A DNA stretch of 62,803 nucleotides. Source: Lacticaseibacillus yichunensis (GTDB lineage Bacteria > Bacillota > Bacilli > Lactobacillales > Lactobacillaceae). A model generated the notes under the pieces. That model had not been told where the DNA came from. It did no database searches and saw only the letters and a program-made list of their open reading frames with translations. Below, in pieces: positions 1-62,803 of the stretch (position 1 is its first letter; each line of letters opens with the position of its first letter). The position numbers were made by a program, and so were the translations under genes. The DNA lies in the NCBI RefSeq assembly GCF_003946405.1, contig NZ_RHOG01000012.1:1-62803 (forward strand), given 5' to 3'.

Positions 1-78
1 CGAACACAGAAGTTAAGCTTCTCTACGCCGAGAGTAGTTGGTGGGTAACTGCCTGCGAGGGTAGGAAGCCGCCGCGCA
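1..78 (+). rRNA. rrf: 5S ribosomal RNA, 3' part
   Basis: The window opens inside a 5S rRNA gene. The stretch CGAACACAGAAGTTAAGC is the highly conserved loop B/helix III region of bacterial 5S rRNA, and the rest folds as the usual distal arm ending in GGTAGGAAGCCGCC. About the first third of the gene lies outside the window. It is presumably the end of an rrn operon, since a terminator follows at once. The exact 3' end is uncertain by a few bases. Confidence 0.93.
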
Positions 79-83
79 AATGG

Positions 84-109
84 AAGACCGAGTGATCGGT
101 CTTTTTTTA
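84..109 (+). terminator. Terminator of the rRNA operon
   Basis: AAGACCGA and TCGGTCTT form an 8-bp stem with a short loop, followed by a run of T. It lies directly behind the 5S gene and ends the rrn transcript. Confidence 0.85.
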
Positions 110-395
110 TGCCGTTGAACTGAATTTTCAGCAGAATCCTCGGTTCAAAGTTAGGCTGGTCAGCGGTCGGGCAAGTCGAGTCGATCTCCGTGAGGCTATA
201 TGAGACGCCGGCGTGTCGCGGACACATGGGTGACGTGCCGATGGGTCAATGAGAAGCTACCGAAAATTGGTGGCGAGATGATGAAAATGTCGCGCTAGGC
301 CGCGCCAAATGGGCCGCAATCTGCTAAAATCATGGCAATGGTCACAACAAATTCTGGCGCTTAATAGTGAACGGACCATCTAGGAGGAACGCATC
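110..395 (+). other. Noncoding spacer before trx gene, with probable promoter
   Basis: No gene was found here. An extended -10 box, TGCTAAAAT at 322-330, without a good -35 box, is the likely promoter of the thioredoxin/exporter genes. The gene start is marked by TAGGAGGAACGC just before 396. Nothing else is recognised. Confidence 0.4.
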
Positions 396-731
396 ATGCC
401 GCAAACGGTGAACACAAGAACATGGCAGTTGACCGCGACTCAGCACAAGCGAGTCGTCTTAGATCTGTGGGCGCCTTGGTGTGGCCCATGCCGGATGATC
501 GCCCCGATGCTTGAGACGCTGGAAGACGAATTGCCAGTCACGGTGCTGCGGCTCAATATCGATGAGGACAAGACGGCCACAGATGCCTTTCATGTGCAGA
601 GCATTCCGACCCTGATCCTGTTCAAGGACGGCAAGGCATTTGAAAAAATCACTGGCGCCTACCCGAAGGCACAACTCGAGGCCCATTTGCGGCAGTCTTT
701 TCAGCTGGAGGAAACGCGCGATGACGACTGA
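396..731 (+). CDS. Thioredoxin-family protein
   Basis: This is a 111-residue cytoplasmic thioredoxin that reduces disulfides in client proteins. The active site WCGPC lies in WAPWCGPCRM near residue 28, and the cis-proline segment SIPT near residue 72 is intact. The length is normal for the family. The start ATG is preceded by AGGAGG. The 3' end overlaps the next gene by 11 bp, so it is probably co-transcribed with the threonine/serine exporter pair, an unusual partner. It is probably a secondary thioredoxin rather than the main trxA, but this cannot be decided from sequence alone. Confidence 0.9.
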   Translation: MPQTVNTRTWQLTATQHKRVVLDLWAPWCGPCRMIAPMLETLEDELPVTVLRLNIDEDKTATDAFHVQSIPTLILFKDGKAFEKITGAYPKAQLEAHLRQSFQLEETRDDD

Positions 732-1470
732 GGACCTGTTACTGGACACCTGCTTGTTGGCGGGACGAATCATGATCGAGGGCGGCTCCGAAATGTACCG
801 GGTCGATGATACCATGTCCCGCATCGCGAAAAACGCAGGGGAACGCTCGGCGATGGTGTTCACCACGCCGACTGGGATCTTCGCAGCTGTGTCAAGCTCG
901 CCGATGGTCCAGCTGTCGCCAGTCCTCAGACGCGGCATCGATATGGAAAAGGTGGCGCGAGTGAATAACCTGTCGCGCCAGTTTGCCGCACATGAGCTGA
1001 CCCTCCCAGAGTTGCGGGAAGAATTGATCAAAGTCGATCAACACACCCCGTATTTTCCATTCTGGCTCCAGGTGCTGGCAGCGGCGCTGTGCTCGACCAC
1101 ATTGATGGTGATCTTCGCGCAGGCCTATGACTGGTTCGATATGCCACTGGCGGCGCTGGCCGGGGCGGTGGGCTACTGGGTCTATGCCAGCGTGAGCCGC
1201 CTGACCAATGTGCGCTTCATCGCAGAGGCAATCGGGGCGCTGTGTGTTGGCCTCGTGTCATGGGCCGGGGTGCGGCTCGGCATCGGGCATAACCTCGACA
1301 ATGTGATCGTCGGGGCGGTCATGCCGCTGGTGCCTGGCGTGGCGATCACCAACTCGATTCGCGACATGTTGGCCGGCCATTTGATCTCCGGCATCGCGCG
1401 TGGGATGGAAGCCATTTTGTCCGCCTGCGCGATCGGTGTCGGCATTGCCGTGATCTTTAGATTCTTATGA
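721..1470 (+). CDS. Threonine/serine exporter, ThrE N-terminal-domain subunit
   Basis: The protein has 249 residues. The N-terminal cytoplasmic part, with EGGSEMYRVDDTM and a conserved TTPTG segment, matches the ThrE family, and four to five hydrophobic segments follow from about residue 115. In many Firmicutes ThrE is split in two, and the second half is encoded 13 bp downstream, so the two products probably form one exporter for threonine and serine in the membrane. The start ATG at 721 is chosen because GGAGGAAACGCGCG precedes it. It lies inside the end of the thioredoxin gene, which implies translational coupling. Confidence 0.85.
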   Translation: MTTEDLLLDTCLLAGRIMIEGGSEMYRVDDTMSRIAKNAGERSAMVFTTPTGIFAAVSSSPMVQLSPVLRRGIDMEKVARVNNLSRQFAAHELTLPELREELIKVDQHTPYFPFWLQVLAAALCSTTLMVIFAQAYDWFDMPLAALAGAVGYWVYASVSRLTNVRFIAEAIGALCVGLVSWAGVRLGIGHNLDNVIVGAVMPLVPGVAITNSIRDMLAGHLISGIARGMEAILSACAIGVGIAVIFRFL

Positions 1471-1483
1471 TGGAGGAAGCGCC

Positions 1484-1948
1484 ATGCCATATTGGGTGCA
1501 GCTACTCGTTCAGCTCAGCTTCAGTTACCTATCCACGGTGGCGTTTGCCATCATCATCAATGTGCCGCACCGTGCGCTGAACTTAGCCGGGTGGGCTGGC
1601 GCAACCGGCTGGATGGTCTATTGGCTCTTAATGGAGGTCCATGCGGGCCGCATGATGTCCAACCTGCTGGGTGCTTTTGCGATCGGGTTGGCCGGGATGA
1701 TCTTTGCGCGGGTGAAAAAACTGCCTGTGATTCTTTTCAACATTCCGGGCCTGGTCCCACTGGTGCCTGGCGCAACAGCGTATCAGGCGGTGCGGGCGCT
1801 GGTGCTAGGAAAATTCGATGACGCGATGCTGTTGACAGTGCGCGTGGCGATGGTCGCCGGTGCGATCGCGGTTGGTTATATGATGGCGCAGCTGCTGGCC
1901 GAACAGACTTACAAGGCACAGGCCAGACGCGCGTCGAAAAATGAGTGA
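1484..1948 (+). CDS. Threonine/serine exporter, ThrE_2 subunit
   Basis: This 154-residue, almost entirely hydrophobic protein has four to five membrane segments and the family sequence VPGATAYQAVRAL. It corresponds to the C-terminal half of full-length ThrE (ThrE_2, formerly DUF3815). It follows the N-terminal-domain gene by 13 bp and has a good ribosome binding site (GGAGGAAG). It should be the partner subunit in amino-acid export. No terminator is visible directly behind it; a new promoter for a short RNA begins at 1972. Confidence 0.85.
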   Translation: MPYWVQLLVQLSFSYLSTVAFAIIINVPHRALNLAGWAGATGWMVYWLLMEVHAGRMMSNLLGAFAIGLAGMIFARVKKLPVILFNIPGLVPLVPGATAYQAVRALVLGKFDDAMLLTVRVAMVAGAIAVGYMMAQLLAEQTYKAQARRASKNE

Positions 1949-1971
1949 CAGTTGGCAAAAATTCGCAGCGG

Positions 1972-2000
1972 TTGGCGGACCGGCTGGCTCGTGGTATACT
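1972..2000 (+). promoter_or_regulatory. Consensus-like sigma-A promoter of short RNA
   Basis: TTGGCG at 1972-1977 and TATACT at 1995-2000 are separated by exactly 17 bp. The predicted start of transcription is near 2007. Confidence 0.75.
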
Positions 2001-2006
2001 GAAGCC

Positions 2007-2170
2007 ATGCGATGAGTCGAGTAACCGGCAATGCCGGTGAAAGCACAGCTGGCTGTTTTACCGCCGGAATGCGGGGGTCAGTGGTCTGAGGTTGTGGAGC
2101 CAAGATGGCCTTATCTTGAAAAAGGTACTGTGAGCGAGCGCCGTGTCCTTCGGGATGCGGTGCTTTTTTT
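2007..2170 (+). ncRNA. Unassigned structured RNA or leader, about 164 nt
   Basis: A promoter (1972-2000) and an intrinsic terminator (2138-2170) delimit this transcript. It contains a hairpin ACCGG/CCGGT at 2024-2038. A second hairpin, CAAGAT/ATCTTG at 2101-2118, has a loop sequence CCTT that could pair with AAGG at 2122-2125 as a pseudoknot. The terminator stem uses several G-U pairs. The 5' part (GATGAGTCGAGTAACCGG) recalls the start of T-box stem I, and GGTACTGTGAGC at 2124-2135 is a poor match to the T-box sequence, but the required TGGTACC core is absent. It lies upstream of an LCP gene that has no obvious link to aminoacylation. It is either a degenerate T-box, a riboswitch of another kind, or a free small RNA. 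No codon-like ORF is present. Confidence 0.5.
2138..2170 (+). terminator. Intrinsic terminator of the short RNA
   Basis: GCGCCGTGTCC and GGGATGCGGTGC pair over 11 positions (some G-U) around a TTC loop, followed by seven T. Confidence 0.8.
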
Positions 2171-2298
2171 CTTACGCGCAGACGCCGCGCACATGTTAAT
2201 ATTTGCTTAATGTCACCGCTTGCACCCAACTTTCTGATATGATACAGATGCGTGTGTAATACAATTGGACTAATACAAGCCGGTTAGGGGAGACGAGC

Positions 2299-3399
2299 AT
2301 GGCTGACAAGCGACGAGGGGAAAAACACGATCATCAGCGCCATCTGATTGGCAAGCTGATTTTCACGGCTGTGCTGGCAGCCGCTTTTTTGGCGGCCGGC
2401 TATGCGGCGCGTTTGTGGACCCAGACAAAAACGGCGGTGGCCAAGACTTATGAAGTGGCCAAGACCAAGGAAGGCAAAACGGTCACCTATCATTCGGATA
2501 TTGATGGCACGAAGCCGCTGAGTATTTTATTGCTGGGCACGGACACCGGCGCGTTCGGGCGGACGGAAACAAACGGGCGTACGGATGCGATGATCTTGGT
2601 GACGATCGATCCGAAAGCTCAGCACACCACGATGACCTCGCTGCCGCGGGACATGCTCAGCGTGATGGCCGACTCGGGCGACATGACCGGCCAGTTCGCC
2701 AAGCTCAACGCGGCTTACGCGTATGGCGGCGCCAGTGCGTCCATTCAGACGGTCCATGATTATCTGAATGTCCCAATCAACAAATACGTGGTCGTCAACA
2801 TGTCCGGCCTCGCGAAGATCGTGGATGCTGTGGGCGGTATCGACATCGACGTCAAGTTCGGCTGGACAGACAAAGACGTGGGCAATCAGACCTTCGTCAA
2901 GGGCAAGCAGCACGTCAACGGCAAACGTGCCTTGGCCTATGCTCGGATGCGCCACGAGGATCCGGAAGGCGACAATGGCCGCGCCAAGCGCCAGCAGGAA
3001 GTCATCGAGGCGATCGTCAAAAAAGCCCTGTCCGCCAGCTCCCTCAGCAATTATGAAAATGTGATGGCCTCCTTGTCCGCCACAATGCGCACCGATTTAT
3101 CGTTCGACGATCTGCTCGCGATCGCAGCCAAATACCGGGCGGCCGCCAGCAACATCACCAAGGATGCAATCAAGGCCACCGGGGCTTGGGTCACGGATGG
3201 CTCGGGCATGCAATCCGCCTACCAGGTCGCGACGAATGCGGAATTGCAGCGGGTGTCGGATGCAATTCGCAAGGAGTTGGGCCTGGCGAGCACGCCGCTC
3301 ACCGGCAAAGTGATCGAGGAAAATAAGCTCAACGCGGCCAACGGGATGCCACTGGGGGACGGGGGTAATCCGATCTATACGTTGTACAACGTGCAGTAG
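2299..3399 (+). CDS. LytR-CpsA-Psr (LCP) family cell-envelope protein
   Basis: This 366-residue protein has a short cytoplasmic N-terminus, one membrane anchor at about residues 17-37, and an extracellular LCP domain. LCP enzymes transfer teichoic acids or other glycopolymers from lipid carriers to peptidoglycan. Family hallmarks are visible: ILLLGTD, the TSLPRDM segment, KLNAAYAYGG and the arginine-rich RMRHEDPEGDNGRAKRQ motif that binds the pyrophosphate. The start ATG follows GGGGAGACGAGC. It stands alone between the short RNA and a strong terminator. Confidence 0.9.
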   Translation: MADKRRGEKHDHQRHLIGKLIFTAVLAAAFLAAGYAARLWTQTKTAVAKTYEVAKTKEGKTVTYHSDIDGTKPLSILLLGTDTGAFGRTETNGRTDAMILVTIDPKAQHTTMTSLPRDMLSVMADSGDMTGQFAKLNAAYAYGGASASIQTVHDYLNVPINKYVVVNMSGLAKIVDAVGGIDIDVKFGWTDKDVGNQTFVKGKQHVNGKRALAYARMRHEDPEGDNGRAKRQQEVIEAIVKKALSASSLSNYENVMASLSATMRTDLSFDDLLAIAAKYRAAASNITKDAIKATGAWVTDGSGMQSAYQVATNAELQRVSDAIRKELGLASTPLTGKVIEENKLNAANGMPLGDGGNPIYTLYNVQ

Positions 3400-3410
3400 T
3401 CGAGCGTGAC

Positions 3411-3467
3411 AAAAACGGGAACCGAATTCGCACACACAGCTGGTGTGCGGATCTGGTTCCCGTTTTT
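3411..3467. terminator. Bidirectional terminator between convergent genes
   Basis: AAAAACGGGAACC and GGTTCCCGTTTTT form a 13-bp stem with an inner CACAC.../GTGTG stem. The A/T flanks let it serve both the LCP gene and the convergent hydrolase gene. Confidence 0.85.
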
Positions 3468-3594
3468 GATTGGGCGAGTTGGGCGGACTGGCTCGTTAGC
3501 CGGGGCCGGCGAGCGGGTCGGTTGGCGAGCGCGCTGCCCCGCCAGGTCAGGCGCGGCGCCGCGGCCTGGCGCCGCGTCTCGTCTGCGTGTAGGG

Positions 3595-4434
3595 TCATTG
3601 CTGCCGGTCGCGGCCCGGGTTGCTGAGAATATTCTGTTTGATCATGTCGACGATCTGCTGGTTTTGCGGCAGTGCGCTGTGCTGGGCATCGGTGCCCGAA
3701 ACGGTGAGCTGCGTGAAGCTGTGCACCGCCCCGAAAAAGATATTGCGGCCGGCTTCCACACTGGCCAGTGGCACGATGCCATCACCGCTCGCATTTTCAA
3801 TGCCGGCCACCGAGATCACATCCAGCGACTTGGGCAACTTGGTGCGCGCCTTCATCATGTCCGTGTACATCTGGGTGGGATTGGCCAGGCTGCTTTCCTC
3901 GAGATTGAAGGGCGAGCCAAGCGTCATCAGTTTATTCATAGTCACGGTATCGTCATCTACATATTTTTCCAAAAATAAAGTGAGGACGAGGCCGCCGTTG
4001 CTGTGGCCGATCGCGGAAAACCGGTTGAAGTGGTAGCGGCCGGTCAGGTAGGTGAAGGCTGTCTTGAACCACTTCGCCTGGCGCTTGATGTTCGTGTAGC
4101 CATCGCTGTTGTTGGCAAAGGCGACGACGATATAGGGCTCGTTGTCCCCCGCGGCGACCTTGCCGGAAAGGGAGAGTTTGCCATTTTCGGCCACCGTTAC
4201 CTTGAGCAGGCTGTGGCCGCGCGCCTGCTGGTTCAGCAGGGTGACCAGCGTGTTGAAGCGCTCCTGATTGGCGGAGCTGCCCGGCACCAGAATCACCGGA
4301 TGCATGCGGGAATTATGCACCACTCGCGCCGACGAGACGTTTGTTTTCATCCACTGGACACTGCTGACGGTGAGTGCCCCGGCCACGAATAGGCCAAGCA
4401 CCAGCAGCAGCCATACGCGTAAGTGTTTTCTCAT
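3595..4434 (-). CDS. Membrane-anchored alpha/beta hydrolase (DUF915 type)
   Basis: The protein has 279 residues. An N-terminal hydrophobic segment (about residues 5-25) is a signal anchor, so the enzyme probably acts outside the membrane. The serine nucleophile lies in GHSNGG, the acid in DGIVP, and the histidine probably in AVHSFTQL, which fits the lactobacillar DUF915 hydrolase family. The substrate is unknown; esterase or lipase activity is likely. The start ATG at 4434 overlaps the stop of the upstream EIIC-like gene by 4 bp (ATGA), so the two are translationally coupled. Longer in-frame extensions upstream are inside the neighbouring gene and rejected. Confidence 0.82.
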   Translation of the reverse strand: MRKHLRVWLLLVLGLFVAGALTVSSVQWMKTNVSSARVVHNSRMHPVILVPGSSANQERFNTLVTLLNQQARGHSLLKVTVAENGKLSLSGKVAAGDNEPYIVVAFANNSDGYTNIKRQAKWFKTAFTYLTGRYHFNRFSAIGHSNGGLVLTLFLEKYVDDDTVTMNKLMTLGSPFNLEESSLANPTQMYTDMMKARTKLPKSLDVISVAGIENASGDGIVPLASVEAGRNIFFGAVHSFTQLTVSGTDAQHSALPQNQQIVDMIKQNILSNPGRDRQQ

Positions 4435-5636
4435 GAGGCGGCACCTTCCTTCAAAGCGATGCGCACGAACGGCAGGAAGATCAGCGTCGCCACCGCCAGC
4501 ATCACCACGGCAAAAATACCAGCGCGCCAATCGCCGTTCGTGCCCAGCAGCGCGATCAGCGGACCGGGCGTTGTCGGCGGGACCTCAAACACATTTGCGG
4601 CGAAAAGATGCAGCACCAGCGCACCAGCGGCTAGCAGCTGGACCACCAGTGGCGCGATGATTGCCGGAATCAGCAGGACCGGATCCAACAGCGCGGGTAG
4701 CGTCAGCAGCGCCGGCAGCGGCAGGTTGACCAGGCTGGGCAAAAAGGCGGCGGATGGCACCTTGCGCCGGGCGATCACCACCGCGCAAAGAAGTGCCAGG
4801 GTCATGCCGGCGCCGCCCATGTTGGCAAACGGCGCATATGTCGTCATCAGCGTCAGGAGGTGCGGCAGGTTCAACCCATGCGCGTGGCTCAGCGCGTAGT
4901 CCAGGTTCTCCGTGCTCCAGCCGCTACTGGAAAAACGGTTCAGCGTTGGCAACACACTCGGCAGGCCGCACCAGACCAGGAGGGTGTTCAACATAGGCAG
5001 CAAGAACAAAAAGACATGCGGGCCGGGCAGGTTGGCGACCGATGTGATCACACCGGAAGAGACGACCGCTAGCTGCCAATAATGGCGAGTCGCGCCGATC
5101 GTAATGGCAAGCACGGTGGCCCCCAACGCAAGGCAGGTGCGTGGCCGCACGCCGCGGGCCCAGTTGCGATCAAACAACCAGGCCACAAGCCCTGCAATCA
5201 CCAATGAAACGAGCAGGCGGTCGCTGCCAAAATCGGAAAAGGTCGGCGGCCGCATGGTGGACAGATCCATGGAACCCAGGACCACCACGGCGATCGCGGT
5301 CACCGGGGCAAAAATGTCGCGCCGCCGCTGGACCTCATAGGTGAAAAGCCCCACGATGGCCAGCGTAAGCAGTCCCCAGACCACCGGGGTCGCGGCCGCA
5401 AACGCATGGCCGATCGGGGCCCAGCCCGGCATGCGATGCGGCAGATCATAGACTGCCGCAAAAAAGCCGTTATGGGAAAAGACGCTGGCTGTGATGGCAC
5501 TGAGCACCCCGGCAAACAACAAAAAGGCGCGAAGACGGCGCAGCGTCACAACCAGCGCGGCTGGCCAAGAAAGCTGGCGCCACCACTGATGCAGGCGCGT
5601 GAGTGTGCGTTCGAGTCGCTGACCAATTTTCCCCAA
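4431..5636 (-). CDS. Orphan PTS EIIC-like membrane protein
   Basis: This 401-residue protein has about ten hydrophobic segments. Parts resemble the lactose/cellobiose EIIC family: a GPHVFLFLLPMLNTLL segment, an FANMGGAGMTLALL segment (the EIIC glycine-rich loop), NLPLPALLTLPALLDPVLLIP, and a C-terminal ALLGTNGDWRAG comparable to the EIIC GFLATGGDWRA ending. No EIIA or EIIB domain or gene is near, so classical PTS phosphotransfer is not shown. The start is TTG at 5636 because GGAGG lies 9 bp upstream; the ORF is open further up but without a ribosome binding site. It is coupled to a secreted hydrolase gene, suggesting a shared envelope role. Confidence 0.7.
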   Translation of the reverse strand: MGKIGQRLERTLTRLHQWWRQLSWPAALVVTLRRLRAFLLFAGVLSAITASVFSHNGFFAAVYDLPHRMPGWAPIGHAFAAATPVVWGLLTLAIVGLFTYEVQRRRDIFAPVTAIAVVVLGSMDLSTMRPPTFSDFGSDRLLVSLVIAGLVAWLFDRNWARGVRPRTCLALGATVLAITIGATRHYWQLAVVSSGVITSVANLPGPHVFLFLLPMLNTLLVWCGLPSVLPTLNRFSSSGWSTENLDYALSHAHGLNLPHLLTLMTTYAPFANMGGAGMTLALLCAVVIARRKVPSAAFLPSLVNLPLPALLTLPALLDPVLLIPAIIAPLVVQLLAAGALVLHLFAANVFEVPPTTPGPLIALLGTNGDWRAGIFAVVMLAVATLIFLPFVRIALKEGAAS

Positions 5637-5772
5637 GATGGACCACCTCCGTTCGTGCGTCGACTGGGCGCACTGAGTACTGTTATTATTGCGCGGCTGA
5701 CCATTAATATCAATGCAGGCGCGGCGTGGCAATGGTAATATTAGGGCAGAGACGAACAAAGGAGTGCAAAAA
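5637..5772. other. Divergent intergenic region before deo operon
   Basis: This 136-bp stretch separates the EIIC-like gene and deoC. A weak extended -10 box, TGGTAATAT at 5733-5741, could serve deoC. AT-rich imperfect inverted segments (TTAATATCAATGC and GGCAATGGTAATATTA, 5704-5743) overlap it and may be an operator for a DeoR-type repressor. This is inference only. Confidence 0.3.
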
Positions 5773-6438
5773 ATGACAAAGCCATTAGCAAAATACATCG
5801 ACCACACCCTGCTCAAGCCGGAAGCCACGCAGGATCAGATCGACCGGGTCTTGGATGAAGCCAAGCAGTATGATTTCGCATCCGTGTGCATCAATCCGTA
5901 CTGGGTCCCGCGCGCGGCGGCGGCTCTGGCTGGGACCGACGTGACGGTGTGCACCGTGATCGGCTTTCCGCTGGGGGCCAACACGACGACGATCAAGGTC
6001 GCCGAAGCCAAAGAGGCCATCGCAAATGGAGCCGGCGAGGTGGACATGGTCTTGAACATCGGCGAGCTCAAAGCCGGCCATGACGCGGCGGTGCAGGCGG
6101 ATATCGCGGCTGTCGCGGATGCGGCCCATGCCGGTCACGCGCTGCTGAAAGTGATCATCGAAGCCGCCCTGCTCACGGACGACGAGAAAGTCACCGCCTG
6201 CAAGCTGGCAGAAGCGGCCAACGCCGATTTCGTCAAGACTTCGACCGGTTTTGCAAACGGCGGCGCGACGGTCCATGATGTGGCGCTGATGAAGCAGACG
6301 GTCGGCGATCGCCTGCAAGTCAAGGCGGCAGGTGGCATTCACACCTATGCCGACGCCAAGGCGCTGATCGAAGCCGGGGCGGATCGCTTGGGCGCAAGTG
6401 CCGGCGTGGCCATCATGAAGGAAGCAGGCGAAGCGTAA
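5773..6438 (+). CDS. deoC: Deoxyribose-phosphate aldolase
   Basis: DeoC (221 residues) splits 2-deoxyribose 5-phosphate into glyceraldehyde 3-phosphate and acetaldehyde in deoxynucleoside catabolism. [11 protein letters not shown] at the N-terminus, the Schiff-base lysine in FVKTSTGF, and the second lysine in VKAAGGI are present. The start ATG follows AAAGGAGTGC. The stop codon overlaps the deoB start by one base, so the genes form one operon. Confidence 0.97.
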
Positions 6439-7631
6439 TGGCAAAATTCAAACGCGTCATCGCGATCGTGACGGACTCCATCGGAATCGGTGAAGCGCCC
6501 GATGCGGCAAAATACAATGATGTTGGGGCCGACACGTTGGGCCACATCGGCGACTTTTTCAAGGGCGACTGGGCCTTGCCGAACTGGCAGCAGCTCGGAC
6601 TTGGCAATATTCGCCGCGATGCCCCGATTCAAGGCGTTGAACCGATTGCTGACCCGCTCGGTTATTTTGGCAAAATGTATGAGATCTCGGCTGGCAAGGA
6701 CAGCATGGATGGCCACTGGGAAATGATGGGCCTGCCGGTGACGGAACCGCTTGGCTTTTTCCCCAATGGCTTCCCGGCTGAGTTGATTCAAAAGATCGAG
6801 GCGTTCTCTGGGCGCAAGGTGATCGTGAACCTGCCGTATTCGGGCACCGAGGTCATCGCTAAATATGGGGAGCAGCAGCTCAAGACCGGCGACCTGATCG
6901 TCTACACATCGGGGGATTCGGTGCTGCAGATCGCGGCGAACACCGCCGTGATTCCGCTGGCGGAGTTGTATAAGATCTGCGAATATGCGCGCAGCATCAC
7001 CACCGATCAGCCGTATCGCATCGGGCGGGTGATCGCGCGGCCGTATGTCGGCGACAGCGCAGACACGTTTACCCGCACGTCGGATCGCCATGACTATGCG
7101 CTGATGCCAAACGCGCCGACGGATCTCGACCGCCTGCAAGCGGCCGGCGTGCCAACGTATGGCGTGGGCAAGATCAACGACATCTTTTCTGGCCAGGGCC
7201 TGGATGATGGCGTGCACACCATTTCAAATGATGATGGTATGACACAGACCATCAAGGCGGTCACGGATGGCCGGACTGGCTTTATTTTCACCAACCTCGT
7301 GGACTTCGATGCGATGTATGGCCACCGCCGCAACGCGCAAGGGGATGGCGACGCGCTGATGGCGTTTGACGCGCGGCTTGGCGAATTGCTGGCTGAGATG
7401 GAAGACGACGACCTGCTGATGATCACGTCCGACCACGGCAACGATCCGACCTTCCGTGGCACGGACCACACGCGGGAATTTGTGCCGTTGGTTGTCTATT
7501 CGCCAGGCCTGCCGGGTAACGGTGACTTGGGCGTCCGCCCGCCTTTTGCTGACATGGGGGCCACCATCTTGGACAACTTCGGGGTGGCCAATGACGGCAG
7601 CGGCCAGTCATTTTTGAGCGAGTTAAATTAG
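6438..7631 (+). CDS. deoB: Phosphopentomutase
   Basis: DeoB (397 residues) converts (deoxy)ribose 1-phosphate to the 5-phosphate, the link between nucleoside phosphorylase and DeoC. The alkaline-phosphatase-superfamily metal sites are visible in [13 protein letters not shown] at the N-terminus, in MDGHWEMMG, and in ITSDHGNDP near the C-terminus. The length is typical of the family. It overlaps deoC by one base. Confidence 0.97.
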
Positions 7632-7714
7632 CTTTATATAGGAAGAAATAAACTGTAAAGTGAGTTGACCAACTGCGGCATCCCATGCGGCAGTAAGGCT
7701 GAAAGGAGCTCGTG

Positions 7715-8422
7715 ATGAGTACACATATCGAAGCCAAACAGGGCGAGATCGCGGATGTCGTCTTGCTGCCAGGCGATCCACTCCGCGCCAAATACATTGC
7801 GGAGACCTATCTGGATGATCCGGTGCGCTATAACACGGTGCGCAACGCGTTTGGCTATACCGGCACCTATCAGGGCCGACGTATTTCCGTCCAGGCGACG
7901 GGGATGGGGATTCCGTCCATTAGTATTTATATCACGGAGTTAATGGTCGATTATGGCGTGAAAACACTGATTCGCGTGGGTACGGCAGGTGGTCTCGGCC
8001 CCGATGTGCATGTGCGCGATGTCGTGCTGGCCCAGGGCGCGACCACCGATTCCTCGATCATCCTCAATACCTTTGGCGCGGGCTTGTATTTTGCCCCACT
8101 GGCCGATTTTGGCCTGCTTCACCGGGCGTACCAATGCGCCCAGCAAAAACAGATCCGCGTGCAGGTGGGTAATGTGCTCGGGGAGGATCGGTTCTACAAC
8201 GACGAAATGGATCGGCAAAAGTTGATCGATTACGGCGTATTAGCCACCGAGATGGAAACGCCGGCACTTTATTTACTCGCTGCAAAATATCACCGGCGGG
8301 CGCTGGCAATCTTGACCGTGTCAAATCACCTGATCACAGGTGAGGAGACCACGGCAGAGGAGCGCCAGACGAGTTTTGATGACATGATCGTGCTTTCGTT
8401 AACCGTTGCACAAGGTCTGTAA
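7715..8422 (+). CDS. deoD: Purine-nucleoside phosphorylase, DeoD type
   Basis: DeoD (235 residues) cleaves purine (deoxy)nucleosides with phosphate to base and pentose 1-phosphate, feeding DeoB and DeoC. The N-terminal [14 protein letters not shown], the phosphate-binding RVGTAGGL and the substrate loop [11 protein letters not shown] are clear. The ATG at 7715 is preferred over GTG at 7712 because AAAGGAG is then correctly spaced. The 83-bp gap after deoB holds a hairpin (CTGCGGCAT/ATGCGGCAG, 7673-7693) just ahead of the ribosome binding site, which may modulate deoD expression. Confidence 0.96.
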
Positions 8423-8439
8423 CACAATTGAAAAATTTC

Positions 8440-8481
8440 ACCGGTCAGCGGGAGAAAATGCCCGCATGACCGGTTTTTTTT
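8440..8481 (+). terminator. Terminator of the deo operon
   Basis: ACCGGTCA-GCGGG and CCCGC-ATGACCGGT form a long stem followed by eight T. Confidence 0.9.
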
Positions 8482-8631
8482 GTAACAAATGCGGCGCTTT
8501 CATCATGAACGAACAGGCATTCGGGTGCAAAGAATATTTGAACGTGTTAATGTGGTCACAGTTGCTTAAGAATCTTTAAAAATAAATGCGTTTATCTGAC
8601 GCGATAAGTAGTTTGAATGGAGGATCGTTGC

Positions 8632-9987
8632 ATGGTTAAGACAAAACAAGTCGTCGCTTTAACAGCAGGGCTCGTCGGTGCGGCTGGGGCCGCAGTGCTC
8701 TCTGCAAACACGAATACTGTCAGTGCCGCAACCGGGACTGTGACCTATAAAGACGGCGCGACTACCGTTTGGGGGACCCCTGCGTTCAACCAGGTCAAGC
8801 GTTACGTGACCTATAACGAAACGATCAACGTGATCGGCCAAAAGACAGTTAACGGGGCAACCTGGTATCAGATCGGCGCCGGCGAATGGATTCCGGATAC
8901 TTATCTGCAGGTCGGTGGCACCACCAAAAAGGCGACCACCACAACCACAACGGCCGCTGCACCTAGCAGCAGCAGCAGTGCCTCCAGCCAGACCCTTTCC
9001 GTGACCTACACCACTGGTGCGGTGACGGTCTGGGCCGGCACCAGCTACACGCATCCGACTGGCCAGTACCTGACCGCCGGCAACAAGTACACCGCAGTTG
9101 CCAAAACGACTGCCGGTGGTGAGACCTGGTATCGCCTGAGCAATGGCGGTTATGTCCCGGCACGCTTTGTTGCAGCTGGGGCTGGCGCCACGGCTTCCAC
9201 ACCTGCCAAGACCACCACGACCACGAGTACCGCTTCGAAGACCACGACGCCGGCTCAGTCCACCGCGACCAGCACGACCAAGCTGACCATCAGCTATACC
9301 GGTGGAGCAGTGACGGTTTGGGCAAGCGCCGGCTACAGCACGCCAAATGGCTCATATTTGACAAATGGCTCGACTGTGACCGCGACGGGCAAAGTGACCG
9401 CTTCTGGTGAGACTTGGTACAAGTTGAGCAATGGCGGCTATGTCCCAGCGCGCTTTGTATCCACGGGCGCTGCGACCAGCACGTCAGCGACCTCGACGCC
9501 TGCCAAGACGACCGCCACGACGAACACCGCTTCTAAGACGACCACCACGCCTGCCAAGCCAGCGACCTCTGCGCCTGCAACGACCACGAACACGACCAAC
9601 GTTTCTTCCAGTGCCAGCCGCACCGCGAAGATCAATGCCGTGATCGCGCTGGCCAAACAGCAGATCGGCAAGCCTTACCAATGGGGCGGCAAGGGCCCAA
9701 CGAGCTTTGATTGCTCCGGCCTCATGCATTATGTTTTCCTGAATGCGATCGGCACCGAGATCGGTGGCTGGAGCGTCCCTCAGGAATCCGCCGGGGAGGT
9801 CATCTCCGTCAGCAACCTTCAAAAAGGTGACCTGGTCTTCTGGGGTGCCCGTGGTGCTTCCTATCACGTTGCGCTGTACCTTGGCGGCGGCCAGTATCTC
9901 AACGCCCCACAGCCTGGCGAAAACGTCCAGATCGACTCGTTCTCCGCGTACTTCGAACCTTCTTTTGGGGTTCACGTGGACCTTTAA
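8632..9987 (+). CDS. Secreted NlpC/P60 peptidoglycan hydrolase with three SH3-like repeats
   Basis: The protein has 451 residues. A signal peptide (about 1-30, ending NTVSA) is followed by three SH3b-like wall-binding repeats separated by Thr/Ser/Ala/Lys-rich linkers. Repeats two and three share the endings ETWYRLSNGGYVPARF and ETWYKLSNGGYVPARF. The C-terminal NlpC/P60 domain (about 335-451) has the catalytic Cys in FDCSGLM and His in SYHVALYLGG, as in the p40/p75-like muropeptidases of the L. casei group that cut D-Glu-Lys stem-peptide bonds. The start ATG follows ATGGAGGATCGTTGC. The gene stands alone with its own terminator. Confidence 0.92.
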   Translation: MVKTKQVVALTAGLVGAAGAAVLSANTNTVSAATGTVTYKDGATTVWGTPAFNQVKRYVTYNETINVIGQKTVNGATWYQIGAGEWIPDTYLQVGGTTKKATTTTTTAAAPSSSSSASSQTLSVTYTTGAVTVWAGTSYTHPTGQYLTAGNKYTAVAKTTAGGETWYRLSNGGYVPARFVAAGAGATASTPAKTTTTTSTASKTTTPAQSTATSTTKLTISYTGGAVTVWASAGYSTPNGSYLTNGSTVTATGKVTASGETWYKLSNGGYVPARFVSTGAATSTSATSTPAKTTATTNTASKTTTTPAKPATSAPATTTNTTNVSSSASRTAKINAVIALAKQQIGKPYQWGGKGPTSFDCSGLMHYVFLNAIGTEIGGWSVPQESAGEVISVSNLQKGDLVFWGARGASYHVALYLGGGQYLNAPQPGENVQIDSFSAYFEPSFGVHVDL

Positions 9988-10003
9988 TTCAAAACTGTAC
10001 TGG

Positions 10004-10027
10004 CGCTCGCTGCGGCGGGCGTTTTTT
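10004..10027 (+). terminator. Terminator of the NlpC/P60 gene
   Basis: CGCTCGC and GCGGGCG pair around a short loop and are followed by six T. Confidence 0.75.
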
Positions 10028-10065
10028 GTTTGTCCAGACGTGGTTGCGGCGCTGGAAAAATGGAC

Positions 10066-10112
10066 AAAAAAAGGCCGATCCAGTTGCGTTGCAGACCGCA
10101 ACTGGATCGGTC
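10066..10112 (-). terminator. Terminator of the 500-nt RNA
   Basis: On the minus strand CCGATCCAGTTGCG pairs with CGCAACTGGATCGG (14 bp) and a run of T follows. On the plus strand no T run follows, which sets the direction. Confidence 0.88.
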
Positions 10113-10562
10113 AATTTAGTTACTGTTCCCGATACAACGTCACCAGGCGGGCGTCACGCCGCTTGGGTCGATCTTTGGTGCGGGTCAGGGCGTCTGTTCA
10201 GCGGCCCTCGTTTGTCAGATTGGTCCTGGCCGTTTGACCGCACTTAATACGGCCTTGATGAAGGGATTTTTTTAGATCTCCCAAATCGTTGCTTTCCAAC
10301 TCGTTAGGGGGACGTGATCGGCGTCCCAGCCCGCAGTGGTGCCGGGCTTTTCCGGAAGTACTTGTTCATTTGCCTGGTGTACCCAGGGTGACTAGGCAGG
10401 GTGGCCCTCCCAGTGACGGTCGCCGTCTCGACACGAGACCAACTAATCGTGCCGCGGTGTGTTCGCGAAAATCACCGCGCCGTTGGACTCGCTCTCGACA
10501 TGGGGTGACTGCAACGAACTGCGACATTTGCCGGTCGCCTTGCAGACACCCAATCTTAAGAT
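10066..10562 (-). ncRNA. Unannotated structured RNA of about 500 nt
   Basis: On the minus strand a near-consensus promoter (TTGCCA, 17 bp, TATACT; 10597-10569) drives a region with no minus-strand ORF over 60 codons that ends at a strong intrinsic terminator (10112-10066). Helices visible by eye: GGGTGTCTGCAA/TTGCAGTCACCC (10551-10540 with 10514-10503, one mismatch) enclosing GCGAC/GTCGC (10538-10534 with 10525-10521); GAGTCCAAC/GTTGGTCTC (10490-10482 with 10443-10435) enclosing CGCGGTG/CACCGCG (10479-10473 with 10459-10453); AGCCCG/CGGGCT (10348-10343, 10333-10328); GGGACG/CGTCCC (10327-10322, 10314-10309); GTTG/CAAC (10300-10297, 10291-10288); GGCCGT/ACGGCC (10254-10249, 10233-10228). RNase P RNA (GAGGAAAGTCC) and tmRNA signatures are absent. 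The size invites comparison with ROOL and GOLLD RNAs, but I cannot identify it. Confidence 0.72.
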
Positions 10563-10568
10563 AGTGCC

Positions 10569-10597
10569 AGTATAATCTCGAAAGCGTTTTCTGGCAA
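10569..10597 (-). promoter_or_regulatory. Promoter of the 500-nt RNA
   Basis: TTGCCA (10597-10592) and TATACT (10574-10569) lie 17 bp apart on the minus strand. It is one of the best sigma-A promoters in the window. Start of transcription is expected near 10562. Confidence 0.8.
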
Positions 10598-10666
10598 GAG
10601 ATCCGATTGCGGGCGACGCTTCGGTAAAAACGTTGATACAGCGCGGATGCGAGACTGTTTTAGACT

Positions 10667-10693
10667 AAAAAAAAGCCGAAGTACCGACTTCGA
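10667..10693 (-). terminator. Minus-strand terminator
   Basis: On the minus strand CGAAGTC and GACTTCG-like arms (CGAAGTCGGTACTTCG) form a hairpin followed by eight T. It shields the 500-nt RNA promoter from read-through of the helicase operon. Confidence 0.75.
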
Positions 10694-10761
10694 CAAAATC
10701 TTTTACATAACATTTACGTGGCAAAAAAAGGGAGCCAAGACAAGATTGAGTCTTCACAAAT

Positions 10762-10790
10762 AAAACGCCCTGAGACAGCAAGGGCGGGAG
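10762..10790 (-). terminator. Terminator of the helicase operon
   Basis: On the minus strand CGCCCTTGCTGTCTCAGGGCG forms a hairpin followed by TTTTATTT. It is the first of two terminators behind the operon at 10854-14859. Confidence 0.65.
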
Positions 10791-10853
10791 CCACAGTCGA
10801 TGACATTTCATCCGAAACGCAAAAACTCAATAATCATGGCGACAGATGCCCAG

Positions 10854-11699
10854 TTAGGCCAGCCACCGGCCCATGATGGTCAAAAAGTGGCTCAGTTGCC
10901 ACTTGCGCACGGCACCTAACCCGGGGAAGTGGCGCGCGGCTAGGGCTTCTGAAATGGCGGTCGTGCCCGGCGTGACCGCTTCCGGATGCGTTGTCAGCCA
11001 TTCCTGCATGTTCGCGGCGGCCTCGAAGAATTTTTCCCCTGGAGCATCGAAGCCATCGTTGCTGTGCGAGACGAAATGATGCATCCACAGTGTGCCGTTT
11101 TTCCCCGGGTATAAGAGATGCAGCGCGATCGCCCGCTGCGGGTAGCCGTGCGGGTCGTAGGTCGCGCGGGACAGCGGGTAGTCCGCAAAGCCGATGCCGG
11201 GCAGGGCGGCGCGCTGGTATTGGTAAAATTCATCCGGCATGGACGCATAATCTTCGGTCCGCTGGCGGCCGGGAGTGTGATCTTCCAGATAGATCGCGCG
11301 GGGATGGGCCAGCGCCCGCACCCTTGCGGCATTCGGGACCACGGCGCGTTGGGTCGGGGCCAGCAGCGCGGCCTGGGTCTTGGTCTGCGCCAACACGAGC
11401 GGCGCGTCAAGGGGGTCAAACCAGCGAGCCGGTTGGACCCACTCGTTCCAGATCAGCGGGTAGCGCGGCTCTGCCAACAGGCCATAGTCCCCGACGCTGG
11501 CATTGGCGATGACAAAAAGCGGGTGCTCGGCGGCGGTCGCGGCGCGCAACACCTTGGCCAGGGCACTGCTGTCCTTGACCGGTTCGATGATCGGCACGAT
11601 CCGCGGCGAGAGTTGGCCTTGTTGCAACAGGCCGCTCAGCGCAAGCAAGTCCCATTGGCGCCCGCGAATCAGGGGACAATACTGCAGTGGCGCGGTCAT
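10854..11699 (-). CDS. sce7725-like (Beta-protein-like) protein
   Basis: This protein has 281 residues and no signal or membrane segment. The N-terminal YCPLIRGRQWDLLAL and IVPIIEPVKDS patterns match what I remember of the sce7725 and phage Beta-protein families, whose biochemical role is not established. The rest has no catalytic motif that I can name. It is the last gene of a three-gene operon; its start overlaps the stop of the PD-(D/E)XK-like gene by 4 bp. The tight coupling to a nuclease-like protein and a nuclease-helicase suggests a role in DNA processing or defence. Family assignment is moderate; function is unknown. Confidence 0.6.
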   Translation of the reverse strand: MTAPLQYCPLIRGRQWDLLALSGLLQQGQLSPRIVPIIEPVKDSSALAKVLRAATAAEHPLFVIANASVGDYGLLAEPRYPLIWNEWVQPARWFDPLDAPLVLAQTKTQAALLAPTQRAVVPNAARVRALAHPRAIYLEDHTPGRQRTEDYASMPDEFYQYQRAALPGIGFADYPLSRATYDPHGYPQRAIALHLLYPGKNGTLWMHHFVSHSNDGFDAPGEKFFEAAANMQEWLTTHPEAVTPGTTAISEALAARHFPGLGAVRKWQLSHFLTIMGRWLA

Positions 11700-12475
11700 G
11701 ACAGCGCCTCGGGGGTGGCGGGGCCGGCGCCGGTACCTGCTGTGCCTGCTGATCTCTCGTCCGCCCCGCGCTGCACTTGGTCCGCACCGGCCTGTCTCCC
11801 GCTTGCCAGTTTGGCCGCCGCAACTTCACTGGCCAGGGCGTCGACTTCTTCCTGCAGGGCGTCGATGGTGGTGTTTTGCAGCTCGGCGGCGAAGCGGTCG
11901 TACAGGTTGGCCTCTGGGTCATAGACATCGTAGTCACGGGTGCGCCGGCGCAGCTCCTTGGCCAGTTCGTCGACGGCAAAGCCAGAGAGGCCGCGCGCCT
12001 TTTGCTTGGCCTTGCGCACTTCACGGTCCAGGCTGGCGATGAAGCGGGTGGTCAGGGCCGCCTCGTCAACTGCCAGCGTCTGAAACCGGGCCGGCCGGAC
12101 GATGGTCAGTTGGCCGGGCGCAAGCGGCACGTCGGCGGTCGCGGCAAGCTTGGCTGCATCAAAGGCGCGATAAGTCATGACGCCGATGCCCGCCGGAATC
12201 TCGGCAGCCAGTTTTGTGTACAATTTGGCCGGCAAAACGAAGTAATTATAATTGCCGATGAAACTGAGCTTCGCGTGGCTGTGAAAATCGCTAGCGGTGA
12301 CTTTCAGCTCGAAGCATCGCCACACGCGCTGGCCGTTTTCATCTTGCATCACTAGGGTGTCGACGATGCCGAGGTCATCGGGCATGGTCACCTCGTCGAC
12401 GGCGGTCCCACCGAGGTCTTCCCAGTAGGCGTAGAGCGTTTTTTCAAGGTCGAGTGTCAGTGCGGTTTTCGTCAT
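11696..12475 (-). CDS. PD-(D/E)XK-like nuclease-fold protein
   Basis: The protein has 259 residues. The first 110 residues contain VTMPDDLGIVDTLVM followed by CFELKVTASDFHSHAK, which gives the D...ExK arrangement of PD-(D/E)XK endonucleases (D in VDTL, E and K in FELK), then a conserved-looking NYNYFVLP. The C-terminal half is charged and helical with Ala/Gly-rich ends. It starts with ATG at 12475, overlapping the helicase stop by 4 bp, and overlaps the next gene by 4 bp. The nuclease call rests on the motif only; activity is not shown. Confidence 0.58.
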   Translation of the reverse strand: MTKTALTLDLEKTLYAYWEDLGGTAVDEVTMPDDLGIVDTLVMQDENGQRVWRCFELKVTASDFHSHAKLSFIGNYNYFVLPAKLYTKLAAEIPAGIGVMTYRAFDAAKLAATADVPLAPGQLTIVRPARFQTLAVDEAALTTRFIASLDREVRKAKQKARGLSGFAVDELAKELRRRTRDYDVYDPEANLYDRFAAELQNTTIDALQEEVDALASEVAAAKLASGRQAGADQVQRGADERSAGTAGTGAGPATPEALS

Positions 12476-14859
12476 CTGCCGTCGCCTCCCAATAGGTCTT
12501 CCGTGGCCTGCCAAAAGAGTGTGAGTTGGGTCGCCAGCTCGTCCGTGGACCGTGACACTGTGGCATGGTCCCAATGCGGTGGAAATAATTCCGCGTATCT
12601 ATTTTCCGCGAAGCGGGCGTCCAAAAGGAGAATCACCCCGCGGTCATGCTTGCCGCGGATCACGCGCCCGCCGGCTTGCAGGACGTTGTTGAAGCCGGGC
12701 AGTTGGTAGGCGTAGGCGAACCCGTTGCCGTTCTTGCGGTCAAAATAATCGCGCAGGCGGTCGGTTTCGGAGTTGAGCCCGGGCAGGCCGACGGAGATGA
12801 TGGCCGCGCCGATCAGCTGCTCGCCTTTGAGGTCGATGCCTTCTGAGAAGATCCCGCCGAGAATGGCAAAGCCGACGACCGGGTCGATGTTGTCCCGGAA
12901 CTCGTCGAGAAACGCGCTGCGGTCTTCGGCGCTCATTTGCGCGGTCTGGCGGACGGTCTTCAAGTGCGGCGCGGCGGTCTCAAAGGCAGTCGCGACTTGA
13001 TCGAGGTAGCCGTACGACGGCAAAAAAACGAGGTAGTGGCCGGCATGCGCGGTCACCATCACCAGCAGGCTCTCGATCACCTGAGGGAGGCTGGCCTGGC
13101 GCTGACGGTAGGTGGTGCGAATATTCGTCGCGACGATCACTGCCTGGCGCGCCGGCGGAAACGGCGACGGGAGGCGATAGGCGAGCGACGCGTCGACGCC
13201 CCCCAAGACGTCGCGGTAATAATCCAGTGGCGAAAGGGTCGCGGAAAATAGTACGGCACCGCGCCCAAGATTCAGCGAGCCATCGATGAAGGCGGAGGGA
13301 TCCAGGCACAGCTGTTTGATGGTCACACTTTGGCTGGTCAGACTGACTTTGGTCTCAAAGGCGTCGTTGTAGAATTCGTTGATGCGCAGGTAGCCGAGCA
13401 CGATGAAATAGGCCGGCAGAAGGAGGTCCACCAAGGCCTGTTGATGGGTGTCCATGTCGGTGCTGAGATAATCGTGAATCGCGCTACCGAGGCGGGTGAG
13501 CTGGCCGGCGAAACTGTCCAGGCTTTCGGGCTGAAACACTTCATCCTGGCCCTCCGGCACGCCGGCACGCACAACGTCAAAGGCGGTCAAGAGCTTGGTC
13601 AATTCGCCTTTGATAGCGGGGATGGCCTTACCTTTGAACGGGGCGATGGCGACTTTCAGCGCAGTGAAGTCGGTGTCGGTGATCTCGGCTGAATACATGT
13701 CGCGCGCTCGGGAAACGAGGTTGTGTGCCTCGTCGATCAGAAAGAAGTTGCCTTTGTCCGGGCCGCTGAAGAACCGCTGGAGAAAAACAGCGGGATCAAA
13801 GAGGTAATTGTAGTCACAAATGATGACATCGCAAAATAAGCTGGCGTCCAGGGAGAATTCGAAGGGCTCCAGCCTGTGTTTTTTCGCGTAGCGCTCGATG
13901 ACCGGGCGGGTGAGTTGGTCCTCGTTGTCTAGCAGATCCTTCAACGCGGGCTTCAGCCGGTCGTAATAGCCAATCATGTACGGATTTTTCGTGGCGTCAT
14001 CTGGCTCGTCGGGAAATCTGATCGTGTCTTTGGCGGTCAGGGTGATGCTTTTGGCGCGCAGCCCGCCGTTTGCCAGCAGGTTCATCGCGGTCTCGGCGAC
14101 GTGGCGCGTGCTTTGCTTGGCGGTCAGGTAGAAGGCGCGATTGACGAGGCCTTCGCCCATGGCCTTGATAGTGGGAAAAAGGGTGGAGATCGTCTTGCCC
14201 GTACCGGTTGGGGCCTCCACAAACAGCCGCTGCTCGGTCATGATGGTCTTGTAAACGGCCACGGCGAGCTCGCGCTGGCCTTTGCGGTAGGCGGGGAAGG
14301 GAAAATCCAAGGTGGCAATGCTGGCATTGCGGCGAGCAACGATATCACTGCGCATTTTCAGCCAGTCGGCAAATTCGTCGATGAGGTCGTCAAAAACGGT
14401 GGCAAGTTCTTCTGCGCTGCGTTTTTCGGTGAAACGGGTCACCTTGTCGTTGCTGGTCTGATAGTAGACGAGGTCGATCTCAATGCTGTCCAGGTCGCGG
14501 TCTTCGCACAAAAAATGCGCGTACACGCGGGCCTGTGCCCAGTATCGGTCCTGCGTGTTTTTGGTGACTTGTTCCCAGGCGCGCGCGGAGGTCTTGATCT
14601 CTTCGATCACGACTTTATCGCCAGTCGTCTGCACGCCGTCTGCGCGGCCGTCGATGATGTAGTCGACGTCATTGACGGTCACGTGATGGGCGAGGTAGAC
14701 TTCTTTTTCGTAGTCGTCGTCATAGGCGGACTGGAGGCGGCGGTGGATCTGGGCGCCGATCAGCGCGGTGTTGCTGGAGTTGGTAGTCACGGGGTCGAGG
14801 TCGCCGGTGCGCACGGTCAGCTCAACCAACTCGCGCACGCCGATTCGTTCACTTGTCAT
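12472..14859 (-). CDS. Cas4/RecB-like nuclease fused to XPD/DinG-like DNA helicase
   Basis: The protein has 795 residues. The N-terminal 165 residues resemble the RecB/Cas4 PD-(D/E)XK fold (DYIIDGRADGV then VIEEIKTSAR). The rest is a superfamily 2 Rad3/XPD-type helicase with Walker A APTGTGKT (about residue 217), DEAH in LIDEAHNL (about 376), and C-terminal motifs LFSATLSPLD and QAGGRVIRG. Relatives usually carry four cysteines for a 4Fe-4S cluster between Walker A and DEAH, including a CPFEFSLD motif. Here that motif reads EPFEFSLD and FPDEPDDATKNPYMIGYYD has no cysteine, so the cluster appears lost. It is the first gene of the operon; the start ATG follows GGCGAGGCA. Confidence 0.85.
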   Translation of the reverse strand: MTSERIGVRELVELTVRTGDLDPVTTNSSNTALIGAQIHRRLQSAYDDDYEKEVYLAHHVTVNDVDYIIDGRADGVQTTGDKVVIEEIKTSARAWEQVTKNTQDRYWAQARVYAHFLCEDRDLDSIEIDLVYYQTSNDKVTRFTEKRSAEELATVFDDLIDEFADWLKMRSDIVARRNASIATLDFPFPAYRKGQRELAVAVYKTIMTEQRLFVEAPTGTGKTISTLFPTIKAMGEGLVNRAFYLTAKQSTRHVAETAMNLLANGGLRAKSITLTAKDTIRFPDEPDDATKNPYMIGYYDRLKPALKDLLDNEDQLTRPVIERYAKKHRLEPFEFSLDASLFCDVIICDYNYLFDPAVFLQRFFSGPDKGNFFLIDEAHNLVSRARDMYSAEITDTDFTALKVAIAPFKGKAIPAIKGELTKLLTAFDVVRAGVPEGQDEVFQPESLDSFAGQLTRLGSAIHDYLSTDMDTHQQALVDLLLPAYFIVLGYLRINEFYNDAFETKVSLTSQSVTIKQLCLDPSAFIDGSLNLGRGAVLFSATLSPLDYYRDVLGGVDASLAYRLPSPFPPARQAVIVATNIRTTYRQRQASLPQVIESLLVMVTAHAGHYLVFLPSYGYLDQVATAFETAAPHLKTVRQTAQMSAEDRSAFLDEFRDNIDPVVGFAILGGIFSEGIDLKGEQLIGAAIISVGLPGLNSETDRLRDYFDRKNGNGFAYAYQLPGFNNVLQAGGRVIRGKHDRGVILLLDARFAENRYAELFPPHWDHATVSRSTDELATQLTLFWQATEDLLGGDGR

Positions 14860-14938
14860 TGCCTCGCCCCCTTCTGTCTTTGATTAGTATAAAACACCTG
14901 TTCGCGCGTTGAAAGGGGACAGCCAGTCGTAAACGCCC

Positions 14939-15086
14939 GGGTGGGCTCCGGCCAGAAATTGGCTGGAACGCTCCCAAGTGACTTTATGCCCGCAGAGTGC
15001 GCGGTCATAAAGCTCACTTTCGGCGTAAGCGGCAGAGCCGCTAACGCCGACGAGGGGGCTGAGCCATTTCTGGCCGGTGCCCACCC
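14939..15086 (-). repeat. Dispersed terminal-inverted-repeat element, copy 1
   Basis: The 148-bp element has about 25-bp terminal inverted repeats (GGGTGGGCTCCGGCCAGAAA at the left, its complement with one change at the right end to 15086). Inside are two hairpins: CTTTATGCCCGC/GCGGTCATAAAG (14982-14993, 15001-15012) and GGCGTAAGCGGC/GCCGCTAACGCC (15022-15033, 15037-15048). A second, inverted copy is at 55171-55365, with shared blocks such as CTTGGGAGCGTTCCAGCCAA and CCCCCTCGTCG. The arms differ between copies by compensatory changes. No ORF is convincing, so it resembles a MITE-like or BIME-like intergenic repeat. Confidence 0.8.
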
Positions 15087-15381
15087 TTATAGTCAGGTTC
15101 TATTTTACGAACGCGCATGTTTTTATGTTGGCAGACAGAAAAGGCGGGCGTAGTGGGGCGGTGCTATTTGCAAATCACAGTCGGCATGGTACGGAAGTTG
15201 GCACGCTATATCGCTCAATGTCGTCGCTGTCGACTTTTATAGGAAGAAATGACGACCCGACGCTTACGCCTCGATTATCCCCGCCATTCCGCGCGCCGCC
15301 CATTTTCCCCGCGCGCAAAACTTGCCCCCGTCGGTTAAGTTGGGCTATGATTGGCCATAGACTACAAGAAGAAGGTTGAGT
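15087..15381 (+). other. Spacer with promoter of the H1-like gene
   Basis: No gene was found. TTGCCC at 15322-15327 and TATGAT at 15346-15351 (18 bp apart) form a good promoter for the gene at 15382. The sequence TTTTATAGGAAGAAAT at 15235-15250 recurs elsewhere in the window. Confidence 0.55.
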
Positions 15382-16176
15382 ATGGATATCAACGTCAAAG
15401 CTTTCCAAGACGCGATCGCAGAAGATAATTTTGAAAAGACGACGCACACGGTCACTCAGACGGCGCTGTTGGCTGACCCAGCGGCTGCGCTTGCGCCGCT
15501 TTTTGCCGATCTGGATCAGGCGCTGGCGGCGGGCAATTTGTTGCAGGCGTCCTTGGTCGCGGATGGTGAGGATGAGATCGGGGTGCGGCTTGAGACCGGT
15601 GTGATCAATCTACCGTTTGCCGACAGCAAGAAGGTCGCAAATTTCGTGGCGGCGGACAGTTTGGTGCCGCTCAAGGTGTATCTGATCATCACGTCGCCGT
15701 TTGTGAACGTGTCGCATTTGCGCATCGACGAGGTCACGACGGTCGACAACTATTTGGCTGGGAAAAATAGCCAGCAGGCGGCTGTCATTGCCGACGTCCA
15801 GGAAAAACTGGATGTGATCGAGACGAACCGCAAAACGCCAAAGCCAGCCGCCCCGGCCCCTGCCGCGCGGATCACGAGCCGGAGCACGACCACCCGCGGG
15901 AAGACGCCGCGCAAGCCGAGCGCCCGCACGACCAACACCGTCAAGGCCGGCTCGCGGAAAAAGACGACGGCCAAAACGGCGACCAAGGCAAAGGTTGCGC
16001 CAAAAACCACGGCAAAGTCGACCAGCAAAGCGCCAGCAAAGACGACCAGCAAGACCACGACTAAGGCAGCCGCAAAGAAGTCCCCGGCTACCAAGACCAC
16101 CGCTGCGACAAAAAAGACCACATCTACCAAGCGGACCACCAAGACCACCTCAACTAAGGCGGCCACCAAGAAATAA
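15382..16176 (+). CDS. Protein with long histone-H1-like Lys/Thr/Ala tail
   Basis: The protein has 264 residues. Residues 1-155 form an acidic, globular-looking domain of unknown family (MDINVKAFQDAIAEDNFEKT). Residues 156-264 are almost only Lys, Thr, Ala, Ser, Arg and Pro in repeated KTT, AKTT and KKTTS units, resembling the C-terminal tails of histone H1 and of bacterial H1-like proteins. Such tails usually bind nucleic acid, so binding to DNA or RNA is inferred. ATG at 15382 is chosen because AGAAGAAGG precedes it; TTG at 15376 is in frame but too near. Its own promoter and terminator make it a single-gene unit. Confidence 0.7.
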   Translation: MDINVKAFQDAIAEDNFEKTTHTVTQTALLADPAAALAPLFADLDQALAAGNLLQASLVADGEDEIGVRLETGVINLPFADSKKVANFVAADSLVPLKVYLIITSPFVNVSHLRIDEVTTVDNYLAGKNSQQAAVIADVQEKLDVIETNRKTPKPAAPAPAARITSRSTTTRGKTPRKPSARTTNTVKAGSRKKTTAKTATKAKVAPKTTAKSTSKAPAKTTSKTTTKAAAKKSPATKTTAATKKTTSTKRTTKTTSTKAATKK

Positions 16177-16215
16177 ACCTAAGTATCGGGGCAACCCGAT
16201 CCGCTTCATCCAGGC

Positions 16216-16246
16216 GCACGCCTTTTTTCATTGAGGCGTGCGTTTT
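16216..16246 (+). terminator. Terminator of the H1-like gene
   Basis: GCACGCCT and AGGCGTGC form an 8-bp stem, followed by GTTTTGCG; the loop itself is T-rich. Confidence 0.6.
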
Positions 16247-16317
16247 GCGTCTTTGTGAATCAAAAAGTCGACCCCACCACAGGGCCGACTGAAATTAATT
16301 GGAGGTCAGGCAGTCGA

Positions 16318-16680
16318 TCACTGTTCCGACTGACTGTAATTGCGATGGATATCCGCTTCCGCATCCCAATCCTCGAAATGAGAACTGTTGGATGTCCATT
16401 TGTAAATGCGTGGATGTTTTTTCCGGTACCACATCTCGACCGACTCCTCAATGACCGCCATCAAGATCACGATGGGGCCGAAACGGATGAAGTTGATGAT
16501 GACGCCGGCGAATGCGAAGACAGCGAAATAGTAATACCAGCAAAGGATATAGGCGATCCAGCGAATGATCAGATCCCGCCGCCGTCGCCGAATCCATTTG
16601 AGGTCGTCATAGGTCGGGAGAATCGTCCGCCGCGCCCGGGCAATCTCAGTCGTTTCTTCAATGGTTCTGCGTTCGATCAT
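16318..16680 (-). CDS. Small membrane protein of unknown function
   Basis: The protein has 120 residues. It has a charged N-terminus (IRRRRRDLIIR), two hydrophobic segments around residues 40-80, and a polar C-terminus rich in Trp, Ser and Asp. I do not recognise a family. The start ATG at 16680 has GGGGAG 8 bp upstream. It follows a possible 37-codon ORF by 14 bp and is divergent from the Rgg regulator gene, so it may be a target of that regulator. Confidence 0.6.
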   Translation of the reverse strand: MIERRTIEETTEIARARRTILPTYDDLKWIRRRRRDLIIRWIAYILCWYYYFAVFAFAGVIINFIRFGPIVILMAVIEESVEMWYRKKHPRIYKWTSNSSHFEDWDAEADIHRNYSQSEQ

Positions 16681-16694
16681 GGGATCAACTCCCC

Positions 16695-16808
16695 TCATGA
16701 AAGCATAGCGTTAATTTGAAGCGTTGCTTGAAACCGATAATCAGGAGCATGTGGTAAGGCGTCCAGTAGCGTCAGCTTCTGAAGTCGCCAATCGGTCAGC
16801 ACCACCAT
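16695..16808 (-). CDS. Possible 37-residue small ORF divergent from rgg
   Basis: The reading frame begins MVVLTDWRLQKLTLLDALPH and ends in a TGA that lies 14 bp before the start of the next minus-strand gene. AAGGAC precedes its ATG by a suitable distance. There is no signal peptide and it is less hydrophobic than typical SHP pheromone precursors. Its place between a divergent Rgg gene and a membrane-protein gene makes it worth listing, but coding status is uncertain. Confidence 0.35.
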   Translation of the reverse strand: MVVLTDWRLQKLTLLDALPHAPDYRFQATLQINAMLS

Positions 16809-16811
16809 CTC

Positions 16812-16839
16812 TTGTCCTTAATGAAAATGCTATCATAAT
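16812..16839 (+). promoter_or_regulatory. Promoter of the Rgg regulator gene
   Basis: TTGTCC (16812-16817) and CATAAT (16834-16839) are separated by 16 bp. Confidence 0.5.
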
Positions 16840-16899
16840 TCTGCATAGTTGGACTCATTTAACGGCATCGAGTTTCAGATATGCAACTAGGAGGATAAC

Positions 16900-17784
16900 A
16901 TGAAAGAACAATCTTCTGGGGCGTTGTTTCGGGCGATTCGGCTCAGTCGGGGTTGGACGATCGACCAAGTGCGGGGCGATATCAGTCGTAGCACGGTCTC
17001 CCGGTTTGAAAATGATCAGGTAGCGCTGCTGATAGAGCGGTTTAATATGCTGTTGCAACAGAGTGGCATCTCATTCAGTGAGGTGATGTCAAACCGCGAG
17101 CAAGAAAACTATACGGAAAATTTCACCTCGTTTGATGCACCATTTCTCTGGCAACAGCTACAACTCGCGATGCGATCTGAATCCGTTGGGCCGCTCAAAC
17201 CGGTGTTGGCCCAATTGGAACGGTTGAATGGACCGATGGCAGTGATTATGCTGAGTGCAGTCAAGATGGTCCGTGATTCTTTTGACCCAGCAAATGCCAC
17301 AAGCAGTGAAAAAGATGGTCAGCCTGTGCAGACTTTTCTGACACATCCAGGAACCTGGTACGATTTGGAATATCGGCTATTTGCACTCTTGATCTATATT
17401 TATCCCAGGAACGCGGCAGGGCCGCTGCTTAAACGGGCACTTAGCGAGTATGCGAAATACTCGAATAGCCAATATGCCGGTAGTTTCATGCTCGGCCTGC
17501 ATAATGCCACGCTAAAAGCCATCGTGGATCACGACGAAACGACCAGTCAGATGCTGTTGGCCGGACTGCGCGGATTTGATTCCGATTGGAACGGATTTTT
17601 CCTCCGCTACCGCATCACGGTGTTGGAATTCGTGCTGGATTACTCACTGACTAAGGAAATGAAAAATGTGGTCGCGCTGGATCAGATTCTGGCAACCTTG
17701 AAGTTATTGAAGGCGGACGCCATTTTGGCTGGAGAGGTCCAGTGGATCAAAGAATTGGACATTCCCATTCACGACCCGGCGTAG
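16900..17784 (+). CDS. Rgg/GadR/MutR-family transcriptional regulator
   Basis: The protein has 294 residues. An N-terminal helix-turn-helix of the Xre type (ALFRAIRLSRGWTIDQVRG, then ISRSTVSRFEND) is followed by a helical repeat domain that in Rgg proteins binds short peptide pheromones. Length and layout fit the family. The start ATG follows AGGAGGATAAC. Base composition is more AT-rich than most neighbours, which could reflect transfer. Targets are probably the divergent genes at 16318-16808. No classical hydrophobic peptide gene was found next to it. Confidence 0.85.
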   Translation: MKEQSSGALFRAIRLSRGWTIDQVRGDISRSTVSRFENDQVALLIERFNMLLQQSGISFSEVMSNREQENYTENFTSFDAPFLWQQLQLAMRSESVGPLKPVLAQLERLNGPMAVIMLSAVKMVRDSFDPANATSSEKDGQPVQTFLTHPGTWYDLEYRLFALLIYIYPRNAAGPLLKRALSEYAKYSNSQYAGSFMLGLHNATLKAIVDHDETTSQMLLAGLRGFDSDWNGFFLRYRITVLEFVLDYSLTKEMKNVVALDQILATLKLLKADAILAGEVQWIKELDIPIHDPA

Positions 17785-17836
17785 GCGAAATTGTTGCGCG
17801 CCTGAGCCGATTCCAAGAATGCTCCCGCAATCGCCG

Positions 17837-19090
17837 CTAGTCAGTTGCCCCGCCCGCCTCGGTTCCGGCGAGTTCGGCGATTGCCATCAGTGTTTCAGCG
17901 AGTTTGCCGATTGCCTCGGTGGAGACGCATTCAAATGGGCCGTGGAAATTGATGCCGCCGTTGAAGAGATTCGGTGTGGGGATACCCTGGAACGTGATCT
18001 TCGAGCCATCAGTGCCGCCGCGGAACGGGACGTATTTTGGCGTGAGCCCGACATGGCGAATGGCCGCCTCAGCTAGAGTCAGCGGCGTGCGGTCGCGGTC
18101 GATGATGGTGGCCATGTTGTAATACTGGTCGGCCATCGTGAAGGTGACGCGCGGCTCGGCGAACGGGGCGTTGAGGCCGGCCACCGCTTGGGCGAAGCTC
18201 GCTTTGCGCGCGGAAAAGTTGGCGGTGTCGAAGTCGCGAATGATGTAGGTGGCGATCGCCTCCTGAATCGTGCCGGTCAAACTGAGCTGCAGGTAAAACC
18301 CCTGCTTGCCGTCCGTCTCTTCCGGGCGCTCGAATTGGGGCAGGGCGGCGTCCAATTTTTCCGCTAGGGTGATCGCGTTGACCATCAAATTTTTCGCTTC
18401 TCCCGGATGAACACTGGTGCCGCGGAAAGTCACAACGGCTTGGGCTGCGTTGAACGTTTCGTATTCAATCTGGCCGAGGTCGCCGTTATCCAGGGTGTAG
18501 GCAAAATCGGTCGCAAACGTCGCGGCATCGAAGCGGTCCGCTCCGACGCCGATCTCCTCGTCGGGGCCAAACGCGAGCTTGATGGTCCCGTGCAGGATCG
18601 ACGGGTCGGCCAGGAGCGCACGAACCGCGGCGATGGCCCCCGCGATACCGGCCTTATCATCGGCGCCAAGCAGGGTGGTGCCATCGGTCGTGATCAGTGT
18701 TTGGCCAAGGTATTGGGCGAGCGCCGGAAAATCTGTGGTGTTGAGGCTCAGGCCATTGGCAAAATTGATCGGCGCGCCATCATAATTTTCATGAAGCTGC
18801 GGGCGGGTATTAGTCGCGTTATAATCCGCGGTATCCAAATGGGCGATGAAGCCGATGCTGGGGCGGCCGTCCGTATTTGCCGGCAGGGTCGCGGTGACGA
18901 AGCTGTTGGCTGGATTCAGCTGCACGTCGCTGAGACCCATTGCCTCGAGCTGACCCACCAACAGCTTGGCCAGCTCAGTCTGGCCCGGGGTCGTGGGGAT
19001 ACGTGTCGGATGCGCCTCGTCCGAGCGGGTATTGATCTGAACATAGCGCAGAAAATCGGCCTGCAAAGCCGCCAAATCGATAGTTGTCAT
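17837..19090 (-). CDS. pepT: Peptidase T (tripeptide aminopeptidase)
   Basis: PepT (417 residues) removes N-terminal residues from tripeptides in the cytoplasm, part of the proteolytic chain of lactic acid bacteria. The M20 metallopeptidase zinc sites are visible: IAHLDTADY, LLGADDKAGIAG, FGPDEEIG, and the C-terminal PFRGGTDGSKITFQG. The start ATG has GGAGG upstream. The length is typical. Confidence 0.96.
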   Translation of the reverse strand: MTTIDLAALQADFLRYVQINTRSDEAHPTRIPTTPGQTELAKLLVGQLEAMGLSDVQLNPANSFVTATLPANTDGRPSIGFIAHLDTADYNATNTRPQLHENYDGAPINFANGLSLNTTDFPALAQYLGQTLITTDGTTLLGADDKAGIAGAIAAVRALLADPSILHGTIKLAFGPDEEIGVGADRFDAATFATDFAYTLDNGDLGQIEYETFNAAQAVVTFRGTSVHPGEAKNLMVNAITLAEKLDAALPQFERPEETDGKQGFYLQLSLTGTIQEAIATYIIRDFDTANFSARKASFAQAVAGLNAPFAEPRVTFTMADQYYNMATIIDRDRTPLTLAEAAIRHVGLTPKYVPFRGGTDGSKITFQGIPTPNLFNGGINFHGPFECVSTEAIGKLAETLMAIAELAGTEAGGATD

Positions 19091-19154
19091 ATGCGATTCC
19101 TCCGTGTGCCTCTATCGTCATGCAGCCCGGGCGGATTTGCAAGAAATTGCGCGC

Positions 19155-19207
19155 AAAAAACGCACGGATCAGCAGCGGCGCTTGCCGTTGAGAATCCGTG
19201 CGTTTTG
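19155..19207 (-). terminator. Terminator after the aminotransferase gene
   Basis: AAACGCACGGAT and ATCCGTGCGTTT pair over 12 bp with an inner stem; on the minus strand six T follow. It separates the aminotransferase from pepT. Confidence 0.8.
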
Positions 19208-19229
19208 CGTTGGCGATTGCCTTCAGATT

Positions 19230-20432
19230 TCAGTGGCTGGCCGCCTTGGCCGTTGCGTCCAGCGCTTCTGTGAGCGCGGCGCCCAAGGCCTGGGTGCCTG
19301 CTTCGATCTCGGTGAGGGTGCTGCTGGTGAAGTTCAACCTGGCCGCATTTTTCACCTGATGCGAGGCGTATAAAATTCGACTCGGCACGAAGGCGACATG
19401 CGCATCCGGCAAGCTGTGGTCGGCCATGAAGGCTTCCGCATCAAAGCCTTCCGGAAACGTCAGCCACAGGAAAAAGCCACCGGTGGGCCGGTCAAAATGC
19501 ACGCAAGCTGGCAATGCACGCGCCAACCCCTCGGCCATCGCGGTCATTTTTTCCCGGTACAGGTCGCAGATCTGCGTGAGGTGCTGGTCAAAATCGTTCG
19601 TGGTCAAATAGCGGGCGACCGCATTCATGTTCAGGTGCGGGGATTCGACATCACTGGCCCCTTTGAGCGCGGTGAGGGCAGCCATCAGCGCCGGCGCCGC
19701 ATGAAGCCACCCGAGGCGCAGACCCGGCGCAAGAATTTTCGAAAAACTACCCAGGAAGAGGACCCGGCCTTCAGTGTCGAAATGCTTGATCGGCGGAATC
19801 GGGGAGCCGCTGTAGCGGAGCCAGCGGTATGGGCTGTCCTCGATGATCGCGACGTCGTATTGGTTGGCCAAGGCGACCAAGGCGCGGCGCTTGGCCTCGC
19901 TCATCACAACGCCGGTGGGATTTTGAAAATCGGGCACGGTGTAGATCAACTTGACGGAATGCTGCATCAACACTTTTTGCAGCGCGCGCAGATCCATGCC
20001 ATCGCCGGTCATCGGCACTTCGTAATACGTTGGCTGATACGCGTCGAAGGCGGACAGGCCACCCACATAGGTCGGCCCTTCGACGACCACGCCGTCGCCG
20101 GGTTCAAGAAACAGCCGGGCGGCCAGGTCGATGCCTTGCTGCGCGCCTTGCGTGATGAGAATGTCGTCAGGTGCGGCGGGCATGCCGTCTGCGGTCATTT
20201 GGGCGGCGAGCCACTTGCGCAGATCCGGGGCACCGCTTGAGCCGCCGTATTGCAAGCTGGCGTCCCCGCGAGCGGTCAGTTCGTCGCGCATCGCCCGGTC
20301 GATCGCCGCTTGCGGAAACGTGGCGGGATCCGGATAGCCGCCTGCAAACGAGATCGTGTTTTCCTTGGCCCCGGCAAACAGGGCACCCAGTCCTGAATCC
20401 ATCACTTTGTTGACGCGCGTTGCAAATTGCAT
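19230..20432 (-). CDS. PLP-dependent aminotransferase, class I/II
   Basis: The protein has 400 residues and resembles the 2-aminoadipate/aromatic aminotransferase group related to MocR C-terminal domains, but without a DNA-binding domain. Visible motifs are ISFAGGYPDPATFP at the start, a YGGSSG loop, VEGPTYVGG, VPDFQNPTGVVMS, and the PLP-binding lysine in GSFSKILAPGLRLGW. It probably transaminates amino acids with 2-oxoglutarate. The ATG at 20432 is preceded by GAAGGAGGC; the longer upstream reading is promoter DNA. It is divergent from a LysR gene that may control it. Confidence 0.88.
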   Translation of the reverse strand: MQFATRVNKVMDSGLGALFAGAKENTISFAGGYPDPATFPQAAIDRAMRDELTARGDASLQYGGSSGAPDLRKWLAAQMTADGMPAAPDDILITQGAQQGIDLAARLFLEPGDGVVVEGPTYVGGLSAFDAYQPTYYEVPMTGDGMDLRALQKVLMQHSVKLIYTVPDFQNPTGVVMSEAKRRALVALANQYDVAIIEDSPYRWLRYSGSPIPPIKHFDTEGRVLFLGSFSKILAPGLRLGWLHAAPALMAALTALKGASDVESPHLNMNAVARYLTTNDFDQHLTQICDLYREKMTAMAEGLARALPACVHFDRPTGGFFLWLTFPEGFDAEAFMADHSLPDAHVAFVPSRILYASHQVKNAARLNFTSSTLTEIEAGTQALGAALTEALDATAKAASH

Positions 20433-20559
20433 GCGATAGCCTCCTTCATCCTGGCGCCTTACGACGTTGTTCGTTGATTTAATCTTAATTCCCTCGCATA
20501 ATGAAGTAAAATTCAACTTCTTCAAATATAGATGAACGGATTTCACGAAAGGAACGACT
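20433..20559. promoter_or_regulatory. Divergent promoter region, aminotransferase/LysR
   Basis: The AT-rich 127-bp gap between two divergent starts is the expected site for LysR binding. A clear T-N11-A box could not be settled by eye. Confidence 0.4.
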
Positions 20560-21462
20560 ATGTCCAATTTTAGTTACGAGGTCTTTGCGGCGGTGGTGGA
20601 ACAGGGTACCTTCATGCAGGCGGCGCTGGCGCTGAACGTCACGCCCAGCGCGGTGTCTCATTCGGTGTCCCAGCTGGAAGGCGACCTCGGGTTTCCACTT
20701 TTCATTCGCAATCGCACCGGCATTCAGCTCACCGAAGACGGACGCGCGATTCTGCCGACGATTCAGGCGATTCTCAACCTGGAGGATCAGCTGATTCAGG
20801 TGGCTGACAACATCAACGGACTCAACACCGGCCGCATCCGCATCGGCGCATTTTCCTCGGTGTCTACGAATTGGCTGCCGCCGATCATCCGGCGTTTCAA
20901 AAAACGGTACCCAAAAGTGGACGTGGATGTGGTCCAGGGCGGCTTTAACGAAATCGTCGAGCAGGTCCGTGTCGGGAGTATTGACATCGGTTTTTCCCTG
21001 GCGCCAGTGTCAGATCAATTGATCGTGCGGCCGCTGCTTCAGGACCCGATCTATTGCATCACGCCGCGCGATTTTCAGCCGAAAAACGGGACGTTCATGA
21101 CCGACGCGGACATGAGCAAGCAGCGCTTCATCCTCCAGCAAAGCGATTACGACCGCGACACCAAGGCGGCGCTCGATCGCTACAAGGTCTCCAGTAACTC
21201 CCTGCGCTACTCGATCGATGACCAATCGATTCTCTCAATGGTCGAAGCCGGCCTCGGCTGGGGCATCCTCCCGAAGCTCGCCTTGCAAAAATTGATGGGT
21301 GACGTCAACGTCTTCCCATTCTCGGAGCCATTCGACCGCACCCTGGTCATGGTCATGAACCCAACCACTCAAAAATCCCCCTCTGTGGCCAAAATGCAGA
21401 CGGTGATTCTGGATTACCTGGAAGGCGAATACGGGGAGTTATTGTTGCAGAGGGAAAAATGA
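20560..21462 (+). CDS. LysR-family transcriptional regulator
   Basis: The protein has 300 residues. The winged helix-turn-helix occupies residues 1-60 (FAAVVEQGTFMQAALALNVT then SAVSHSVSQLEGDLGFPLF) and a two-lobed effector-binding domain follows. The length is typical. It is divergent from the aminotransferase gene with a 127-bp spacer, the classical arrangement for a LysR regulator and its target. The effector is unknown. Confidence 0.92.
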   Translation: MSNFSYEVFAAVVEQGTFMQAALALNVTPSAVSHSVSQLEGDLGFPLFIRNRTGIQLTEDGRAILPTIQAILNLEDQLIQVADNINGLNTGRIRIGAFSSVSTNWLPPIIRRFKKRYPKVDVDVVQGGFNEIVEQVRVGSIDIGFSLAPVSDQLIVRPLLQDPIYCITPRDFQPKNGTFMTDADMSKQRFILQQSDYDRDTKAALDRYKVSSNSLRYSIDDQSILSMVEAGLGWGILPKLALQKLMGDVNVFPFSEPFDRTLVMVMNPTTQKSPSVAKMQTVILDYLEGEYGELLLQREK

Positions 21463-21771
21463 GGGCAGGCGCGGGCCTGCTGTGAGCGGGACGATAGACG
21501 GAAATCGTTAGTGGGCTCAGATGGACCGGATTGGCATCGTCTTCAGTGAAAGGTGGATCACTGTAATTGAAAAACCTTTCTCATGGTTGAGCGATACGGT
21601 TTTTGAGAAAGAGGCTTCTGATTGGTATCGATCAGCTGACGTTTTGAAGCAACACCCGCAATCTTGCACAAACTAAACACACAAGGACACTCGCTCCACC
21701 ACGTTTCTTCTATTAAACAACCGCCTCAAACATGCTATACTGGATTCCAATCACGCGACGGAGGACAAGCC
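21463..21771 (+). other. Spacer with extended -10 promoter of HAD phosphatase gene
   Basis: No gene was found in this 309-bp stretch. A hairpin, CCTTTCTC/GAGAAAGAGG (21571-21622), lies in its middle. TGCTATACT at 21733-21741 is a good extended -10 box for the next gene. TTTCTTCTATTAAA at 21704-21717 is the inverse of a motif repeated elsewhere. Confidence 0.45.
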
Positions 21772-22587
21772 ATGCAGCGCAAATTGATCGCCTTAGATCT
21801 CGACGGGACCACCTTAAATGCCAAGGGCGCACTGACCCCACGTACGATCGCGGTGCTAGAAGCGGCCAGCGCCGCCGGGCATCAAGTGGTCATCACAACG
21901 GGCCGGCCGGATTCGATCTCCGAGCCATTTTACGATCAACTGCACCTAACCGCGCCAATGATCAATTTCAACGGCGCGCTGATTCACGTGCCGCATCAGC
22001 ATTGGGCCGGCGAACATGCTGTGACCCTGCCGATCGCGACCGCGCTTGGCCTGCAGGAGTTCAAGGCCGACTATGACATCAAGGTGATGGTCGCGGAAGG
22101 CAAGCAATTGTTGGTGGCGGATCATGGCTACACCGATATTCCGTTTTTGCCGGACATGCCGACGCCGACGCGCCTATTTGATGCCGCCGGGCTGACCCAG
22201 AACCCAATCTCGGTGACCATGTTCATCGACGAGGCGACCTTAGACCCACTTTCCGCTGCGATCGCCGGGCGTTTTCCAGACTTGGCCGCGAAGACCTGGG
22301 GTGCCTGGAGCGGTGAAAATACGGCGCTGGAAGTGACCGCACCGAACACCTCAAAATCCCGGGCGCTGGCGTATGTCGCGGACGCTTGTGGCATCGCGCG
22401 CACCGATATTTGGGCCTTCGGGGATGACCTGAACGACTTGGACATGATCGAGTTTGCCGGCGTTGGGGTCGCGATGGCCAATGCCCGGCCGCAGATCTTA
22501 GCTGCGGCGGACGATGTGACCGGTGATGACAACGACCATGATGGCGTGGCGGCGTATCTCGCAAAGGCCCTGCATCTGGCCGCCTAA
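21772..22587 (+). CDS. HAD-superfamily Cof-type sugar-phosphate phosphatase
   Basis: The protein has 271 residues. Motif I, LIALDLDGTTLN, with the nucleophile and acid aspartates, and motif IV, AFGDDLNDLDMIEFAG, are clear, with a type IIB cap between them. Cof-type enzymes dephosphorylate sugar phosphates, FMN or pyridoxal phosphate; the substrate here cannot be told. ATG at 21772 is preceded by CGGAGGACAAGCC. Confidence 0.92.
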   Translation: MQRKLIALDLDGTTLNAKGALTPRTIAVLEAASAAGHQVVITTGRPDSISEPFYDQLHLTAPMINFNGALIHVPHQHWAGEHAVTLPIATALGLQEFKADYDIKVMVAEGKQLLVADHGYTDIPFLPDMPTPTRLFDAAGLTQNPISVTMFIDEATLDPLSAAIAGRFPDLAAKTWGAWSGENTALEVTAPNTSKSRALAYVADACGIARTDIWAFGDDLNDLDMIEFAGVGVAMANARPQILAAADDVTGDDNDHDGVAAYLAKALHLAA

Positions 22588-22604
22588 TTGGGCGCCGAAA
22601 ATCG

Positions 22605-22704
22605 CTGGCGAAACTCACTGACGAGGACTGCTGCGGAAACCCACCGCCGGACTCAACTACGGAAACCCACCGCCGAGCCCAATGGCGGAAAACAACTATC
22701 TCAA
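22605..22704 (+). repeat. Degenerate 26-bp tandem repeat
   Basis: Four head-to-tail units start at 22605, 22631, 22657 and 22683. The middle two share CGGAAACCCACCGCCG exactly; the outer two are diverged, and the last is 22 bp. They lie in the gap between two phosphatase genes, just upstream of the next start. Confidence 0.65.
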
Positions 22705-22743
22705 TGACACAAGTAAACTGATAAAAGGACTGGCGACCTACTT

Positions 22744-23418
22744 TTGACCACTGAGCTTTGGATCGTGCGGCATGGACAAACGAAATTTAACGTCGAAGAC
22801 CGCGTGCAGGGAATGGCGAACTCCGACTTGACGGATAAGGGCATCGCGGACGCCCGCGCGCTTGGCCGGGGCCTGGCGCAGGATGGCATCACCTTCGACC
22901 GCGCGTATGCCAGCGACCTCACGCGGGCCGCAGATACGGCACGACTGGCGTTGGATGCCGCTGGGCAAGAAAGGCTTGCAATCACCGAAACAGTCGGCCT
23001 GCGTGAAGAAAATTACGGCAAGTATGAGGGCCAGTTGACCAACGATTTTTCCCAAGAATTGTTCGGTCTGCCGAATTTCACCGCGGCCTTGCTTGCGCAC
23101 CAGTTGACGTTGGCGCAGATCGCTGACGCCACCCGTGCGACGAATGAGGACCAGGTGCCAAACCGCGCCGAAGACAACGCGATGGTGCAGAATCGGCTGG
23201 ACCAAACGCTGCGCACGATCGGCCAAGAGGCGCTTGGCGAAGGCGACCGGCGCGTGCTGGCGGTCAGTCACGGGACCGCGATCTTGATGTGGCTGAACTT
23301 TATCGGCTTTGACACCGGCGGCCAGGAAATGTTGCACAATGCCAGTGTGACGCGCGTGGTCTTTGATGGGACGCGGTTCACTGTGGTCGACTTTGATGAT
23401 TTGAAGTGGACGAAGTGA
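22744..23418 (+). CDS. Histidine-phosphatase (phosphoglycerate-mutase-like) protein
   Basis: The protein has 224 residues. The phosphoacceptor histidine lies in WIVRHGQTKFN at residues 6-16, and the second histidine in AVSHGTAILMW near residue 177. This is the cofactor-independent-looking phosphatase branch of the family, so a phosphatase role is more likely than glycolytic mutase. The only possible start before the RHG motif is TTG at 22744; the nearest Shine-Dalgarno-like AAAGGA is unusually far (about 14 bp), so translation may be weak. Confidence 0.85.
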   Translation: MTTELWIVRHGQTKFNVEDRVQGMANSDLTDKGIADARALGRGLAQDGITFDRAYASDLTRAADTARLALDAAGQERLAITETVGLREENYGKYEGQLTNDFSQELFGLPNFTAALLAHQLTLAQIADATRATNEDQVPNRAEDNAMVQNRLDQTLRTIGQEALGEGDRRVLAVSHGTAILMWLNFIGFDTGGQEMLHNASVTRVVFDGTRFTVVDFDDLKWTK

Positions 23419-23503
23419 CGAAACGGCAAGCTGCGAGCCAATCTGTTGCGCGCGGCTTGTCGTTTTGCTATTCTGGAAAAAATTGGGCGGAGGGGGTCGC
23501 AAC

Positions 23504-24841
23504 ATGGCGGACAAAAAGTTGAGCCGGCGGGATCTATTTTTTATCGGGGCAATGCTGTTCGGGCTGTTCTTTGGCGCGGGCAATCTGATCTTTCCGGTGT
23601 TTGTTGGCCAAGAGGCAGGCACCGCCTATTGGCCCGCGCTGATCGGGTTTTTGCTGTCGGGCGTCGGCCTGCCGCTTTTGGGTGTCGCCGCGATCGGGCT
23701 GACCAAAACGGATGGCGTGTTTGAGCTGGCCGAGCGGGTCAACCGCCCGTTTGGCTACGGCTTCACCATTTTGCTTTATCTGTGTATCGGCCCGCTGTTT
23801 GCCTTGCCGCGGCTGGCGTCGATCTCGTTTGAGGTCGGCCTGGCGCCGTTTGTAGCGACCCGTATCAGCCGGCCGGCCCTGTTCGTCTATTCACTCCTAT
23901 TTTTCGCCGTGGCGTGGTGGTTTGCGCGGCGCCCGAGCAAGATCATGGTCACAGTGGGCAAAGTCCTGACGCCGGCGTTTCTGGTCAGCCTCGGGGTGCT
24001 GCTCGTGATGGTGCTGGTGCGGCCGCTTGGAGGCGGCGCCGCGGCTCACGGGGTGTACGCTAGCCAGCCACTGGCGACGGGCTTCACCGCGGGCTATTCC
24101 ACGATGGATGCGCTGGCCGCCTTGGCGTTTGGCATCATCGTGGTCAAGGCGATCCGCCAGCTCGGCGTGACGGCGCCAACCCAGGTCGCAACGGACACAA
24201 TTCGCGCCGGGGCGATCGCGATCGTCATGATGGGCGTGCTGTATGCGTTGTTGGCGCTGCTTGGCCGCAATGCGCTGGGCGTGTTCGGCCGCGCCGCAAA
24301 TGGCGGCCCGATCCTGGCCAATGTGGCGCATGCGTATTTTGGGGATTTGGGCAATGTCTTGCTGATGGTGATCGTGGTGCTCGCCTGTTTGAAAACAGCA
24401 ATCGGCCTGATCACCGCGTTCGGGGACACATTCAAGGAGCTATTCCCCGCACTCCCGTATCAGGGCCTCATCGCATTTGCGGCGCTGGTGCCGCTGTTTT
24501 TCGCGAACATCGGCCTCGACCGCTTGCTCGCGGTGTCCACGCCAGTTCTGTATTTTATTTACCCGCTGGCAATTGTGCTGATTCTGCTGGGCCTGCTCAG
24601 TCCATTTTTAGGCCAGTCGCGCTGGCTACTCAATACCGCGATGCTGTTCACCGTGTTGCCTGCGCTTCTCGATGGGCTCAATGCGTTGCCGGCTGACGCC
24701 AAAATAGGGTGGATCGCGCAGTTATTGACGATTGGTGATCATCTACCCGGGTTTGCCGTGGGCCTCGGCTGGATCGTGCCCGCCGTGATCGGCGTGGCGC
24801 TGGGCTGGGTCTTGGCCAAGACAGTGGGTCGGGGAAAATAA
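23504..24841 (+). CDS. brnQ: Branched-chain amino acid carrier (LIVCS family)
   Basis: The protein has 445 residues and about 12 membrane helices. The N-terminal FFIGAMLFGLFFGAGNLIFP is the signature of BrnQ-type sodium- or proton-coupled importers of leucine, isoleucine and valine. ATG at 23504 follows GGAGGGGGTCGCAAC. It is transcribed alone and closed by a bidirectional terminator. Confidence 0.94.
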   Translation: MADKKLSRRDLFFIGAMLFGLFFGAGNLIFPVFVGQEAGTAYWPALIGFLLSGVGLPLLGVAAIGLTKTDGVFELAERVNRPFGYGFTILLYLCIGPLFALPRLASISFEVGLAPFVATRISRPALFVYSLLFFAVAWWFARRPSKIMVTVGKVLTPAFLVSLGVLLVMVLVRPLGGGAAAHGVYASQPLATGFTAGYSTMDALAALAFGIIVVKAIRQLGVTAPTQVATDTIRAGAIAIVMMGVLYALLALLGRNALGVFGRAANGGPILANVAHAYFGDLGNVLLMVIVVLACLKTAIGLITAFGDTFKELFPALPYQGLIAFAALVPLFFANIGLDRLLAVSTPVLYFIYPLAIVLILLGLLSPFLGQSRWLLNTAMLFTVLPALLDGLNALPADAKIGWIAQLLTIGDHLPGFAVGLGWIVPAVIGVALGWVLAKTVGRGK

Positions 24842-24856
24842 GTTGCGCCGATGCGA

Positions 24857-24903
24857 CAAAAAAGGCATCCTGCTTTGCGATTGTGCGAGCAGGGTGCCTT
24901 TTG
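24857..24903. terminator. Bidirectional terminator
   Basis: AAAAGGCATCCTGCT and AGCAGGGTGCCTTTT form a 15-bp stem with A and T flanks on both sides, serving brnQ and the convergent DUF2187 gene. Confidence 0.85.
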
Positions 24904-24929
24904 ACGTGTTTGTGGGTGGACTGGGGCAG

Positions 24930-25187
24930 TTACTCGACTGCCGTTTCCTCCTCGGCTGGCGGATCGATGCGGCCGCCGCCGAGATTTTTTACGATGGATT
25001 TGAAATTGATGACAATTTTGAAGTTGAGCTCCGCCACGTTTTGCTTGTCGCTCGCATCAAAATCGGTGATGTTGAGCAGGGCAGAATTCTCATACATTTT
25101 CTGCACGGTCCCGGTGAACGGCCGGTCCATGTCCTCTTTGACTTTGCACTTTAGGCTGTCGCCCAGATGAACTTCTTCTCTTTTCAT
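24930..25187 (-). CDS. DUF2187-like (YkvS) small protein
   Basis: The protein has 85 residues. The layout (HLGDSLKCKV at the start, FTGTVQKMYENSALLNIT, and VINFKSIVKNL) fits the DUF2187 family, which has an SH3-like fold and unknown function in Bacillales and lactobacilli. The C-terminal tail is acidic. The start ATG is preceded by GAAAGGATTTGAACGCAC, a rather long spacing. Confidence 0.65.
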   Translation of the reverse strand: MKREEVHLGDSLKCKVKEDMDRPFTGTVQKMYENSALLNITDFDASDKQNVAELNFKIVINFKSIVKNLGGGRIDPPAEEETAVE

Positions 25188-25667
25188 GTGCGTTCAAATC
25201 CTTTCGCTGATCAATTTTCTTCAATTGATAGACGACATACTAATGCATACCAAGTAAGAAAGCAAGAGCCTTCAGTCGGAATTGCGCGATATTTTTATTT
25301 TTATCGTGCAAGCGCATCCACGTCAAAAACATGATAGCGCTGTCACCTATATTTGTAACGAAAAAATGGTGACAAAGTGATGATAGTCTGCGAATCAAAT
25401 TTTGAGTGAGCCGTTCTCAGTTTTTCTGGTCACGTTTGGGGAGTGCTCGGCTTCACACCTCTCCATAGTCGGGCTCCGCGCGGCAGGTCTGAGACATCTA
25501 GTCAGCCTAGTCGCTCGATGGCTAAGGACGCCATCAACCGCCTAGGCCGCACTAGTTGCTCAGACCTAAACGCCGCGCTCCGCACCCTTTTTCCTCCGAG
25601 ACTTGCGAATCCCGCCGCACTTGGCTATCGTATAGAGGTAGTACACTCAGGAAAGGATGGCTGAACT
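25188..25667. other. Long noncoding region with nested palindrome
   Basis: No gene was found in these 480 bp. An AT-rich first half (25188-25400) precedes a GC-rich structured block at 25478-25578, described separately. TTGGCT (25622) and TACACT (25643) may be a weak promoter for the gene at 25668. Confidence 0.45.
25478..25578. repeat. Nested imperfect palindrome, possible RNA or cruciform
   Basis: Successive arms pair in strict nested order: GCGCGGC with GCCGCGC (25478-25484, 25572-25578), AGGTCTGAG with CTCAGACCT (25485-25493, 25559-25567), CTAGT with ACTAG (25498-25502, 25551-25555), CCTAG with CTAGG (25506-25510, 25542-25546), GATGG with CCATC (25517-25521, 25531-25535). The internal loops are short. 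No terminator T run follows directly and no convincing promoter was found, so strand and function are open. Confidence 0.65.
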
Positions 25668-26009
25668 ATGGCAAAATCAGTCACGATCAATGAACTGACA
25701 CCGGATGCGCAAAACGCGGCGGTTGAAAGCTTTGCAAAATTCTACTTAGATAAATTCTCTAATGAGGGACTTGATGTGATCGCCCAGATCGATGGCACCG
25801 GCCACATCGCCGACATCAACCAGTGGCTGATCGACAATCCGGCGCTGTCCTCTGAGGCGCGCATCGCGGGGCTCCTTGTTGCCCGCCATGACAATTTCGT
25901 TGAACTGCTTTCCGTCCTCAAGACGACCTTCAACGAATCCGGCATCCCAGACGTTTCCTGGAGCGACTGGTTCAAAGAACAAGAAACAAAGATTCCACAG
26001 GGCCGCTGA
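25668..26009 (+). CDS. Hypothetical protein, 113 residues
   Basis: This soluble, mixed alpha-helical protein begins MAKSVTINELTPDAQNAAVE. I do not recognise a family, and there is no signal peptide or membrane segment. The start ATG follows AAAGGATGGCTGAACT and a strong terminator follows the gene, which support it as a real single-gene unit. Confidence 0.65.
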   Translation: MAKSVTINELTPDAQNAAVESFAKFYLDKFSNEGLDVIAQIDGTGHIADINQWLIDNPALSSEARIAGLLVARHDNFVELLSVLKTTFNESGIPDVSWSDWFKEQETKIPQGR

Positions 26010-26014
26010 GCCCG

Positions 26015-26050
26015 AGGCGACTGGCTGCGTTAGCTGGTCGCCTTTTTATT
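26015..26050 (+). terminator. Intrinsic terminator
   Basis: AGGCGAC and GTCGCCT flank an inner stem and are followed by TTTTTATTTT. Confidence 0.85.
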
Positions 26051-26205
26051 TTGCGCGTGCTTTGAATTCGCTTCGTGATGGTAACACCTGCTGGCGGAAA
26101 TCGTCAAAGATTAGGATCGGGTCAGCCAAAACAGGCCGAACCTCAACGCTTTACACGCTTCAACAATTAGGCGAAAATAAGTTGTACGCAAAGGAGGATG
26201 GCGCT

Positions 26206-27015
26206 TTGGACAACTATCTGATCGTCAGCGATATCGATGGGACGCTGGCCGTTGATCATAAACACGTGACGCCGCGGGTGCGCCGCGTGCTCAACGAACT
26301 GATGGCCGCGGGCAACGATTTTTATGTGGCAAGCGGGCGCATGTACAATCTCGCCGAACAAATGGCGGCCGAAGTGGGACCCCAAGCGAAAGTCATCGCG
26401 TCAAACGGCGCCGTCTATGAAGTGGCCGGCCGGCGCGTCCATCATTTGCTGGGCGAGGCGGCCCTGACTGCGGCGGAGCGGGCGACCGCTGCCGAAGCGC
26501 TGAACGCCGTGTTTTTCAGCGATAGCCACGTCTATTACACGCGCACGCCGCCAGCCGCCTTGGAAGCCGCGCTGGCAATGTTTGTCACCGATGATGCGCC
26601 GATCGAAGTGGAGCAGCTTTTCGACGAGGCGGGCTTGTTGAAAAAAGCGGACGCGATCACCAACGGCCTGGTCCTCAGCATGAACGACGCAGGGGCCTTG
26701 CAGCGGGCGCATGACGCCTTGACCGCCAGCGCGCTACTGCACGTGTCTGCGTCGGATCCCACCAACATCGAGCTCATTCCCCACAACGTCGACAAGGCCC
26801 ACGCGGTTGCGGAGCTTCAGGCCGCAACCGGCATCCCGGCCAGTCGCACGATCGCGTTTGGCGATGGCCTCAACGACATGGGGATGCTCGCCCAAGCCGG
26901 CATCAGCGTCGCAATGGGCAACGCGGTGCCGGAAGTCAAACAAGCCGCCCGCTACGAGACCCTGGCCAACACGGAAGATGGCGTCGCGGTCTTTTTGGAA
27001 AATTGGTTCGCGTGA
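26206..27015 (+). CDS. HAD-superfamily Cof-type phosphatase
   Basis: The protein has 269 residues and starts with TTG at 26206, 8 bp behind AAAGGAGG. Motif I is VSDIDGTLAVD and motif IV is AFGDGLNDMGMLAQAG. It belongs to the same family as the protein at 21772-22587 but is clearly diverged. The substrate is unknown. The last 30 bp of the gene are nearly duplicated just downstream (27023-27054). Confidence 0.9.
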   Translation: MDNYLIVSDIDGTLAVDHKHVTPRVRRVLNELMAAGNDFYVASGRMYNLAEQMAAEVGPQAKVIASNGAVYEVAGRRVHHLLGEAALTAAERATAAEALNAVFFSDSHVYYTRTPPAALEAALAMFVTDDAPIEVEQLFDEAGLLKKADAITNGLVLSMNDAGALQRAHDALTASALLHVSASDPTNIELIPHNVDKAHAVAELQAATGIPASRTIAFGDGLNDMGMLAQAGISVAMGNAVPEVKQAARYETLANTEDGVAVFLENWFA

Positions 27016-27054
27016 TCACCATGCGGTCTTTTTGGAAAAATGATTCGCGTGATC
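26986..27054 (+). repeat. Duplicated 32-bp gene end
   Basis: The segment 26986-27017, which covers the last codons and stop of the HAD gene, is repeated at 27023-27054 with two substitutions. Both copies contain GCGGTCTTTTTGGAAAA and TTCGCGTGATC. It looks like a local slippage duplication. Confidence 0.8.
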
Positions 27055-27140
27055 GCCCCAGCGGCGCAACATGAAGGCTTCTGCACACTATTTTCCCAAG
27101 AGTCGTGCTACGCTTGAGTGAGACAAAAGGAGGATTCGCC

Positions 27141-28133
27141 ATGTATTCTGCAAAAAGTGATCGTTATGACCAGCTGCCGGTGCGTCATGCCGGCAAGTCT
27201 GGGTTGGTACTGCCTGTCGTGTCGCTCGGCCTGTGGCAACATTTCGGGTCCGCCGATCCACTGGCGGCGCGCCGGCAAGTGATTCTGTCCGCGTTTGACC
27301 ACGGCGTCTTCCACTTCGATGTGGCCAATCATTATGGCGACGGGGATTTCGGCTCCAGTGAAAGCCTGCTCGGCCAAATTTTGCACAACGAACTCGCGCC
27401 TTATCGCGACGAATTGGTGATCTCAACGAAGGTCGGCTACGAGATCCATCCCGGCCCATTCGGCACTGGCACCTCGCGCAAGGCGGTGCTTCAGGGCATC
27501 GACGACTCGCTGCGCCGGCTGCAGTTGGATTACGTCGACCTGTTTTACGCCCACCGGTTCGATGACACCGTCGACCTGGCGGAAACCGTCCGCGCGCTGG
27601 ATGACGTCGTGCGGCAGGGCAAGGCGCTTTACATCGGCATCTCCAACTTCCAGACGCCGCAAGCGCAGGAAGCCATCAAGCTCTTCCGCGAGCTGGGCAC
27701 GCCGTTTGTCGTTGACCAGATGAGTTATAACTTATTTAATCGCGGCGTTGAGACCAGCGGCTTGCTGGACCTGTTGCGCAAGACCGGGGACGGGCTGGTC
27801 GCGTATGGGCCGCTGTCGGAGGGCCTGCTGTCGGATCGCTATCTCGGCGGCATTCCGGCGTCGTTCAAGATTCACCCGACCAACGAGGCGACTTTTGCAG
27901 GGGGCCGCGAAGCCGTCGTCAAGCAGCTCAACGCGCTCAACGAGCTGGCGAAAAATCGTGACCAGACGCTGGCCCAAATGGCGCTCGCCTGGCTCCTTCA
28001 TGATCCGGTCGTCACGTCCGTCATCATTGGCACCACTTCGGTCGAGCATCTTGTCGACAACTTGGATGCGGCCAAGCACCTGACCTTTACAGCGGATGAA
28101 CTGGCCGCGATCGACCAGATCATCGGGTCATGA
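27141..28133 (+). CDS. Aldo/keto reductase
   Basis: The protein has 330 residues and is of the YghZ/Kv-beta-like branch. It contains FDVANHYGDGDFGSSE with the catalytic tyrosine, the family DLFYAHRFD segment, and the NADPH-binding end SVIIGTTSVEHLVDNL. It reduces small aldehydes or sugars with NADPH; the substrate is unknown. ATG at 27141 follows AAAGGAGGATTCGCC. Confidence 0.92.
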   Translation: MYSAKSDRYDQLPVRHAGKSGLVLPVVSLGLWQHFGSADPLAARRQVILSAFDHGVFHFDVANHYGDGDFGSSESLLGQILHNELAPYRDELVISTKVGYEIHPGPFGTGTSRKAVLQGIDDSLRRLQLDYVDLFYAHRFDDTVDLAETVRALDDVVRQGKALYIGISNFQTPQAQEAIKLFRELGTPFVVDQMSYNLFNRGVETSGLLDLLRKTGDGLVAYGPLSEGLLSDRYLGGIPASFKIHPTNEATFAGGREAVVKQLNALNELAKNRDQTLAQMALAWLLHDPVVTSVIIGTTSVEHLVDNLDAAKHLTFTADELAAIDQIIGS

Positions 28134-28159
28134 TCGCCGTTTTGCTCAAATAACGGGTT

Positions 28160-28205
28160 GTCCGACTGCGTGATTTTGATGCTCACGAAAATCGGACGCC
28201 GTTTT
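28160..28205 (+). terminator. Probable terminator of aldo/keto reductase gene
   Basis: GTCCGA and TCGGAC enclose CGTGA/TCACG, followed by GCCGTTTTCT. Confidence 0.55.
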
Positions 28206-28274
28206 CTCCCAACGGGCGCGCGGCCCCGCCGTGACGTCAGAGTTGCCCCATATACAATAGAATAAACACGTCAT

Positions 28275-28306
28275 GAACTGTCAGCCAACGCTGGCAGTTT
28301 TTTTGA
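28275..28306 (+). terminator. Strong terminator upstream of the pilus operon
   Basis: AACTGTCAGC and GCTGGCAGTT pair around CAAC and are followed by seven T. It insulates the pilus operon from upstream transcription. Confidence 0.85.
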
Positions 28307-28498
28307 TTCGAAAAATATTTTTGTCAATAACGGGGTTTATTATTTATTTTCGGCATTCCGACCTGTTACGATTTATTTATGGCAAAAGTTATCGCTTCCA
28401 TAACAAGAATGGAGGGATGATATTTGAACCGGTTGCGAGATCCTTGTGCCTGTGTGTGAGTTGATGTGTTTTTTTACAATCAAGTTAGGGGGAAGCAA
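28307..28498 (+). promoter_or_regulatory. Upstream region of the pilus operon
   Basis: TTGTCA (28321-28326) and TTATTT (28344-28349), 17 bp apart, are a possible promoter. A hairpin GTTAT/ATAAC lies at 28388-28403. GGAGGG (28411-28416) then precedes a possible leader ORF of 11 codons starting with TTG at 28424 (MNRLRDPCACV, ending 28459). The region is strikingly AT-rich. Confidence 0.4.
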
Positions 28499-31400
28499 AT
28501 GACGAAGAAGATCGTCCATGGCGTCATGGTCCTGATCTTGCTGTTGGTGCAGCTGCAAAGCCTTGTGACTGCCCGCGTTGCGCAAGCTTCGAGCGGGTCG
28601 AGCACAGTTTCGCAGAGCATCATCGCAAATGATGATCTCTCCATGACCGTCGATGGCGTGACCTCTGGTGAGACTATCGAATGGACTGTCACGTATGAGA
28701 AAAAGGCGGCCGGTTATGACCGGGCGCTCAAACTCCGTGTCAGCGCAAACGAGAATTTCGATACCCAGTTGACGCCGATCGGCCAAACAGCTTTCCACCG
28801 CATGCAGGCTCAGGGCGATGACCCTGACCAGCAGTGGTGGATCGAAAAAGAATATGCGCAAAGTGGCAACGGGACTGTGAAATTCACCACACCACGCGCG
28901 CAAAACACGGTGTATGTTGCGGCTCAATTGAGCCAGACCACCGATGACGGGAACACCGATGTCCTCACCGGTGTCGACGCCGCCGCCCACAAAGTAACAC
29001 TGGATACCAGTGTTGTGGACGTGCCGGCTGAAGAAGTTGACGTGCCAGCAACTGAAGAAGAAGCTGCTGTAACGGAAACTGCCCCGGAAGCCAATCCATC
29101 ACAGACAGATACGACTGACCAGACCGCGACTACCCCCGCAGCGTCTGAAGAGGAAAGTAGTCTGAAAGTCGATGAATCACATCAGATCACCTCGTTTCTG
29201 AGCTGGAGCGGTTTGAGTCGTGTGTCGGGATCCGCCTCAACAAACGATCCGTTTACCTACACAAGTGTGGGTAATGATAGTCGGTATCCTTCCCACGGAA
29301 CGTCTATCAGTGATGATTCGACCTACGTTAACTATAACTACGGTCTGAAGAATCCGGAACGGTATGCTGAAGTGTCTCCGACCACAGACGTCACCCTCAA
29401 TATGGATACGGGTTATCACAAGTATACCGATGGCGATATGACCGTTGGGTATACGAAGAAAACAGTCTCTGCCACCGACGATCTGGATACATTCAAGGTT
29501 CAGCTCGATATGATCGGTGAACAGATTCAGCCCGTTCCGAAAGTTGATATCGTCATGGTTCTTGATCACTCCAACAGTATGACCTTCAAGGATGATGAGG
29601 ATGACAGAGGGAACGCGATTGGTGATACTCGCTGGCAAAAGTTGGTCAAGGCTGTCGATACATTCGCAGACAGTGTACTGGGCACCAACAATAATGTCCA
29701 GATGGGTATGGTTTCTTTTGCTGAGGTAGACAGTCGCTCCTATGCCGAAATTGGGTCTTTTACCAGTCTCAATAACAATGGGAAATTTACTGGTTTTACA
29801 ACGGATGCGGCCACATTTAAAAATCATCGATTGCTTGACGCCCCTGCATATGCAAATACCCCGACATTTTTAGGTGTTGACGCCGGGCTTCATCTTCTAT
29901 CTAACGAAGATATGGGCGCAAGAGACGATGCACGTAAGGTGTTGATCACCGTGACAGATGGCGAGCCAAATCGACAGGCTTCATCCAGCTATTACGGTAG
30001 TTACAACAACTTGAACTCTCTGACAGCTTCTTTCTTAAATACTAATAAGGTTTCGCAAAGCATCTCGCAGAATGGATATGCTCGTAAATATACTGCTGCC
30101 ACGACTCAGGTATCGACCACGAGTACGGTGACAGGAACCGTCAATTTCATTAATAGTCGTCTAGACCAATTTACCAATGTCTCCTCTTGGGCTATCGGTC
30201 TTTACACCAATACAGATGCAGACAAGGTGCTGGACGCACTTGGACCTGAAAAGCAAAATTTCAAGGCAGAACAGGTCCATGAATTGGAAGAAGCGCTGCA
30301 TCTCATTTCTGCCCCGTTCATGAAGACTATTTGTGATGCGACTGTTGTTGATCCTATGAGTGATTATGTAACGCTACAGACGGGTTCAGTGCGTTCTTAC
30401 CGGTTGACGGTTGGTGATACTGGAATTCCGCTCCAGCAAACGATCACTCAGTCAGATAATGATTATGCGGCGCAGATCAATGTTCAGACCTCGAGTAACC
30501 AGATCAACCTTAGCAACGTCTGGCTTGGTCGGAATAATGGCACCCTTCAAGGATACCGTATTACCTATGAAGTGAAGCTGAAGAGCGAATATCAGGATGG
30601 GCTCTTCTATCCGACCAACAAATCGACCTATCTGACGAACAACGCGGAGGATACTGCTGACCATCTACACTTTGCTGTTCCGTCTGTTCGACTTAAATCA
30701 GAACGTGATCTGGTTGTGAAGAAAGACTGGATAAATGATGACGAGAACGCCAACGGGCTTCGTCAAGACGTGAAGATGGTTCTTCAACGAAAGAACGCAA
30801 GTGGTTGGGAAAATGTCAAATCGGAGACGCTCTCTACTTCGAATAATTGGACACACACCTTCACAAACTTACCGAGGTATGAAGATGGCAAGTTGATCGA
30901 GTATCAAGTTGTTGAAAAAGTTGTGATCGATGGTGTCGAGAAAGATCGCGTGCCAGGTTATTACGCGCCAACATACTCAACGAGGACTGAAGACGGGGTT
31001 GTAACCTGGATTGTGAAAAATGAGTTGAAAACTATCGACTTTGGTTTCACCAAATATCGAGTAGACACTAATACCACGTGGAGTGGAATTCGCTTCACGC
31101 TGATCAGTCAAAGCAATCCTCAAATAGAAAAAAACGCATACTCTTTGGATAAGGGACGTGTCGATTTCTCGGGTCTTTCGGCGGGTATTTATACCTTGAT
31201 CGAAGAGGCCCCAACCGGGATCAAGCCTGTGGCCCACACTGTATTCGTGACAGACACCGAAGACGGCTTGTCAGTCACTAGCACACTTGGCCCAGACAAC
31301 CAATTCATCAATGAATTTAAGAACTACGAGCTGACGTTCATCAAGACGGATTCCGAAACGGGTGCAGCCCTTGAAGGCGCTAAGTTTGCCCTCAAACAAG

Positions 31401-31807
31401 ATGGCGATACTTTGGAAGAAACTGCTACTGGTTCAGATGGTAAGATCGTTTTCACGCACGAACTTGCCCCTGGTGACTATGTGCTTGAAGAAACCGAAGT
31501 GCCAGCTGGCTATCTCCAGCTTGACGAAGACATCCACTTCACAGTTAACAATAATGGCACCGTCACGCTGACGGCATACACCGGTAGCGACAGTGCAGAT
31601 GTTAAGGTAAAGCTTGGATATACAATGCAAGGTGGCGATACCTTGAATAAAGTGACCATCACGGCAAGCAACATTCCAGAACGCGAAATCTTGCCACGTA
31701 CTGGCGGACCTGGTATCTGGGGCTACATCGCTTTGGCCACCTCGCTGGTATTCCTGGCAGGTGGGCTGATGGTCCACAACCGCAAATCTGTGAAGGAGGG
31801 GCAGTAA
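28499..31807 (+). CDS. spaC: Pilus tip protein, SpaC-like, VWA domain, LPXTG-anchored
   Basis: The protein has 1102 residues. In order it has a signal peptide (about 1-33), an N-terminal domain with an acidic Thr/Glu-rich linker (about 180-240), a von Willebrand A domain (about 344-640) with the metal site DHSNS in IVMVLDHSNSM, two Cna-B/SpaA-type domains (near 734 and 944, the second with an E-box-like VLEETEVPAGY), and the sorting signal LPRTGG followed by a membrane helix and charged tail. This matches the adhesive tip pilin of SpaCBA pili that binds mucus or collagen. ATG at 28499 follows TAGGGGGAAG. The next gene starts 1 bp after the stop. Codon usage is more AT-rich than in neighbouring housekeeping genes. 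Confidence 0.9.
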   Translation: MTKKIVHGVMVLILLLVQLQSLVTARVAQASSGSSTVSQSIIANDDLSMTVDGVTSGETIEWTVTYEKKAAGYDRALKLRVSANENFDTQLTPIGQTAFHRMQAQGDDPDQQWWIEKEYAQSGNGTVKFTTPRAQNTVYVAAQLSQTTDDGNTDVLTGVDAAAHKVTLDTSVVDVPAEEVDVPATEEEAAVTETAPEANPSQTDTTDQTATTPAASEEESSLKVDESHQITSFLSWSGLSRVSGSASTNDPFTYTSVGNDSRYPSHGTSISDDSTYVNYNYGLKNPERYAEVSPTTDVTLNMDTGYHKYTDGDMTVGYTKKTVSATDDLDTFKVQLDMIGEQIQPVPKVDIVMVLDHSNSMTFKDDEDDRGNAIGDTRWQKLVKAVDTFADSVLGTNNNVQMGMVSFAEVDSRSYAEIGSFTSLNNNGKFTGFTTDAATFKNHRLLDAPAYANTPTFLGVDAGLHLLSNEDMGARDDARKVLITVTDGEPNRQASSSYYGSYNNLNSLTASFLNTNKVSQSISQNGYARKYTAATTQVSTTSTVTGTVNFINSRLDQFTNVSSWAIGLYTNTDADKVLDALGPEKQNFKAEQVHELEEALHLISAPFMKTICDATVVDPMSDYVTLQTGSVRSYRLTVGDTGIPLQQTITQSDNDYAAQINVQTSSNQINLSNVWLGRNNGTLQGYRITYEVKLKSEYQDGLFYPTNKSTYLTNNAEDTADHLHFAVPSVRLKSERDLVVKKDWINDDENANGLRQDVKMVLQRKNASGWENVKSETLSTSNNWTHTFTNLPRYEDGKLIEYQVVEKVVIDGVEKDRVPGYYAPTYSTRTEDGVVTWIVKNELKTIDFGFTKYRVDTNTTWSGIRFTLISQSNPQIEKNAYSLDKGRVDFSGLSAGIYTLIEEAPTGIKPVAHTVFVTDTEDGLSVTSTLGPDNQFINEFKNYELTFIKTDSETGAALEGAKFALKQDGDTLEETATGSDGKIVFTHELAPGDYVLEETEVPAGYLQLDEDIHFTVNNNGTVTLTAYTGSDSADVKVKLGYTMQGGDTLNKVTITASNIPEREILPRTGGPGIWGYIALATSLVFLAGGLMVHNRKSVKEGQ

Positions 31808-31808
31808 C

Positions 31809-33107
31809 ATGAAAAAGAAGTGGCTTTTATTTCTCGCCGCGGCCTTAATGGCATTGCCTTTCCTTGGAAAAGCGGCAACTGTTCAGGCAGCACCAGCTTC
31901 TAGTGATGACATCCAAGTTGTGCTTCACAAACGTGTTTTCCGTGAAGCGCGAATTGTCGATGAACAGAATCCTTGGAGTTATGAAAACGATGGGCTTGCG
32001 AAAGAAAATGACCCGCTTTCGTTTGGGTTGAACGGCGCGAACTTTGTCGTTTATGACCTAAGCGACCGCTTGGCGGAAGATCTTGAAGCCGCAAAGGGGA
32101 CGGGTAAATCACAAGCCGATGTGAAAGCCGAGTTAGTGGACGAATTCCGTAAACTCGGTCGCCGCCAATCGCTGGAATACGCTGCGGACAATAATCTCCG
32201 CAATGTGACCCCGACTGGCTCCGGCAAGACTGGCTATGACTCGGAACTGGACGAAAACGGGATCGCGCGGTTTGACCTGCCGACCTATACCAGCGACGGC
32301 CAAATGGCAGCTTACTTGCTTTTGGAAACGCACGTTGATAAAGACACCTTGCTCAACGTGGATATGTACAAGCGGGCACTGCCGATCGTGGTGATCACCC
32401 CGTTTGCTAATCCAAGTGACCAGACCAAGTTGCTCGATACCATTCACGTTTATAGCAAAAACATCGGTTACGTTCGAGATCCGTACTTCTTCAAGTATGG
32501 GAAAAACGCTGATGGCACCGAAGTTCCGCTGCAAGGCGCAACCTTTGCCATCACCCGTTACGAAAATGGTCAGAAGCTCTATCTGTCCATGAGCCCCGTA
32601 ACTGACTTGCGTAACGAATGGATCACCTCTTCTGACCCACTGAACGACTCTCGTGTCGATAAGTTCGTTTCTGACGAACGCGGCCTTGTCGATTCAGGAC
32701 AGCGCTTCCTGCCTAGTGGGACTTTCTACTTCGAAGAATTGACGTCTGTTTCAGGTTATATCAATGACCTGACGCCGACCTCAGTGAAGATCGAGATTCC
32801 AGAAGAATGGTATGACGAAAATGGTAACTTCAACTATGTAACCATCAACGGCCAGAACCTGTTGGAAGCAGAATCCGGGATCGTTCCGGAAGAAGCAATT
32901 GCGCTGGCAATGCCGCGTATCTACAACAGTCAGGCTTCAACAACGACAGCCGCCACCCCGACAACGCCATCCAAGCCGAGTCAAAGTGGCATGCTACCAA
33001 GCATGAGCGATGCTCAGGCGTGGCTCTTGGCAATCATCGGGCTTGTTGTGATGGTTGGCTCCTGGTTCATTATTCGCCGTCGTATACAAAACAAGGCTAT
33101 TAATTAA
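31809..33107 (+). CDS. spaB: Basal/minor pilin, SpaB-like, with unusual sorting motif
   Basis: The protein has 432 residues. It has a signal peptide (about 1-27), a prealbumin-like pilin fold with FYFEELTSVSGY as the E-box, and a C-terminal hydrophobic helix with a basic tail. Two anomalies: the pilin-motif position reads HVYSKN rather than YPKN, and the sorting signal reads LPSMSD rather than LPXTG. The fold and place between tip and backbone genes fit the basal pilin that joins the pilus to the wall. How sortase recognises LPSMS is unclear. ATG follows GTGAAGGAGGGGC. Confidence 0.83.
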   Translation: MKKKWLLFLAAALMALPFLGKAATVQAAPASSDDIQVVLHKRVFREARIVDEQNPWSYENDGLAKENDPLSFGLNGANFVVYDLSDRLAEDLEAAKGTGKSQADVKAELVDEFRKLGRRQSLEYAADNNLRNVTPTGSGKTGYDSELDENGIARFDLPTYTSDGQMAAYLLLETHVDKDTLLNVDMYKRALPIVVITPFANPSDQTKLLDTIHVYSKNIGYVRDPYFFKYGKNADGTEVPLQGATFAITRYENGQKLYLSMSPVTDLRNEWITSSDPLNDSRVDKFVSDERGLVDSGQRFLPSGTFYFEELTSVSGYINDLTPTSVKIEIPEEWYDENGNFNYVTINGQNLLEAESGIVPEEAIALAMPRIYNSQASTTTAATPTTPSKPSQSGMLPSMSDAQAWLLAIIGLVVMVGSWFIIRRRIQNKAIN

Positions 33108-33140
33108 GCCGACACTCACTCTTTATGGGGAACTTAATCA

Positions 33141-34892
33141 ATGAAATCAGCAACCTTTACCAAACTTACCCGCACCGCTTTGGCCGGAATGATGGCCTGC
33201 TCAATGGCACTGACCGCGGTTGCCGCAACGGCTTCAACTGGCGGCGTGATCGTGCGTGCAGCGGAGAACAAAACATCTACGAAAACAACTTTTGAGCTCC
33301 GTAAGAAAGCTATCTATGACAATACCACTGAACAAAACACCGGTAGTAGCATCTCCGAGTTCGAGGCGCTGGAATCGCTTGGCGGTGTGACATTCACGCC
33401 ATACAATGTGACACAGTGGGTTCAAGACAATACATCCGACTTTGACTCCGCCGAGGATGCAGTCGACTACCTGATCGACCATTGGAACGAGTTGAAGAAC
33501 TCTTTCGTAGCGCTACCTTCCGATATTACCGAAGAAGGTACGGGTATTGCGAGCTTCGAACTACCAACTCGGACGACGCTCACCAATGGCAAGTCCCGTT
33601 ATAGCATTTATCTGTTTGAAGAAACAGCAAGTGCACATGATGGAAGCTTCATGCGGGCTGCCCCTATGGTCGTTGGGATGTCCTCAGAATTGGAAGGCCT
33701 CGACAAAGTGATTCTCTATCCAAAGAACGTTGGCCTACAAAAAGATCTCTATATTGATAACACAATCATGGATGACTTCGATGTTTACAGCTTCGAAGTA
33801 GGTCAGGAATTGACCTATAAGTCGACCATGACAGTTCCAGAGAACATCCTGCAGACATACATTGGCGAAGATGAGAAGGAACATTACACCTATCAGTATC
33901 TGAGCTTCCTCGATGTGATGACCGAATCTGGTACTGATTTCGGGGCGGTGACGTCGATTATGACTAACGACGCGACACCAATTGATCTGTTAGATGAGTT
34001 CAATGAGTTCGGCAGTGCAATCACCTCAAATGACAACGGATGGGCCTCGTCCCTTGCCACAGTCCCTGGGTTCACCGGTGAAGCCAACGCTGGGTTCTAC
34101 TACAACTTTAAGTTGGGTGACAACCAGTTGGACGAAGAGACCCAAGAACTTCTCGAAAAGATGGCTGGCAAGACCTTGACCTTCACATATAAGGTTACGC
34201 TCAATGAATCGGCGTTCGAACATCTGGACATCGGGAACAACTTCTACGTGAAATACCACGATGGTCAAAGCGACTTCACGGTGAGTGACGGTGCACCGGT
34301 GGTGGAAACTTCAGGCCACGATTTCACTAAGATTAGCAGTGCTGACGCTAAGGTGACTTTGGCAGGTGCGGAATTTGTTCTGAGTCGCAATATCGACGGG
34401 ACAACCGAATACGCGAAGTTTAACTACGATGTCTCGGCACCGGCAGACGGGGTATATGCGCCATCCAGCATCACTTGGTACAAGCTCGGAGTCGGTGAGA
34501 CGCTTACGACTGCGCAAGGTAATGGTGATGTCTCGACATTCACGTCGAATGCTAGTGGCCTTGTCGGGTTCCGTGGCCTCGCAGCGGAAACGCTGGAAGA
34601 TGATGGGAACGGGGGCACTAAGAAGAATCCTATCAATTACACACTGACCGAAACGAAAGCTCCAGAAGGGTATGAGATCAGCGCCAATCCAAACACGCCT
34701 TTCACTGTTTCTCTGAGCGCTGTTGATATTCCAGGGACTACTATTCCTGGTGTAAAAACAGACAACATCACCAACACCCCTGACAAGTCCATTCTGCCTG
34801 TCACGGGTGCCAATGGGATCATTGGCTTCCTTGTCCTTGGGGCGGCTGCCATGGGTGGCGCGACCATTTACAACAAGAAGCGCAAGGCTTAA
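33141..34892 (+). CDS. spaA: Major pilus backbone protein, SpaA-like
   Basis: The protein has 583 residues. It has a signal peptide (about 1-35), a pilin motif VILYPKN with the lysine used for isopeptide linkage, an E-box YTLTETKAPEGYEI near residue 505, and the sorting signal ILPVTG followed by a membrane helix and KKRKA tail. This is the polymerising shaft subunit. It is the third gene of the operon, 33 bp after spaB; a hairpin with T run lies between it and the sortase gene. The ribosome binding site is only GGGG. Confidence 0.92.
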   Translation: MKSATFTKLTRTALAGMMACSMALTAVAATASTGGVIVRAAENKTSTKTTFELRKKAIYDNTTEQNTGSSISEFEALESLGGVTFTPYNVTQWVQDNTSDFDSAEDAVDYLIDHWNELKNSFVALPSDITEEGTGIASFELPTRTTLTNGKSRYSIYLFEETASAHDGSFMRAAPMVVGMSSELEGLDKVILYPKNVGLQKDLYIDNTIMDDFDVYSFEVGQELTYKSTMTVPENILQTYIGEDEKEHYTYQYLSFLDVMTESGTDFGAVTSIMTNDATPIDLLDEFNEFGSAITSNDNGWASSLATVPGFTGEANAGFYYNFKLGDNQLDEETQELLEKMAGKTLTFTYKVTLNESAFEHLDIGNNFYVKYHDGQSDFTVSDGAPVVETSGHDFTKISSADAKVTLAGAEFVLSRNIDGTTEYAKFNYDVSAPADGVYAPSSITWYKLGVGETLTTAQGNGDVSTFTSNASGLVGFRGLAAETLEDDGNGGTKKNPINYTLTETKAPEGYEISANPNTPFTVSLSAVDIPGTTIPGVKTDNITNTPDKSILPVTGANGIIGFLVLGAAAMGGATIYNKKRKA

Positions 34893-34925
34893 TCACCGCA
34901 AGATCCTAACTTTTGCTTCACGCCG

Positions 34926-34951
34926 AAACGGGCCACCGCGCCCGTTTTTGG
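34926..34951 (+). terminator. Terminator or attenuator between spaA and srtC
   Basis: AAACGGGC and GCCCGTTT pair around a short loop with T run GTTTTTGG. It would let the three pilins be made in excess over the sortase. Confidence 0.7.
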
Positions 34952-34968
34952 CGTAGAAAGGAGATCGT

Positions 34969-35967
34969 ATGGCCAAAAAGGAAACGCAACCGCCAACAAA
35001 GAAACGCAAGAAGCGCCTATTTTCTGACATTCTGGTGATCATCATCTTCTTCAGCGGACTGGCGGTGTTCGCCTATCCTTTTGTGGCAAATGCGGTCAAC
35101 AATCTCGTTATGTCCTATCGGCAGAAGCAAGACGCGGCGATCATCAAGGAAAATGCCAAGAGGCAAGCCGCCGAGCGCGAGGCGCAAAACAAGAAGATCG
35201 CGGAGATCGGTCTGCGGCCAAACGCCGACATCTTCAAGGCAACAGGCAAGGTCAGTGGGACAGCTGCGTATTTGCAGAAGCACCTGATCGGGGCGGTCAC
35301 CATTCCCAGCATTCGCATCAATATTCCACTCTACGATGATACGAATGAAACGACGCTTCAATCCGGCGCGGCGGTCTTGCCCGGGACCAGTTTTCCAACA
35401 GGCAAGAAAAATACGCACACGGTGATCTCGGCGCACAGCGCGCTACCCGGCAAGCAACTTTTCACCGACCTGGAGAAGGTGAAAAAAGGCGAGCAGTTTA
35501 TTATCACTGTTGATAGTAAGCACATGGCCTACGAAGTCGATACCATCGAAGTCGTGGAACCGGATGACACCAGCTCGCTCAAGCTCCAGGCAGGGCGCGA
35601 TATTGCGACCTTGATGACGTGCACCCCTTACATGATCAATTCCCACCGCCTCCTCGTCACCGGCCACCGTGTTCCGTACACGGAAGAACTTGCGGCTGAT
35701 ACGAAAAAGGCGGATCAGCACCGCAACTGGCTCAGCATTGCCATCATCGCCCTGGCGGTGGTGGGTGCTGGGCTGGCGATCTGGCTGATCGTGCGGGCGG
35801 TGCGCAAGTATAAGGCGAAGAAGGCGGCTGCGGCCGGCGCCGGCACCGAGGCGTTGGCGGCGAAAAATGTCACCGAATCGCCGGCATCTGGCGCGACGGG
35901 AGACAACGTGGACGGTCATGCTGCAGACAGTGCAGGCGACCAACCGGATTCCCATTCACCCTCATAA
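34969..35967 (+). CDS. srtC: Class C pilin sortase
   Basis: The protein has 332 residues with an N-terminal membrane helix (about 22-44), a sortase domain with catalytic His in VISAHSA, Cys in LMTCTPYMINSHRLLVTGHR and Arg in the same stretch, and a C-terminal membrane helix with an Ala/Gly-rich tail. It should cross-link the pilins encoded upstream. The lid region reads ADIFKAT, where class C sortases usually carry DPF, DPW or DPY. The start ATG follows AAAGGAGATCGT. Base composition returns to the genome norm here. Confidence 0.92.
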   Translation: MAKKETQPPTKKRKKRLFSDILVIIIFFSGLAVFAYPFVANAVNNLVMSYRQKQDAAIIKENAKRQAAEREAQNKKIAEIGLRPNADIFKATGKVSGTAAYLQKHLIGAVTIPSIRINIPLYDDTNETTLQSGAAVLPGTSFPTGKKNTHTVISAHSALPGKQLFTDLEKVKKGEQFIITVDSKHMAYEVDTIEVVEPDDTSSLKLQAGRDIATLMTCTPYMINSHRLLVTGHRVPYTEELAADTKKADQHRNWLSIAIIALAVVGAGLAIWLIVRAVRKYKAKKAAAAGAGTEALAAKNVTESPASGATGDNVDGHAADSAGDQPDSHSPS

Positions 35968-35980
35968 GTAGTCAACAAGA

Positions 35981-36013
35981 AGCAGTCGCAAACTCTAATG
36001 CGGCTGCTTTTTT
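35981..36013 (+). terminator. Terminator of the pilus operon
   Basis: AGCAGTCGCA and TGCGGCTGCT pair and are followed by TTTTTTC. Confidence 0.85.
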
Positions 36014-36248
36014 CATGCCCAAAATGCAGCACTAATAAGGCCGCGAAACGCCGTAATACCAGCGCTTCGCGGCCCTTAAACCGCAACCCAAACGAATTTT
36101 ACTTCCTATTAAATAGTAACCACAGACCCGGGCCTCAGCCTTACAGTTCCCGATGCCGAATCACCGCCGCAGACCCGACAAGCGAGAGGCGCACCAGCCC
36201 AATGCAGGTGCCGAGATAGGGCCACAGGGCGTCTGCCTTCAAACCAGT
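36014..36248. other. Convergent intergenic region
   Basis: No gene was found. A hairpin, GGCCGCGAA.../TTCGCGGCC (36039-36074), probably ends the uvrA-like transcript from the right. An inverse copy of the recurrent TTTAATAGGAAG-type motif lies at 36098-36114. Confidence 0.45.
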
Positions 36249-38786
36249 TTACGCCAGCCCAAACCGCCGCAGATGATCCGCCAGATATTTTCCGGTATGG
36301 CCGGCGCCACTGGCTGCGACCTGCGCCGGGGTGCCGGCCGCGACAATCTGGCCGCCTTCACTGCCGCCGCCCGGGCCCATGTCGAGGATGTAATCGGCGT
36401 TGGCCAGCACATCCAGGTCGTGCTCGATCGCCAGCACCGTGCCGCCTGCATCGATCAGCGATTGGAAAACACCGAGTAGCACCTGAACATCAAGGGGATG
36501 TAGCCCGACAGACGGCTCGTCGAAAACAAACAGCGTCCCATTTTGCGCCCGGCCCATGTGCGCCGTCAGCTTCAATCGCTGGGCCTCGCCGCCGGATAAC
36601 GTCGGGGTGCTTTCGCCCAGATGCAGATAGCCGAGCCCCATATCATGCAGCGTCTGCAAGGTCTTCTCGATCGCCGGAAGCGCCTCGAGCACAGGCAACG
36701 CCTCGTCGACCGAGAGATCCAGCAGGTCGGCAATGCTGCGGTCGTGCCAGCGGACTTCGAGCACCTTTTGCGCATAGCGCCGGCCGCCGCATGTCGGACA
36801 CACCGTTTGCATGTCCGGCAGATACTGAATGTCCAGATTGATGGTGCCGGTGCCGCCGCAAGTTGGGCACGCGCCAGCCGCGACATTATAGGAAAAATCG
36901 CTTGCGGTATAGCCGCGTTCGGCGCTTTCGGGCAGCCCCGCGAACAGCGCCCGCAGATTGTCCAAAATGTTGGTGTATGTGGCCACCGTGGAGCGCACAT
37001 TTTTCCCGACCGGACTGGCGTCGATGGCAACGACCCGGCGCAACCCGCCGCGAACGAGGTCGCGCGTCCAACTCGGCGCCGGGGCGGCCTTGGTCGCGGT
37101 GAGCGCCGGGACCAGGCCGTCGAACACCAGCGTCGATTTGCCCGCCCCGGAAAAACCGGAGACAACGGACATCTGATTGAGCGGCAGGCGCACGGTCAGA
37201 TCATGGAGATTGAAGCGGTCGGTAACGGTCACGCCGAACCATTTTTTCACCAGCGGCTCGCGACGCCGGGCGGTGGACCGCACGGAAAGCGGCGCCTGGC
37301 CGGTGAGAAATGGGCCGATGAGCGACGTCGGGCGCGCGGCGATGGCGGCTGGTATGCCTTGATTGAGCAGGCGGCCGCCAGCGTTGCCGGCACCTGGACC
37401 GATCTCGAGGACCTGGTCGGCAGCTTCGATGATCGCGGTGTCGTGGTCGACAACAATCACCGAATTGCCCTGATCGACCAGGCTGCGCATCACCTCCAGC
37501 AGGCCCGCGACATTGGCGGGATGCAGGCCGATCGACGGCTCATCGAGGACGTACAAGACGCCGGTGGTCTGGGTGCGCAACGTCCGGGCCAGCTGAATCC
37601 GCTGGAGTTCCCCGGTCGACAGGCTCATGCCGGCGCGGCTGAGCGTCAGATAGCCGAGGCCGAGATCACGCAACGGCGTCAGAATCTGGGTCAACTCGCG
37701 CAGGATGTCCTGGGCCAGCGGCTGCATGTCATCCGGCAGCCAGGTGAAAATAGTGGGGATGAAGGCCGTTAATTCGGAAAGCGTCATCTCGGACACTTCC
37801 GCAATATTTTTCCCCTTGAGCAACTGCGTCAACAACTCCGGCTTGAAGCGGCTGCCGTGGCAAGTCGGGCAGGTGCCGAATTCGTAGAACTTGTTCAGCC
37901 GCGCGATCGCCCGCTCGTTGGTCGTGGTCTTCATTGAATCCTCGACGGCATTGAACGCATTCTCGTACACCGCGTTGTCCATGTGGAAAATTTTGCCCGT
38001 CTTGGACGGAATGTTGATGGCAAAAGTCTGCCGTGGGCCATGCCACACCATTTCCTGTTGGGCGGCGGGCAGATCCTCAAACGGGGTGTCGATATCGACG
38101 CCGGCGTATTGCGCGACGATCTGCATGAAGTTGCGGCCGGGCAGCCGCCACGAGGCCACGGCGCCTTCGCGAATGGTTTTCGCTGGATCGGGAATCAGGC
38201 GGCTGACGGCGAGTGTTTTCGCCTGACCGGTACCGTCGCAGGTGGGGCAGGCCCCCGTCGAGTTGAAGGCAAAATCCTCGGCGCCAAACGCGCGAAATGC
38301 GACGCCGCAAGTCGGGCAGGTGATCACGCCCATGCCAGAGCCCGGCACATTCGGCAGATCCATCGCCTCGGCGATCTTCAAGGTTGGCGGCACCTGATGC
38401 CCATTGGGACAGCGCGGCGACCCCAGCCGGGAAAAGGCCAGCCGCAGCACATTCAGCGCCTCGGTCGTCGTGCCCACGGTCGAACGGATGCCAGGCACCA
38501 CCGGTCGCTGCCGCAACGCGATCGCGCTGGGGATGTGCTCGACTTTTTCCACCTTGGCGTGCCCGACCTGGCCGAGCCGGCGCCGCGTGTACGTGGACAG
38601 CGCGGAGACATAGCGGCGCATGCCCTCCGAATACAGCACGCCCATTGCGAGCGACGATTTGCCCGAGCCACTGCGGCCGGTGATCGCGACAAGCTGATGG
38701 AGCGGAATGTCGACAGAGAGTTGCTTGAGATTGTGCTCATACGCGCCGATCACGCGGATGGCGTTTGGAATCGTGGTAGAATGCAT
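36249..38786 (-). CDS. UvrA paralogue (class II, UvrA2/DrrC-like)
   Basis: The protein has 845 residues, about 100 shorter than housekeeping UvrA. Two ABC ATPase modules are present: Walker A GRSGSGKSS and GFSGAGKST, signatures LSTGELQRIQLARTL and LSGGEAQRLKLTAHMG. Cysteine pairs for zinc are at CPTCGVAF/CPTCDGTG and CPTCGGTG/CPTCGGRRY. The small size suggests that part of the UvrB-binding and insertion region is missing, as in UvrA2 proteins linked to resistance to DNA-binding drugs. ATG at 38786 follows GAGGTGTTTAC. It is divergent from the nitroreductase gene, with only 26 bp between the starts. Confidence 0.9.
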   Translation of the reverse strand: MHSTTIPNAIRVIGAYEHNLKQLSVDIPLHQLVAITGRSGSGKSSLAMGVLYSEGMRRYVSALSTYTRRRLGQVGHAKVEKVEHIPSAIALRQRPVVPGIRSTVGTTTEALNVLRLAFSRLGSPRCPNGHQVPPTLKIAEAMDLPNVPGSGMGVITCPTCGVAFRAFGAEDFAFNSTGACPTCDGTGQAKTLAVSRLIPDPAKTIREGAVASWRLPGRNFMQIVAQYAGVDIDTPFEDLPAAQQEMVWHGPRQTFAINIPSKTGKIFHMDNAVYENAFNAVEDSMKTTTNERAIARLNKFYEFGTCPTCHGSRFKPELLTQLLKGKNIAEVSEMTLSELTAFIPTIFTWLPDDMQPLAQDILRELTQILTPLRDLGLGYLTLSRAGMSLSTGELQRIQLARTLRTQTTGVLYVLDEPSIGLHPANVAGLLEVMRSLVDQGNSVIVVDHDTAIIEAADQVLEIGPGAGNAGGRLLNQGIPAAIAARPTSLIGPFLTGQAPLSVRSTARRREPLVKKWFGVTVTDRFNLHDLTVRLPLNQMSVVSGFSGAGKSTLVFDGLVPALTATKAAPAPSWTRDLVRGGLRRVVAIDASPVGKNVRSTVATYTNILDNLRALFAGLPESAERGYTASDFSYNVAAGACPTCGGTGTINLDIQYLPDMQTVCPTCGGRRYAQKVLEVRWHDRSIADLLDLSVDEALPVLEALPAIEKTLQTLHDMGLGYLHLGESTPTLSGGEAQRLKLTAHMGRAQNGTLFVFDEPSVGLHPLDVQVLLGVFQSLIDAGGTVLAIEHDLDVLANADYILDMGPGGGSEGGQIVAAGTPAQVAASGAGHTGKYLADHLRRFGLA

Positions 38787-38812
38787 GTAAACACCTCGAG
38801 AGAAGGAAAAAT

Positions 38813-39556
38813 ATGCAGCTGGATCAACGCGCATTGGCGCATCGTTCGATCAGAAAATTCACCGGCAACTTGACGGCGGAGGAACGCCTCGCCTTAACGG
38901 ATGTGGCTCAGGCCACGGCGAGTTCGCGCTTTGGCCAGCAGTTCTCGCTGATTCACGTCGCGGATCCGGCCAAGCGGGCTGTGATCGCAGGCATCACCCA
39001 TGGCGATTTTGTGGCCGGCCCGACCGGCGACTTATTCATCTTCGTGGTCGACCAACACCGCAACCATTTGTTGATGCAAAATAGCGGGCAGTCCCTGGCC
39101 AATTTGGAAAACTGGGACGCGTTTTTGGCTGGCGTCTTTGACGCAACGCTGGCCGCCCAAAACATGGTGGCCGCCGCGGAACGAAGCGGACTGGGCGCCT
39201 GTTTTCTAGGCAGCATCCTCAACGACCCGGCGCAAATGATCGACTTGCTCAACTTGCCCCAGCACACTTTTCCGCTGTTGGGACTGATTGTCGGGCGTCC
39301 CGCCGAAACGCCGGAAGCCAAACCCCGCTTGCCGCATGACGCGGTGGTGGGCGAGGACACGTATCCGAAGGCCGTGCCGCTTGGCGATTACGATGCGCGG
39401 GTTCAGTCTTATTATGCCACACGTTCCTGGGGCGCGCGGGATGAGCGTTTCACCTCGATGCTGCAGGCACAGCTGACCGCCGATCTGGCGCATCGCAATG
39501 AGATTGGCGCGATCTTGAAGCGGCAGGGTTTCAATTTGCCGGACCGGGCGGAATAG
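38813..39556 (+). CDS. NfsA-type FMN nitroreductase
   Basis: The protein has 247 residues. The N-terminal HRSIRKFTGNL provides the FMN-binding arginines, and the central TLAAQNMVAAAERSGLGACFLGS and FPLLGLIVGRPAE segments are typical of NfsA/FRP oxidoreductases that reduce nitro compounds, flavins or quinones with NAD(P)H. The start ATG follows GAGAAGGAAAAAT. It is divergent from the UvrA paralogue, so the pair may respond jointly to toxic compounds. Confidence 0.9.
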   Translation: MQLDQRALAHRSIRKFTGNLTAEERLALTDVAQATASSRFGQQFSLIHVADPAKRAVIAGITHGDFVAGPTGDLFIFVVDQHRNHLLMQNSGQSLANLENWDAFLAGVFDATLAAQNMVAAAERSGLGACFLGSILNDPAQMIDLLNLPQHTFPLLGLIVGRPAETPEAKPRLPHDAVVGEDTYPKAVPLGDYDARVQSYYATRSWGARDERFTSMLQAQLTADLAHRNEIGAILKRQGFNLPDRAE

Positions 39557-39582
39557 CGAGATTGGGATGATGCCTGTGCGAC

Positions 39583-39618
39583 AAAAAAGACCCGAAGCAA
39601 TTCGCCTCGGGTCTTGGA
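39583..39618. terminator. Terminator, best on minus strand
   Basis: AAGACCCGA and TCGGGTCTT pair; on the minus strand six T follow. It closes the MarR gene and may also serve the nitroreductase gene. Confidence 0.7.
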
Positions 39619-39707
39619 TGACACATGTATGACACGGCACTGGGAAAAAACGTTGTTTTATCCCAGCCCCTGTATAGGTGCGCTGATTTTACAGCAGTGT
39701 CGTGGGC

Positions 39708-39807
39708 CAAATGTCCGGGTCCGAGCAGCTAAGGTGCCAATCACCTGGTCCAAAGTGCGGACCTGGCGCTTGGGACACTTACCTGTCGGACCCAAAACCG
39801 ACATTTG
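39708..39807. repeat. Cloverleaf-like inverted-repeat element
   Basis: Outer arms CAAATGTCCGGGTCCGA and TCGGACCCAAAACCGACATTTG (39708-39724, 39786-39807) enclose two adjacent hairpins, AGGTG/CACCT (39732-39746) and GGTCC/GGACC (39747-39763). It lies between the terminator at 39583 and the end of the MarR gene. Neither direction shows a clear promoter. It is not a tRNA. Confidence 0.55.
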
Positions 39808-39818
39808 TCCCACTTCCA

Positions 39819-40307
39819 TTACATGTCGTCGTCTTCATCGTCCTCTTCCTCATCGTCGCAGTCCACATCGATCGGGCCGGCGCCGTTTGGATGGGCCTGA
39901 TTGAGCAGAATGTTGGCCTTGGCCAGCAATTTGATCAACTGCTTGAAACGCTTTTTGCCCAGGCCATCGCGCACCGTTTCCATCGGCGCCTGGTACGTCG
40001 GCGTCAAGGCAATCAACTCCTCTTGCCCCTTGGCCGTCAAACTCAGCGTGAATGAACGGTTGTCCGCGGTATCCATTTCCTTGGCAAGCAGTTGGTCGGC
40101 GATCAGCGGCGTCAGCATTTTCGTCACAGCGGCCTTGCTGATGCCCATCGCCTCGGCGACTTTGCTGGGCGTCGGCGGCGTCTTTTCCGCAGCGACCCAA
40201 AACAGCAGGTTCTGTTGGCTGATCGGGCGGCTTTCGTCACCCAGCGGCGGCACGAGCCGGGCGAACTGGTTCAGCGTTTGGGTATAGCGCAAGTTTTTGG
40301 CAGTCAT
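39819..40307 (-). CDS. MarR-family transcriptional regulator with acidic tail
   Basis: The protein has 162 residues. A winged helix-turn-helix (TPSKVAEAMGISKAAVTKML, wing DTADNRSFTLSLTAKG) fits MarR. The last 20 residues are nearly all Asp and Glu (DCDDEEEDDEDDDM), an unusual tail that could act as DNA mimic or metal sensor. ATG at 40307 follows GAGGAGGATCCCC. The effector and targets are unknown; the neighbouring HD hydrolase is divergent. Confidence 0.87.
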   Translation of the reverse strand: MTAKNLRYTQTLNQFARLVPPLGDESRPISQQNLLFWVAAEKTPPTPSKVAEAMGISKAAVTKMLTPLIADQLLAKEMDTADNRSFTLSLTAKGQEELIALTPTYQAPMETVRDGLGKKRFKQLIKLLAKANILLNQAHPNGAGPIDVDCDDEEEDDEDDDM

Positions 40308-40382
40308 GGGGATCCTCCTCTTATTTTCCTTACTTTAATCATAACGTTATGAACCGTGGTAAACCAAATGAAAGGCATCAAG

Positions 40383-41033
40383 ATGACAGAAAACACACGT
40401 CTCGGGGCATTAATAGAATACGCAAAACAGGCGGCCAGCGCGGATCACAGCGGCCACGGCTTCGACCACATTCAGCGAGTCGCGGCCACGACGCGCAAGC
40501 TGCTCGCCGAAACGCCTGAAGCAGACCCGTCGATCGCGCTGGCCGCCGCGATTCTGCACGATACCTACGACGATAAATTGGTGGCCGATCCCGCGGTTGC
40601 GCGCGCAAAAACGCAGGCGGAATTGGCGGCAGTCGGCGATACCCCCGACACGCAGGAGCTGATCTTGGCCATCATCGATCACATGAGTTTCAAAAGCAAT
40701 CTGGACGCGGCCCAACCCCTGCCTTTAGAAGGTCAGCTGGTGCAAGACGCCGACCGCCTGGATGCGCTGGGCGCGATTGGCATCGCCCGCGCGTTTATGT
40801 TCGGCGGCGCACATGGCAGCGTGATGTACGACCCGGACATTGCCCCGCGTGAAACAATCACCCCGGCGAATTACCGCGAGGCCGTCCCGGTGATCAATCA
40901 TTTTTATGAAAAATTGCTGCGCCTGCCGGCCACGATGAACACCGAAGCGGGAAAACGCCTCGCGATGCAGCGCGCCAAGGTGATGCAGGATTTTCTGGCG
41001 GAATTCAAAGCGGAGTGGCATGGCGAGGCGTAA
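40383..41033 (+). CDS. HD-domain phosphohydrolase (YpgQ-like)
   Basis: The protein has 216 residues. Metal ligands of the HD superfamily are visible: His in SGHGFDHIQRV, His-Asp in AAILHDTYDD, and a later Asp in VQDADRLDALGAIG. Similar proteins are nucleotide (pyro)phosphohydrolases. ATG at 40383 is chosen for AAAGG 8 bp upstream; ATG at 40368 is also in frame. It is divergent from the MarR gene. Confidence 0.87.
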   Translation: MTENTRLGALIEYAKQAASADHSGHGFDHIQRVAATTRKLLAETPEADPSIALAAAILHDTYDDKLVADPAVARAKTQAELAAVGDTPDTQELILAIIDHMSFKSNLDAAQPLPLEGQLVQDADRLDALGAIGIARAFMFGGAHGSVMYDPDIAPRETITPANYREAVPVINHFYEKLLRLPATMNTEAGKRLAMQRAKVMQDFLAEFKAEWHGEA

Positions 41034-41192
41034 GCCGGGGTCCAGCGAACCGCGCGTCTGGCTGAGCCTCTGGCCAACGACGTTTGGGGCGCGTCGGCAT
41101 AGGCCTGCGGGGCGGCCCACCCAGCGGCAGCGCTCTTTTCGTTGGCGAAGGGAGAGAAATGCCCAAAAGTAGCACATTTTTGTGGTTTTGGC

Positions 41193-41221
41193 TTGCGTGA
41201 TTCGCGGATTCATTGTATATT
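41193..41221 (+). promoter_or_regulatory. Promoter of tRNA-Thr
   Basis: TTGCGT (41193-41198) and TATATT (41216-41221) are separated by 17 bp. Confidence 0.7.
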
Positions 41222-41247
41222 GATTGGGCAGGTTTTTTTACAACCAT

Positions 41248-41320
41248 GCCGTCTTAGCTCAGTAGGTAGAGCGCATCCATGGTAAGGATGAGGTCGCTGG
41301 TTCGAATCCAGTAGACGGCA
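41248..41320 (+). tRNA. tRNA-Thr (anticodon GGT)
   Basis: The 73-nt cloverleaf has acceptor arms GCCGTCT/AGACGGC, a D arm starting AGCTCAGTAGGTAGAGC, an anticodon stem CATCC/GGATG with loop ATGGTAA (anticodon GGT), and a T arm with GGTTCGAATCC. CCA is not encoded. A strong terminator follows 3 bp downstream, so it is a single-gene transcript. Confidence 0.97.
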
Positions 41321-41323
41321 GCA

Positions 41324-41353
41324 GGCCCAACATCGCGGGATGTTGGGTTTTTT
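41324..41353 (+). terminator. Terminator of tRNA-Thr
   Basis: GCCCAACATC and GGATGTTGGGT pair and eight or more T follow. Confidence 0.9.
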
Positions 41354-41392
41354 TTTACCTTCAGCGCAACTTTCAAGAATCGAGGTGCCTTC

Positions 41393-42070
41393 ATGTCAGT
41401 CAAAACAATTGTCCGCCGCGTGTTCACCCTGGTCGTGATGTTTCTGGCCTATCAGATCGGCGAGGCGTTTGTGCTGGTGCCGGGACTGATCAGCCGCGGC
41501 ACCACGCCGGTCGTTTACACCGCCATCCTGTTTTCCGCGATCTTCGGCGGGTTGATCGCCCTGCTTTGGCGCGTGTATGCCACCAATCATCAAGCGGACC
41601 AGGATCCGTTCATTCATCGCCAGCCGTTTGACGGCAAGCGGGCACTCTTGATGGTCGGCTTGATCGTCGCGCTTTTTGCCGTTCAGGCGCTGTCGTCGGT
41701 GTTGATCTCTCATCAAGTGGCCAGCGAATCGCAGAATCAGGATCTGCTCCTGCAATATTTGGCCGAGTCGCCGCTTGCCATGACCCTGATCGTCGTCGTT
41801 GGCGCGCCGCCCGTGGAGGAGCTGCTGTTTCGCGGTTTGTTGATGCAAGCCGTACCGCATCCGGAGAAAAAATCGTGGCGCTGGCTCGCCGCGGGGCTTT
41901 CGGCGATCGTTTTTGGCTTGGCCCATGCCGGCGTCAGTGATCCCGTCAATTTGCTCGTCTATTCGGCGATGGGCTTTGTTTTCGCCAGCGCCTACACGCT
42001 GACCGGCGACCTTCGCTACAGCATCGGGCTTCACATGTTGAATAATTTCGCAGCCCTATTTTTGCCATGA
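41393..42070 (+). CDS. CPBP-family intramembrane metalloprotease
   Basis: The protein has 225 residues and about six membrane helices. The three CPBP (Abi/Rce1-like) motifs are present: EELLFRGLL (EExxxR), FGLAHAG (FxxxH), and HMLNN near the C-terminus. In lactobacilli such proteins often accompany bacteriocin immunity, but no bacteriocin gene is near. The start ATG follows CGAGGTGCCTTC. Confidence 0.9.
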   Translation: MSVKTIVRRVFTLVVMFLAYQIGEAFVLVPGLISRGTTPVVYTAILFSAIFGGLIALLWRVYATNHQADQDPFIHRQPFDGKRALLMVGLIVALFAVQALSSVLISHQVASESQNQDLLLQYLAESPLAMTLIVVVGAPPVEELLFRGLLMQAVPHPEKKSWRWLAAGLSAIVFGLAHAGVSDPVNLLVYSAMGFVFASAYTLTGDLRYSIGLHMLNNFAALFLP

Positions 42071-42116
42071 ACAATGGGGCTGAGGCTTAGGTGAAAATAG
42101 AAAGTGGAGGCACGCC

Positions 42117-42638
42117 ATGCAGATGCGGGCACTCACACCGGCGGATGCCGCGGCCTACCTGGTCTATCGGCGCGACACGCTGGCGCATGATCGGGATAAT
42201 CCCTACAACCAAAATCGCATCCGCCAAATGACGGTGGAAGCGACGATCACCCCGGTGCTGGCCCGCATTGCCCAGGCGGCGCGCCCCGATGAAACCGGGA
42301 TGCGGCAACGCACGCTGTATCTGTTCGATGACGCAAACACCGCGATTCTTGGCCGCGTCAGCATGCGTACCCATCTCTCCCCGGCGATGCGCGGGTATGC
42401 CGGCCACATCGGTTACGACGTTGCGCCAAGTGCCCGTGGTCGTGGGTTAGCGAAGTGGATTCTGCGAGACGCCGTGGCGCAATATGCCGGTGTCGTGCCA
42501 TTCGTCATTGTGAGCGCCGCAGTCGGCAACTTGGCCAGTCAGCACGTGATCGAAAGCTGCGGCGGCCAGTCACAAGGCATCCATGAGCGCGACGGGGAGC
42601 GCTACTATCTTTACCAGATTCCCACGACGCAAGCCTGA
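42117..42638 (+). CDS. GNAT-family N-acetyltransferase
   Basis: The protein has 173 residues. The acetyl-CoA loop region reads VAPSARGRGLAKWIL (the Q/RxxGxG/A motif), followed by the family segment NLASQHVIESCGG. The acceptor substrate is unknown. The ATG follows AGTGGAGGCACGCC. It lies 46 bp behind the CPBP gene and is likely co-transcribed. Confidence 0.9.
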   Translation: MQMRALTPADAAAYLVYRRDTLAHDRDNPYNQNRIRQMTVEATITPVLARIAQAARPDETGMRQRTLYLFDDANTAILGRVSMRTHLSPAMRGYAGHIGYDVAPSARGRGLAKWILRDAVAQYAGVVPFVIVSAAVGNLASQHVIESCGGQSQGIHERDGERYYLYQIPTTQA

Positions 42639-42663
42639 TCCGGTGATCTCAAAATTCAGAACG

Positions 42664-42712
42664 CAAAAGACCCGCAAGCCGCGAAAAATTTTCGTCGCTT
42701 GCGGGTCTTTGT
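42664..42712. terminator. Bidirectional terminator
   Basis: AAAGACCCGCAAG and CTTGCGGGTCTTT form a 13-bp stem with an inner CG-rich extension; it serves both the acetyltransferase and helD. Confidence 0.85.
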
Positions 42713-42763
42713 TTTGAAAAATTGGGTGTGCCGGCTCCGAGGCAGAGGCACTGCGCCAGTCCC

Positions 42764-45058
42764 TTACACCCGCGACGTCTTTTCACTGCGGTCGATCGTG
42801 GTGAAACTGTCTTCCGGTAACGTCGCCAGCAGGGGACTTGGCTCGTCCAGCGCTACCAGGGTCAGGTGATGCAAGGCGCGGGTCGCCAGGGTGTACAAAA
42901 TGTCGCGGTCCGCTTCGGCGGCATAGGTCTGCGCCGAGATGTCATAGCCGATCACGGCATCAAACTCCAGCCCCTTGGCCAGGTAGACTGGCATGATCAA
43001 GCAGCCCGTTTTCATCGTGTGGTCCGCTGGGGTCAAAAGGGTGCTCGGAACATCCAGCTGAAGCGTCGCAAATAACTGCTCGGCCGTTTCGCGATCACGG
43101 GTCAAAATGGCGACGGTGTTGTTGAACTTGAGCTGTTCGTTGACCAGGCGCGTGAGATCGTTGCGCACCGCGGCCGCCGTGGTCGTCACCAGCAATGGCC
43201 GGTCGCCATCGCGGTTGAAGGCCAGGATGTGGTCGTGCTCCGGCAACAGATTTTTCGCAAAATCCGTGATCGGGCGCGTCGAGCGATAGGACTTGTTCAA
43301 CGTGATCAGGCGCACCGACTGACGCGCGAAGACTTGCTTGATGGTCGCGAGAAAATCGCCAGCTTGATAATCGCTCGTGAACACGTCCTGCTTTGCGTCG
43401 CCCAGCAGCGTGAGCTTGGCCTTGGGAAACGCGTGGTGGAGATAGGCGAGCTGGGCCATGCTGTAGTCCTGCATCTCGTCAACGAAGACGTACCGAATGG
43501 CGTGGTTCGTCCCGCCCCCGGTGATCGTGTCGCGCAAAAAGAGAATCGGCGCCGCATCCTCCAGCCGCAGCTCGTGATGTTCGAGGTCGCTGGCACAGGC
43601 CTCCGCCATCGCGGCCCACGCCCCGGCACTGACTGTCGGCGCGGTGATGGTCGTCAAAAAGCGGGCGTAATCCTGATAACAGTCCAGGAAATAATCGTTA
43701 TAGATCGCGTCATAAACTGGCGCGAATGCCTTCGCCACCAATTTTTCCGCGATGAAGCGCTGCTCCTGATCGCCGGTCGCAAAGCGCCGGCCCGCCAGCA
43801 TCGTTGTGACCTGCTCATCCGACAGGGCATCGAGGGCGTCTTGCACCCAATCGTCGCCAAGCGACATCTTGATGCGCTGACGCAGCCGCTTGATCAGCGT
43901 ATTTTTCGTATCCGTGAACTTGTTTGCGGCAGTCGCCTTGGCCGGCTGGCTCGCGTAGATCTTCGTGATCGTCTCAGCCGAGAAAAAGACTTCGCCGTTG
44001 AGCATAATGTCGATGAAAAATGGTACCTGATCCGGCGTTTGCGTATACGCACGAATCAGCGTTAAGTAGGCCGCATTTTCCTTGAAGCGGCGAATGCGCT
44101 TGGCACTATCCGGCAGGCCGGCGCGGTCGCGTTCATAGCGGTCAAACAGCGTCTCGACCTGAAGCCCCGAGAACCGTTTCGCGAAAAATTCGTAAAGGGT
44201 GGCCTGCCGCATATTTTTTTCGCCCAGCGATGGCAAGACCGCCGAGATATAGTTGGCAAAGAGCTGGTTCGGGGAAAACAGCACCATTTCATCTGCGTCG
44301 AGGTCTTTGCGGCTGTGATACAGCAAGTACGCCACCCGCTGCAGGACCGCCGACGTTTTTCCGGAGCCCGCGACCCCTTGCACCACGAGCACATCGGCCT
44401 TGGTGTCGCGAATGATGTCGTTTTGTTCCTGCTGAATCGTGGCGACAATATTTTTCATATAGGCGTCGCTTTGCTGACCCAGCACCGCCTGCAAGATCTC
44501 GTCGCCGACCGTTTCGGACGTGTCGAACATATTCGTGATCGCGCCGTTTTCGATCGTGAACTGCCGCTTGTTGAGCAGTGTGACCGTCGCCGGCCCGACT
44601 GGCGTTTCGTAAGTCACCGGCCCCAGCGTGCCATTGTAATAGATTGCCGCGATCGGCGCGCGCCAATCATAGACCAGAAAGTCGTCATTTTCGTCGATGA
44701 ACGTGCCCATGCCGATATAAAGCGTGTCGACCGCGCCGTCCTCTTCAATATCGATCCGGCCAAAATAGGGATTCTGTTGAAGCAAGTGCAGCCGCTGCGC
44801 CTCGTGCTGCAGAATCGTCTCGTTTTCGACCGCCCGCGCGACCATCATCTTCTGTTGCTGGACAGCGGCATTCGTCTCCATTCGGTCATCGGTCTCGGTG
44901 ATATTGACCTTCGTCGCATCCCCGTAAGCCTGCTCGACGCGCGTGGTTTCCCGGTGCGCCGCGTCGATCTGGCGCGCGACCACCTCGAGCCGCGCCTCGA
45001 TCGCGCCCATCACTCGCGTCACCCGCGCCTGTTCCTCATCTCTGCTTGCAAGTTCCAC
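42764..45058 (-). CDS. helD: RNA polymerase recycling motor HelD (UvrD-like ATPase)
   Basis: The protein has 764 residues. An N-terminal coiled-coil arm (about 1-100) is followed by a split superfamily-1 ATPase with Walker A VQGVAGSGKTSAVL, the DE-box segment FVDEMQDYSMAQL, and LNKSYRSTRPI. The N-terminal FGRIDIEEDG and DWRAPIAA segments are typical of HelD, which removes stalled RNA polymerase from DNA. The start is GTG at 45058 with GGGAGGCGGCAAC upstream. It is monocistronic. Confidence 0.9.
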   Translation of the reverse strand: MELASRDEEQARVTRVMGAIEARLEVVARQIDAAHRETTRVEQAYGDATKVNITETDDRMETNAAVQQQKMMVARAVENETILQHEAQRLHLLQQNPYFGRIDIEEDGAVDTLYIGMGTFIDENDDFLVYDWRAPIAAIYYNGTLGPVTYETPVGPATVTLLNKRQFTIENGAITNMFDTSETVGDEILQAVLGQQSDAYMKNIVATIQQEQNDIIRDTKADVLVVQGVAGSGKTSAVLQRVAYLLYHSRKDLDADEMVLFSPNQLFANYISAVLPSLGEKNMRQATLYEFFAKRFSGLQVETLFDRYERDRAGLPDSAKRIRRFKENAAYLTLIRAYTQTPDQVPFFIDIMLNGEVFFSAETITKIYASQPAKATAANKFTDTKNTLIKRLRQRIKMSLGDDWVQDALDALSDEQVTTMLAGRRFATGDQEQRFIAEKLVAKAFAPVYDAIYNDYFLDCYQDYARFLTTITAPTVSAGAWAAMAEACASDLEHHELRLEDAAPILFLRDTITGGGTNHAIRYVFVDEMQDYSMAQLAYLHHAFPKAKLTLLGDAKQDVFTSDYQAGDFLATIKQVFARQSVRLITLNKSYRSTRPITDFAKNLLPEHDHILAFNRDGDRPLLVTTTAAAVRNDLTRLVNEQLKFNNTVAILTRDRETAEQLFATLQLDVPSTLLTPADHTMKTGCLIMPVYLAKGLEFDAVIGYDISAQTYAAEADRDILYTLATRALHHLTLVALDEPSPLLATLPEDSFTTIDRSEKTSRV

Positions 45059-45284
45059 GTTGCCGCCTCCCTTCGCACAATGTTCTTAATAGTTTAGGCC
45101 AATTGCACGCTTGTGTAAAGTAAGAACCGGACGCGGTTGGGTCTGGGGAAAATAGGGCGGTGGGCAAGGTGATTGGGTGGGGTTACCGCTCTGTTTCTGG
45201 TCCCGCTACTGGGGAGAAAAGCCTGGACTGGCAATAGTGTGTCGCCGCTCGACTTTGACCCAAACAAGGCCACCGAGAATCTGA

Positions 45285-45299
45285 TGTGATGCCATCACA
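45285..45299. promoter_or_regulatory. Palindromic operator-like site 1
   Basis: TGTGATGCCATCACA is a 15-bp palindrome with central GCC. Close relatives lie at 45370-45384 and 62692-62706. The half site TGTGA/TCACA is of the kind bound by Crp/Fnr or GntR regulators; the regulator is unknown. Confidence 0.5.
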
Positions 45300-45369
45300 T
45301 TAGTTGCTGATTGCGCAGAAGGAAATCAGAACAGTAGACTTAATTTCCCGGGTTATGAAAGCAAAGTTG

Positions 45370-45384
45370 TGTGACGGCATCACA
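45370..45384. promoter_or_regulatory. Palindromic operator-like site 2
   Basis: TGTGACGGCATCACA differs from site 1 at two positions and shares its downstream TAGTT. The two centres lie 85 bp apart, about eight helical turns. Confidence 0.5.
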
Positions 45385-45506
45385 CTAGTTAATGATGCTC
45401 AGGGGGGGCGTGCGGACGCATCGGGTTATGCCGTATCCAAGATGGCTTGTTTTGGCCTTGATATAAAGGCATTTCTCGAAGACACATCATTTGCTTCTAC
45501 AACAAA

Positions 45507-45542
45507 CCGCGCCAGATCGGCATTTCTGTCGATCTGGCGCGG
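45507..45542 (-). terminator. Terminator-like perfect inverted repeat
   Basis: CCGCGCCAGATCG and CGATCTGGCGCGG pair over 13 bp. On the minus strand TTTGTTGT follows, so it probably ends the ABC operon; the T run is imperfect. Confidence 0.55.
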
Positions 45543-45666
45543 CTGTCAGGTTGCGCTTTGGTGCATTTTGATGGGGAGTTGGTCATTTCGAGCGCGAACA
45601 CGACTCAGAATCACGCCTGAGCGAACCAGCCGTGACGATTTTCCGGGAGATCGATGAACCGTGTGC

Positions 45667-46179
45667 TCAGAGTGGCAATTCGACCCGCGTATGGCCCGCT
45701 GTAGTCGGAACCATCAGGAGAATATATGGTCGCCCGGCACCGGCCTCGTACTGCGCGGCCGCCACGGTGAACGACAGAACAAAGTCATTGCGTTTTGCGT
45801 TGTTCAGCTGGGAAAACTGCAACGGCGAGCCGTCCAGATGGGTGATCTCCGCCACGGCCAGCGCACTATACGGGACAACGAGCCGAAGATTTTCGTTAAA
45901 GCTGCGATTTGGTCCGCGATCCCCGTAGCGACGCGGCTTTGTCTGCTGAATCGTCATTGTCGCGGTGATCCGATATGTCTCGTGCTCGCGGCGCGCGGTG
46001 AGGCGGCTGAAGGAAAAATCGAGCCCGGGAAAATGCACTTGTTGATCTCGGTCGATCTTCATCGTGCGGATTGTTTCGGTGGTCGCGGCGTTGACTTGGT
46101 GGTAGCGGACTGCTGCGCCGAAGCCGAGTAGCAAAATTGCCAGCAGGATGCCGCCGCGTTTAAGCCACTTGTTGTTCAA
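45667..46179 (-). CDS. Membrane-anchored or secreted protein of unknown function
   Basis: The protein has 170 residues. An N-terminal hydrophobic segment (about 8-25, LLAILLLGFGAAV) is followed by an extracellular, beta-rich domain reminiscent of DUF4352-like lipoprotein domains, but without a lipobox cysteine. The start is TTG at 46179, with GGAGG 9 bp upstream inside the preceding ATPase gene; the genes overlap by 20 bp. It is the last gene of the sigma-factor/ABC operon and may be its accessory or immunity subunit. Confidence 0.6.
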   Translation of the reverse strand: MNNKWLKRGGILLAILLLGFGAAVRYHQVNAATTETIRTMKIDRDQQVHFPGLDFSFSRLTARREHETYRITATMTIQQTKPRRYGDRGPNRSFNENLRLVVPYSALAVAEITHLDGSPLQFSQLNNAKRNDFVLSFTVAAAQYEAGAGRPYILLMVPTTAGHTRVELPL

Positions 46180-46804
46180 TGAGATGGCCCTCCTTCACTT
46201 TGACGCGCCGGGTCGCAACCGCCTCGATAAACTCGCGGTCGTGGGAGGCGATCACAAACGTGGACCCGAGGTTGCGATATGTCCGGATCAGGGCGGCGAG
46301 GGTCGTTTTGCTGTCTTCGTCAAGCGCGTTGGTCGGCTCGTCGAGGACGATCAGTGGCTGGTGGCCCAGCAGCGCTTGGGCGATGCCAAGCTTTTCCCGC
46401 ATTCCCAGTGAAAAATCTTTGACCCGCGTCTTGCTTCTGGGATCCAGGCTGAGCTCGCGCAAGACAGCGGCGATTTCCTCGTCGGTGACGTCGGGAATGA
46501 GCGTCGCCAATAGCTTGAGATTCTGAAAGGCCGTGAAGTCGTTGATCAGGCTCGGATTTTCGATCAAAATACCAGCCTTCAGTGGATAAGCTTGGCCCAG
46601 GTGAAAAGGGTGGCCGTTGATGGTCAGCGTGCCAGTCGAATCGGTTAAACCGAGAAGTGCCTTGAGCAACACCGTTTTGCCGGCTCCGTTCTCACCTTCG
46701 ATGGTCAAGATCTCGCCTGGCTCGACGGTGAGCGTGATGCCGTCCAACAGCACGGCTCCGTGACGCAATTTTCGACTGAGATGTGTTGCGACAAGTAAAC
46801 TCAT
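46160..46804 (-). CDS. ABC transporter ATP-binding protein
   Basis: The protein has 214 residues. Walker A GENGAGKTVLLK, signature FSLGMREKLGIAQALL and Walker B PLIVLDEPTNALD are present. It is of the small exporter type found with ABC-2 permeases in antimicrobial-peptide export and immunity. It overlaps the upstream permease gene by 4 bp (ATGA) and the downstream gene by 20 bp. Confidence 0.93.
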   Translation of the reverse strand: MSLLVATHLSRKLRHGAVLLDGITLTVEPGEILTIEGENGAGKTVLLKALLGLTDSTGTLTINGHPFHLGQAYPLKAGILIENPSLINDFTAFQNLKLLATLIPDVTDEEIAAVLRELSLDPRSKTRVKDFSLGMREKLGIAQALLGHQPLIVLDEPTNALDEDSKTTLAALIRTYRNLGSTFVIASHDREFIEAVATRRVKVKEGHLIEQQVA

Positions 46805-47490
46805 TTTCTATCACTCCATTTTCCAATCAATTGCCAAAAGCCGAGGGTATAAGCGCCGCACAAAATGATCAATGTCCCAAGCGCGATGACCAGCGGCGCG
46901 GGGCCACCTTGCCAGCGGGTCAGCATCGCATCTGCCAAGAGATTCGGCCAGGCGGTGTAGACCGTGATGACCTGCCAGCTGAGTATTGCGAGGAGGCCGG
47001 CGAACCGGTTGCCCCAACTCAGCCAAGTCTCGATCAGCAGTATCAACCACATGACCCCAAATAAAGTTGCGAGATACCAGCCGTCCACAGGCGTCCTGCC
47101 GAGCAAAAGGCCGCCGGCAAGCAGAAGCCAGTATGCGCCGGCCCATTCTGCAATGAGCATGAGGTCCACCAGCGCAAATTGTCGGCGACTGAAGCCGTGG
47201 CCCCAGATCTGAATGCCTCGTCGCCGCCACAACCCCGGAATGGCATCCCCGAGTGCAAGCACCGGCAGTTGGAGTAAGACGACCCAGGTGACGGGAAAAA
47301 CAATATGCGCGGGCGAGCTGTCCGGTGCATTGCCGCCAAGCAGTATTTTCGCCAGCTCAAAATGGGGATGCTGGTACGACTGCCAGGTCGCACCGCCGAT
47401 CACCAGCCCGGCCAGCCCGATGAAAAACGTGAAGCGGCGCCAGTTGACCGCCCAAAAGAAGCGCGTCTGATGCTTGATCAAGCGCCACAT
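46801..47490 (-). CDS. ABC-2-type membrane subunit
   Basis: The protein has 229 residues with six hydrophobic segments and no signal peptide. ATG at 47490 is chosen because GGGAGGCGCTGTG precedes it; the long open upstream extension is in the neighbouring gene. It overlaps the ATPase start by 4 bp and the upstream gene stop by one base. It is probably one of the membrane subunits working with the ATPase at 46160-46804. Confidence 0.68.
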   Translation of the reverse strand: MWRLIKHQTRFFWAVNWRRFTFFIGLAGLVIGGATWQSYQHPHFELAKILLGGNAPDSSPAHIVFPVTWVVLLQLPVLALGDAIPGLWRRRGIQIWGHGFSRRQFALVDLMLIAEWAGAYWLLLAGGLLLGRTPVDGWYLATLFGVMWLILLIETWLSWGNRFAGLLAILSWQVITVYTAWPNLLADAMLTRWQGGPAPLVIALGTLIILCGAYTLGFWQLIGKWSDRK

Positions 47491-48164
47491 CACAGCGCCT
47501 CCCTTGCAGTGGCCCAGCGCAGAGTCGTTACCACGAAACCGGTCAGTCCGAGCAAAATGAGCTGATCGCCTGCTGCACGCATCGGGGTCAACACGGTGGC
47601 AAACGCAAAGATCAGCGCGGGAACGCCCGCGACCGTCAGTGCAAATAGGCCCGCTACGGCCAGCCAGGTGATGAGAAATGCGGCGATCCGCGAGTGCAGC
47701 GTGGCGACGAGCAATTCCGCGCAGCTGCTCACGAGGAGTTGTGTCAGCCAAAGCGTCAATACCGTGCGGCCGGCCAAGCCCAGATCGAGGAAGCGCAGGC
47801 TGTGTGTCCAAAGCAGGCCGCCAAGAACAAACAAGCTCCACCAAATGAGCAATGCGGTCTGGGTCACCAAGAGGCGAAGGACGCGCTGGCCCCAAAGAAC
47901 CGCACGTGTGCCACACGCGGCCGCGTCGAGCCCCCGGAATGTATCGGTGGTCAAGGTCGCTACAAGACACAATGGAAAATAGACGACCAGAAACTGGAAT
48001 CGATCAAACACCGTATTTTGCAGGGCATATCCGGATAGGCTTGCGTGAAGGCCATGGCAGGCAAGACTAGCGCTGAGGGCCGCCGCGAGCACGAGCCAAA
48101 GTTGCCAGCGCCGGTGCCACAAAAACCAGCGCCAAGTCTGCTCAACGATTGCTTTCGTAAGCAC
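47490..48164 (-). CDS. ABC-2-type membrane subunit
   Basis: The protein has 224 residues and about six membrane segments. The start is GTG at 48164, 7 bp behind GGAGGG; TTG at 48179 is in frame but lacks spacing. Its 5' end overlaps the 3' end of the preceding permease gene. The sequence carries no recognisable motif beyond hydrophobicity. Context indicates a subunit of the same exporter. Confidence 0.62.
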   Translation of the reverse strand: MLTKAIVEQTWRWFLWHRRWQLWLVLAAALSASLACHGLHASLSGYALQNTVFDRFQFLVVYFPLCLVATLTTDTFRGLDAAACGTRAVLWGQRVLRLLVTQTALLIWWSLFVLGGLLWTHSLRFLDLGLAGRTVLTLWLTQLLVSSCAELLVATLHSRIAAFLITWLAVAGLFALTVAGVPALIFAFATVLTPMRAAGDQLILLGLTGFVVTTLRWATAREAL

Positions 48165-48954
48165 GCACGCGCCCTCCAATCATGGTCAGCCCGGCGACCA
48201 CAAGCACCACGATCACGGTCACGCCGGCGACGACCGCCCCGCTCAGCGTTGCTCCGGCGCTTTCCCGCATGAAATCAGATGGCACAAAGCTCACATGGAC
48301 GGGCAGGGGCAGCAAGAGGTTCGCCGCCATTAAGCCAATCTGCAAAAGCAGTCCCGCCGCCACTGTCAGGAATCGATTTTTCAAAAACCAGGCCATTGCC
48401 GTGGCGAAACTGGCGAACAGTCCACTCCAGGTTGCCGCCAGCAAGATCGAGGCCAGCGCGTGCCACAGGGGATGCGTGTAATAGAGCCCGACCCACAAGG
48501 TATCTTGCGACATGACGGCAATATTGAGATTGAGAAAGAAGTCGGGCTTCAAATTCGGCAGAAGCAAAAAGAAGCCGAAGAAGTTGATCAGGAGGGTACC
48601 GCCCACCAGAACTGCGCCCAAGAGAAAGCTGGTCACCAGATAGCCCCAGGCGACCCGCATTCCCCCACGCCGCAAGATCAGTTGCTGGGTGAAGCGTGTC
48701 TGCCGGTCCTTGGCGATCAGCGTTGCCCCGGGAATGGCGGCGAGCAGCGGCACTAGCAGGAAAAATAGAATGGGGATGAAGCTGAATTGGTCCATCGACA
48801 GCCACATCGTGTAAGGCGAGTCGTGAAAAACACTACTGCGCTTGGCGATCTGCATGGACGATTGCCCATATTGAATGAGGCTGATCAGCATCAACAGGGA
48901 AAAACTGAGCAGAACTGGCCGCCGCTCGATACGGCGGAAAAACAGATGCGACAT
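48142..48954 (-). CDS. ABC-2-type permease
   Basis: The protein has 270 residues with six membrane helices and an extracellular loop after helix 1. The cytoplasmic segment AKDRQTRFTQQLILRRGG resembles the ATPase-contacting helix of ABC-2 permeases of the bacitracin/lantibiotic type. ATG at 48954 follows AAAGGAGCCTCCCC. It is the first transporter gene after the anti-sigma gene (64 bp gap). Confidence 0.72.
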   Translation of the reverse strand: MSHLFFRRIERRPVLLSFSLLMLISLIQYGQSSMQIAKRSSVFHDSPYTMWLSMDQFSFIPILFFLLVPLLAAIPGATLIAKDRQTRFTQQLILRRGGMRVAWGYLVTSFLLGAVLVGGTLLINFFGFFLLLPNLKPDFFLNLNIAVMSQDTLWVGLYYTHPLWHALASILLAATWSGLFASFATAMAWFLKNRFLTVAAGLLLQIGLMAANLLLPLPVHVSFVPSDFMRESAGATLSGAVVAGVTVIVVLVVAGLTMIGGRVRAYESNR

Positions 48955-49018
48955 GGGGAGGCTCCTTTCTCAAATGATTGTGCGTGTGATGGCTTCGCGA
49001 CCAGCCGCGAACCGGCCC

Positions 49019-50104
49019 TCATGGTAAGAGGGTCGAAACTGGCAACTCAAATGTTCCCAAAATATCGCGTTGTGTGCTTCCACTCGGCAACTCCAACCTG
49101 AACAAAACGGTCGCGTCGGCTGGTAAGTCACGTAGCGCCAACGCCTTGTCGTTGCCATCTTTTTGGTACTGTGTCGCAAAGACGGACTGAAAATTGACGG
49201 TGCGCGTCGCCCCGCGGCTTGTGTCGCCGATTCGCATGCCGCCGGTGCCCAACAACAACTGGCCCAGCGTTTTGCCATGGCGCTGAACCGTCGCCTCTGA
49301 GATCCAGGCAGCTTGGCGAAGCGCCTTGGCGTGGCTGTTTGTCGATGTGAAGCTCGTGTGATAGTGCAGCACGAAGGCTTGCGCGCCTGCATCCACCGCA
49401 TCCACGCCGCCTGTGACGTCGGCTTTGGTCGCTGTCAGGGCGAATGTCCGGTGAGTGGCGGTCGGCGCGGCGATGTGCAGGGCCGGAAGCGTCACATTTT
49501 TCGCTTGGCCATTGAACCGGTCGATGCGAATGCTGATCGTTTCGCTCGGGGTTTCAGGCGCCGGGGTGTAAAACGCTAGGAACTGGCGGTAATGGCCCAG
49601 CGCGATCTGGCCATAATTCTGCGAGACATCGAGAATGCGGTCATGGCCAGTCATCGTGACGGTGATCGTCTGTTTGCGCAGCGCAGTGGGATCGAGGTGG
49701 CCGCCTTGATAATCAATCACCAGCGCGCGCATCCCGGGGGCGGCCATGACGCCGCGAACCGACAGCGTGACAGCGCCGACCACGACATGATTTCCCTGAA
49801 CGGGCTGATACACGCTCAGGTCTGCCATATCCCCGAATACTTGGTTCATGGTCGGGTCAAAATGGTGCGTCTTTTTCCCTTCCTGATCGAGCAGTTGACG
49901 AATGGCAGGCGCGACCCCACCGGCTTGCAGCGTCAGCGGGTTGATGACCACTGCGACCAACATAAGCGCGGTTGCAATCAGCACGCCGATGTGGCGGTGC
50001 CGCCTGCGCAAATTGGCGCGCGCTTGGCCGCGGCGCAGCGCCTGGTGCACCAAGTTCGTGGGGACGTCGAGCTGATCGCTCATTTTTTGCCAGTCAGGCT
50101 TCAT
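49019..50104 (-). CDS. DUF4179-like anti-sigma factor
   Basis: The protein has 361 residues. A short cytoplasmic N-terminus (about 1-38, which should hold the sigma factor), one membrane helix (about 39-58), and a large extracytoplasmic beta-rich domain fit the DUF4179 anti-sigma family. It starts within the 3' end of the ECF sigma gene (11 bp overlap), the usual coupling for such pairs. The external domain may sense an envelope signal. Confidence 0.82.
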   Translation of the reverse strand: MKPDWQKMSDQLDVPTNLVHQALRRGQARANLRRRHRHIGVLIATALMLVAVVINPLTLQAGGVAPAIRQLLDQEGKKTHHFDPTMNQVFGDMADLSVYQPVQGNHVVVGAVTLSVRGVMAAPGMRALVIDYQGGHLDPTALRKQTITVTMTGHDRILDVSQNYGQIALGHYRQFLAFYTPAPETPSETISIRIDRFNGQAKNVTLPALHIAAPTATHRTFALTATKADVTGGVDAVDAGAQAFVLHYHTSFTSTNSHAKALRQAAWISEATVQRHGKTLGQLLLGTGGMRIGDTSRGATRTVNFQSVFATQYQKDGNDKALALRDLPADATVLFRLELPSGSTQRDILGTFELPVSTLLP

Positions 50105-50606
50105 GTTGCATGCCTCCTTTCTCGCGCAACCACTTGCGGCCGCGGTTTAGCCGACTTTTCACTGTTCCCGTTGGCACCCGCAACACCGCCGCGATCTCGT
50201 TTGCCTCAAGCTCGTTGAAATAAAACAGAATCAGCACGACGCGATATTTCGCCGGGACCTTCGCCAGTGCCTGCATGAGATCTTCGTGCAAGTCGACTTG
50301 CCGGTGTGCATCGAGCATCTGCTCAGGTGCGGGAAGGGGCGGCAGGGGCCGGCGATAATAATGACGGGAGACGTTGATCAAAATCCTGATCAGCCAAGTG
50401 TCAAAATATTGCGGCTGACGGAGGCGATGAATGCTCAAAAATGCCTGCAGGGAGGTATCCTGCACTATATCCAACGCATCTTGTGGGTCGTGGACACACA
50501 GAAAGGCGGTCTTATACAATTTTTCCTGCCGCGCGTCCAGCAGTTGCATCAATGCCTCCTGATCGCCGGCCTTGGCCGCCAAGATCAGTCCCGTTTCTTC
50601 CGCCAT
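50094..50606 (-). CDS. ECF-type RNA polymerase sigma factor
   Basis: The protein has 170 residues. Region 2 (DAQEALMQLL... then DPQDALDIVQDTSLQAF and FDTWLIRILINV) and region 4 (LPPLP linker, then YRVVLILFYFNELEANEIAA and VPTGTVKSRLNRGRKWL) are clear. It probably directs transcription of its own operon. ATG at 50606 follows AGGGGGTGGAAAA. A GGAAC at 50661-50657 on the minus strand could be an ECF-type -35 box, but this is weak. Confidence 0.92.
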   Translation of the reverse strand: MAEETGLILAAKAGDQEALMQLLDARQEKLYKTAFLCVHDPQDALDIVQDTSLQAFLSIHRLRQPQYFDTWLIRILINVSRHYYRRPLPPLPAPEQMLDAHRQVDLHEDLMQALAKVPAKYRVVLILFYFNELEANEIAAVLRVPTGTVKSRLNRGRKWLREKGGMQHEA

Positions 50607-51062
50607 TTTTCCACCCCCTGACCCCACACCTATTAGTGCGAGACTCGCCCTGCGAGGTTCCATTTATTTTTGCTTTTTGCGAATTCGCGACAAGGTCGGG
50701 GTTTTCCAAAAAAACCATGAGCCCCGCCCATCATTGGCATCATCTCACCAAACCCGCACCGCGTCTTTGGACGATCATGGCAGGCCAGCTATATTTATAA
50801 AAGAAATCTGTTCGTTGCGTGTCCCGACTTTTCCCCCGAGCAAAACACCGTCGTCATGACGGTGCGTCCGCCAGCAGCTTGGGCATGCCACCGTCGCAAT
50901 GCTGGGGCGCGCCACACCAGCCGCCCCTTATAATGGAAGAGAGCGAGTCGCGCGTGAGGGCAAACAGACAATAAACGCCGCCGAACCGCTTGGCGATATT
51001 AGGGGCGTCGCGTTGACAGCTATGATATATTTGACTGTGTAAAAGTAAGCGGAGGCGGACAC
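50607..51062. other. Divergent intergenic region, sigma factor and osmoprotectant transporter
   Basis: No gene was found in these 456 bp. A hairpin CACCGTC/GACGGTG (50847-50865) is followed on the minus strand by TTTTGC. For the plus strand TTGACA lies at 51013-51018 with TGTAAA at 51038-51043 (19 bp), a plausible promoter for the transporter. Confidence 0.45.
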
Positions 51063-52592
51063 GTGAAAGACGTTTGGCAGACATTTTTGGATCAGCGCGG
51101 GGCGCTTGTGCAGCAGCTCGGCCAACATATTGAACTCTCGCTGTTGGCGCTGTTGGTCGCGGTGGTCATCGCCGTGCCCCTGGCGATCTGGGCGCAGCCA
51201 CACAAGCGCGCGGCGAATTTTCTCCTGCAACTGACGGGCATCCTTCAGACGATTCCATCGCTGGCGGTGCTCGGGCTTCTGATTCCATTGGTGGGCATCG
51301 GCAACCCGCCGACCTTGATTGCGCTGGTGATCTACGCGCTCCTGCCGATTTTTCAAAATACTTATGTCGGCCTCGACGAGATCGATCCGGCGTACAAGGA
51401 GGCGGCCGAGGCGTTTGGCATGTCGCGCTGGCGCAAGCTCGTCAAAGTCGAACTGCCGCTTGCGATGCCTGTGATCATCGGCGGCATTCGGACCGCGATG
51501 GTGCTGATCATCGGCACCGCCACCTTGGGCGCGTTCATCGGCGCAGGCGGGCTGGGCACGATGATCATGACCGGCATCAACGCGAACATCCCCGCGATGA
51601 CATTCATCGGAGCGCTGGCCGCAGCCTTGTTGGCACTGGCTTTTTCGGCAGGCCTGAGTGTCTTGCAAAAATTGCGGTGGCGGCAAGTCCTTCTTGTGCT
51701 CGGCGTGGTGGTCGTCGGGTTTGGCGGCTATGGCGTGTACCAGGCGGTGGCCGCGCCCAAGGATGAGATCGTCATCGCAGGTAAAATGGGCAGCGAGCCC
51801 AGCGTTTTGATCAATATGTACAAACTCCTGATTCAGCAGGCGGACCCGAGTGTTCAGGTGACGCTCAAGCCGAATTTTGGCCAGACAAGTTTCCTTTATA
51901 GCGCGGTGCAAAACGACAAGATCGACCTGTATCCGGAATTCACCGGGACGGTCGTGACCAGCCTCGTCAAGCCCAGAAAGGCGCAAAACGCGGCGATTGC
52001 GGCGGGCAACGATTCCTATCCGATTGCCAAAAGCCTTCTGAATAAAGAGGGACTGACGCTGCTAACGCCGATGAAATACAACAATACTTATGCGGTGGTG
52101 GTCACGCAGGCGTTCGCCAAGGCGCACAACATCAAGACGATCTCCGACCTCGCGCGTGAACGCGGGCTGATCGCGGGCTTTGATGTTGAGTTCAACAATC
52201 GCCAAGATGGGTACAAGGGATTACAAAAGTTATACGGGCTTTCGCTCAACGTGAAGACCATGTCCCCGGACCTGCGCTATTCGGTCATTCACAGTGGCAA
52301 GATTCAGGTCACGGATGGGTATTCGACCGATTCGCAGATTCGCCAATACAAGCTGCTCGCCCTGCAAGATGACAAGAAGCTGTTTCCAATCTACCAAGGG
52401 GCGCCCTTGATGAAGGCGAGTTTTGCGGCGAAACACCCGGCGCTGGTCAAGGCGCTGAACAAGCTGGGCGGCCAGATCACGGAGACCCAGATGCAGGAAA
52501 TGAATTATGAAGTGAACGTGCAGAAACGCTCGGCGGCCTCGGTCGCGAAAGCATTTTTGCTGAAGCAAGGCTTGTTGAAGGAGGCCAAGTGA
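51063..52592 (+). CDS. Osmoprotectant ABC transporter, permease fused to substrate-binding domain
   Basis: The protein has 509 residues. Residues 1-210 form an OpuC/ProW-type permease with the ATPase-contacting segment EAAEAFGMSRWRKLVKVELP, and residues 230-509 form an extracellular OpuAC/QAT-type substrate-binding domain (IVIAGKMGSEPSVLINMYKLL). Such fusions import glycine betaine, carnitine or choline as compatible solutes. The start is GTG at 51063 behind GGAGGCGGACAC. It overlaps the ATPase gene, forming an operon with it. Confidence 0.92.
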   Translation: MKDVWQTFLDQRGALVQQLGQHIELSLLALLVAVVIAVPLAIWAQPHKRAANFLLQLTGILQTIPSLAVLGLLIPLVGIGNPPTLIALVIYALLPIFQNTYVGLDEIDPAYKEAAEAFGMSRWRKLVKVELPLAMPVIIGGIRTAMVLIIGTATLGAFIGAGGLGTMIMTGINANIPAMTFIGALAAALLALAFSAGLSVLQKLRWRQVLLVLGVVVVGFGGYGVYQAVAAPKDEIVIAGKMGSEPSVLINMYKLLIQQADPSVQVTLKPNFGQTSFLYSAVQNDKIDLYPEFTGTVVTSLVKPRKAQNAAIAAGNDSYPIAKSLLNKEGLTLLTPMKYNNTYAVVVTQAFAKAHNIKTISDLARERGLIAGFDVEFNNRQDGYKGLQKLYGLSLNVKTMSPDLRYSVIHSGKIQVTDGYSTDSQIRQYKLLALQDDKKLFPIYQGAPLMKASFAAKHPALVKALNKLGGQITETQMQEMNYEVNVQKRSAASVAKAFLLKQGLLKEAK

Positions 52593-53605
52593 TGGGTGAG
52601 ATGATCGAATTTTCCCATGTGACCAAGCAATTCGCCGACAACACCGCGGTGGCGGACCTCAACTTGGCCATTCGCGCGGGCGAATTGTTCGTGCTGGTCG
52701 GCACCTCTGGCTCGGGCAAAACAACGACGCTGAAGATGATCAACCGCCTCGTTGCCCCGACCAGCGGGACCATCACCTTCGACGGCAAGGGGCTCAACGC
52801 GTTCAACTTACGCCGGCTGCGCTGGGACATCGGCTATGTCCTCCAGCAGATCGCGCTTTTTCCCACCATGACTGTCGGGCAGAACATCGCGCTGATTCCC
52901 GAGATGAAAAAATGGCCGCGGACAAAAGTTAAACAGGCCGTCGATGAGGGTCTGCGTTCGGTGGGCCTCGATCCAAAAACCTACCGCGACCGGCTGCCAA
53001 GCGAATTGTCAGGCGGCGAACAACAGCGCATCGGTATTTTGCGCGCGTTGGTCGCACGGCCGCCGGTGATCTTGATGGACGAGCCATTTTCCGCGCTGGA
53101 TCCGCTGTCGCGCACCCAGCTGCAAGATCTGGTGCTCGAGCTTCACGCCCGGCTGGGGATGACGATCGTGTTCGTCACCCACGATATGAACGAAGCCATG
53201 CGCCTGGGCGATCGCATCGCCGTCATGAAGGAGGGCCATCTCCTGCAAGTCGGGACGCCGACGGAAATTGCCGAGGCACCCGCGAATACGTTTGTCGCCG
53301 ACTTTTTCGCCTCGGCGCAACGCTCCCCGCTCAGCGTGGCCGTCGCGAGCTTGGCGCCGTATGGAACGGCGGTGGGGCGCGGGGAAGAAGCGGGGGCCGC
53401 ATCAGGCGAAAGCGACCTACAAAGCGCACCCGGCCTCTCGACCGGTGCGCCTGTCGTTTCCGGCCAAACGACGCTTAGCGAGCTGCTGCCCGAGCTCGCC
53501 GAGTCAAATCACGTGACAGTGAAGGCCCAAGAAGGTAATTTTGACTTGAGCGCAAGTGCGGTCCTGCGATATCTTGCGGACAACGAGAAGGAGCAATCAA
53601 AATGA
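52592..53605 (+). CDS. Osmoprotectant ABC transporter ATP-binding protein
   Basis: The protein has 337 residues. Walker A GTSGSGKTT, signature LSGGEQQRIGILRAL and Walker B VILMDEPFSALDP are intact, as in OpuCA/BusAA. The C-terminal 80 residues, where these ATPases usually carry paired CBS domains, look shortened and partly low-complexity (EEAGAASGESD). The start ATG at 52592 is 7 bp behind GGAGG and overlaps the previous stop. It overlaps the following reductase gene by 4 bp. Confidence 0.93.
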   Translation: MGEMIEFSHVTKQFADNTAVADLNLAIRAGELFVLVGTSGSGKTTTLKMINRLVAPTSGTITFDGKGLNAFNLRRLRWDIGYVLQQIALFPTMTVGQNIALIPEMKKWPRTKVKQAVDEGLRSVGLDPKTYRDRLPSELSGGEQQRIGILRALVARPPVILMDEPFSALDPLSRTQLQDLVLELHARLGMTIVFVTHDMNEAMRLGDRIAVMKEGHLLQVGTPTEIAEAPANTFVADFFASAQRSPLSVAVASLAPYGTAVGRGEEAGAASGESDLQSAPGLSTGAPVVSGQTTLSELLPELAESNHVTVKAQEGNFDLSASAVLRYLADNEKEQSK

Positions 53606-54924
53606 AACAATACGACGTGATCGTGATCGGCGCCGGCCCTGGTGGCCTGGCCGCCGCGTACCAGTTGGCCGACAGCAAAAAGGTGCTGGTGGTCGAGCGT
53701 GATCTGTGGGGCGGGACGTGTCCCAATGTCGGCTGCGACCCCAAGAAGATGCTGTATTCCGCCGTTCAGGCCAAGGATCAAGCCGGCCGCATGACGCGCG
53801 CGGGGCTGGAAGGCATTCCGGACATCAACTGGCCAAACCTGATGGCCTTTAAGCGTGGCTATACCGACACCGTGCCGAGCGGGACGTTGGCCGGTTTGAA
53901 AAGTGCGGGGATCGACGCCGTTCACGGGGCGGCCCGCTTCCTGGACCCGCGCACCGTGGCCGTCGCCGGTGAGACCTACCGCGCGACCAATTTTGTCATC
54001 GCCACGGGCCAAGCACCAGCGCTGCCGAAAATTCCGGGTGCCTCGCTTCTGAAAACTAGCAGTGATTTTCTCAACCTCGATCAGCTGCCCATGACCCTCG
54101 CATTTATCGGCGCTGGGTACGTCGCACTTGAGCTTGCGAACATCGCCGCGGCGGCTGGCGCGACCGTTCATCTCATCAATCACAGTGCCCGCGCGCTTCG
54201 TAGTTTTCCCGAGGACGCCGTGGCGCAGCTGCTGGCCGCGATGAAGGACCGGCGCATTATTTTCCATGACAACGTGGCCCTGACCGGCGTCATCTCAAGC
54301 CCCCGCGGCGTGATTCTGCAGGCAGCCGATTTTTCCCTCGAAGTCCAAGCCGCCTTTTCCGCCGTGGGCCGCGTGCCCGCTGTGGCGCTGGGTCTCGGCG
54401 ACGCTGGCATCCAAGTCGGCGCCCGCGGCATCCATGTGGACGACCACCTGCGCACCACCAACCCGCACATTTTTGCCCTAGGGGACGTGATCGCGAAAAC
54501 ACAGCCGAAACTCACCCCAGTGGCGAGCTTTGAAGGCCGCTACGTCGGTGCCACCATTCTGGCCGACCGCGGCCCCATTGCGTACCCGGCCCAGCCCGTG
54601 GTCGTCTATGGCACCACCGAGCTTGCCCAGGTTGGCATCTCGCTGACCGACGCCGAAGCCGCCCCGGACCGCTACACCATCAACACCCAAGACGTCTCCC
54701 GCTGGTACACTTACAACCGCCTGAAAGACGACAGCGCCACCGTGACCGTCATCACCGACAAAGCAAGCGGCGAGATCGCAGGCGCCATTGTCGTCTCAAC
54801 CATCGCAGAAGAACTCATCAACTACCTGACCCTCCTAATGGACACCCACGTCCCAGGAAAAGTAGCCGCCAAACTCATCTACGCCTACCCAACCCCGGCA
54901 AGCTATCTGCAGTATTTGGTGTAA
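53602..54924 (+). CDS. FAD-dependent pyridine nucleotide-disulfide oxidoreductase
   Basis: The protein has 440 residues, of the glutathione/mercuric reductase class. FAD binding is by VIVIGAGPGGLAAAY, the redox-active cysteines lie in GGTCPNVGCDPKK, and NADPH binding is by LAFIGAGYVALELAN. In this class the dimer partner normally supplies a catalytic His-Glu pair in an HPT...E motif near the C-terminus; here the place reads YAYPTPASY, so the base histidine seems replaced. It is translationally coupled to the osmoprotectant transporter operon. Confidence 0.87.
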   Translation: MKQYDVIVIGAGPGGLAAAYQLADSKKVLVVERDLWGGTCPNVGCDPKKMLYSAVQAKDQAGRMTRAGLEGIPDINWPNLMAFKRGYTDTVPSGTLAGLKSAGIDAVHGAARFLDPRTVAVAGETYRATNFVIATGQAPALPKIPGASLLKTSSDFLNLDQLPMTLAFIGAGYVALELANIAAAAGATVHLINHSARALRSFPEDAVAQLLAAMKDRRIIFHDNVALTGVISSPRGVILQAADFSLEVQAAFSAVGRVPAVALGLGDAGIQVGARGIHVDDHLRTTNPHIFALGDVIAKTQPKLTPVASFEGRYVGATILADRGPIAYPAQPVVVYGTTELAQVGISLTDAEAAPDRYTINTQDVSRWYTYNRLKDDSATVTVITDKASGEIAGAIVVSTIAEELINYLTLLMDTHVPGKVAAKLIYAYPTPASYLQYLV

Positions 54925-55064
54925 TTAGTTGCAGGCAGAATCGGGTTGGTAAGATCGTGGAAGCGGGCGACGCGGTTAGCCCCCAAATAAACGCCCGCGG
55001 ACAGTGCAGGGCAGAATGGGCAATCTAGCTGCATAATGATACGCTCAGGCGGCAACCGTGACGT

Positions 55065-55129
55065 GCAAGTGCGAAGCGCAAGTGCGGAGTGCAAGTGCGG
55101 AGTGCAAGTGCGAAGTGCAAGTGCGAAGT
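55065..55129 (+). repeat. 13-bp tandem repeat, five units
   Basis: Five uninterrupted units of GCAAGTGCGRAGT (first unit ends in C) start at 55065, 55078, 55091, 55104 and 55117. They differ only at one A/G position and the last base of unit 1. Confidence 0.9.
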
Positions 55130-55170
55130 ACGAAGGAGATTCAAACCAATAACGGCAGTGCTGGATATGA

Positions 55171-55365
55171 GGACGGGCGCCGGGCAGAAATGGCTCGCTT
55201 CGCATGTCTGGGCGTAAGGCATAAATGCCTAACGCCCAGAGCAAGCCCCCTCGTCGTTGTTAGCGGCAAAGCCGCTTACAACGAAAGCAAGCTTTGAGAC
55301 CACGATTTCTGCGGGCTCAAAGTTGCTTGGGAGCGTTCCAGCCAATTTCTGCCCGGCACCCGCCC
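55171..55365 (+). repeat. Dispersed terminal-inverted-repeat element, copy 2
   Basis: This 195-bp copy is inverted relative to copy 1 (14939-15086). Terminal repeats run from GGACGGGCGCCGGGCAGAAA to CAATTTCTGCCCGGCACCCG. Hairpins: CGTTGTTAGCGGC/GCCGCTTACAACG (55255-55283) and CTTTGAGACC/GGGCTCAAAG (55292-55322). An extra perfect hairpin, TCTGGGCGTAAGGCAT with its complement (55207-55240), is absent from copy 1. Paired bases in the arms change together between copies. Confidence 0.82.
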
Positions 55366-55440
55366 GGGGGGAGACCATGTGCGACCCGCCAACCGTTTTT
55401 TCCTTATTTGCAGATACTCGCCTGAGCGCTGATACGACAC

Positions 55441-55469
55441 TTGCAATCGCACCCACAGTTGATTAGACT
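55441..55469 (+). promoter_or_regulatory. Promoter of the trpS leader
   Basis: TTGCAA (55441-55446) and TAGACT (55464-55469) are separated by 17 bp. Confidence 0.7.
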
Positions 55470-55475
55470 TTCAGT

Positions 55476-55680
55476 AGAAGCGATGCGCGTGATGAGTAAC
55501 CGCCCCTGTGGCGTTCAGGAAGCTGCCTGCACTGAAACGGCAGCCGCCTGGTGCGGTGAATTGGCTCACGCAAGCGGATAAGGTGGGTGCGCCGTAAGCC
55601 AAAAGTGGCCGCGATCGTGGCAAATTAGGTGGTACCGCGCATGAGCCGTCCTATGTCTTTGACATGGGGCGGCCTTTTTT
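55476..55680 (+). promoter_or_regulatory. T-box leader specific for tryptophan tRNA
   Basis: The leader has stem I beginning near GATGAGTAACCG, a specifier loop GTGAATTGGCTCAC with codon TGG (Trp) at 55562-55564, the T-box sequence AGGTGGTACCGCG (55627-55639), and a terminator stem GCCG...TATGTC/GACAT...CGGC with T run (55645-55680). Uncharged tRNA-Trp should stabilise the antiterminator and allow trpS transcription. Confidence 0.93.
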
Positions 55681-55718
55681 GCGAGGGCGACCCTTCCGCA
55701 CCGAGACCAGCCACGTAG

Positions 55719-56786
<1,068 letters not shown>

Positions 56787-56841
56787 ATCATTTAGCTAAA
56801 ATTATCATTCGTAAGACTGAGGTCGCAGCCGGGGCTCATGG

Positions 56842-56875
56842 TAAAATATACGTATTCAGAATGGAGTGAATACGT
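56842..56875 (+). promoter_or_regulatory. Promoter and palindrome over the lemA ribosome binding site
   Basis: An extended -10 box TGGTAAAAT ends at 56847. Arms ACGTATTC (56850-56857) and GAATACGT (56868-56875) flank AGAATGGAGT, which includes the Shine-Dalgarno sequence; the ATG lies 3 bp later. It could be an operator or an RNA hairpin controlling translation. Confidence 0.5.
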
Positions 56876-56878
56876 TAT

Positions 56879-57469
56879 ATGAATACCATGAAAAAGTTGA
56901 GCCCGACTGCGATCACGGCCATCATCATCGGCGTTGTCGCCGTGATCGTCGCAATCTTCAGCATCTCCACTTATAACGACTTGGCCAAACAGGACCAGGC
57001 CGTCAAAGCTAAGTGGAGTCAGGTCGAGAACGTGATGCAGCGACGCGCCGATTTGATTCCTAATCTCACCGCGGCCGTAAAGGGCTCCATGAGCCATGAG
57101 ACAAAGATCTTTGATGATATTGCGAAAGCTCGCCAAAATTATTACAATGCTGATTCCACAACGGCCAAGGCCAGCGCGGACAACGAAGTCAACAAATCCG
57201 TCGGCACCTTGCTCAATGTGATCTCTGAGAGCTATCCGACTCTCGCCTCCAATGACAACGTGAAGACCTTGATGACCCAACTTGAAGGTAGCGAAAATCG
57301 GATTTCCGTTGAACGAAAACGTTATATCGAGGCGGTTCAGGATTATAATTCAAGCTTGGTCACTTTCCCGCGGAATTTGTTTGCTAATCTGATGGGGCTC
57401 AAAGAGAAACCGGAATTCAAGGCCGACCCAGAGGCATATAACGTGCCGAAAGTGGACCTATCTGAGTGA
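56879..57469 (+). CDS. LemA-family membrane protein
   Basis: The protein has 196 residues. It has one N-terminal membrane helix (about 10-30) and the LemA motif YNDLAKQDQAVKAKWSQVEN followed by QRRADLIPNL; the rest is a helical bundle. The function of LemA proteins is not firmly known; they are often paired with TPM-domain proteins, as here, and linked to envelope stress. The stop overlaps the next start (TGATG). Confidence 0.92.
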   Translation: MNTMKKLSPTAITAIIIGVVAVIVAIFSISTYNDLAKQDQAVKAKWSQVENVMQRRADLIPNLTAAVKGSMSHETKIFDDIAKARQNYYNADSTTAKASADNEVNKSVGTLLNVISESYPTLASNDNVKTLMTQLEGSENRISVERKRYIEAVQDYNSSLVTFPRNLFANLMGLKEKPEFKADPEAYNVPKVDLSE

Positions 57470-58422
57470 TGAAAGTAGGGATGGGGATGCACAAACGCAG
57501 ATGGGGCTGGCTGGTCGCATTGATCGGCGTGATCGCGCTTTTGTTTGCGGCGACACCGGTCCATGCCGCCAGCAACCTCCCCGCTGACCCGCAAGATCAC
57601 GCCTATTACGACGGCATCAACTTGCTTGACAGCCAAACGCGCCAGCTGATCGACCAGAAAAACAGTTTTTACAATGAGCAAAGCGAACGGCCGCAGATCA
57701 AGGTGGCCGCCATCAAATCGACAGACGGCGAAGCGCTTGGCGAATACGCCCCGGATCTGTTTGAAAAATGGGGCATCGGGAAAAAGGGTGAGGACAACGG
57801 TGTCCTGATTCTGTACGCCGACAATGACGGCAAGCAGAACATGCGCATCGAAGTCGGTTACGGCCTGGAAGGGGAGCTGACCGACGCGCTGTCCGGCCAG
57901 ATCCTCAACCAAAATCTCGACGACATCAAGTCCTCCGACAAGGCCGACGTCAACAAGGCGATTCGCAATGTCTTCAACGCGGTCGCGACGGTCATTGACA
58001 AAAAATACGATTATCCAAAAGATGATAATACCGTCAGCGATGACACCATGAGCGATTATGAAGAAACCAATGACGAGCCGTTCGGAGATTACGATGATGA
58101 TGATTCAAGCAATGGTATTTTTACCATGGTGCTTGTGATCTTCCTGGTCGTGATCATCATTATCTCCATCTTTGGCGGCGGTGGTCCGCGTGGTGGCGGA
58201 CGCCGGCGCGGCGGAAATTGGTGGCTGTTGTGGCTGCTTTCGGATCTCCTGAGTAGCGGCAGTCGGTATGGCCGCTATGGACGCGGCGGCCGTGGCGGTT
58301 TCGGCGGCGGTGGGGGCTTTGGCTCCGGCGGCGGTTTTGGCGGCGGTGGATTCGGCGGCGGAGGAGGTGGCGGCTTCGGCGGCGGGGGCGGTGCCTCCGG
58401 TGGTGGTGGCGCCGATGTCTGA
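57469..58422 (+). CDS. TPM-domain protein (YgcG-like) with glycine-rich tail
   Basis: The protein has 317 residues. A signal peptide (cleaved near TPVHAAS) is followed by a TPM domain (about 40-170: LTDALSGQ, VGYGLEGEL), an acidic linker (DDDD), one membrane helix near residue 225, and a tail of Gly, Phe and Arg repeats (GGFGGGG). Residues 1-6 may not be translated: ATG at 57469 overlaps the lemA stop, and ATG at 57487 is also well placed. It should act at the membrane with LemA. Confidence 0.9.
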   Translation: MKVGMGMHKRRWGWLVALIGVIALLFAATPVHAASNLPADPQDHAYYDGINLLDSQTRQLIDQKNSFYNEQSERPQIKVAAIKSTDGEALGEYAPDLFEKWGIGKKGEDNGVLILYADNDGKQNMRIEVGYGLEGELTDALSGQILNQNLDDIKSSDKADVNKAIRNVFNAVATVIDKKYDYPKDDNTVSDDTMSDYEETNDEPFGDYDDDDSSNGIFTMVLVIFLVVIIIISIFGGGGPRGGGRRRGGNWWLLWLLSDLLSSGSRYGRYGRGGRGGFGGGGGFGSGGGFGGGGFGGGGGGGFGGGGGASGGGGADV

Positions 58423-58484
58423 CCGAGGACGCATCGGATGCCTGACCCAAGACGCAGACCGCGGAATTGAATAGTGACGCAACG

Positions 58485-58528
58485 AACCGGATCAACGCGC
58501 AATGCAGGGCGTTGGCCGGTTTTTGTTT
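58485..58528 (+). terminator. Terminator of the lemA operon
   Basis: AACCGG and CCGGTT enclose CAACGC/GCGTTG and are followed by TTTTTGTTTT. Confidence 0.8.
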
Positions 58529-58709
58529 TGCCCGGGGACTGGTCAAGCGGTTGAGCGGGTAGACCAGTTGCTGGTGGGCGTGCGCTGATTTTCTTTACAG
58601 TTTGTCAACATCATGCGGCCAGACAGTGGGAAGCGGTCCCAAAGTGTGATACAGTATTTCAGATATGGACGGTCGCAGGCGCGGCCGTCACGCGAGAGGA
58701 GGCTGCGCG

Positions 58710-60089
58710 TTGCACACGCTGACCAAGGGCAATCCCCTGAAACTTGTTTTCTTCTTTACCATTCCACTTCTGATCGGGAATGTCTTCCAGCAACTATACA
58801 GCTTCATGGATACGCTGATTGTTGGGCGGACCATCGGCAAGGCAGCGCTGGCCGCTGTCGGTGCGACGGGCAGTATCAACTTTTTGATCATTGGGTTTGC
58901 GCAGGGCACCACGGCTGGTCTGTCGATTCTGACCGCCCAGGCTTATGGTGCGCGGGATTATCAAAAGCTGCGCCGGTCCTTTGGCGCCAGCATCTGGATC
59001 TCCCTGGCGATGACCATCGTGCTGACCGCGCTGTCGGTCACCTTCACCCGGCCGATGCTGGAGCTGATGCAGACGCCGCCGGAGATCATCAACGATTCCG
59101 TCTCGTTCATCCGGATTATTTTCATGGGCATCGCGGCCTCGATGGCGTTCAACCTGCTCTCAAATATGATGCGCGCGCTGGGCGACTCACGCACGCCATT
59201 GATATTTCTAGTCATCGCAACGATCATCAATATTATTTTGGAATTGATCTTCATCCTCGGCCTAAACTGGGGCGTGGCCGGCGCCGGTATCGCGACGGTC
59301 AGCGCTCAGGTCATCTCGGCGCTGCTTTGCTGGTTTTATATTCGCAAGCATATTCCGCTTCTCGTGATTCGAAAAGAGGATCTGAAATTTGATTGGGCGA
59401 ATATTCGCCACCACATCGCAGTCGGCCTGCCAATGGGCTTTTCCATGTCCATCATCGCGATTGGCTCCGTGATTTTGCAGGTCATGCTCAACACCTTGGG
59501 CACCGATGCCGTTGCGGCTTACACCGCGGCCGGCCGAATCGACCAGCTCGCGACACTGCCGGCCTCCTCATTTGGCGTGACGATGGCGACCTTTGCCGCC
59601 CAGAACCTCGGCGCTAAGGAGTACGGCCGCATTCGCAAAGGCGTGCATCAGACCCTGATCCTGAACGTGGCGATCTCCGCCGTGCTCGGGGCGTTGATCA
59701 TCATCTTTTCAAAGCCGCTGGTCAACCTGTTCCTCGGCCCGAACCAGCCGCACGTCACTGCGCTGGCCCAGATCTACTTCAAATACAACGCCAGCATGTA
59801 TTGGCTCCTCGCAATTCTGTTCACAATGCGTAATCTGCTTCAGGGCCTCGGCCACACCTTGGTCCCGACCGTCGCTGGCTTCTTCGAACTGATGATGCGC
59901 TCCTTTGCTGGCCTGTTCCTCGTGTCGCGTCTGGGCTTCACCGGCGCGTCCATGGCCAACCCGCTCGCGTGGATCGGCTCCGTCTTTGTGCTCGTCAACG
60001 TCTACTTCCGTACCATGAAGCACATTCGCCAGAAACAGGATGAACAAGCCGGAAAGCTGCAGGAGGTGCCAAACGATGACCAAGGATAA
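58710..60089 (+). CDS. MATE-family multidrug efflux protein
   Basis: The protein has 459 residues and 12 membrane helices in two homologous MatE halves (first with FQQLYSFMDTLIVGRTIG, second with LPMGFSMSIIAIGSVILQ). It exports cationic drugs or metabolites using sodium or proton gradients. The start is TTG at 58710, 7 bp behind AGGAGG; the upstream in-frame extension is not hydrophobic and has no ribosome binding site. The end overlaps the signal peptidase gene by 14 bp. Confidence 0.92.
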   Translation: MHTLTKGNPLKLVFFFTIPLLIGNVFQQLYSFMDTLIVGRTIGKAALAAVGATGSINFLIIGFAQGTTAGLSILTAQAYGARDYQKLRRSFGASIWISLAMTIVLTALSVTFTRPMLELMQTPPEIINDSVSFIRIIFMGIAASMAFNLLSNMMRALGDSRTPLIFLVIATIINIILELIFILGLNWGVAGAGIATVSAQVISALLCWFYIRKHIPLLVIRKEDLKFDWANIRHHIAVGLPMGFSMSIIAIGSVILQVMLNTLGTDAVAAYTAAGRIDQLATLPASSFGVTMATFAAQNLGAKEYGRIRKGVHQTLILNVAISAVLGALIIIFSKPLVNLFLGPNQPHVTALAQIYFKYNASMYWLLAILFTMRNLLQGLGHTLVPTVAGFFELMMRSFAGLFLVSRLGFTGASMANPLAWIGSVFVLVNVYFRTMKHIRQKQDEQAGKLQEVPNDDQG

Positions 60090-60828
60090 ACATTCGGCCG
60101 AGCCTGCCAAAAACTTCGAGCCAACTAAGGGAAAACACGGCGCCCTAGCACCCACCGACGCCGCCCAAACGGCATCACTGAATCAAGCGGCCACTGCGGA
60201 GAGTGTCCCAAGCGGCCACCATGCCGCCGCGCCGTCTGGATCCGCTAAAAAAGGCGGCGGCCTCCGCGACCTCTTCAAGTGGGTCGGCATCACCATTGTG
60301 TTTGTCGCCATCGCCGTGTTGGGGGTGCAATATTTGACAACTGAAGTGATCGGCAACGACACCGTGGTCGGGACCTCGATGAACCCGACCCTGGCCCCCG
60401 ACGACAAGGTGATCACCTTGCGCCACAAAAAGATCACCCGCAACGCAATCGTCGTTCTGGACGCCCCGGATGAACCGGGCAGCTATTACATCAAGCGGGT
60501 GATTGGCTTGCCGGGGGAGACTGTCGAAGTCAAAGACGAAAAACTCTACATCAACGGCAAGGAAGTCGCCCAGCCCTATCTCAACGATGCCTTTATGCGC
60601 CAGGCGGTCAAAGCCTGGCAGACGACGCACGACACGGTTGGCCAAGGCGTTAGCTTCACCGACAACTTCAAGCTGAAAGAAAAGGTGCCGGCCGGCCGCT
60701 ATTTTGTGCTCGGCGATGATCGGCGCGTGTCCCACGACAGCCGCGACTTCGGCTTCGTCAAGAAAAGCGCGATTCGCGGCGTGGTGGCCTTGCGCTACTG
60801 GCCGCTGAATCACATGAAGTTCTTCTGA
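60076..60828 (+). CDS. lepB: Type I signal peptidase with long cytoplasmic N-terminus
   Basis: The protein has 250 residues. An unusual 65-residue hydrophilic N-terminus rich in Ala, Thr and Lys precedes the single membrane helix (about 68-90). The catalytic Ser is in VVGTSMNPTL, the Lys in YYIKRVIGLPGE, and the conserved LGDDRRVSHDSRDFG box is intact. It removes signal peptides from secreted proteins. ATG at 60076 follows CAGGAGGTGCCAAACG and overlaps the MATE gene. Confidence 0.94.
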   Translation: MTKDKHSAEPAKNFEPTKGKHGALAPTDAAQTASLNQAATAESVPSGHHAAAPSGSAKKGGGLRDLFKWVGITIVFVAIAVLGVQYLTTEVIGNDTVVGTSMNPTLAPDDKVITLRHKKITRNAIVVLDAPDEPGSYYIKRVIGLPGETVEVKDEKLYINGKEVAQPYLNDAFMRQAVKAWQTTHDTVGQGVSFTDNFKLKEKVPAGRYFVLGDDRRVSHDSRDFGFVKKSAIRGVVALRYWPLNHMKFF

Positions 60829-60931
60829 TTCGCACCGAAATTAGCGGCGAAAATCGACGTCAAACCCGCGCCATAACTGGGCTTAAGACGACAATCTCCG
60901 ATTTTTCTTCTATTAAATAGGCAACACAAAT

Positions 60932-60975
60932 AGGCATCTCACACTAGGCCGCAGCCCAGCGTGAGATGCCTGTTT
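60932..60975. terminator. Bidirectional terminator
   Basis: AGGCATCTCAC and GTGAGATGCCT pair over 11 bp between convergent genes; TGTTT follows on the plus strand and TATTTGTGTT on the minus strand. Confidence 0.7.
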
Positions 60976-61020
60976 GGTTCCTGACCGATCTGGGGGAATC
61001 GGGGAACTATTTTTGCCAGA

Positions 61021-61941
61021 TCACGGCAGATTGTTGCCAGCCGCGAAGTAGACGTCGTACCATTCTTGCTTGGTGAGCTTGAAGTCGGCCGCTTCGGCGA
61101 TCTGAGCGATGCGGTCCTTGTTCGTGGTGCCCGCGATGACTTGGAAGGCGCCTGGAATGCGCAGAATCCAAGCGGCCGCGATCGCGTTGACGTTCGTGTT
61201 GTACTTGTCCGCCAAGTCATGCAGCTTCTTGTTGAGTTCCGGGAACTTCGGATTGTCGATGAAGACGCCTTCGAAAAATCCGTACTGGTAAGGGCTCCAT
61301 GCTTGAATGGTCATGTTGTGCAGACGGGAGTATTCAAGAATGCCGCCGTCGTGGTCGATGGAGCGCTCGTCGGACATGTTGACGTGGATGCCGTTGTCGA
61401 TCATGCCCGTGTGCATCACGCCGAACTGCAACTGGTTGGCAATCAGCTTTTGCGGTACCGCCGACTGCAACAACTCAACTTGACTCGGGTTGAAGTTCGA
61501 CACACCGAATTGACGGACCTTGCCGCTGTTTTGCAAGGTGAGGAAAGCTTCCGCAACCTCGTCAGGCTCCATCAGGGGATCTGGCCGGTGCAGCAGCAGG
61601 ACGTCAACATAATCGAGACCCAGCCGTGCAAGCGACCCGTCGACCGCTTCAAGAATGTGTTCCTTGGAAAAATCGTAGCGTTGGCCCGGCACAATGCCGA
61701 CCTTCGTCTGCACGATCACATCATCGCGCGAGAAGCTGGCCTTCTTTAATGCGGCGCCAAAAAGCGACTCCGCCTTGCCACCATCATAAATGTCGGCATT
61801 ATCAAAAAAGTTGATACCCGCATTATAGGCTGATTCCAAAAGTGCAACGGCACCGTCTTCATCAAGTCCAGTAATACGCATCACACCCAATGCGACTTCA
61901 GAGGCCTTAAGCCCGGAGCCGCCAAGATCGATCTGACGCAA
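61021..61941 (-). CDS. Aldo/keto reductase, YdhF-like
   Basis: The protein has 306 residues. The active-site region INFFDNADIYDGGKAE contains the catalytic Asp and Tyr, with the Lys and His in IVQTKVGI and LLLHRPD. The cofactor-binding end reads VIAGTTNKDRIAQ. This fits the YdhF branch of NADPH-dependent oxidoreductases. The start is TTG at 61941, 10 bp behind AGGAG. The physiological substrate is unknown. Confidence 0.9.
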   Translation of the reverse strand: MRQIDLGGSGLKASEVALGVMRITGLDEDGAVALLESAYNAGINFFDNADIYDGGKAESLFGAALKKASFSRDDVIVQTKVGIVPGQRYDFSKEHILEAVDGSLARLGLDYVDVLLLHRPDPLMEPDEVAEAFLTLQNSGKVRQFGVSNFNPSQVELLQSAVPQKLIANQLQFGVMHTGMIDNGIHVNMSDERSIDHDGGILEYSRLHNMTIQAWSPYQYGFFEGVFIDNPKFPELNKKLHDLADKYNTNVNAIAAAWILRIPGAFQVIAGTTNKDRIAQIAEAADFKLTKQEWYDVYFAAGNNLP

Positions 61942-62166
61942 AACAATCAGCTCCTAACTGTGTTTGTTTATTGGATCCATTGTCTAGCGTAGCATATTGC
62001 CCGCCGCCATGAAAGCGCACACGGCTGGTAAATCGGACCAGAATTTCCTGGCAAATAAGCGCTTACGTACTGTCTGGTTGAGCGACTTACGACTGGCGGA
62101 TGATGAAGGTTTCGGAGTGATGCTGAGATTGTGATGAAGCAAGCCTTTTGCGCGCCGCTGTAGATC

Positions 62167-62222
62167 AAAAAGCAAGACGGGCAACACCGGTTCATCGCCG
62201 AGGGATACCGTCTTGCTTTTTT
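62167..62222. terminator. Bidirectional terminator overlapping a gene end
   Basis: AAAAAGCAAGACGG and CCGTCTTGCTTTTT form a 14-bp stem. One arm lies inside the last codons of the minus-strand gene at 62192-62548. Confidence 0.85.
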
Positions 62223-62548
62223 GAACAGACTTGTAAGCCTCTTTGTCCATTTTTATATGTGATCATTAAAGATATGCCAATACCAGCAAACGCGACGCAA
62301 GCAATCAGAAGTGCCGCCACCGCAACAATCAGTCCAATAGTGGCATCACCAAACTGGATGATCTGACTAATGACAAACCCGCCCCCGAGACATGCAAGCG
62401 CGCCGATCAACGTGAAGCCCCCTGAGATCAGTGCGAACATGCCCTTATCGCGGGTGGACCGCTGTTTCTCATCGATTATTCTGACCGCGATTGCCAGCAA
62501 CCCAGCAAAAATACCTGCGCTGATGAGTTTTTGAAGATTCCGTGGCAT
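62192..62548 (-). CDS. Small membrane protein of unknown function
   Basis: The protein has 118 residues and three hydrophobic segments (about 10-25, 42-62, 70-95), with charged stretches (DEKQRSTRDKG) between them. I do not recognise a family; it recalls generic DUF-type small integral membrane proteins. ATG at 62548 follows GGAGGAAATCAA. The last ten codons form one arm of the downstream terminator. Confidence 0.65.
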   Translation of the reverse strand: MPRNLQKLISAGIFAGLLAIAVRIIDEKQRSTRDKGMFALISGGFTLIGALACLGGGFVISQIIQFGDATIGLIVAVAALLIACVAFAGIGISLMITYKNGQRGLQVCSKKQDGIPRR

Positions 62549-62803
62549 TTGATTTCCTCCAGAGCAACTGTGGTTTTCAGATGAAGTATGCCCCTTTAAC
62601 AACGACAAAACACGCACCATCTGTCAGCTGGGGCGAGGCGGTCCATCACGACGGATGTTGCGGTTGGACCCACAAACATTTCTCCCTATGATGTGATGGG
62701 GTCACACCAATATGGCGGTTTTTTCGGGGGCGTGCGGACATTTTTTTGGACCGCCGTTTTGCTAAAGTGCACAACGACGGTGTTCGTTCAGGTTTTTACC
62801 TCC
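62549..62803. other. Unassigned right end of the window
   Basis: No complete gene is seen. TGTGATGGGGTCACA (62692-62706) resembles the operators near 45285. GGCGGT (62714-62719) and ACCGCC (62750-62755) flank two T runs. The final GGTTTTTACCTCC may precede or belong to a gene outside the window. Confidence 0.35.
62692..62706. promoter_or_regulatory. Palindromic operator-like site 3
   Basis: TGTGATGGGGTCACA shares the TGTGATG...TCACA frame of the sites at 45285 and 45370. Confidence 0.4.

Follow-up and report, generated by a model that had tools for sequence, protein, structure and literature searches.

The window analysed here, a stretch of 62,803 nucleotides from the Lacticaseibacillus yichunensis genome (G000), encodes on its minus strand (12472-14859) an XPD/DinG-like helicase with an N-terminal PD-(D/E)XK nuclease match, which adjoins proteins of 292 and 281 amino acids, both without a Pfam match. 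The gene for the 281-residue protein is found in 28 of 30 genomes of the genus, in two of them in pieces. Between this gene and a convergent NlpC/P60 gene lies a candidate RNA gene of approximately 490 nt on the minus strand (10597-10066), comprising a promoter, a transcript and a terminator. The features of the locus are as follows:

8617 to 9987, plus strand: convergent NlpC/P60 gene (context only)
10066 to 10110, minus strand: intrinsic terminator, a 14-bp stem (10110-10075) followed by the T-run CCTTTTTTT
10112 to 10180, minus strand: 3' variable segment (alignment columns 385-453), holding the genome-specific sites 10172, 10169 and 10167
10181 to 10428, minus strand: shared core of 248 nt (alignment columns 137-384)
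10429 to 10562, minus strand: 5' domain (alignment columns 1-136), its start at 10562 assumed from the -10 box
10569 to 10574, minus strand: -10 box TATACT (motif search and alignment of the copies)
10579 to 10592, minus strand: cre-like operator AGAAAACGCTTTCG in the promoter spacer, matching WGWAARCGYTWWMA at 13 of 14 positions
10592 to 10597, minus strand: -35 box TTGCCA, TTGACA in the second copy (motif search and alignment of the copies)
10675 to 10694, minus strand: terminator-like hairpin of the upstream operon (from the sequence)
10768 to 10783, minus strand: weaker terminator-like hairpin, upstream (from the sequence)
10854 to 11699, minus strand: upstream gene, 281 amino acids

The minus-strand promoter named in the original prediction (TTGCCA, a 17-nt spacer and TATACT, 10597-10569) is present and agrees with the consensus at 10 of 12 positions, a level which on its own is not rare (two sites in 4 kb against 1.1 expected). 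The 14-bp terminator stem with its T-run is likewise found where it was predicted, with a folding z-score of -7.0, and the stem is preserved between the copies of the RNA described below by two-sided changes. Between the gene for the 281-residue protein and the RNA promoter lie both terminator-like hairpins (10783-10768 and 10694-10675), in keeping with the claim that two terminators set the RNA apart from the operon. From the promoter, the terminator and the conservation of the sequence, we infer a transcript of the RNA.

The stretch was compared with all 4227 Rfam families using cmscan. At gathering scores there is no Rfam match at the RNA, and the sole match in the window is a tRNA located elsewhere. 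When E-values of up to 10 are admitted, the region 9990-10860 gives five matches to unrelated small RNAs, all far below the gathering scores, and the second copy described below gives no match. GOLLD, OLE, HEARO, RNase P RNA, tmRNA, SRP RNA, T-box and 6S RNA, whose models are presumably present in the Rfam library, show no match up to an E-value of 10 in the two G000 copies, with a positive control for ROOL only. The signatures of RNase P RNA, tmRNA, SRP RNA and T-box elements are thus absent at this threshold, as had been claimed, and the Infernal search proposed alongside that claim yields no significant match to any known RNA family.

A blastn search of 60 related genomes reveals a second copy in the same genome (contig C45, 20765-21294; 87% identical) and two copies in Lacticaseibacillus mingshuiensis (G021), which are 97% and 86% identical to the window RNA, while the remaining 58 genomes have no match at an E-value of 0.001. 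Among the GTDB r220 species genomes, which possibly do not include the window genome's own records, an exact 21-mer of the core occurs only in L. mingshuiensis 117-1, where two contigs carry it. The copies, four in all, fall into two pairs of orthologues, one at the window locus and one at a second locus, which has a glycoside hydrolase family 2 (GH2) gene on one side and, on the other, a GntR regulator accompanied by PTS and GH1 genes. Both loci lie outside recognisable phage or plasmid genes. In an alignment that includes the flanks, the similarity between the paralogues starts at the -35 box and stops after the T-run, and the flanking sequences are unrelated, indicating that the duplicated unit consists of the promoter, the RNA and the terminator. 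Because the paralogue shares exactly this unit and conservation extends base by base, there is strong support for the central claim of the original prediction, that an RNA gene of some 500 nt, absent from the annotation, carries a promoter and a terminator of its own. It is very likely that the copies represent a real noncoding RNA gene family.

This family has a narrow distribution. The genome sets searched at genus, family and order level have members in common, and filters were stricter in those model searches that covered more than 40 genomes; the two covariance models (R1 and R2) were built on four near-identical sequences, such that distant relatives could escape them. Strong blastn scores are found in two of the 30 genomes of the genus, with short matches only (16-44 nt, E-values 0.004-0.9) in 23 further genomes. 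Two of the 397 genomes of the family are recovered with model R2 and eight with blastn at an E-value of 0.01, where six of the eight matches are 22-33 nt long, and two of the 395 genomes of the order are recovered both with blastn and with R1. At an E-value of 1, R1 matches four and R2 seven of the 30 genus genomes, G000 and G021 included. The best of the additional matches (R1 in G014; 26 bits, E-value 0.003) was rejected as a homologue, as it falls inside an open frame of 254 codons, and a second, weak match in the same genome (11.2 bits) falls inside the neighbouring frame of 250 codons. On score alone, the R1 match in G023 (17.9 bits, E-value 0.3) and the R2 matches in G024, G015, G007, G002 and G014 (13.7-17.2 bits, E-values 0.1-0.9) were taken as chance. 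So were the short blastn matches in the 23 genus genomes (E-values 0.004-0.9) and in six family genomes (E-values 0.002-0.009); when five of the short-match loci were rescored with R1, one matched, at 6.1 bits. No blastn match was obtained in phage records and plasmids, and no exact 37-mer or 21-mer match in viral contigs.

The gene pair that flanks the window copy is adjacent in ten other genomes. In nine of these the gap between the match ends is just 77-200 nt, and three of these nine were inspected by eye as well. The tenth, G006, has a gap of 821 nt at the syntenic place, which was rejected as a homologue site and by eye holds two small genes. At the second locus, the GH2 gene is found in seven relatives, none of which has a GntR or PTS gene match within 1.5 kb. 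The short gaps at the one locus, and the GH2 gene without GntR or PTS genes nearby at the other, make both sites look specific to the branch of G000 and L. mingshuiensis. The intergenic region that was to be aligned across related Lacticaseibacillus genomes is kept in L. mingshuiensis, but in nine of ten relatives with the same gene pair it is too short for the RNA. The nuclease-helicase operon, to which the original prediction had drawn attention, is very probably irrelevant to the RNA, for the same reason and because the second copy is situated elsewhere, between the glycoside hydrolase gene and the GntR-PTS cluster; the position of the second copy led to the operon being dropped as a candidate partner. 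No report of the RNA was found among the open-access literature matches listed, where mentions of 'mingshuiensis' have no RNA topic in the title or the start of the abstract, and a report elsewhere is possible.

Between the two species the RNA is almost unchanged. Across alignment columns 10-384, the orthologues differ at two of 373 positions at the window locus and at two of 371 at the other locus; columns 1-9 were excluded from these counts, one row as extracted starting at column 10, as were gapped cells. By comparison, 135 of 839 fourfold sites in three neighbouring genes of the window locus and 77 of 461 in three of the other locus differ (16-17%; 11-27% by gene), so that the contrast between the RNA and the fourfold sites is highly significant (Fisher p 8e-21 at the window locus and 6e-19 at the other). 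Compared between the species in 60-nt steps, the flanks of the window copy have 75-87% identity on the upstream side and 87-93% immediately downstream; for the other copy the values are 75-95% immediately upstream and 35-87% downstream. Nearly every base of columns 10-384 is, on these alignments, constrained. When the sequence is read in each of the six frames at both loci, zero or one change is found at 60-77 fourfold sites, against 9.7-12.4 expected. A protein-coding role alone can therefore not explain the constraint, which is accounted for by no reading frame at either locus, and the frames in the 5' domain are shifted by indels between the paralogues. The earlier claim that about 450 nt are free of open reading frames is not literally true, as an ATG-initiated frame of 53 codons occurs (10527-10366, minus strand). 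The second copy retains this start codon, but indels shift the frame and the peptides diverge after approximately six residues. The 3' segment (columns 385-453) is less conserved, with ten of 69 positions differing at the window locus, which is close to neutral, and five of 69 at the other. The window copy alone is changed at seven columns (273, 385, 423, 431, 437, 443 and 447; window 10292-10118), of which six lie in its 3' part. The 3' end of the window copy may be losing constraint in its host species.

The paralogues differ from each other very unevenly along the RNA. In the 5' domain, 31 and 30 of 121 positions differ with gaps excluded (approximately 25%), and in the core four and two of 248, one figure per genome. 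Orthologues differ at one of 248 core positions at each locus and, within columns 10-136 of the 5' domain, at one of 125 and one of 123, a single substitution per locus; the near-absence of change between the species implies that each version of the 5' domain is maintained. While 39 columns follow the locus rather than the genome, three columns of the 3' segment (393, 396 and 398; window 10172, 10169 and 10167) carry the same base within a genome and a different base between genomes. These three genome-specific sites suggest gene conversion within genomes as the simplest reading. They lie within six bases and may reflect one event, and strong constraint on the core alone could contribute to its sameness. 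The pair looks like a case of gene conversion between paralogous noncoding RNA genes other than those for rRNA and tRNA, and no published bacterial case concerning such genes was present among the literature matches listed, judged by title.

The folding energy of the RNA is less distinctive. The whole RNA has a folding z-score of -3.78, which falls to -1.72 without the terminator; the second copy without its terminator has a z-score of -2.28 and the core alone one of -1.39, so that these folds are only slightly more stable than those of shuffled sequences. The 5' domains alone give -3.16, -1.83 and -1.07 in three copies, with predicted folds that differ between the paralogues. Of the many helices described in the original prediction, the terminator is thus well supported, but the rest is partly what is expected of a G+C-rich sequence. 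RNAalifold predicts 131 pairs from the four sequences, with 99.2% of cells able to pair, and two-sided changes are found in four of the 131 pairs, two of these in the terminator, in an alignment drawn from two close species with a nearly invariant core. Of 500 shuffles, three reach the observed covariation score and three the number of cells in which both sides of a pair change; 78 reach the count of two-sided pairs and 331 the number of pair types. When the partner columns are slid by one to three positions the support is nearly gone, but this comparison is biased towards the predicted structure, which was itself obtained from these aligned sequences. The substitutions at columns 158, 224 and 426 retain their predicted pair through a G-U exchange, while the changes at columns 56, 385, 396 and 443 each leave one pair unformed in one copy; the window copy loses two predicted pairs in the 3' segment. 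The core is too invariant for covariation to support a detailed fold, and beyond the terminator the predicted fold serves as a weakly supported working model, with an elaborate structure in the core being plausible. The palindromes GUAC and GAUC occur in two invariant predicted hairpin loops. Symmetric kissing loops join the chains of OLE, GOLLD and ROOL (excerpts of PMC12286853), and the two loops here perhaps have a role of this type, but such loops are common by chance. It is conservation and duplication, not folding energy, that lift this RNA above chance.

The cre-like operator AGAAAACGCTTTCG differs at one position from WGWAARCGYTWWMA, which we take to be the cre consensus of Lactococcus lactis. 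By eye, the same site is present in the L. mingshuiensis copy on contig C7, the second L. yichunensis copy (C45) matches at 13 of 14 positions and its L. mingshuiensis orthologue, on contig C5, at all 14; the operator of the second copy, AGTAAGCGCTTTCG, differs solely at positions where the consensus permits it. Three sites in the window fit the cre pattern with one mismatch, against 0.93 expected, and eight of 100 shuffled sequences contain as many. A single match is thus weak, and the argument for CcpA rests on the position of the operator in the promoter and its presence in both copies. The genome encodes CcpA (contig C72, 73183-74172; 544.8 bits against a cut-off of 442.35), which probably represses the RNA through this operator. 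A parallel is offered by 6S RNA of lactic acid bacteria, likewise noncoding; at about 200 nt it is far shorter, and the Rfam model that exists for it has no match here. In many lactic acid bacteria a cre site overlaps the -35 region of the 6S RNA gene, which is probably repressed by CcpA, and deletion of ccpA in L. lactis raises 6S RNA threefold (excerpts of PMC8414754). By analogy, the RNA described here should be repressed by a preferred sugar and would probably be switched on once that sugar is exhausted.

Most likely, therefore, the copies constitute a new, lineage-restricted and carbon-regulated family of noncoding RNAs that was previously unnamed. For its mode of action we favour, with moderate confidence, a folded RNA that acts in trans and combines a shared core with copy-specific 5' domains. 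Transcription would be started by the vegetative sigma factor and blocked by CcpA at the cre-like operator in the spacer for as long as a preferred sugar is present; once this sugar is gone, both RNAs would accumulate. In this model the constant core would be a folded RNA working in trans, probably through a common target or together with a protein, and each copy would owe its particular role to its 5' domain. Gene conversion would hold the cores identical because both must fit the same partner. A bolder form of this reading, which we put forward tentatively and regard as rather unlikely, is a new class of RNA machine for carbon starvation. Its two isoforms would have a single functional part in common, the gene-converted core, which perhaps serves as a scaffold or assembles into an RNA-only oligomer, and would differ in recognition through their distinct 5' domains. 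If so, such a machine would have arisen or survived in a small branch of Lacticaseibacillus and been kept more strictly than the surrounding coding sequence. OLE, another large conserved bacterial noncoding RNA, offers a partial parallel, in that cells without its complex grow less well on alternative carbon sources (excerpts of PMC10898510). This is the condition under which the RNA here should be made, and the resemblance is a functional analogy only, OLE being approximately 600 nt long and its model having no match here.

The copies may instead be sibling regulatory RNAs that base-pair with mRNAs, their 5' domains serving as different seeds and the core as a scaffold for stability. This is a serious but doubtful alternative. 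It would fit the distinct, conserved 5' domains of the two copies, their own promoters and terminators, and the sugar-PTS neighbourhood of the second copy. The most constrained part is, however, the 248-nt shared core, loops included, which extends far beyond the length of a seed, and, apart from the two copies, blastn detects nothing in the genome that resembles or complements the RNA at an E-value below 0.6, a search which short seeds would escape.

That the RNA is a messenger for a small peptide, or has a dual function, appears improbable. A frame of 21 codons in the core, MNKYFRKSPAPLRAGTPITSP, is intact in all four copies, in two of which it forms the end of a longer frame, and the ATG in the 5' domain is also kept in all four, with the first residues after it alike in two copies. 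The ATG of the 21-codon frame is, however, preceded by only a weak AGG, and the sole substitution that the frame has acquired, in one of the copies, is non-synonymous. The indels between the paralogues shift the frames of the 5' domain, and fourfold sites are frozen in every frame, such that coding does not explain the constraint.

Even less credence is given to a degenerate or non-autonomous mobile element, or a ribozyme, that jumped to two sites, as the two unrelated contexts and the gap too short for the RNA in nine of ten relatives with the same gene pair might suggest. The searches find just two copies, which occupy matching positions in both species and are under strong purifying selection, and the boundaries of the unit are a promoter and a terminator. 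No Rfam intron or other family is matched, nor do the phage, plasmid and viral searches described above yield a match.

A highly diverged ROOL, GOLLD or OLE RNA is very improbable: the similar length and the PTS genes near both the ROOL of Ligilactobacillus salivarius and the second copy would agree with it, but no model matches either copy up to an E-value of 10, in a search whose control was run for ROOL only. The ROOL model (RF03087) is silent in the two G000 copies up to this value, and the same kind of scan detects ROOL at 130.4 bits in the L. salivarius plasmid pMP118, so that ROOL is largely excluded. The core models in turn score at most 2.1 bits on the L. salivarius ROOL stretch. The likeness to ROOL, GOLLD and OLE proposed at the outset thus extends to size but not to any model match, the positive control being for ROOL alone. 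Among known large RNAs, ROOL comes nearest in size and host. With it, the RNA shares a length of about 500 nt (520 nt in L. salivarius), a noncoding nature and a host of the Lactobacillaceae, whereas ROOL is found in many phages and prophages and on the L. salivarius megaplasmid (excerpts of PMC5643018 and PMC12286853). The RNA here differs in being found at just two loci, neither among recognisable phage or plasmid genes, and in its near-frozen sequence, its paralogue and the absence of detectable homology. The setting is somewhat alike, in that ROOL of L. salivarius adjoins a PTS gene and the second copy here lies near PTS genes. On pMP118 (L130, 9264-9806), the neighbours of ROOL are a PTS IIC gene and a gene for a small HTH regulator.

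Few RNAs of this size have a nearly frozen sequence. The preferred reading, a folded RNA acting in trans, concerns a narrow family with two copies, a shared core, separate 5' domains and a predicted response to one well-known regulator, in a genus that is readily cultured. For ROOL and OLE, a clear function is still described as lacking in the excerpts of PMC12286853 and PMC10898510.

An inverted repeat around GTGGGCTCCGGCCAGAAA was also observed in the window, at 14941-14963 (plus strand) and 15062-15084 (minus strand), with three and one mismatches, respectively, to the 23-mer searched. In both species, the 15-mer core of this repeat also lies close to the second copy of the RNA (L006 10544-10558; L008 10278-10292 and 10411-10425), which makes it probable that the repeat belongs to an intergenic repeat family.
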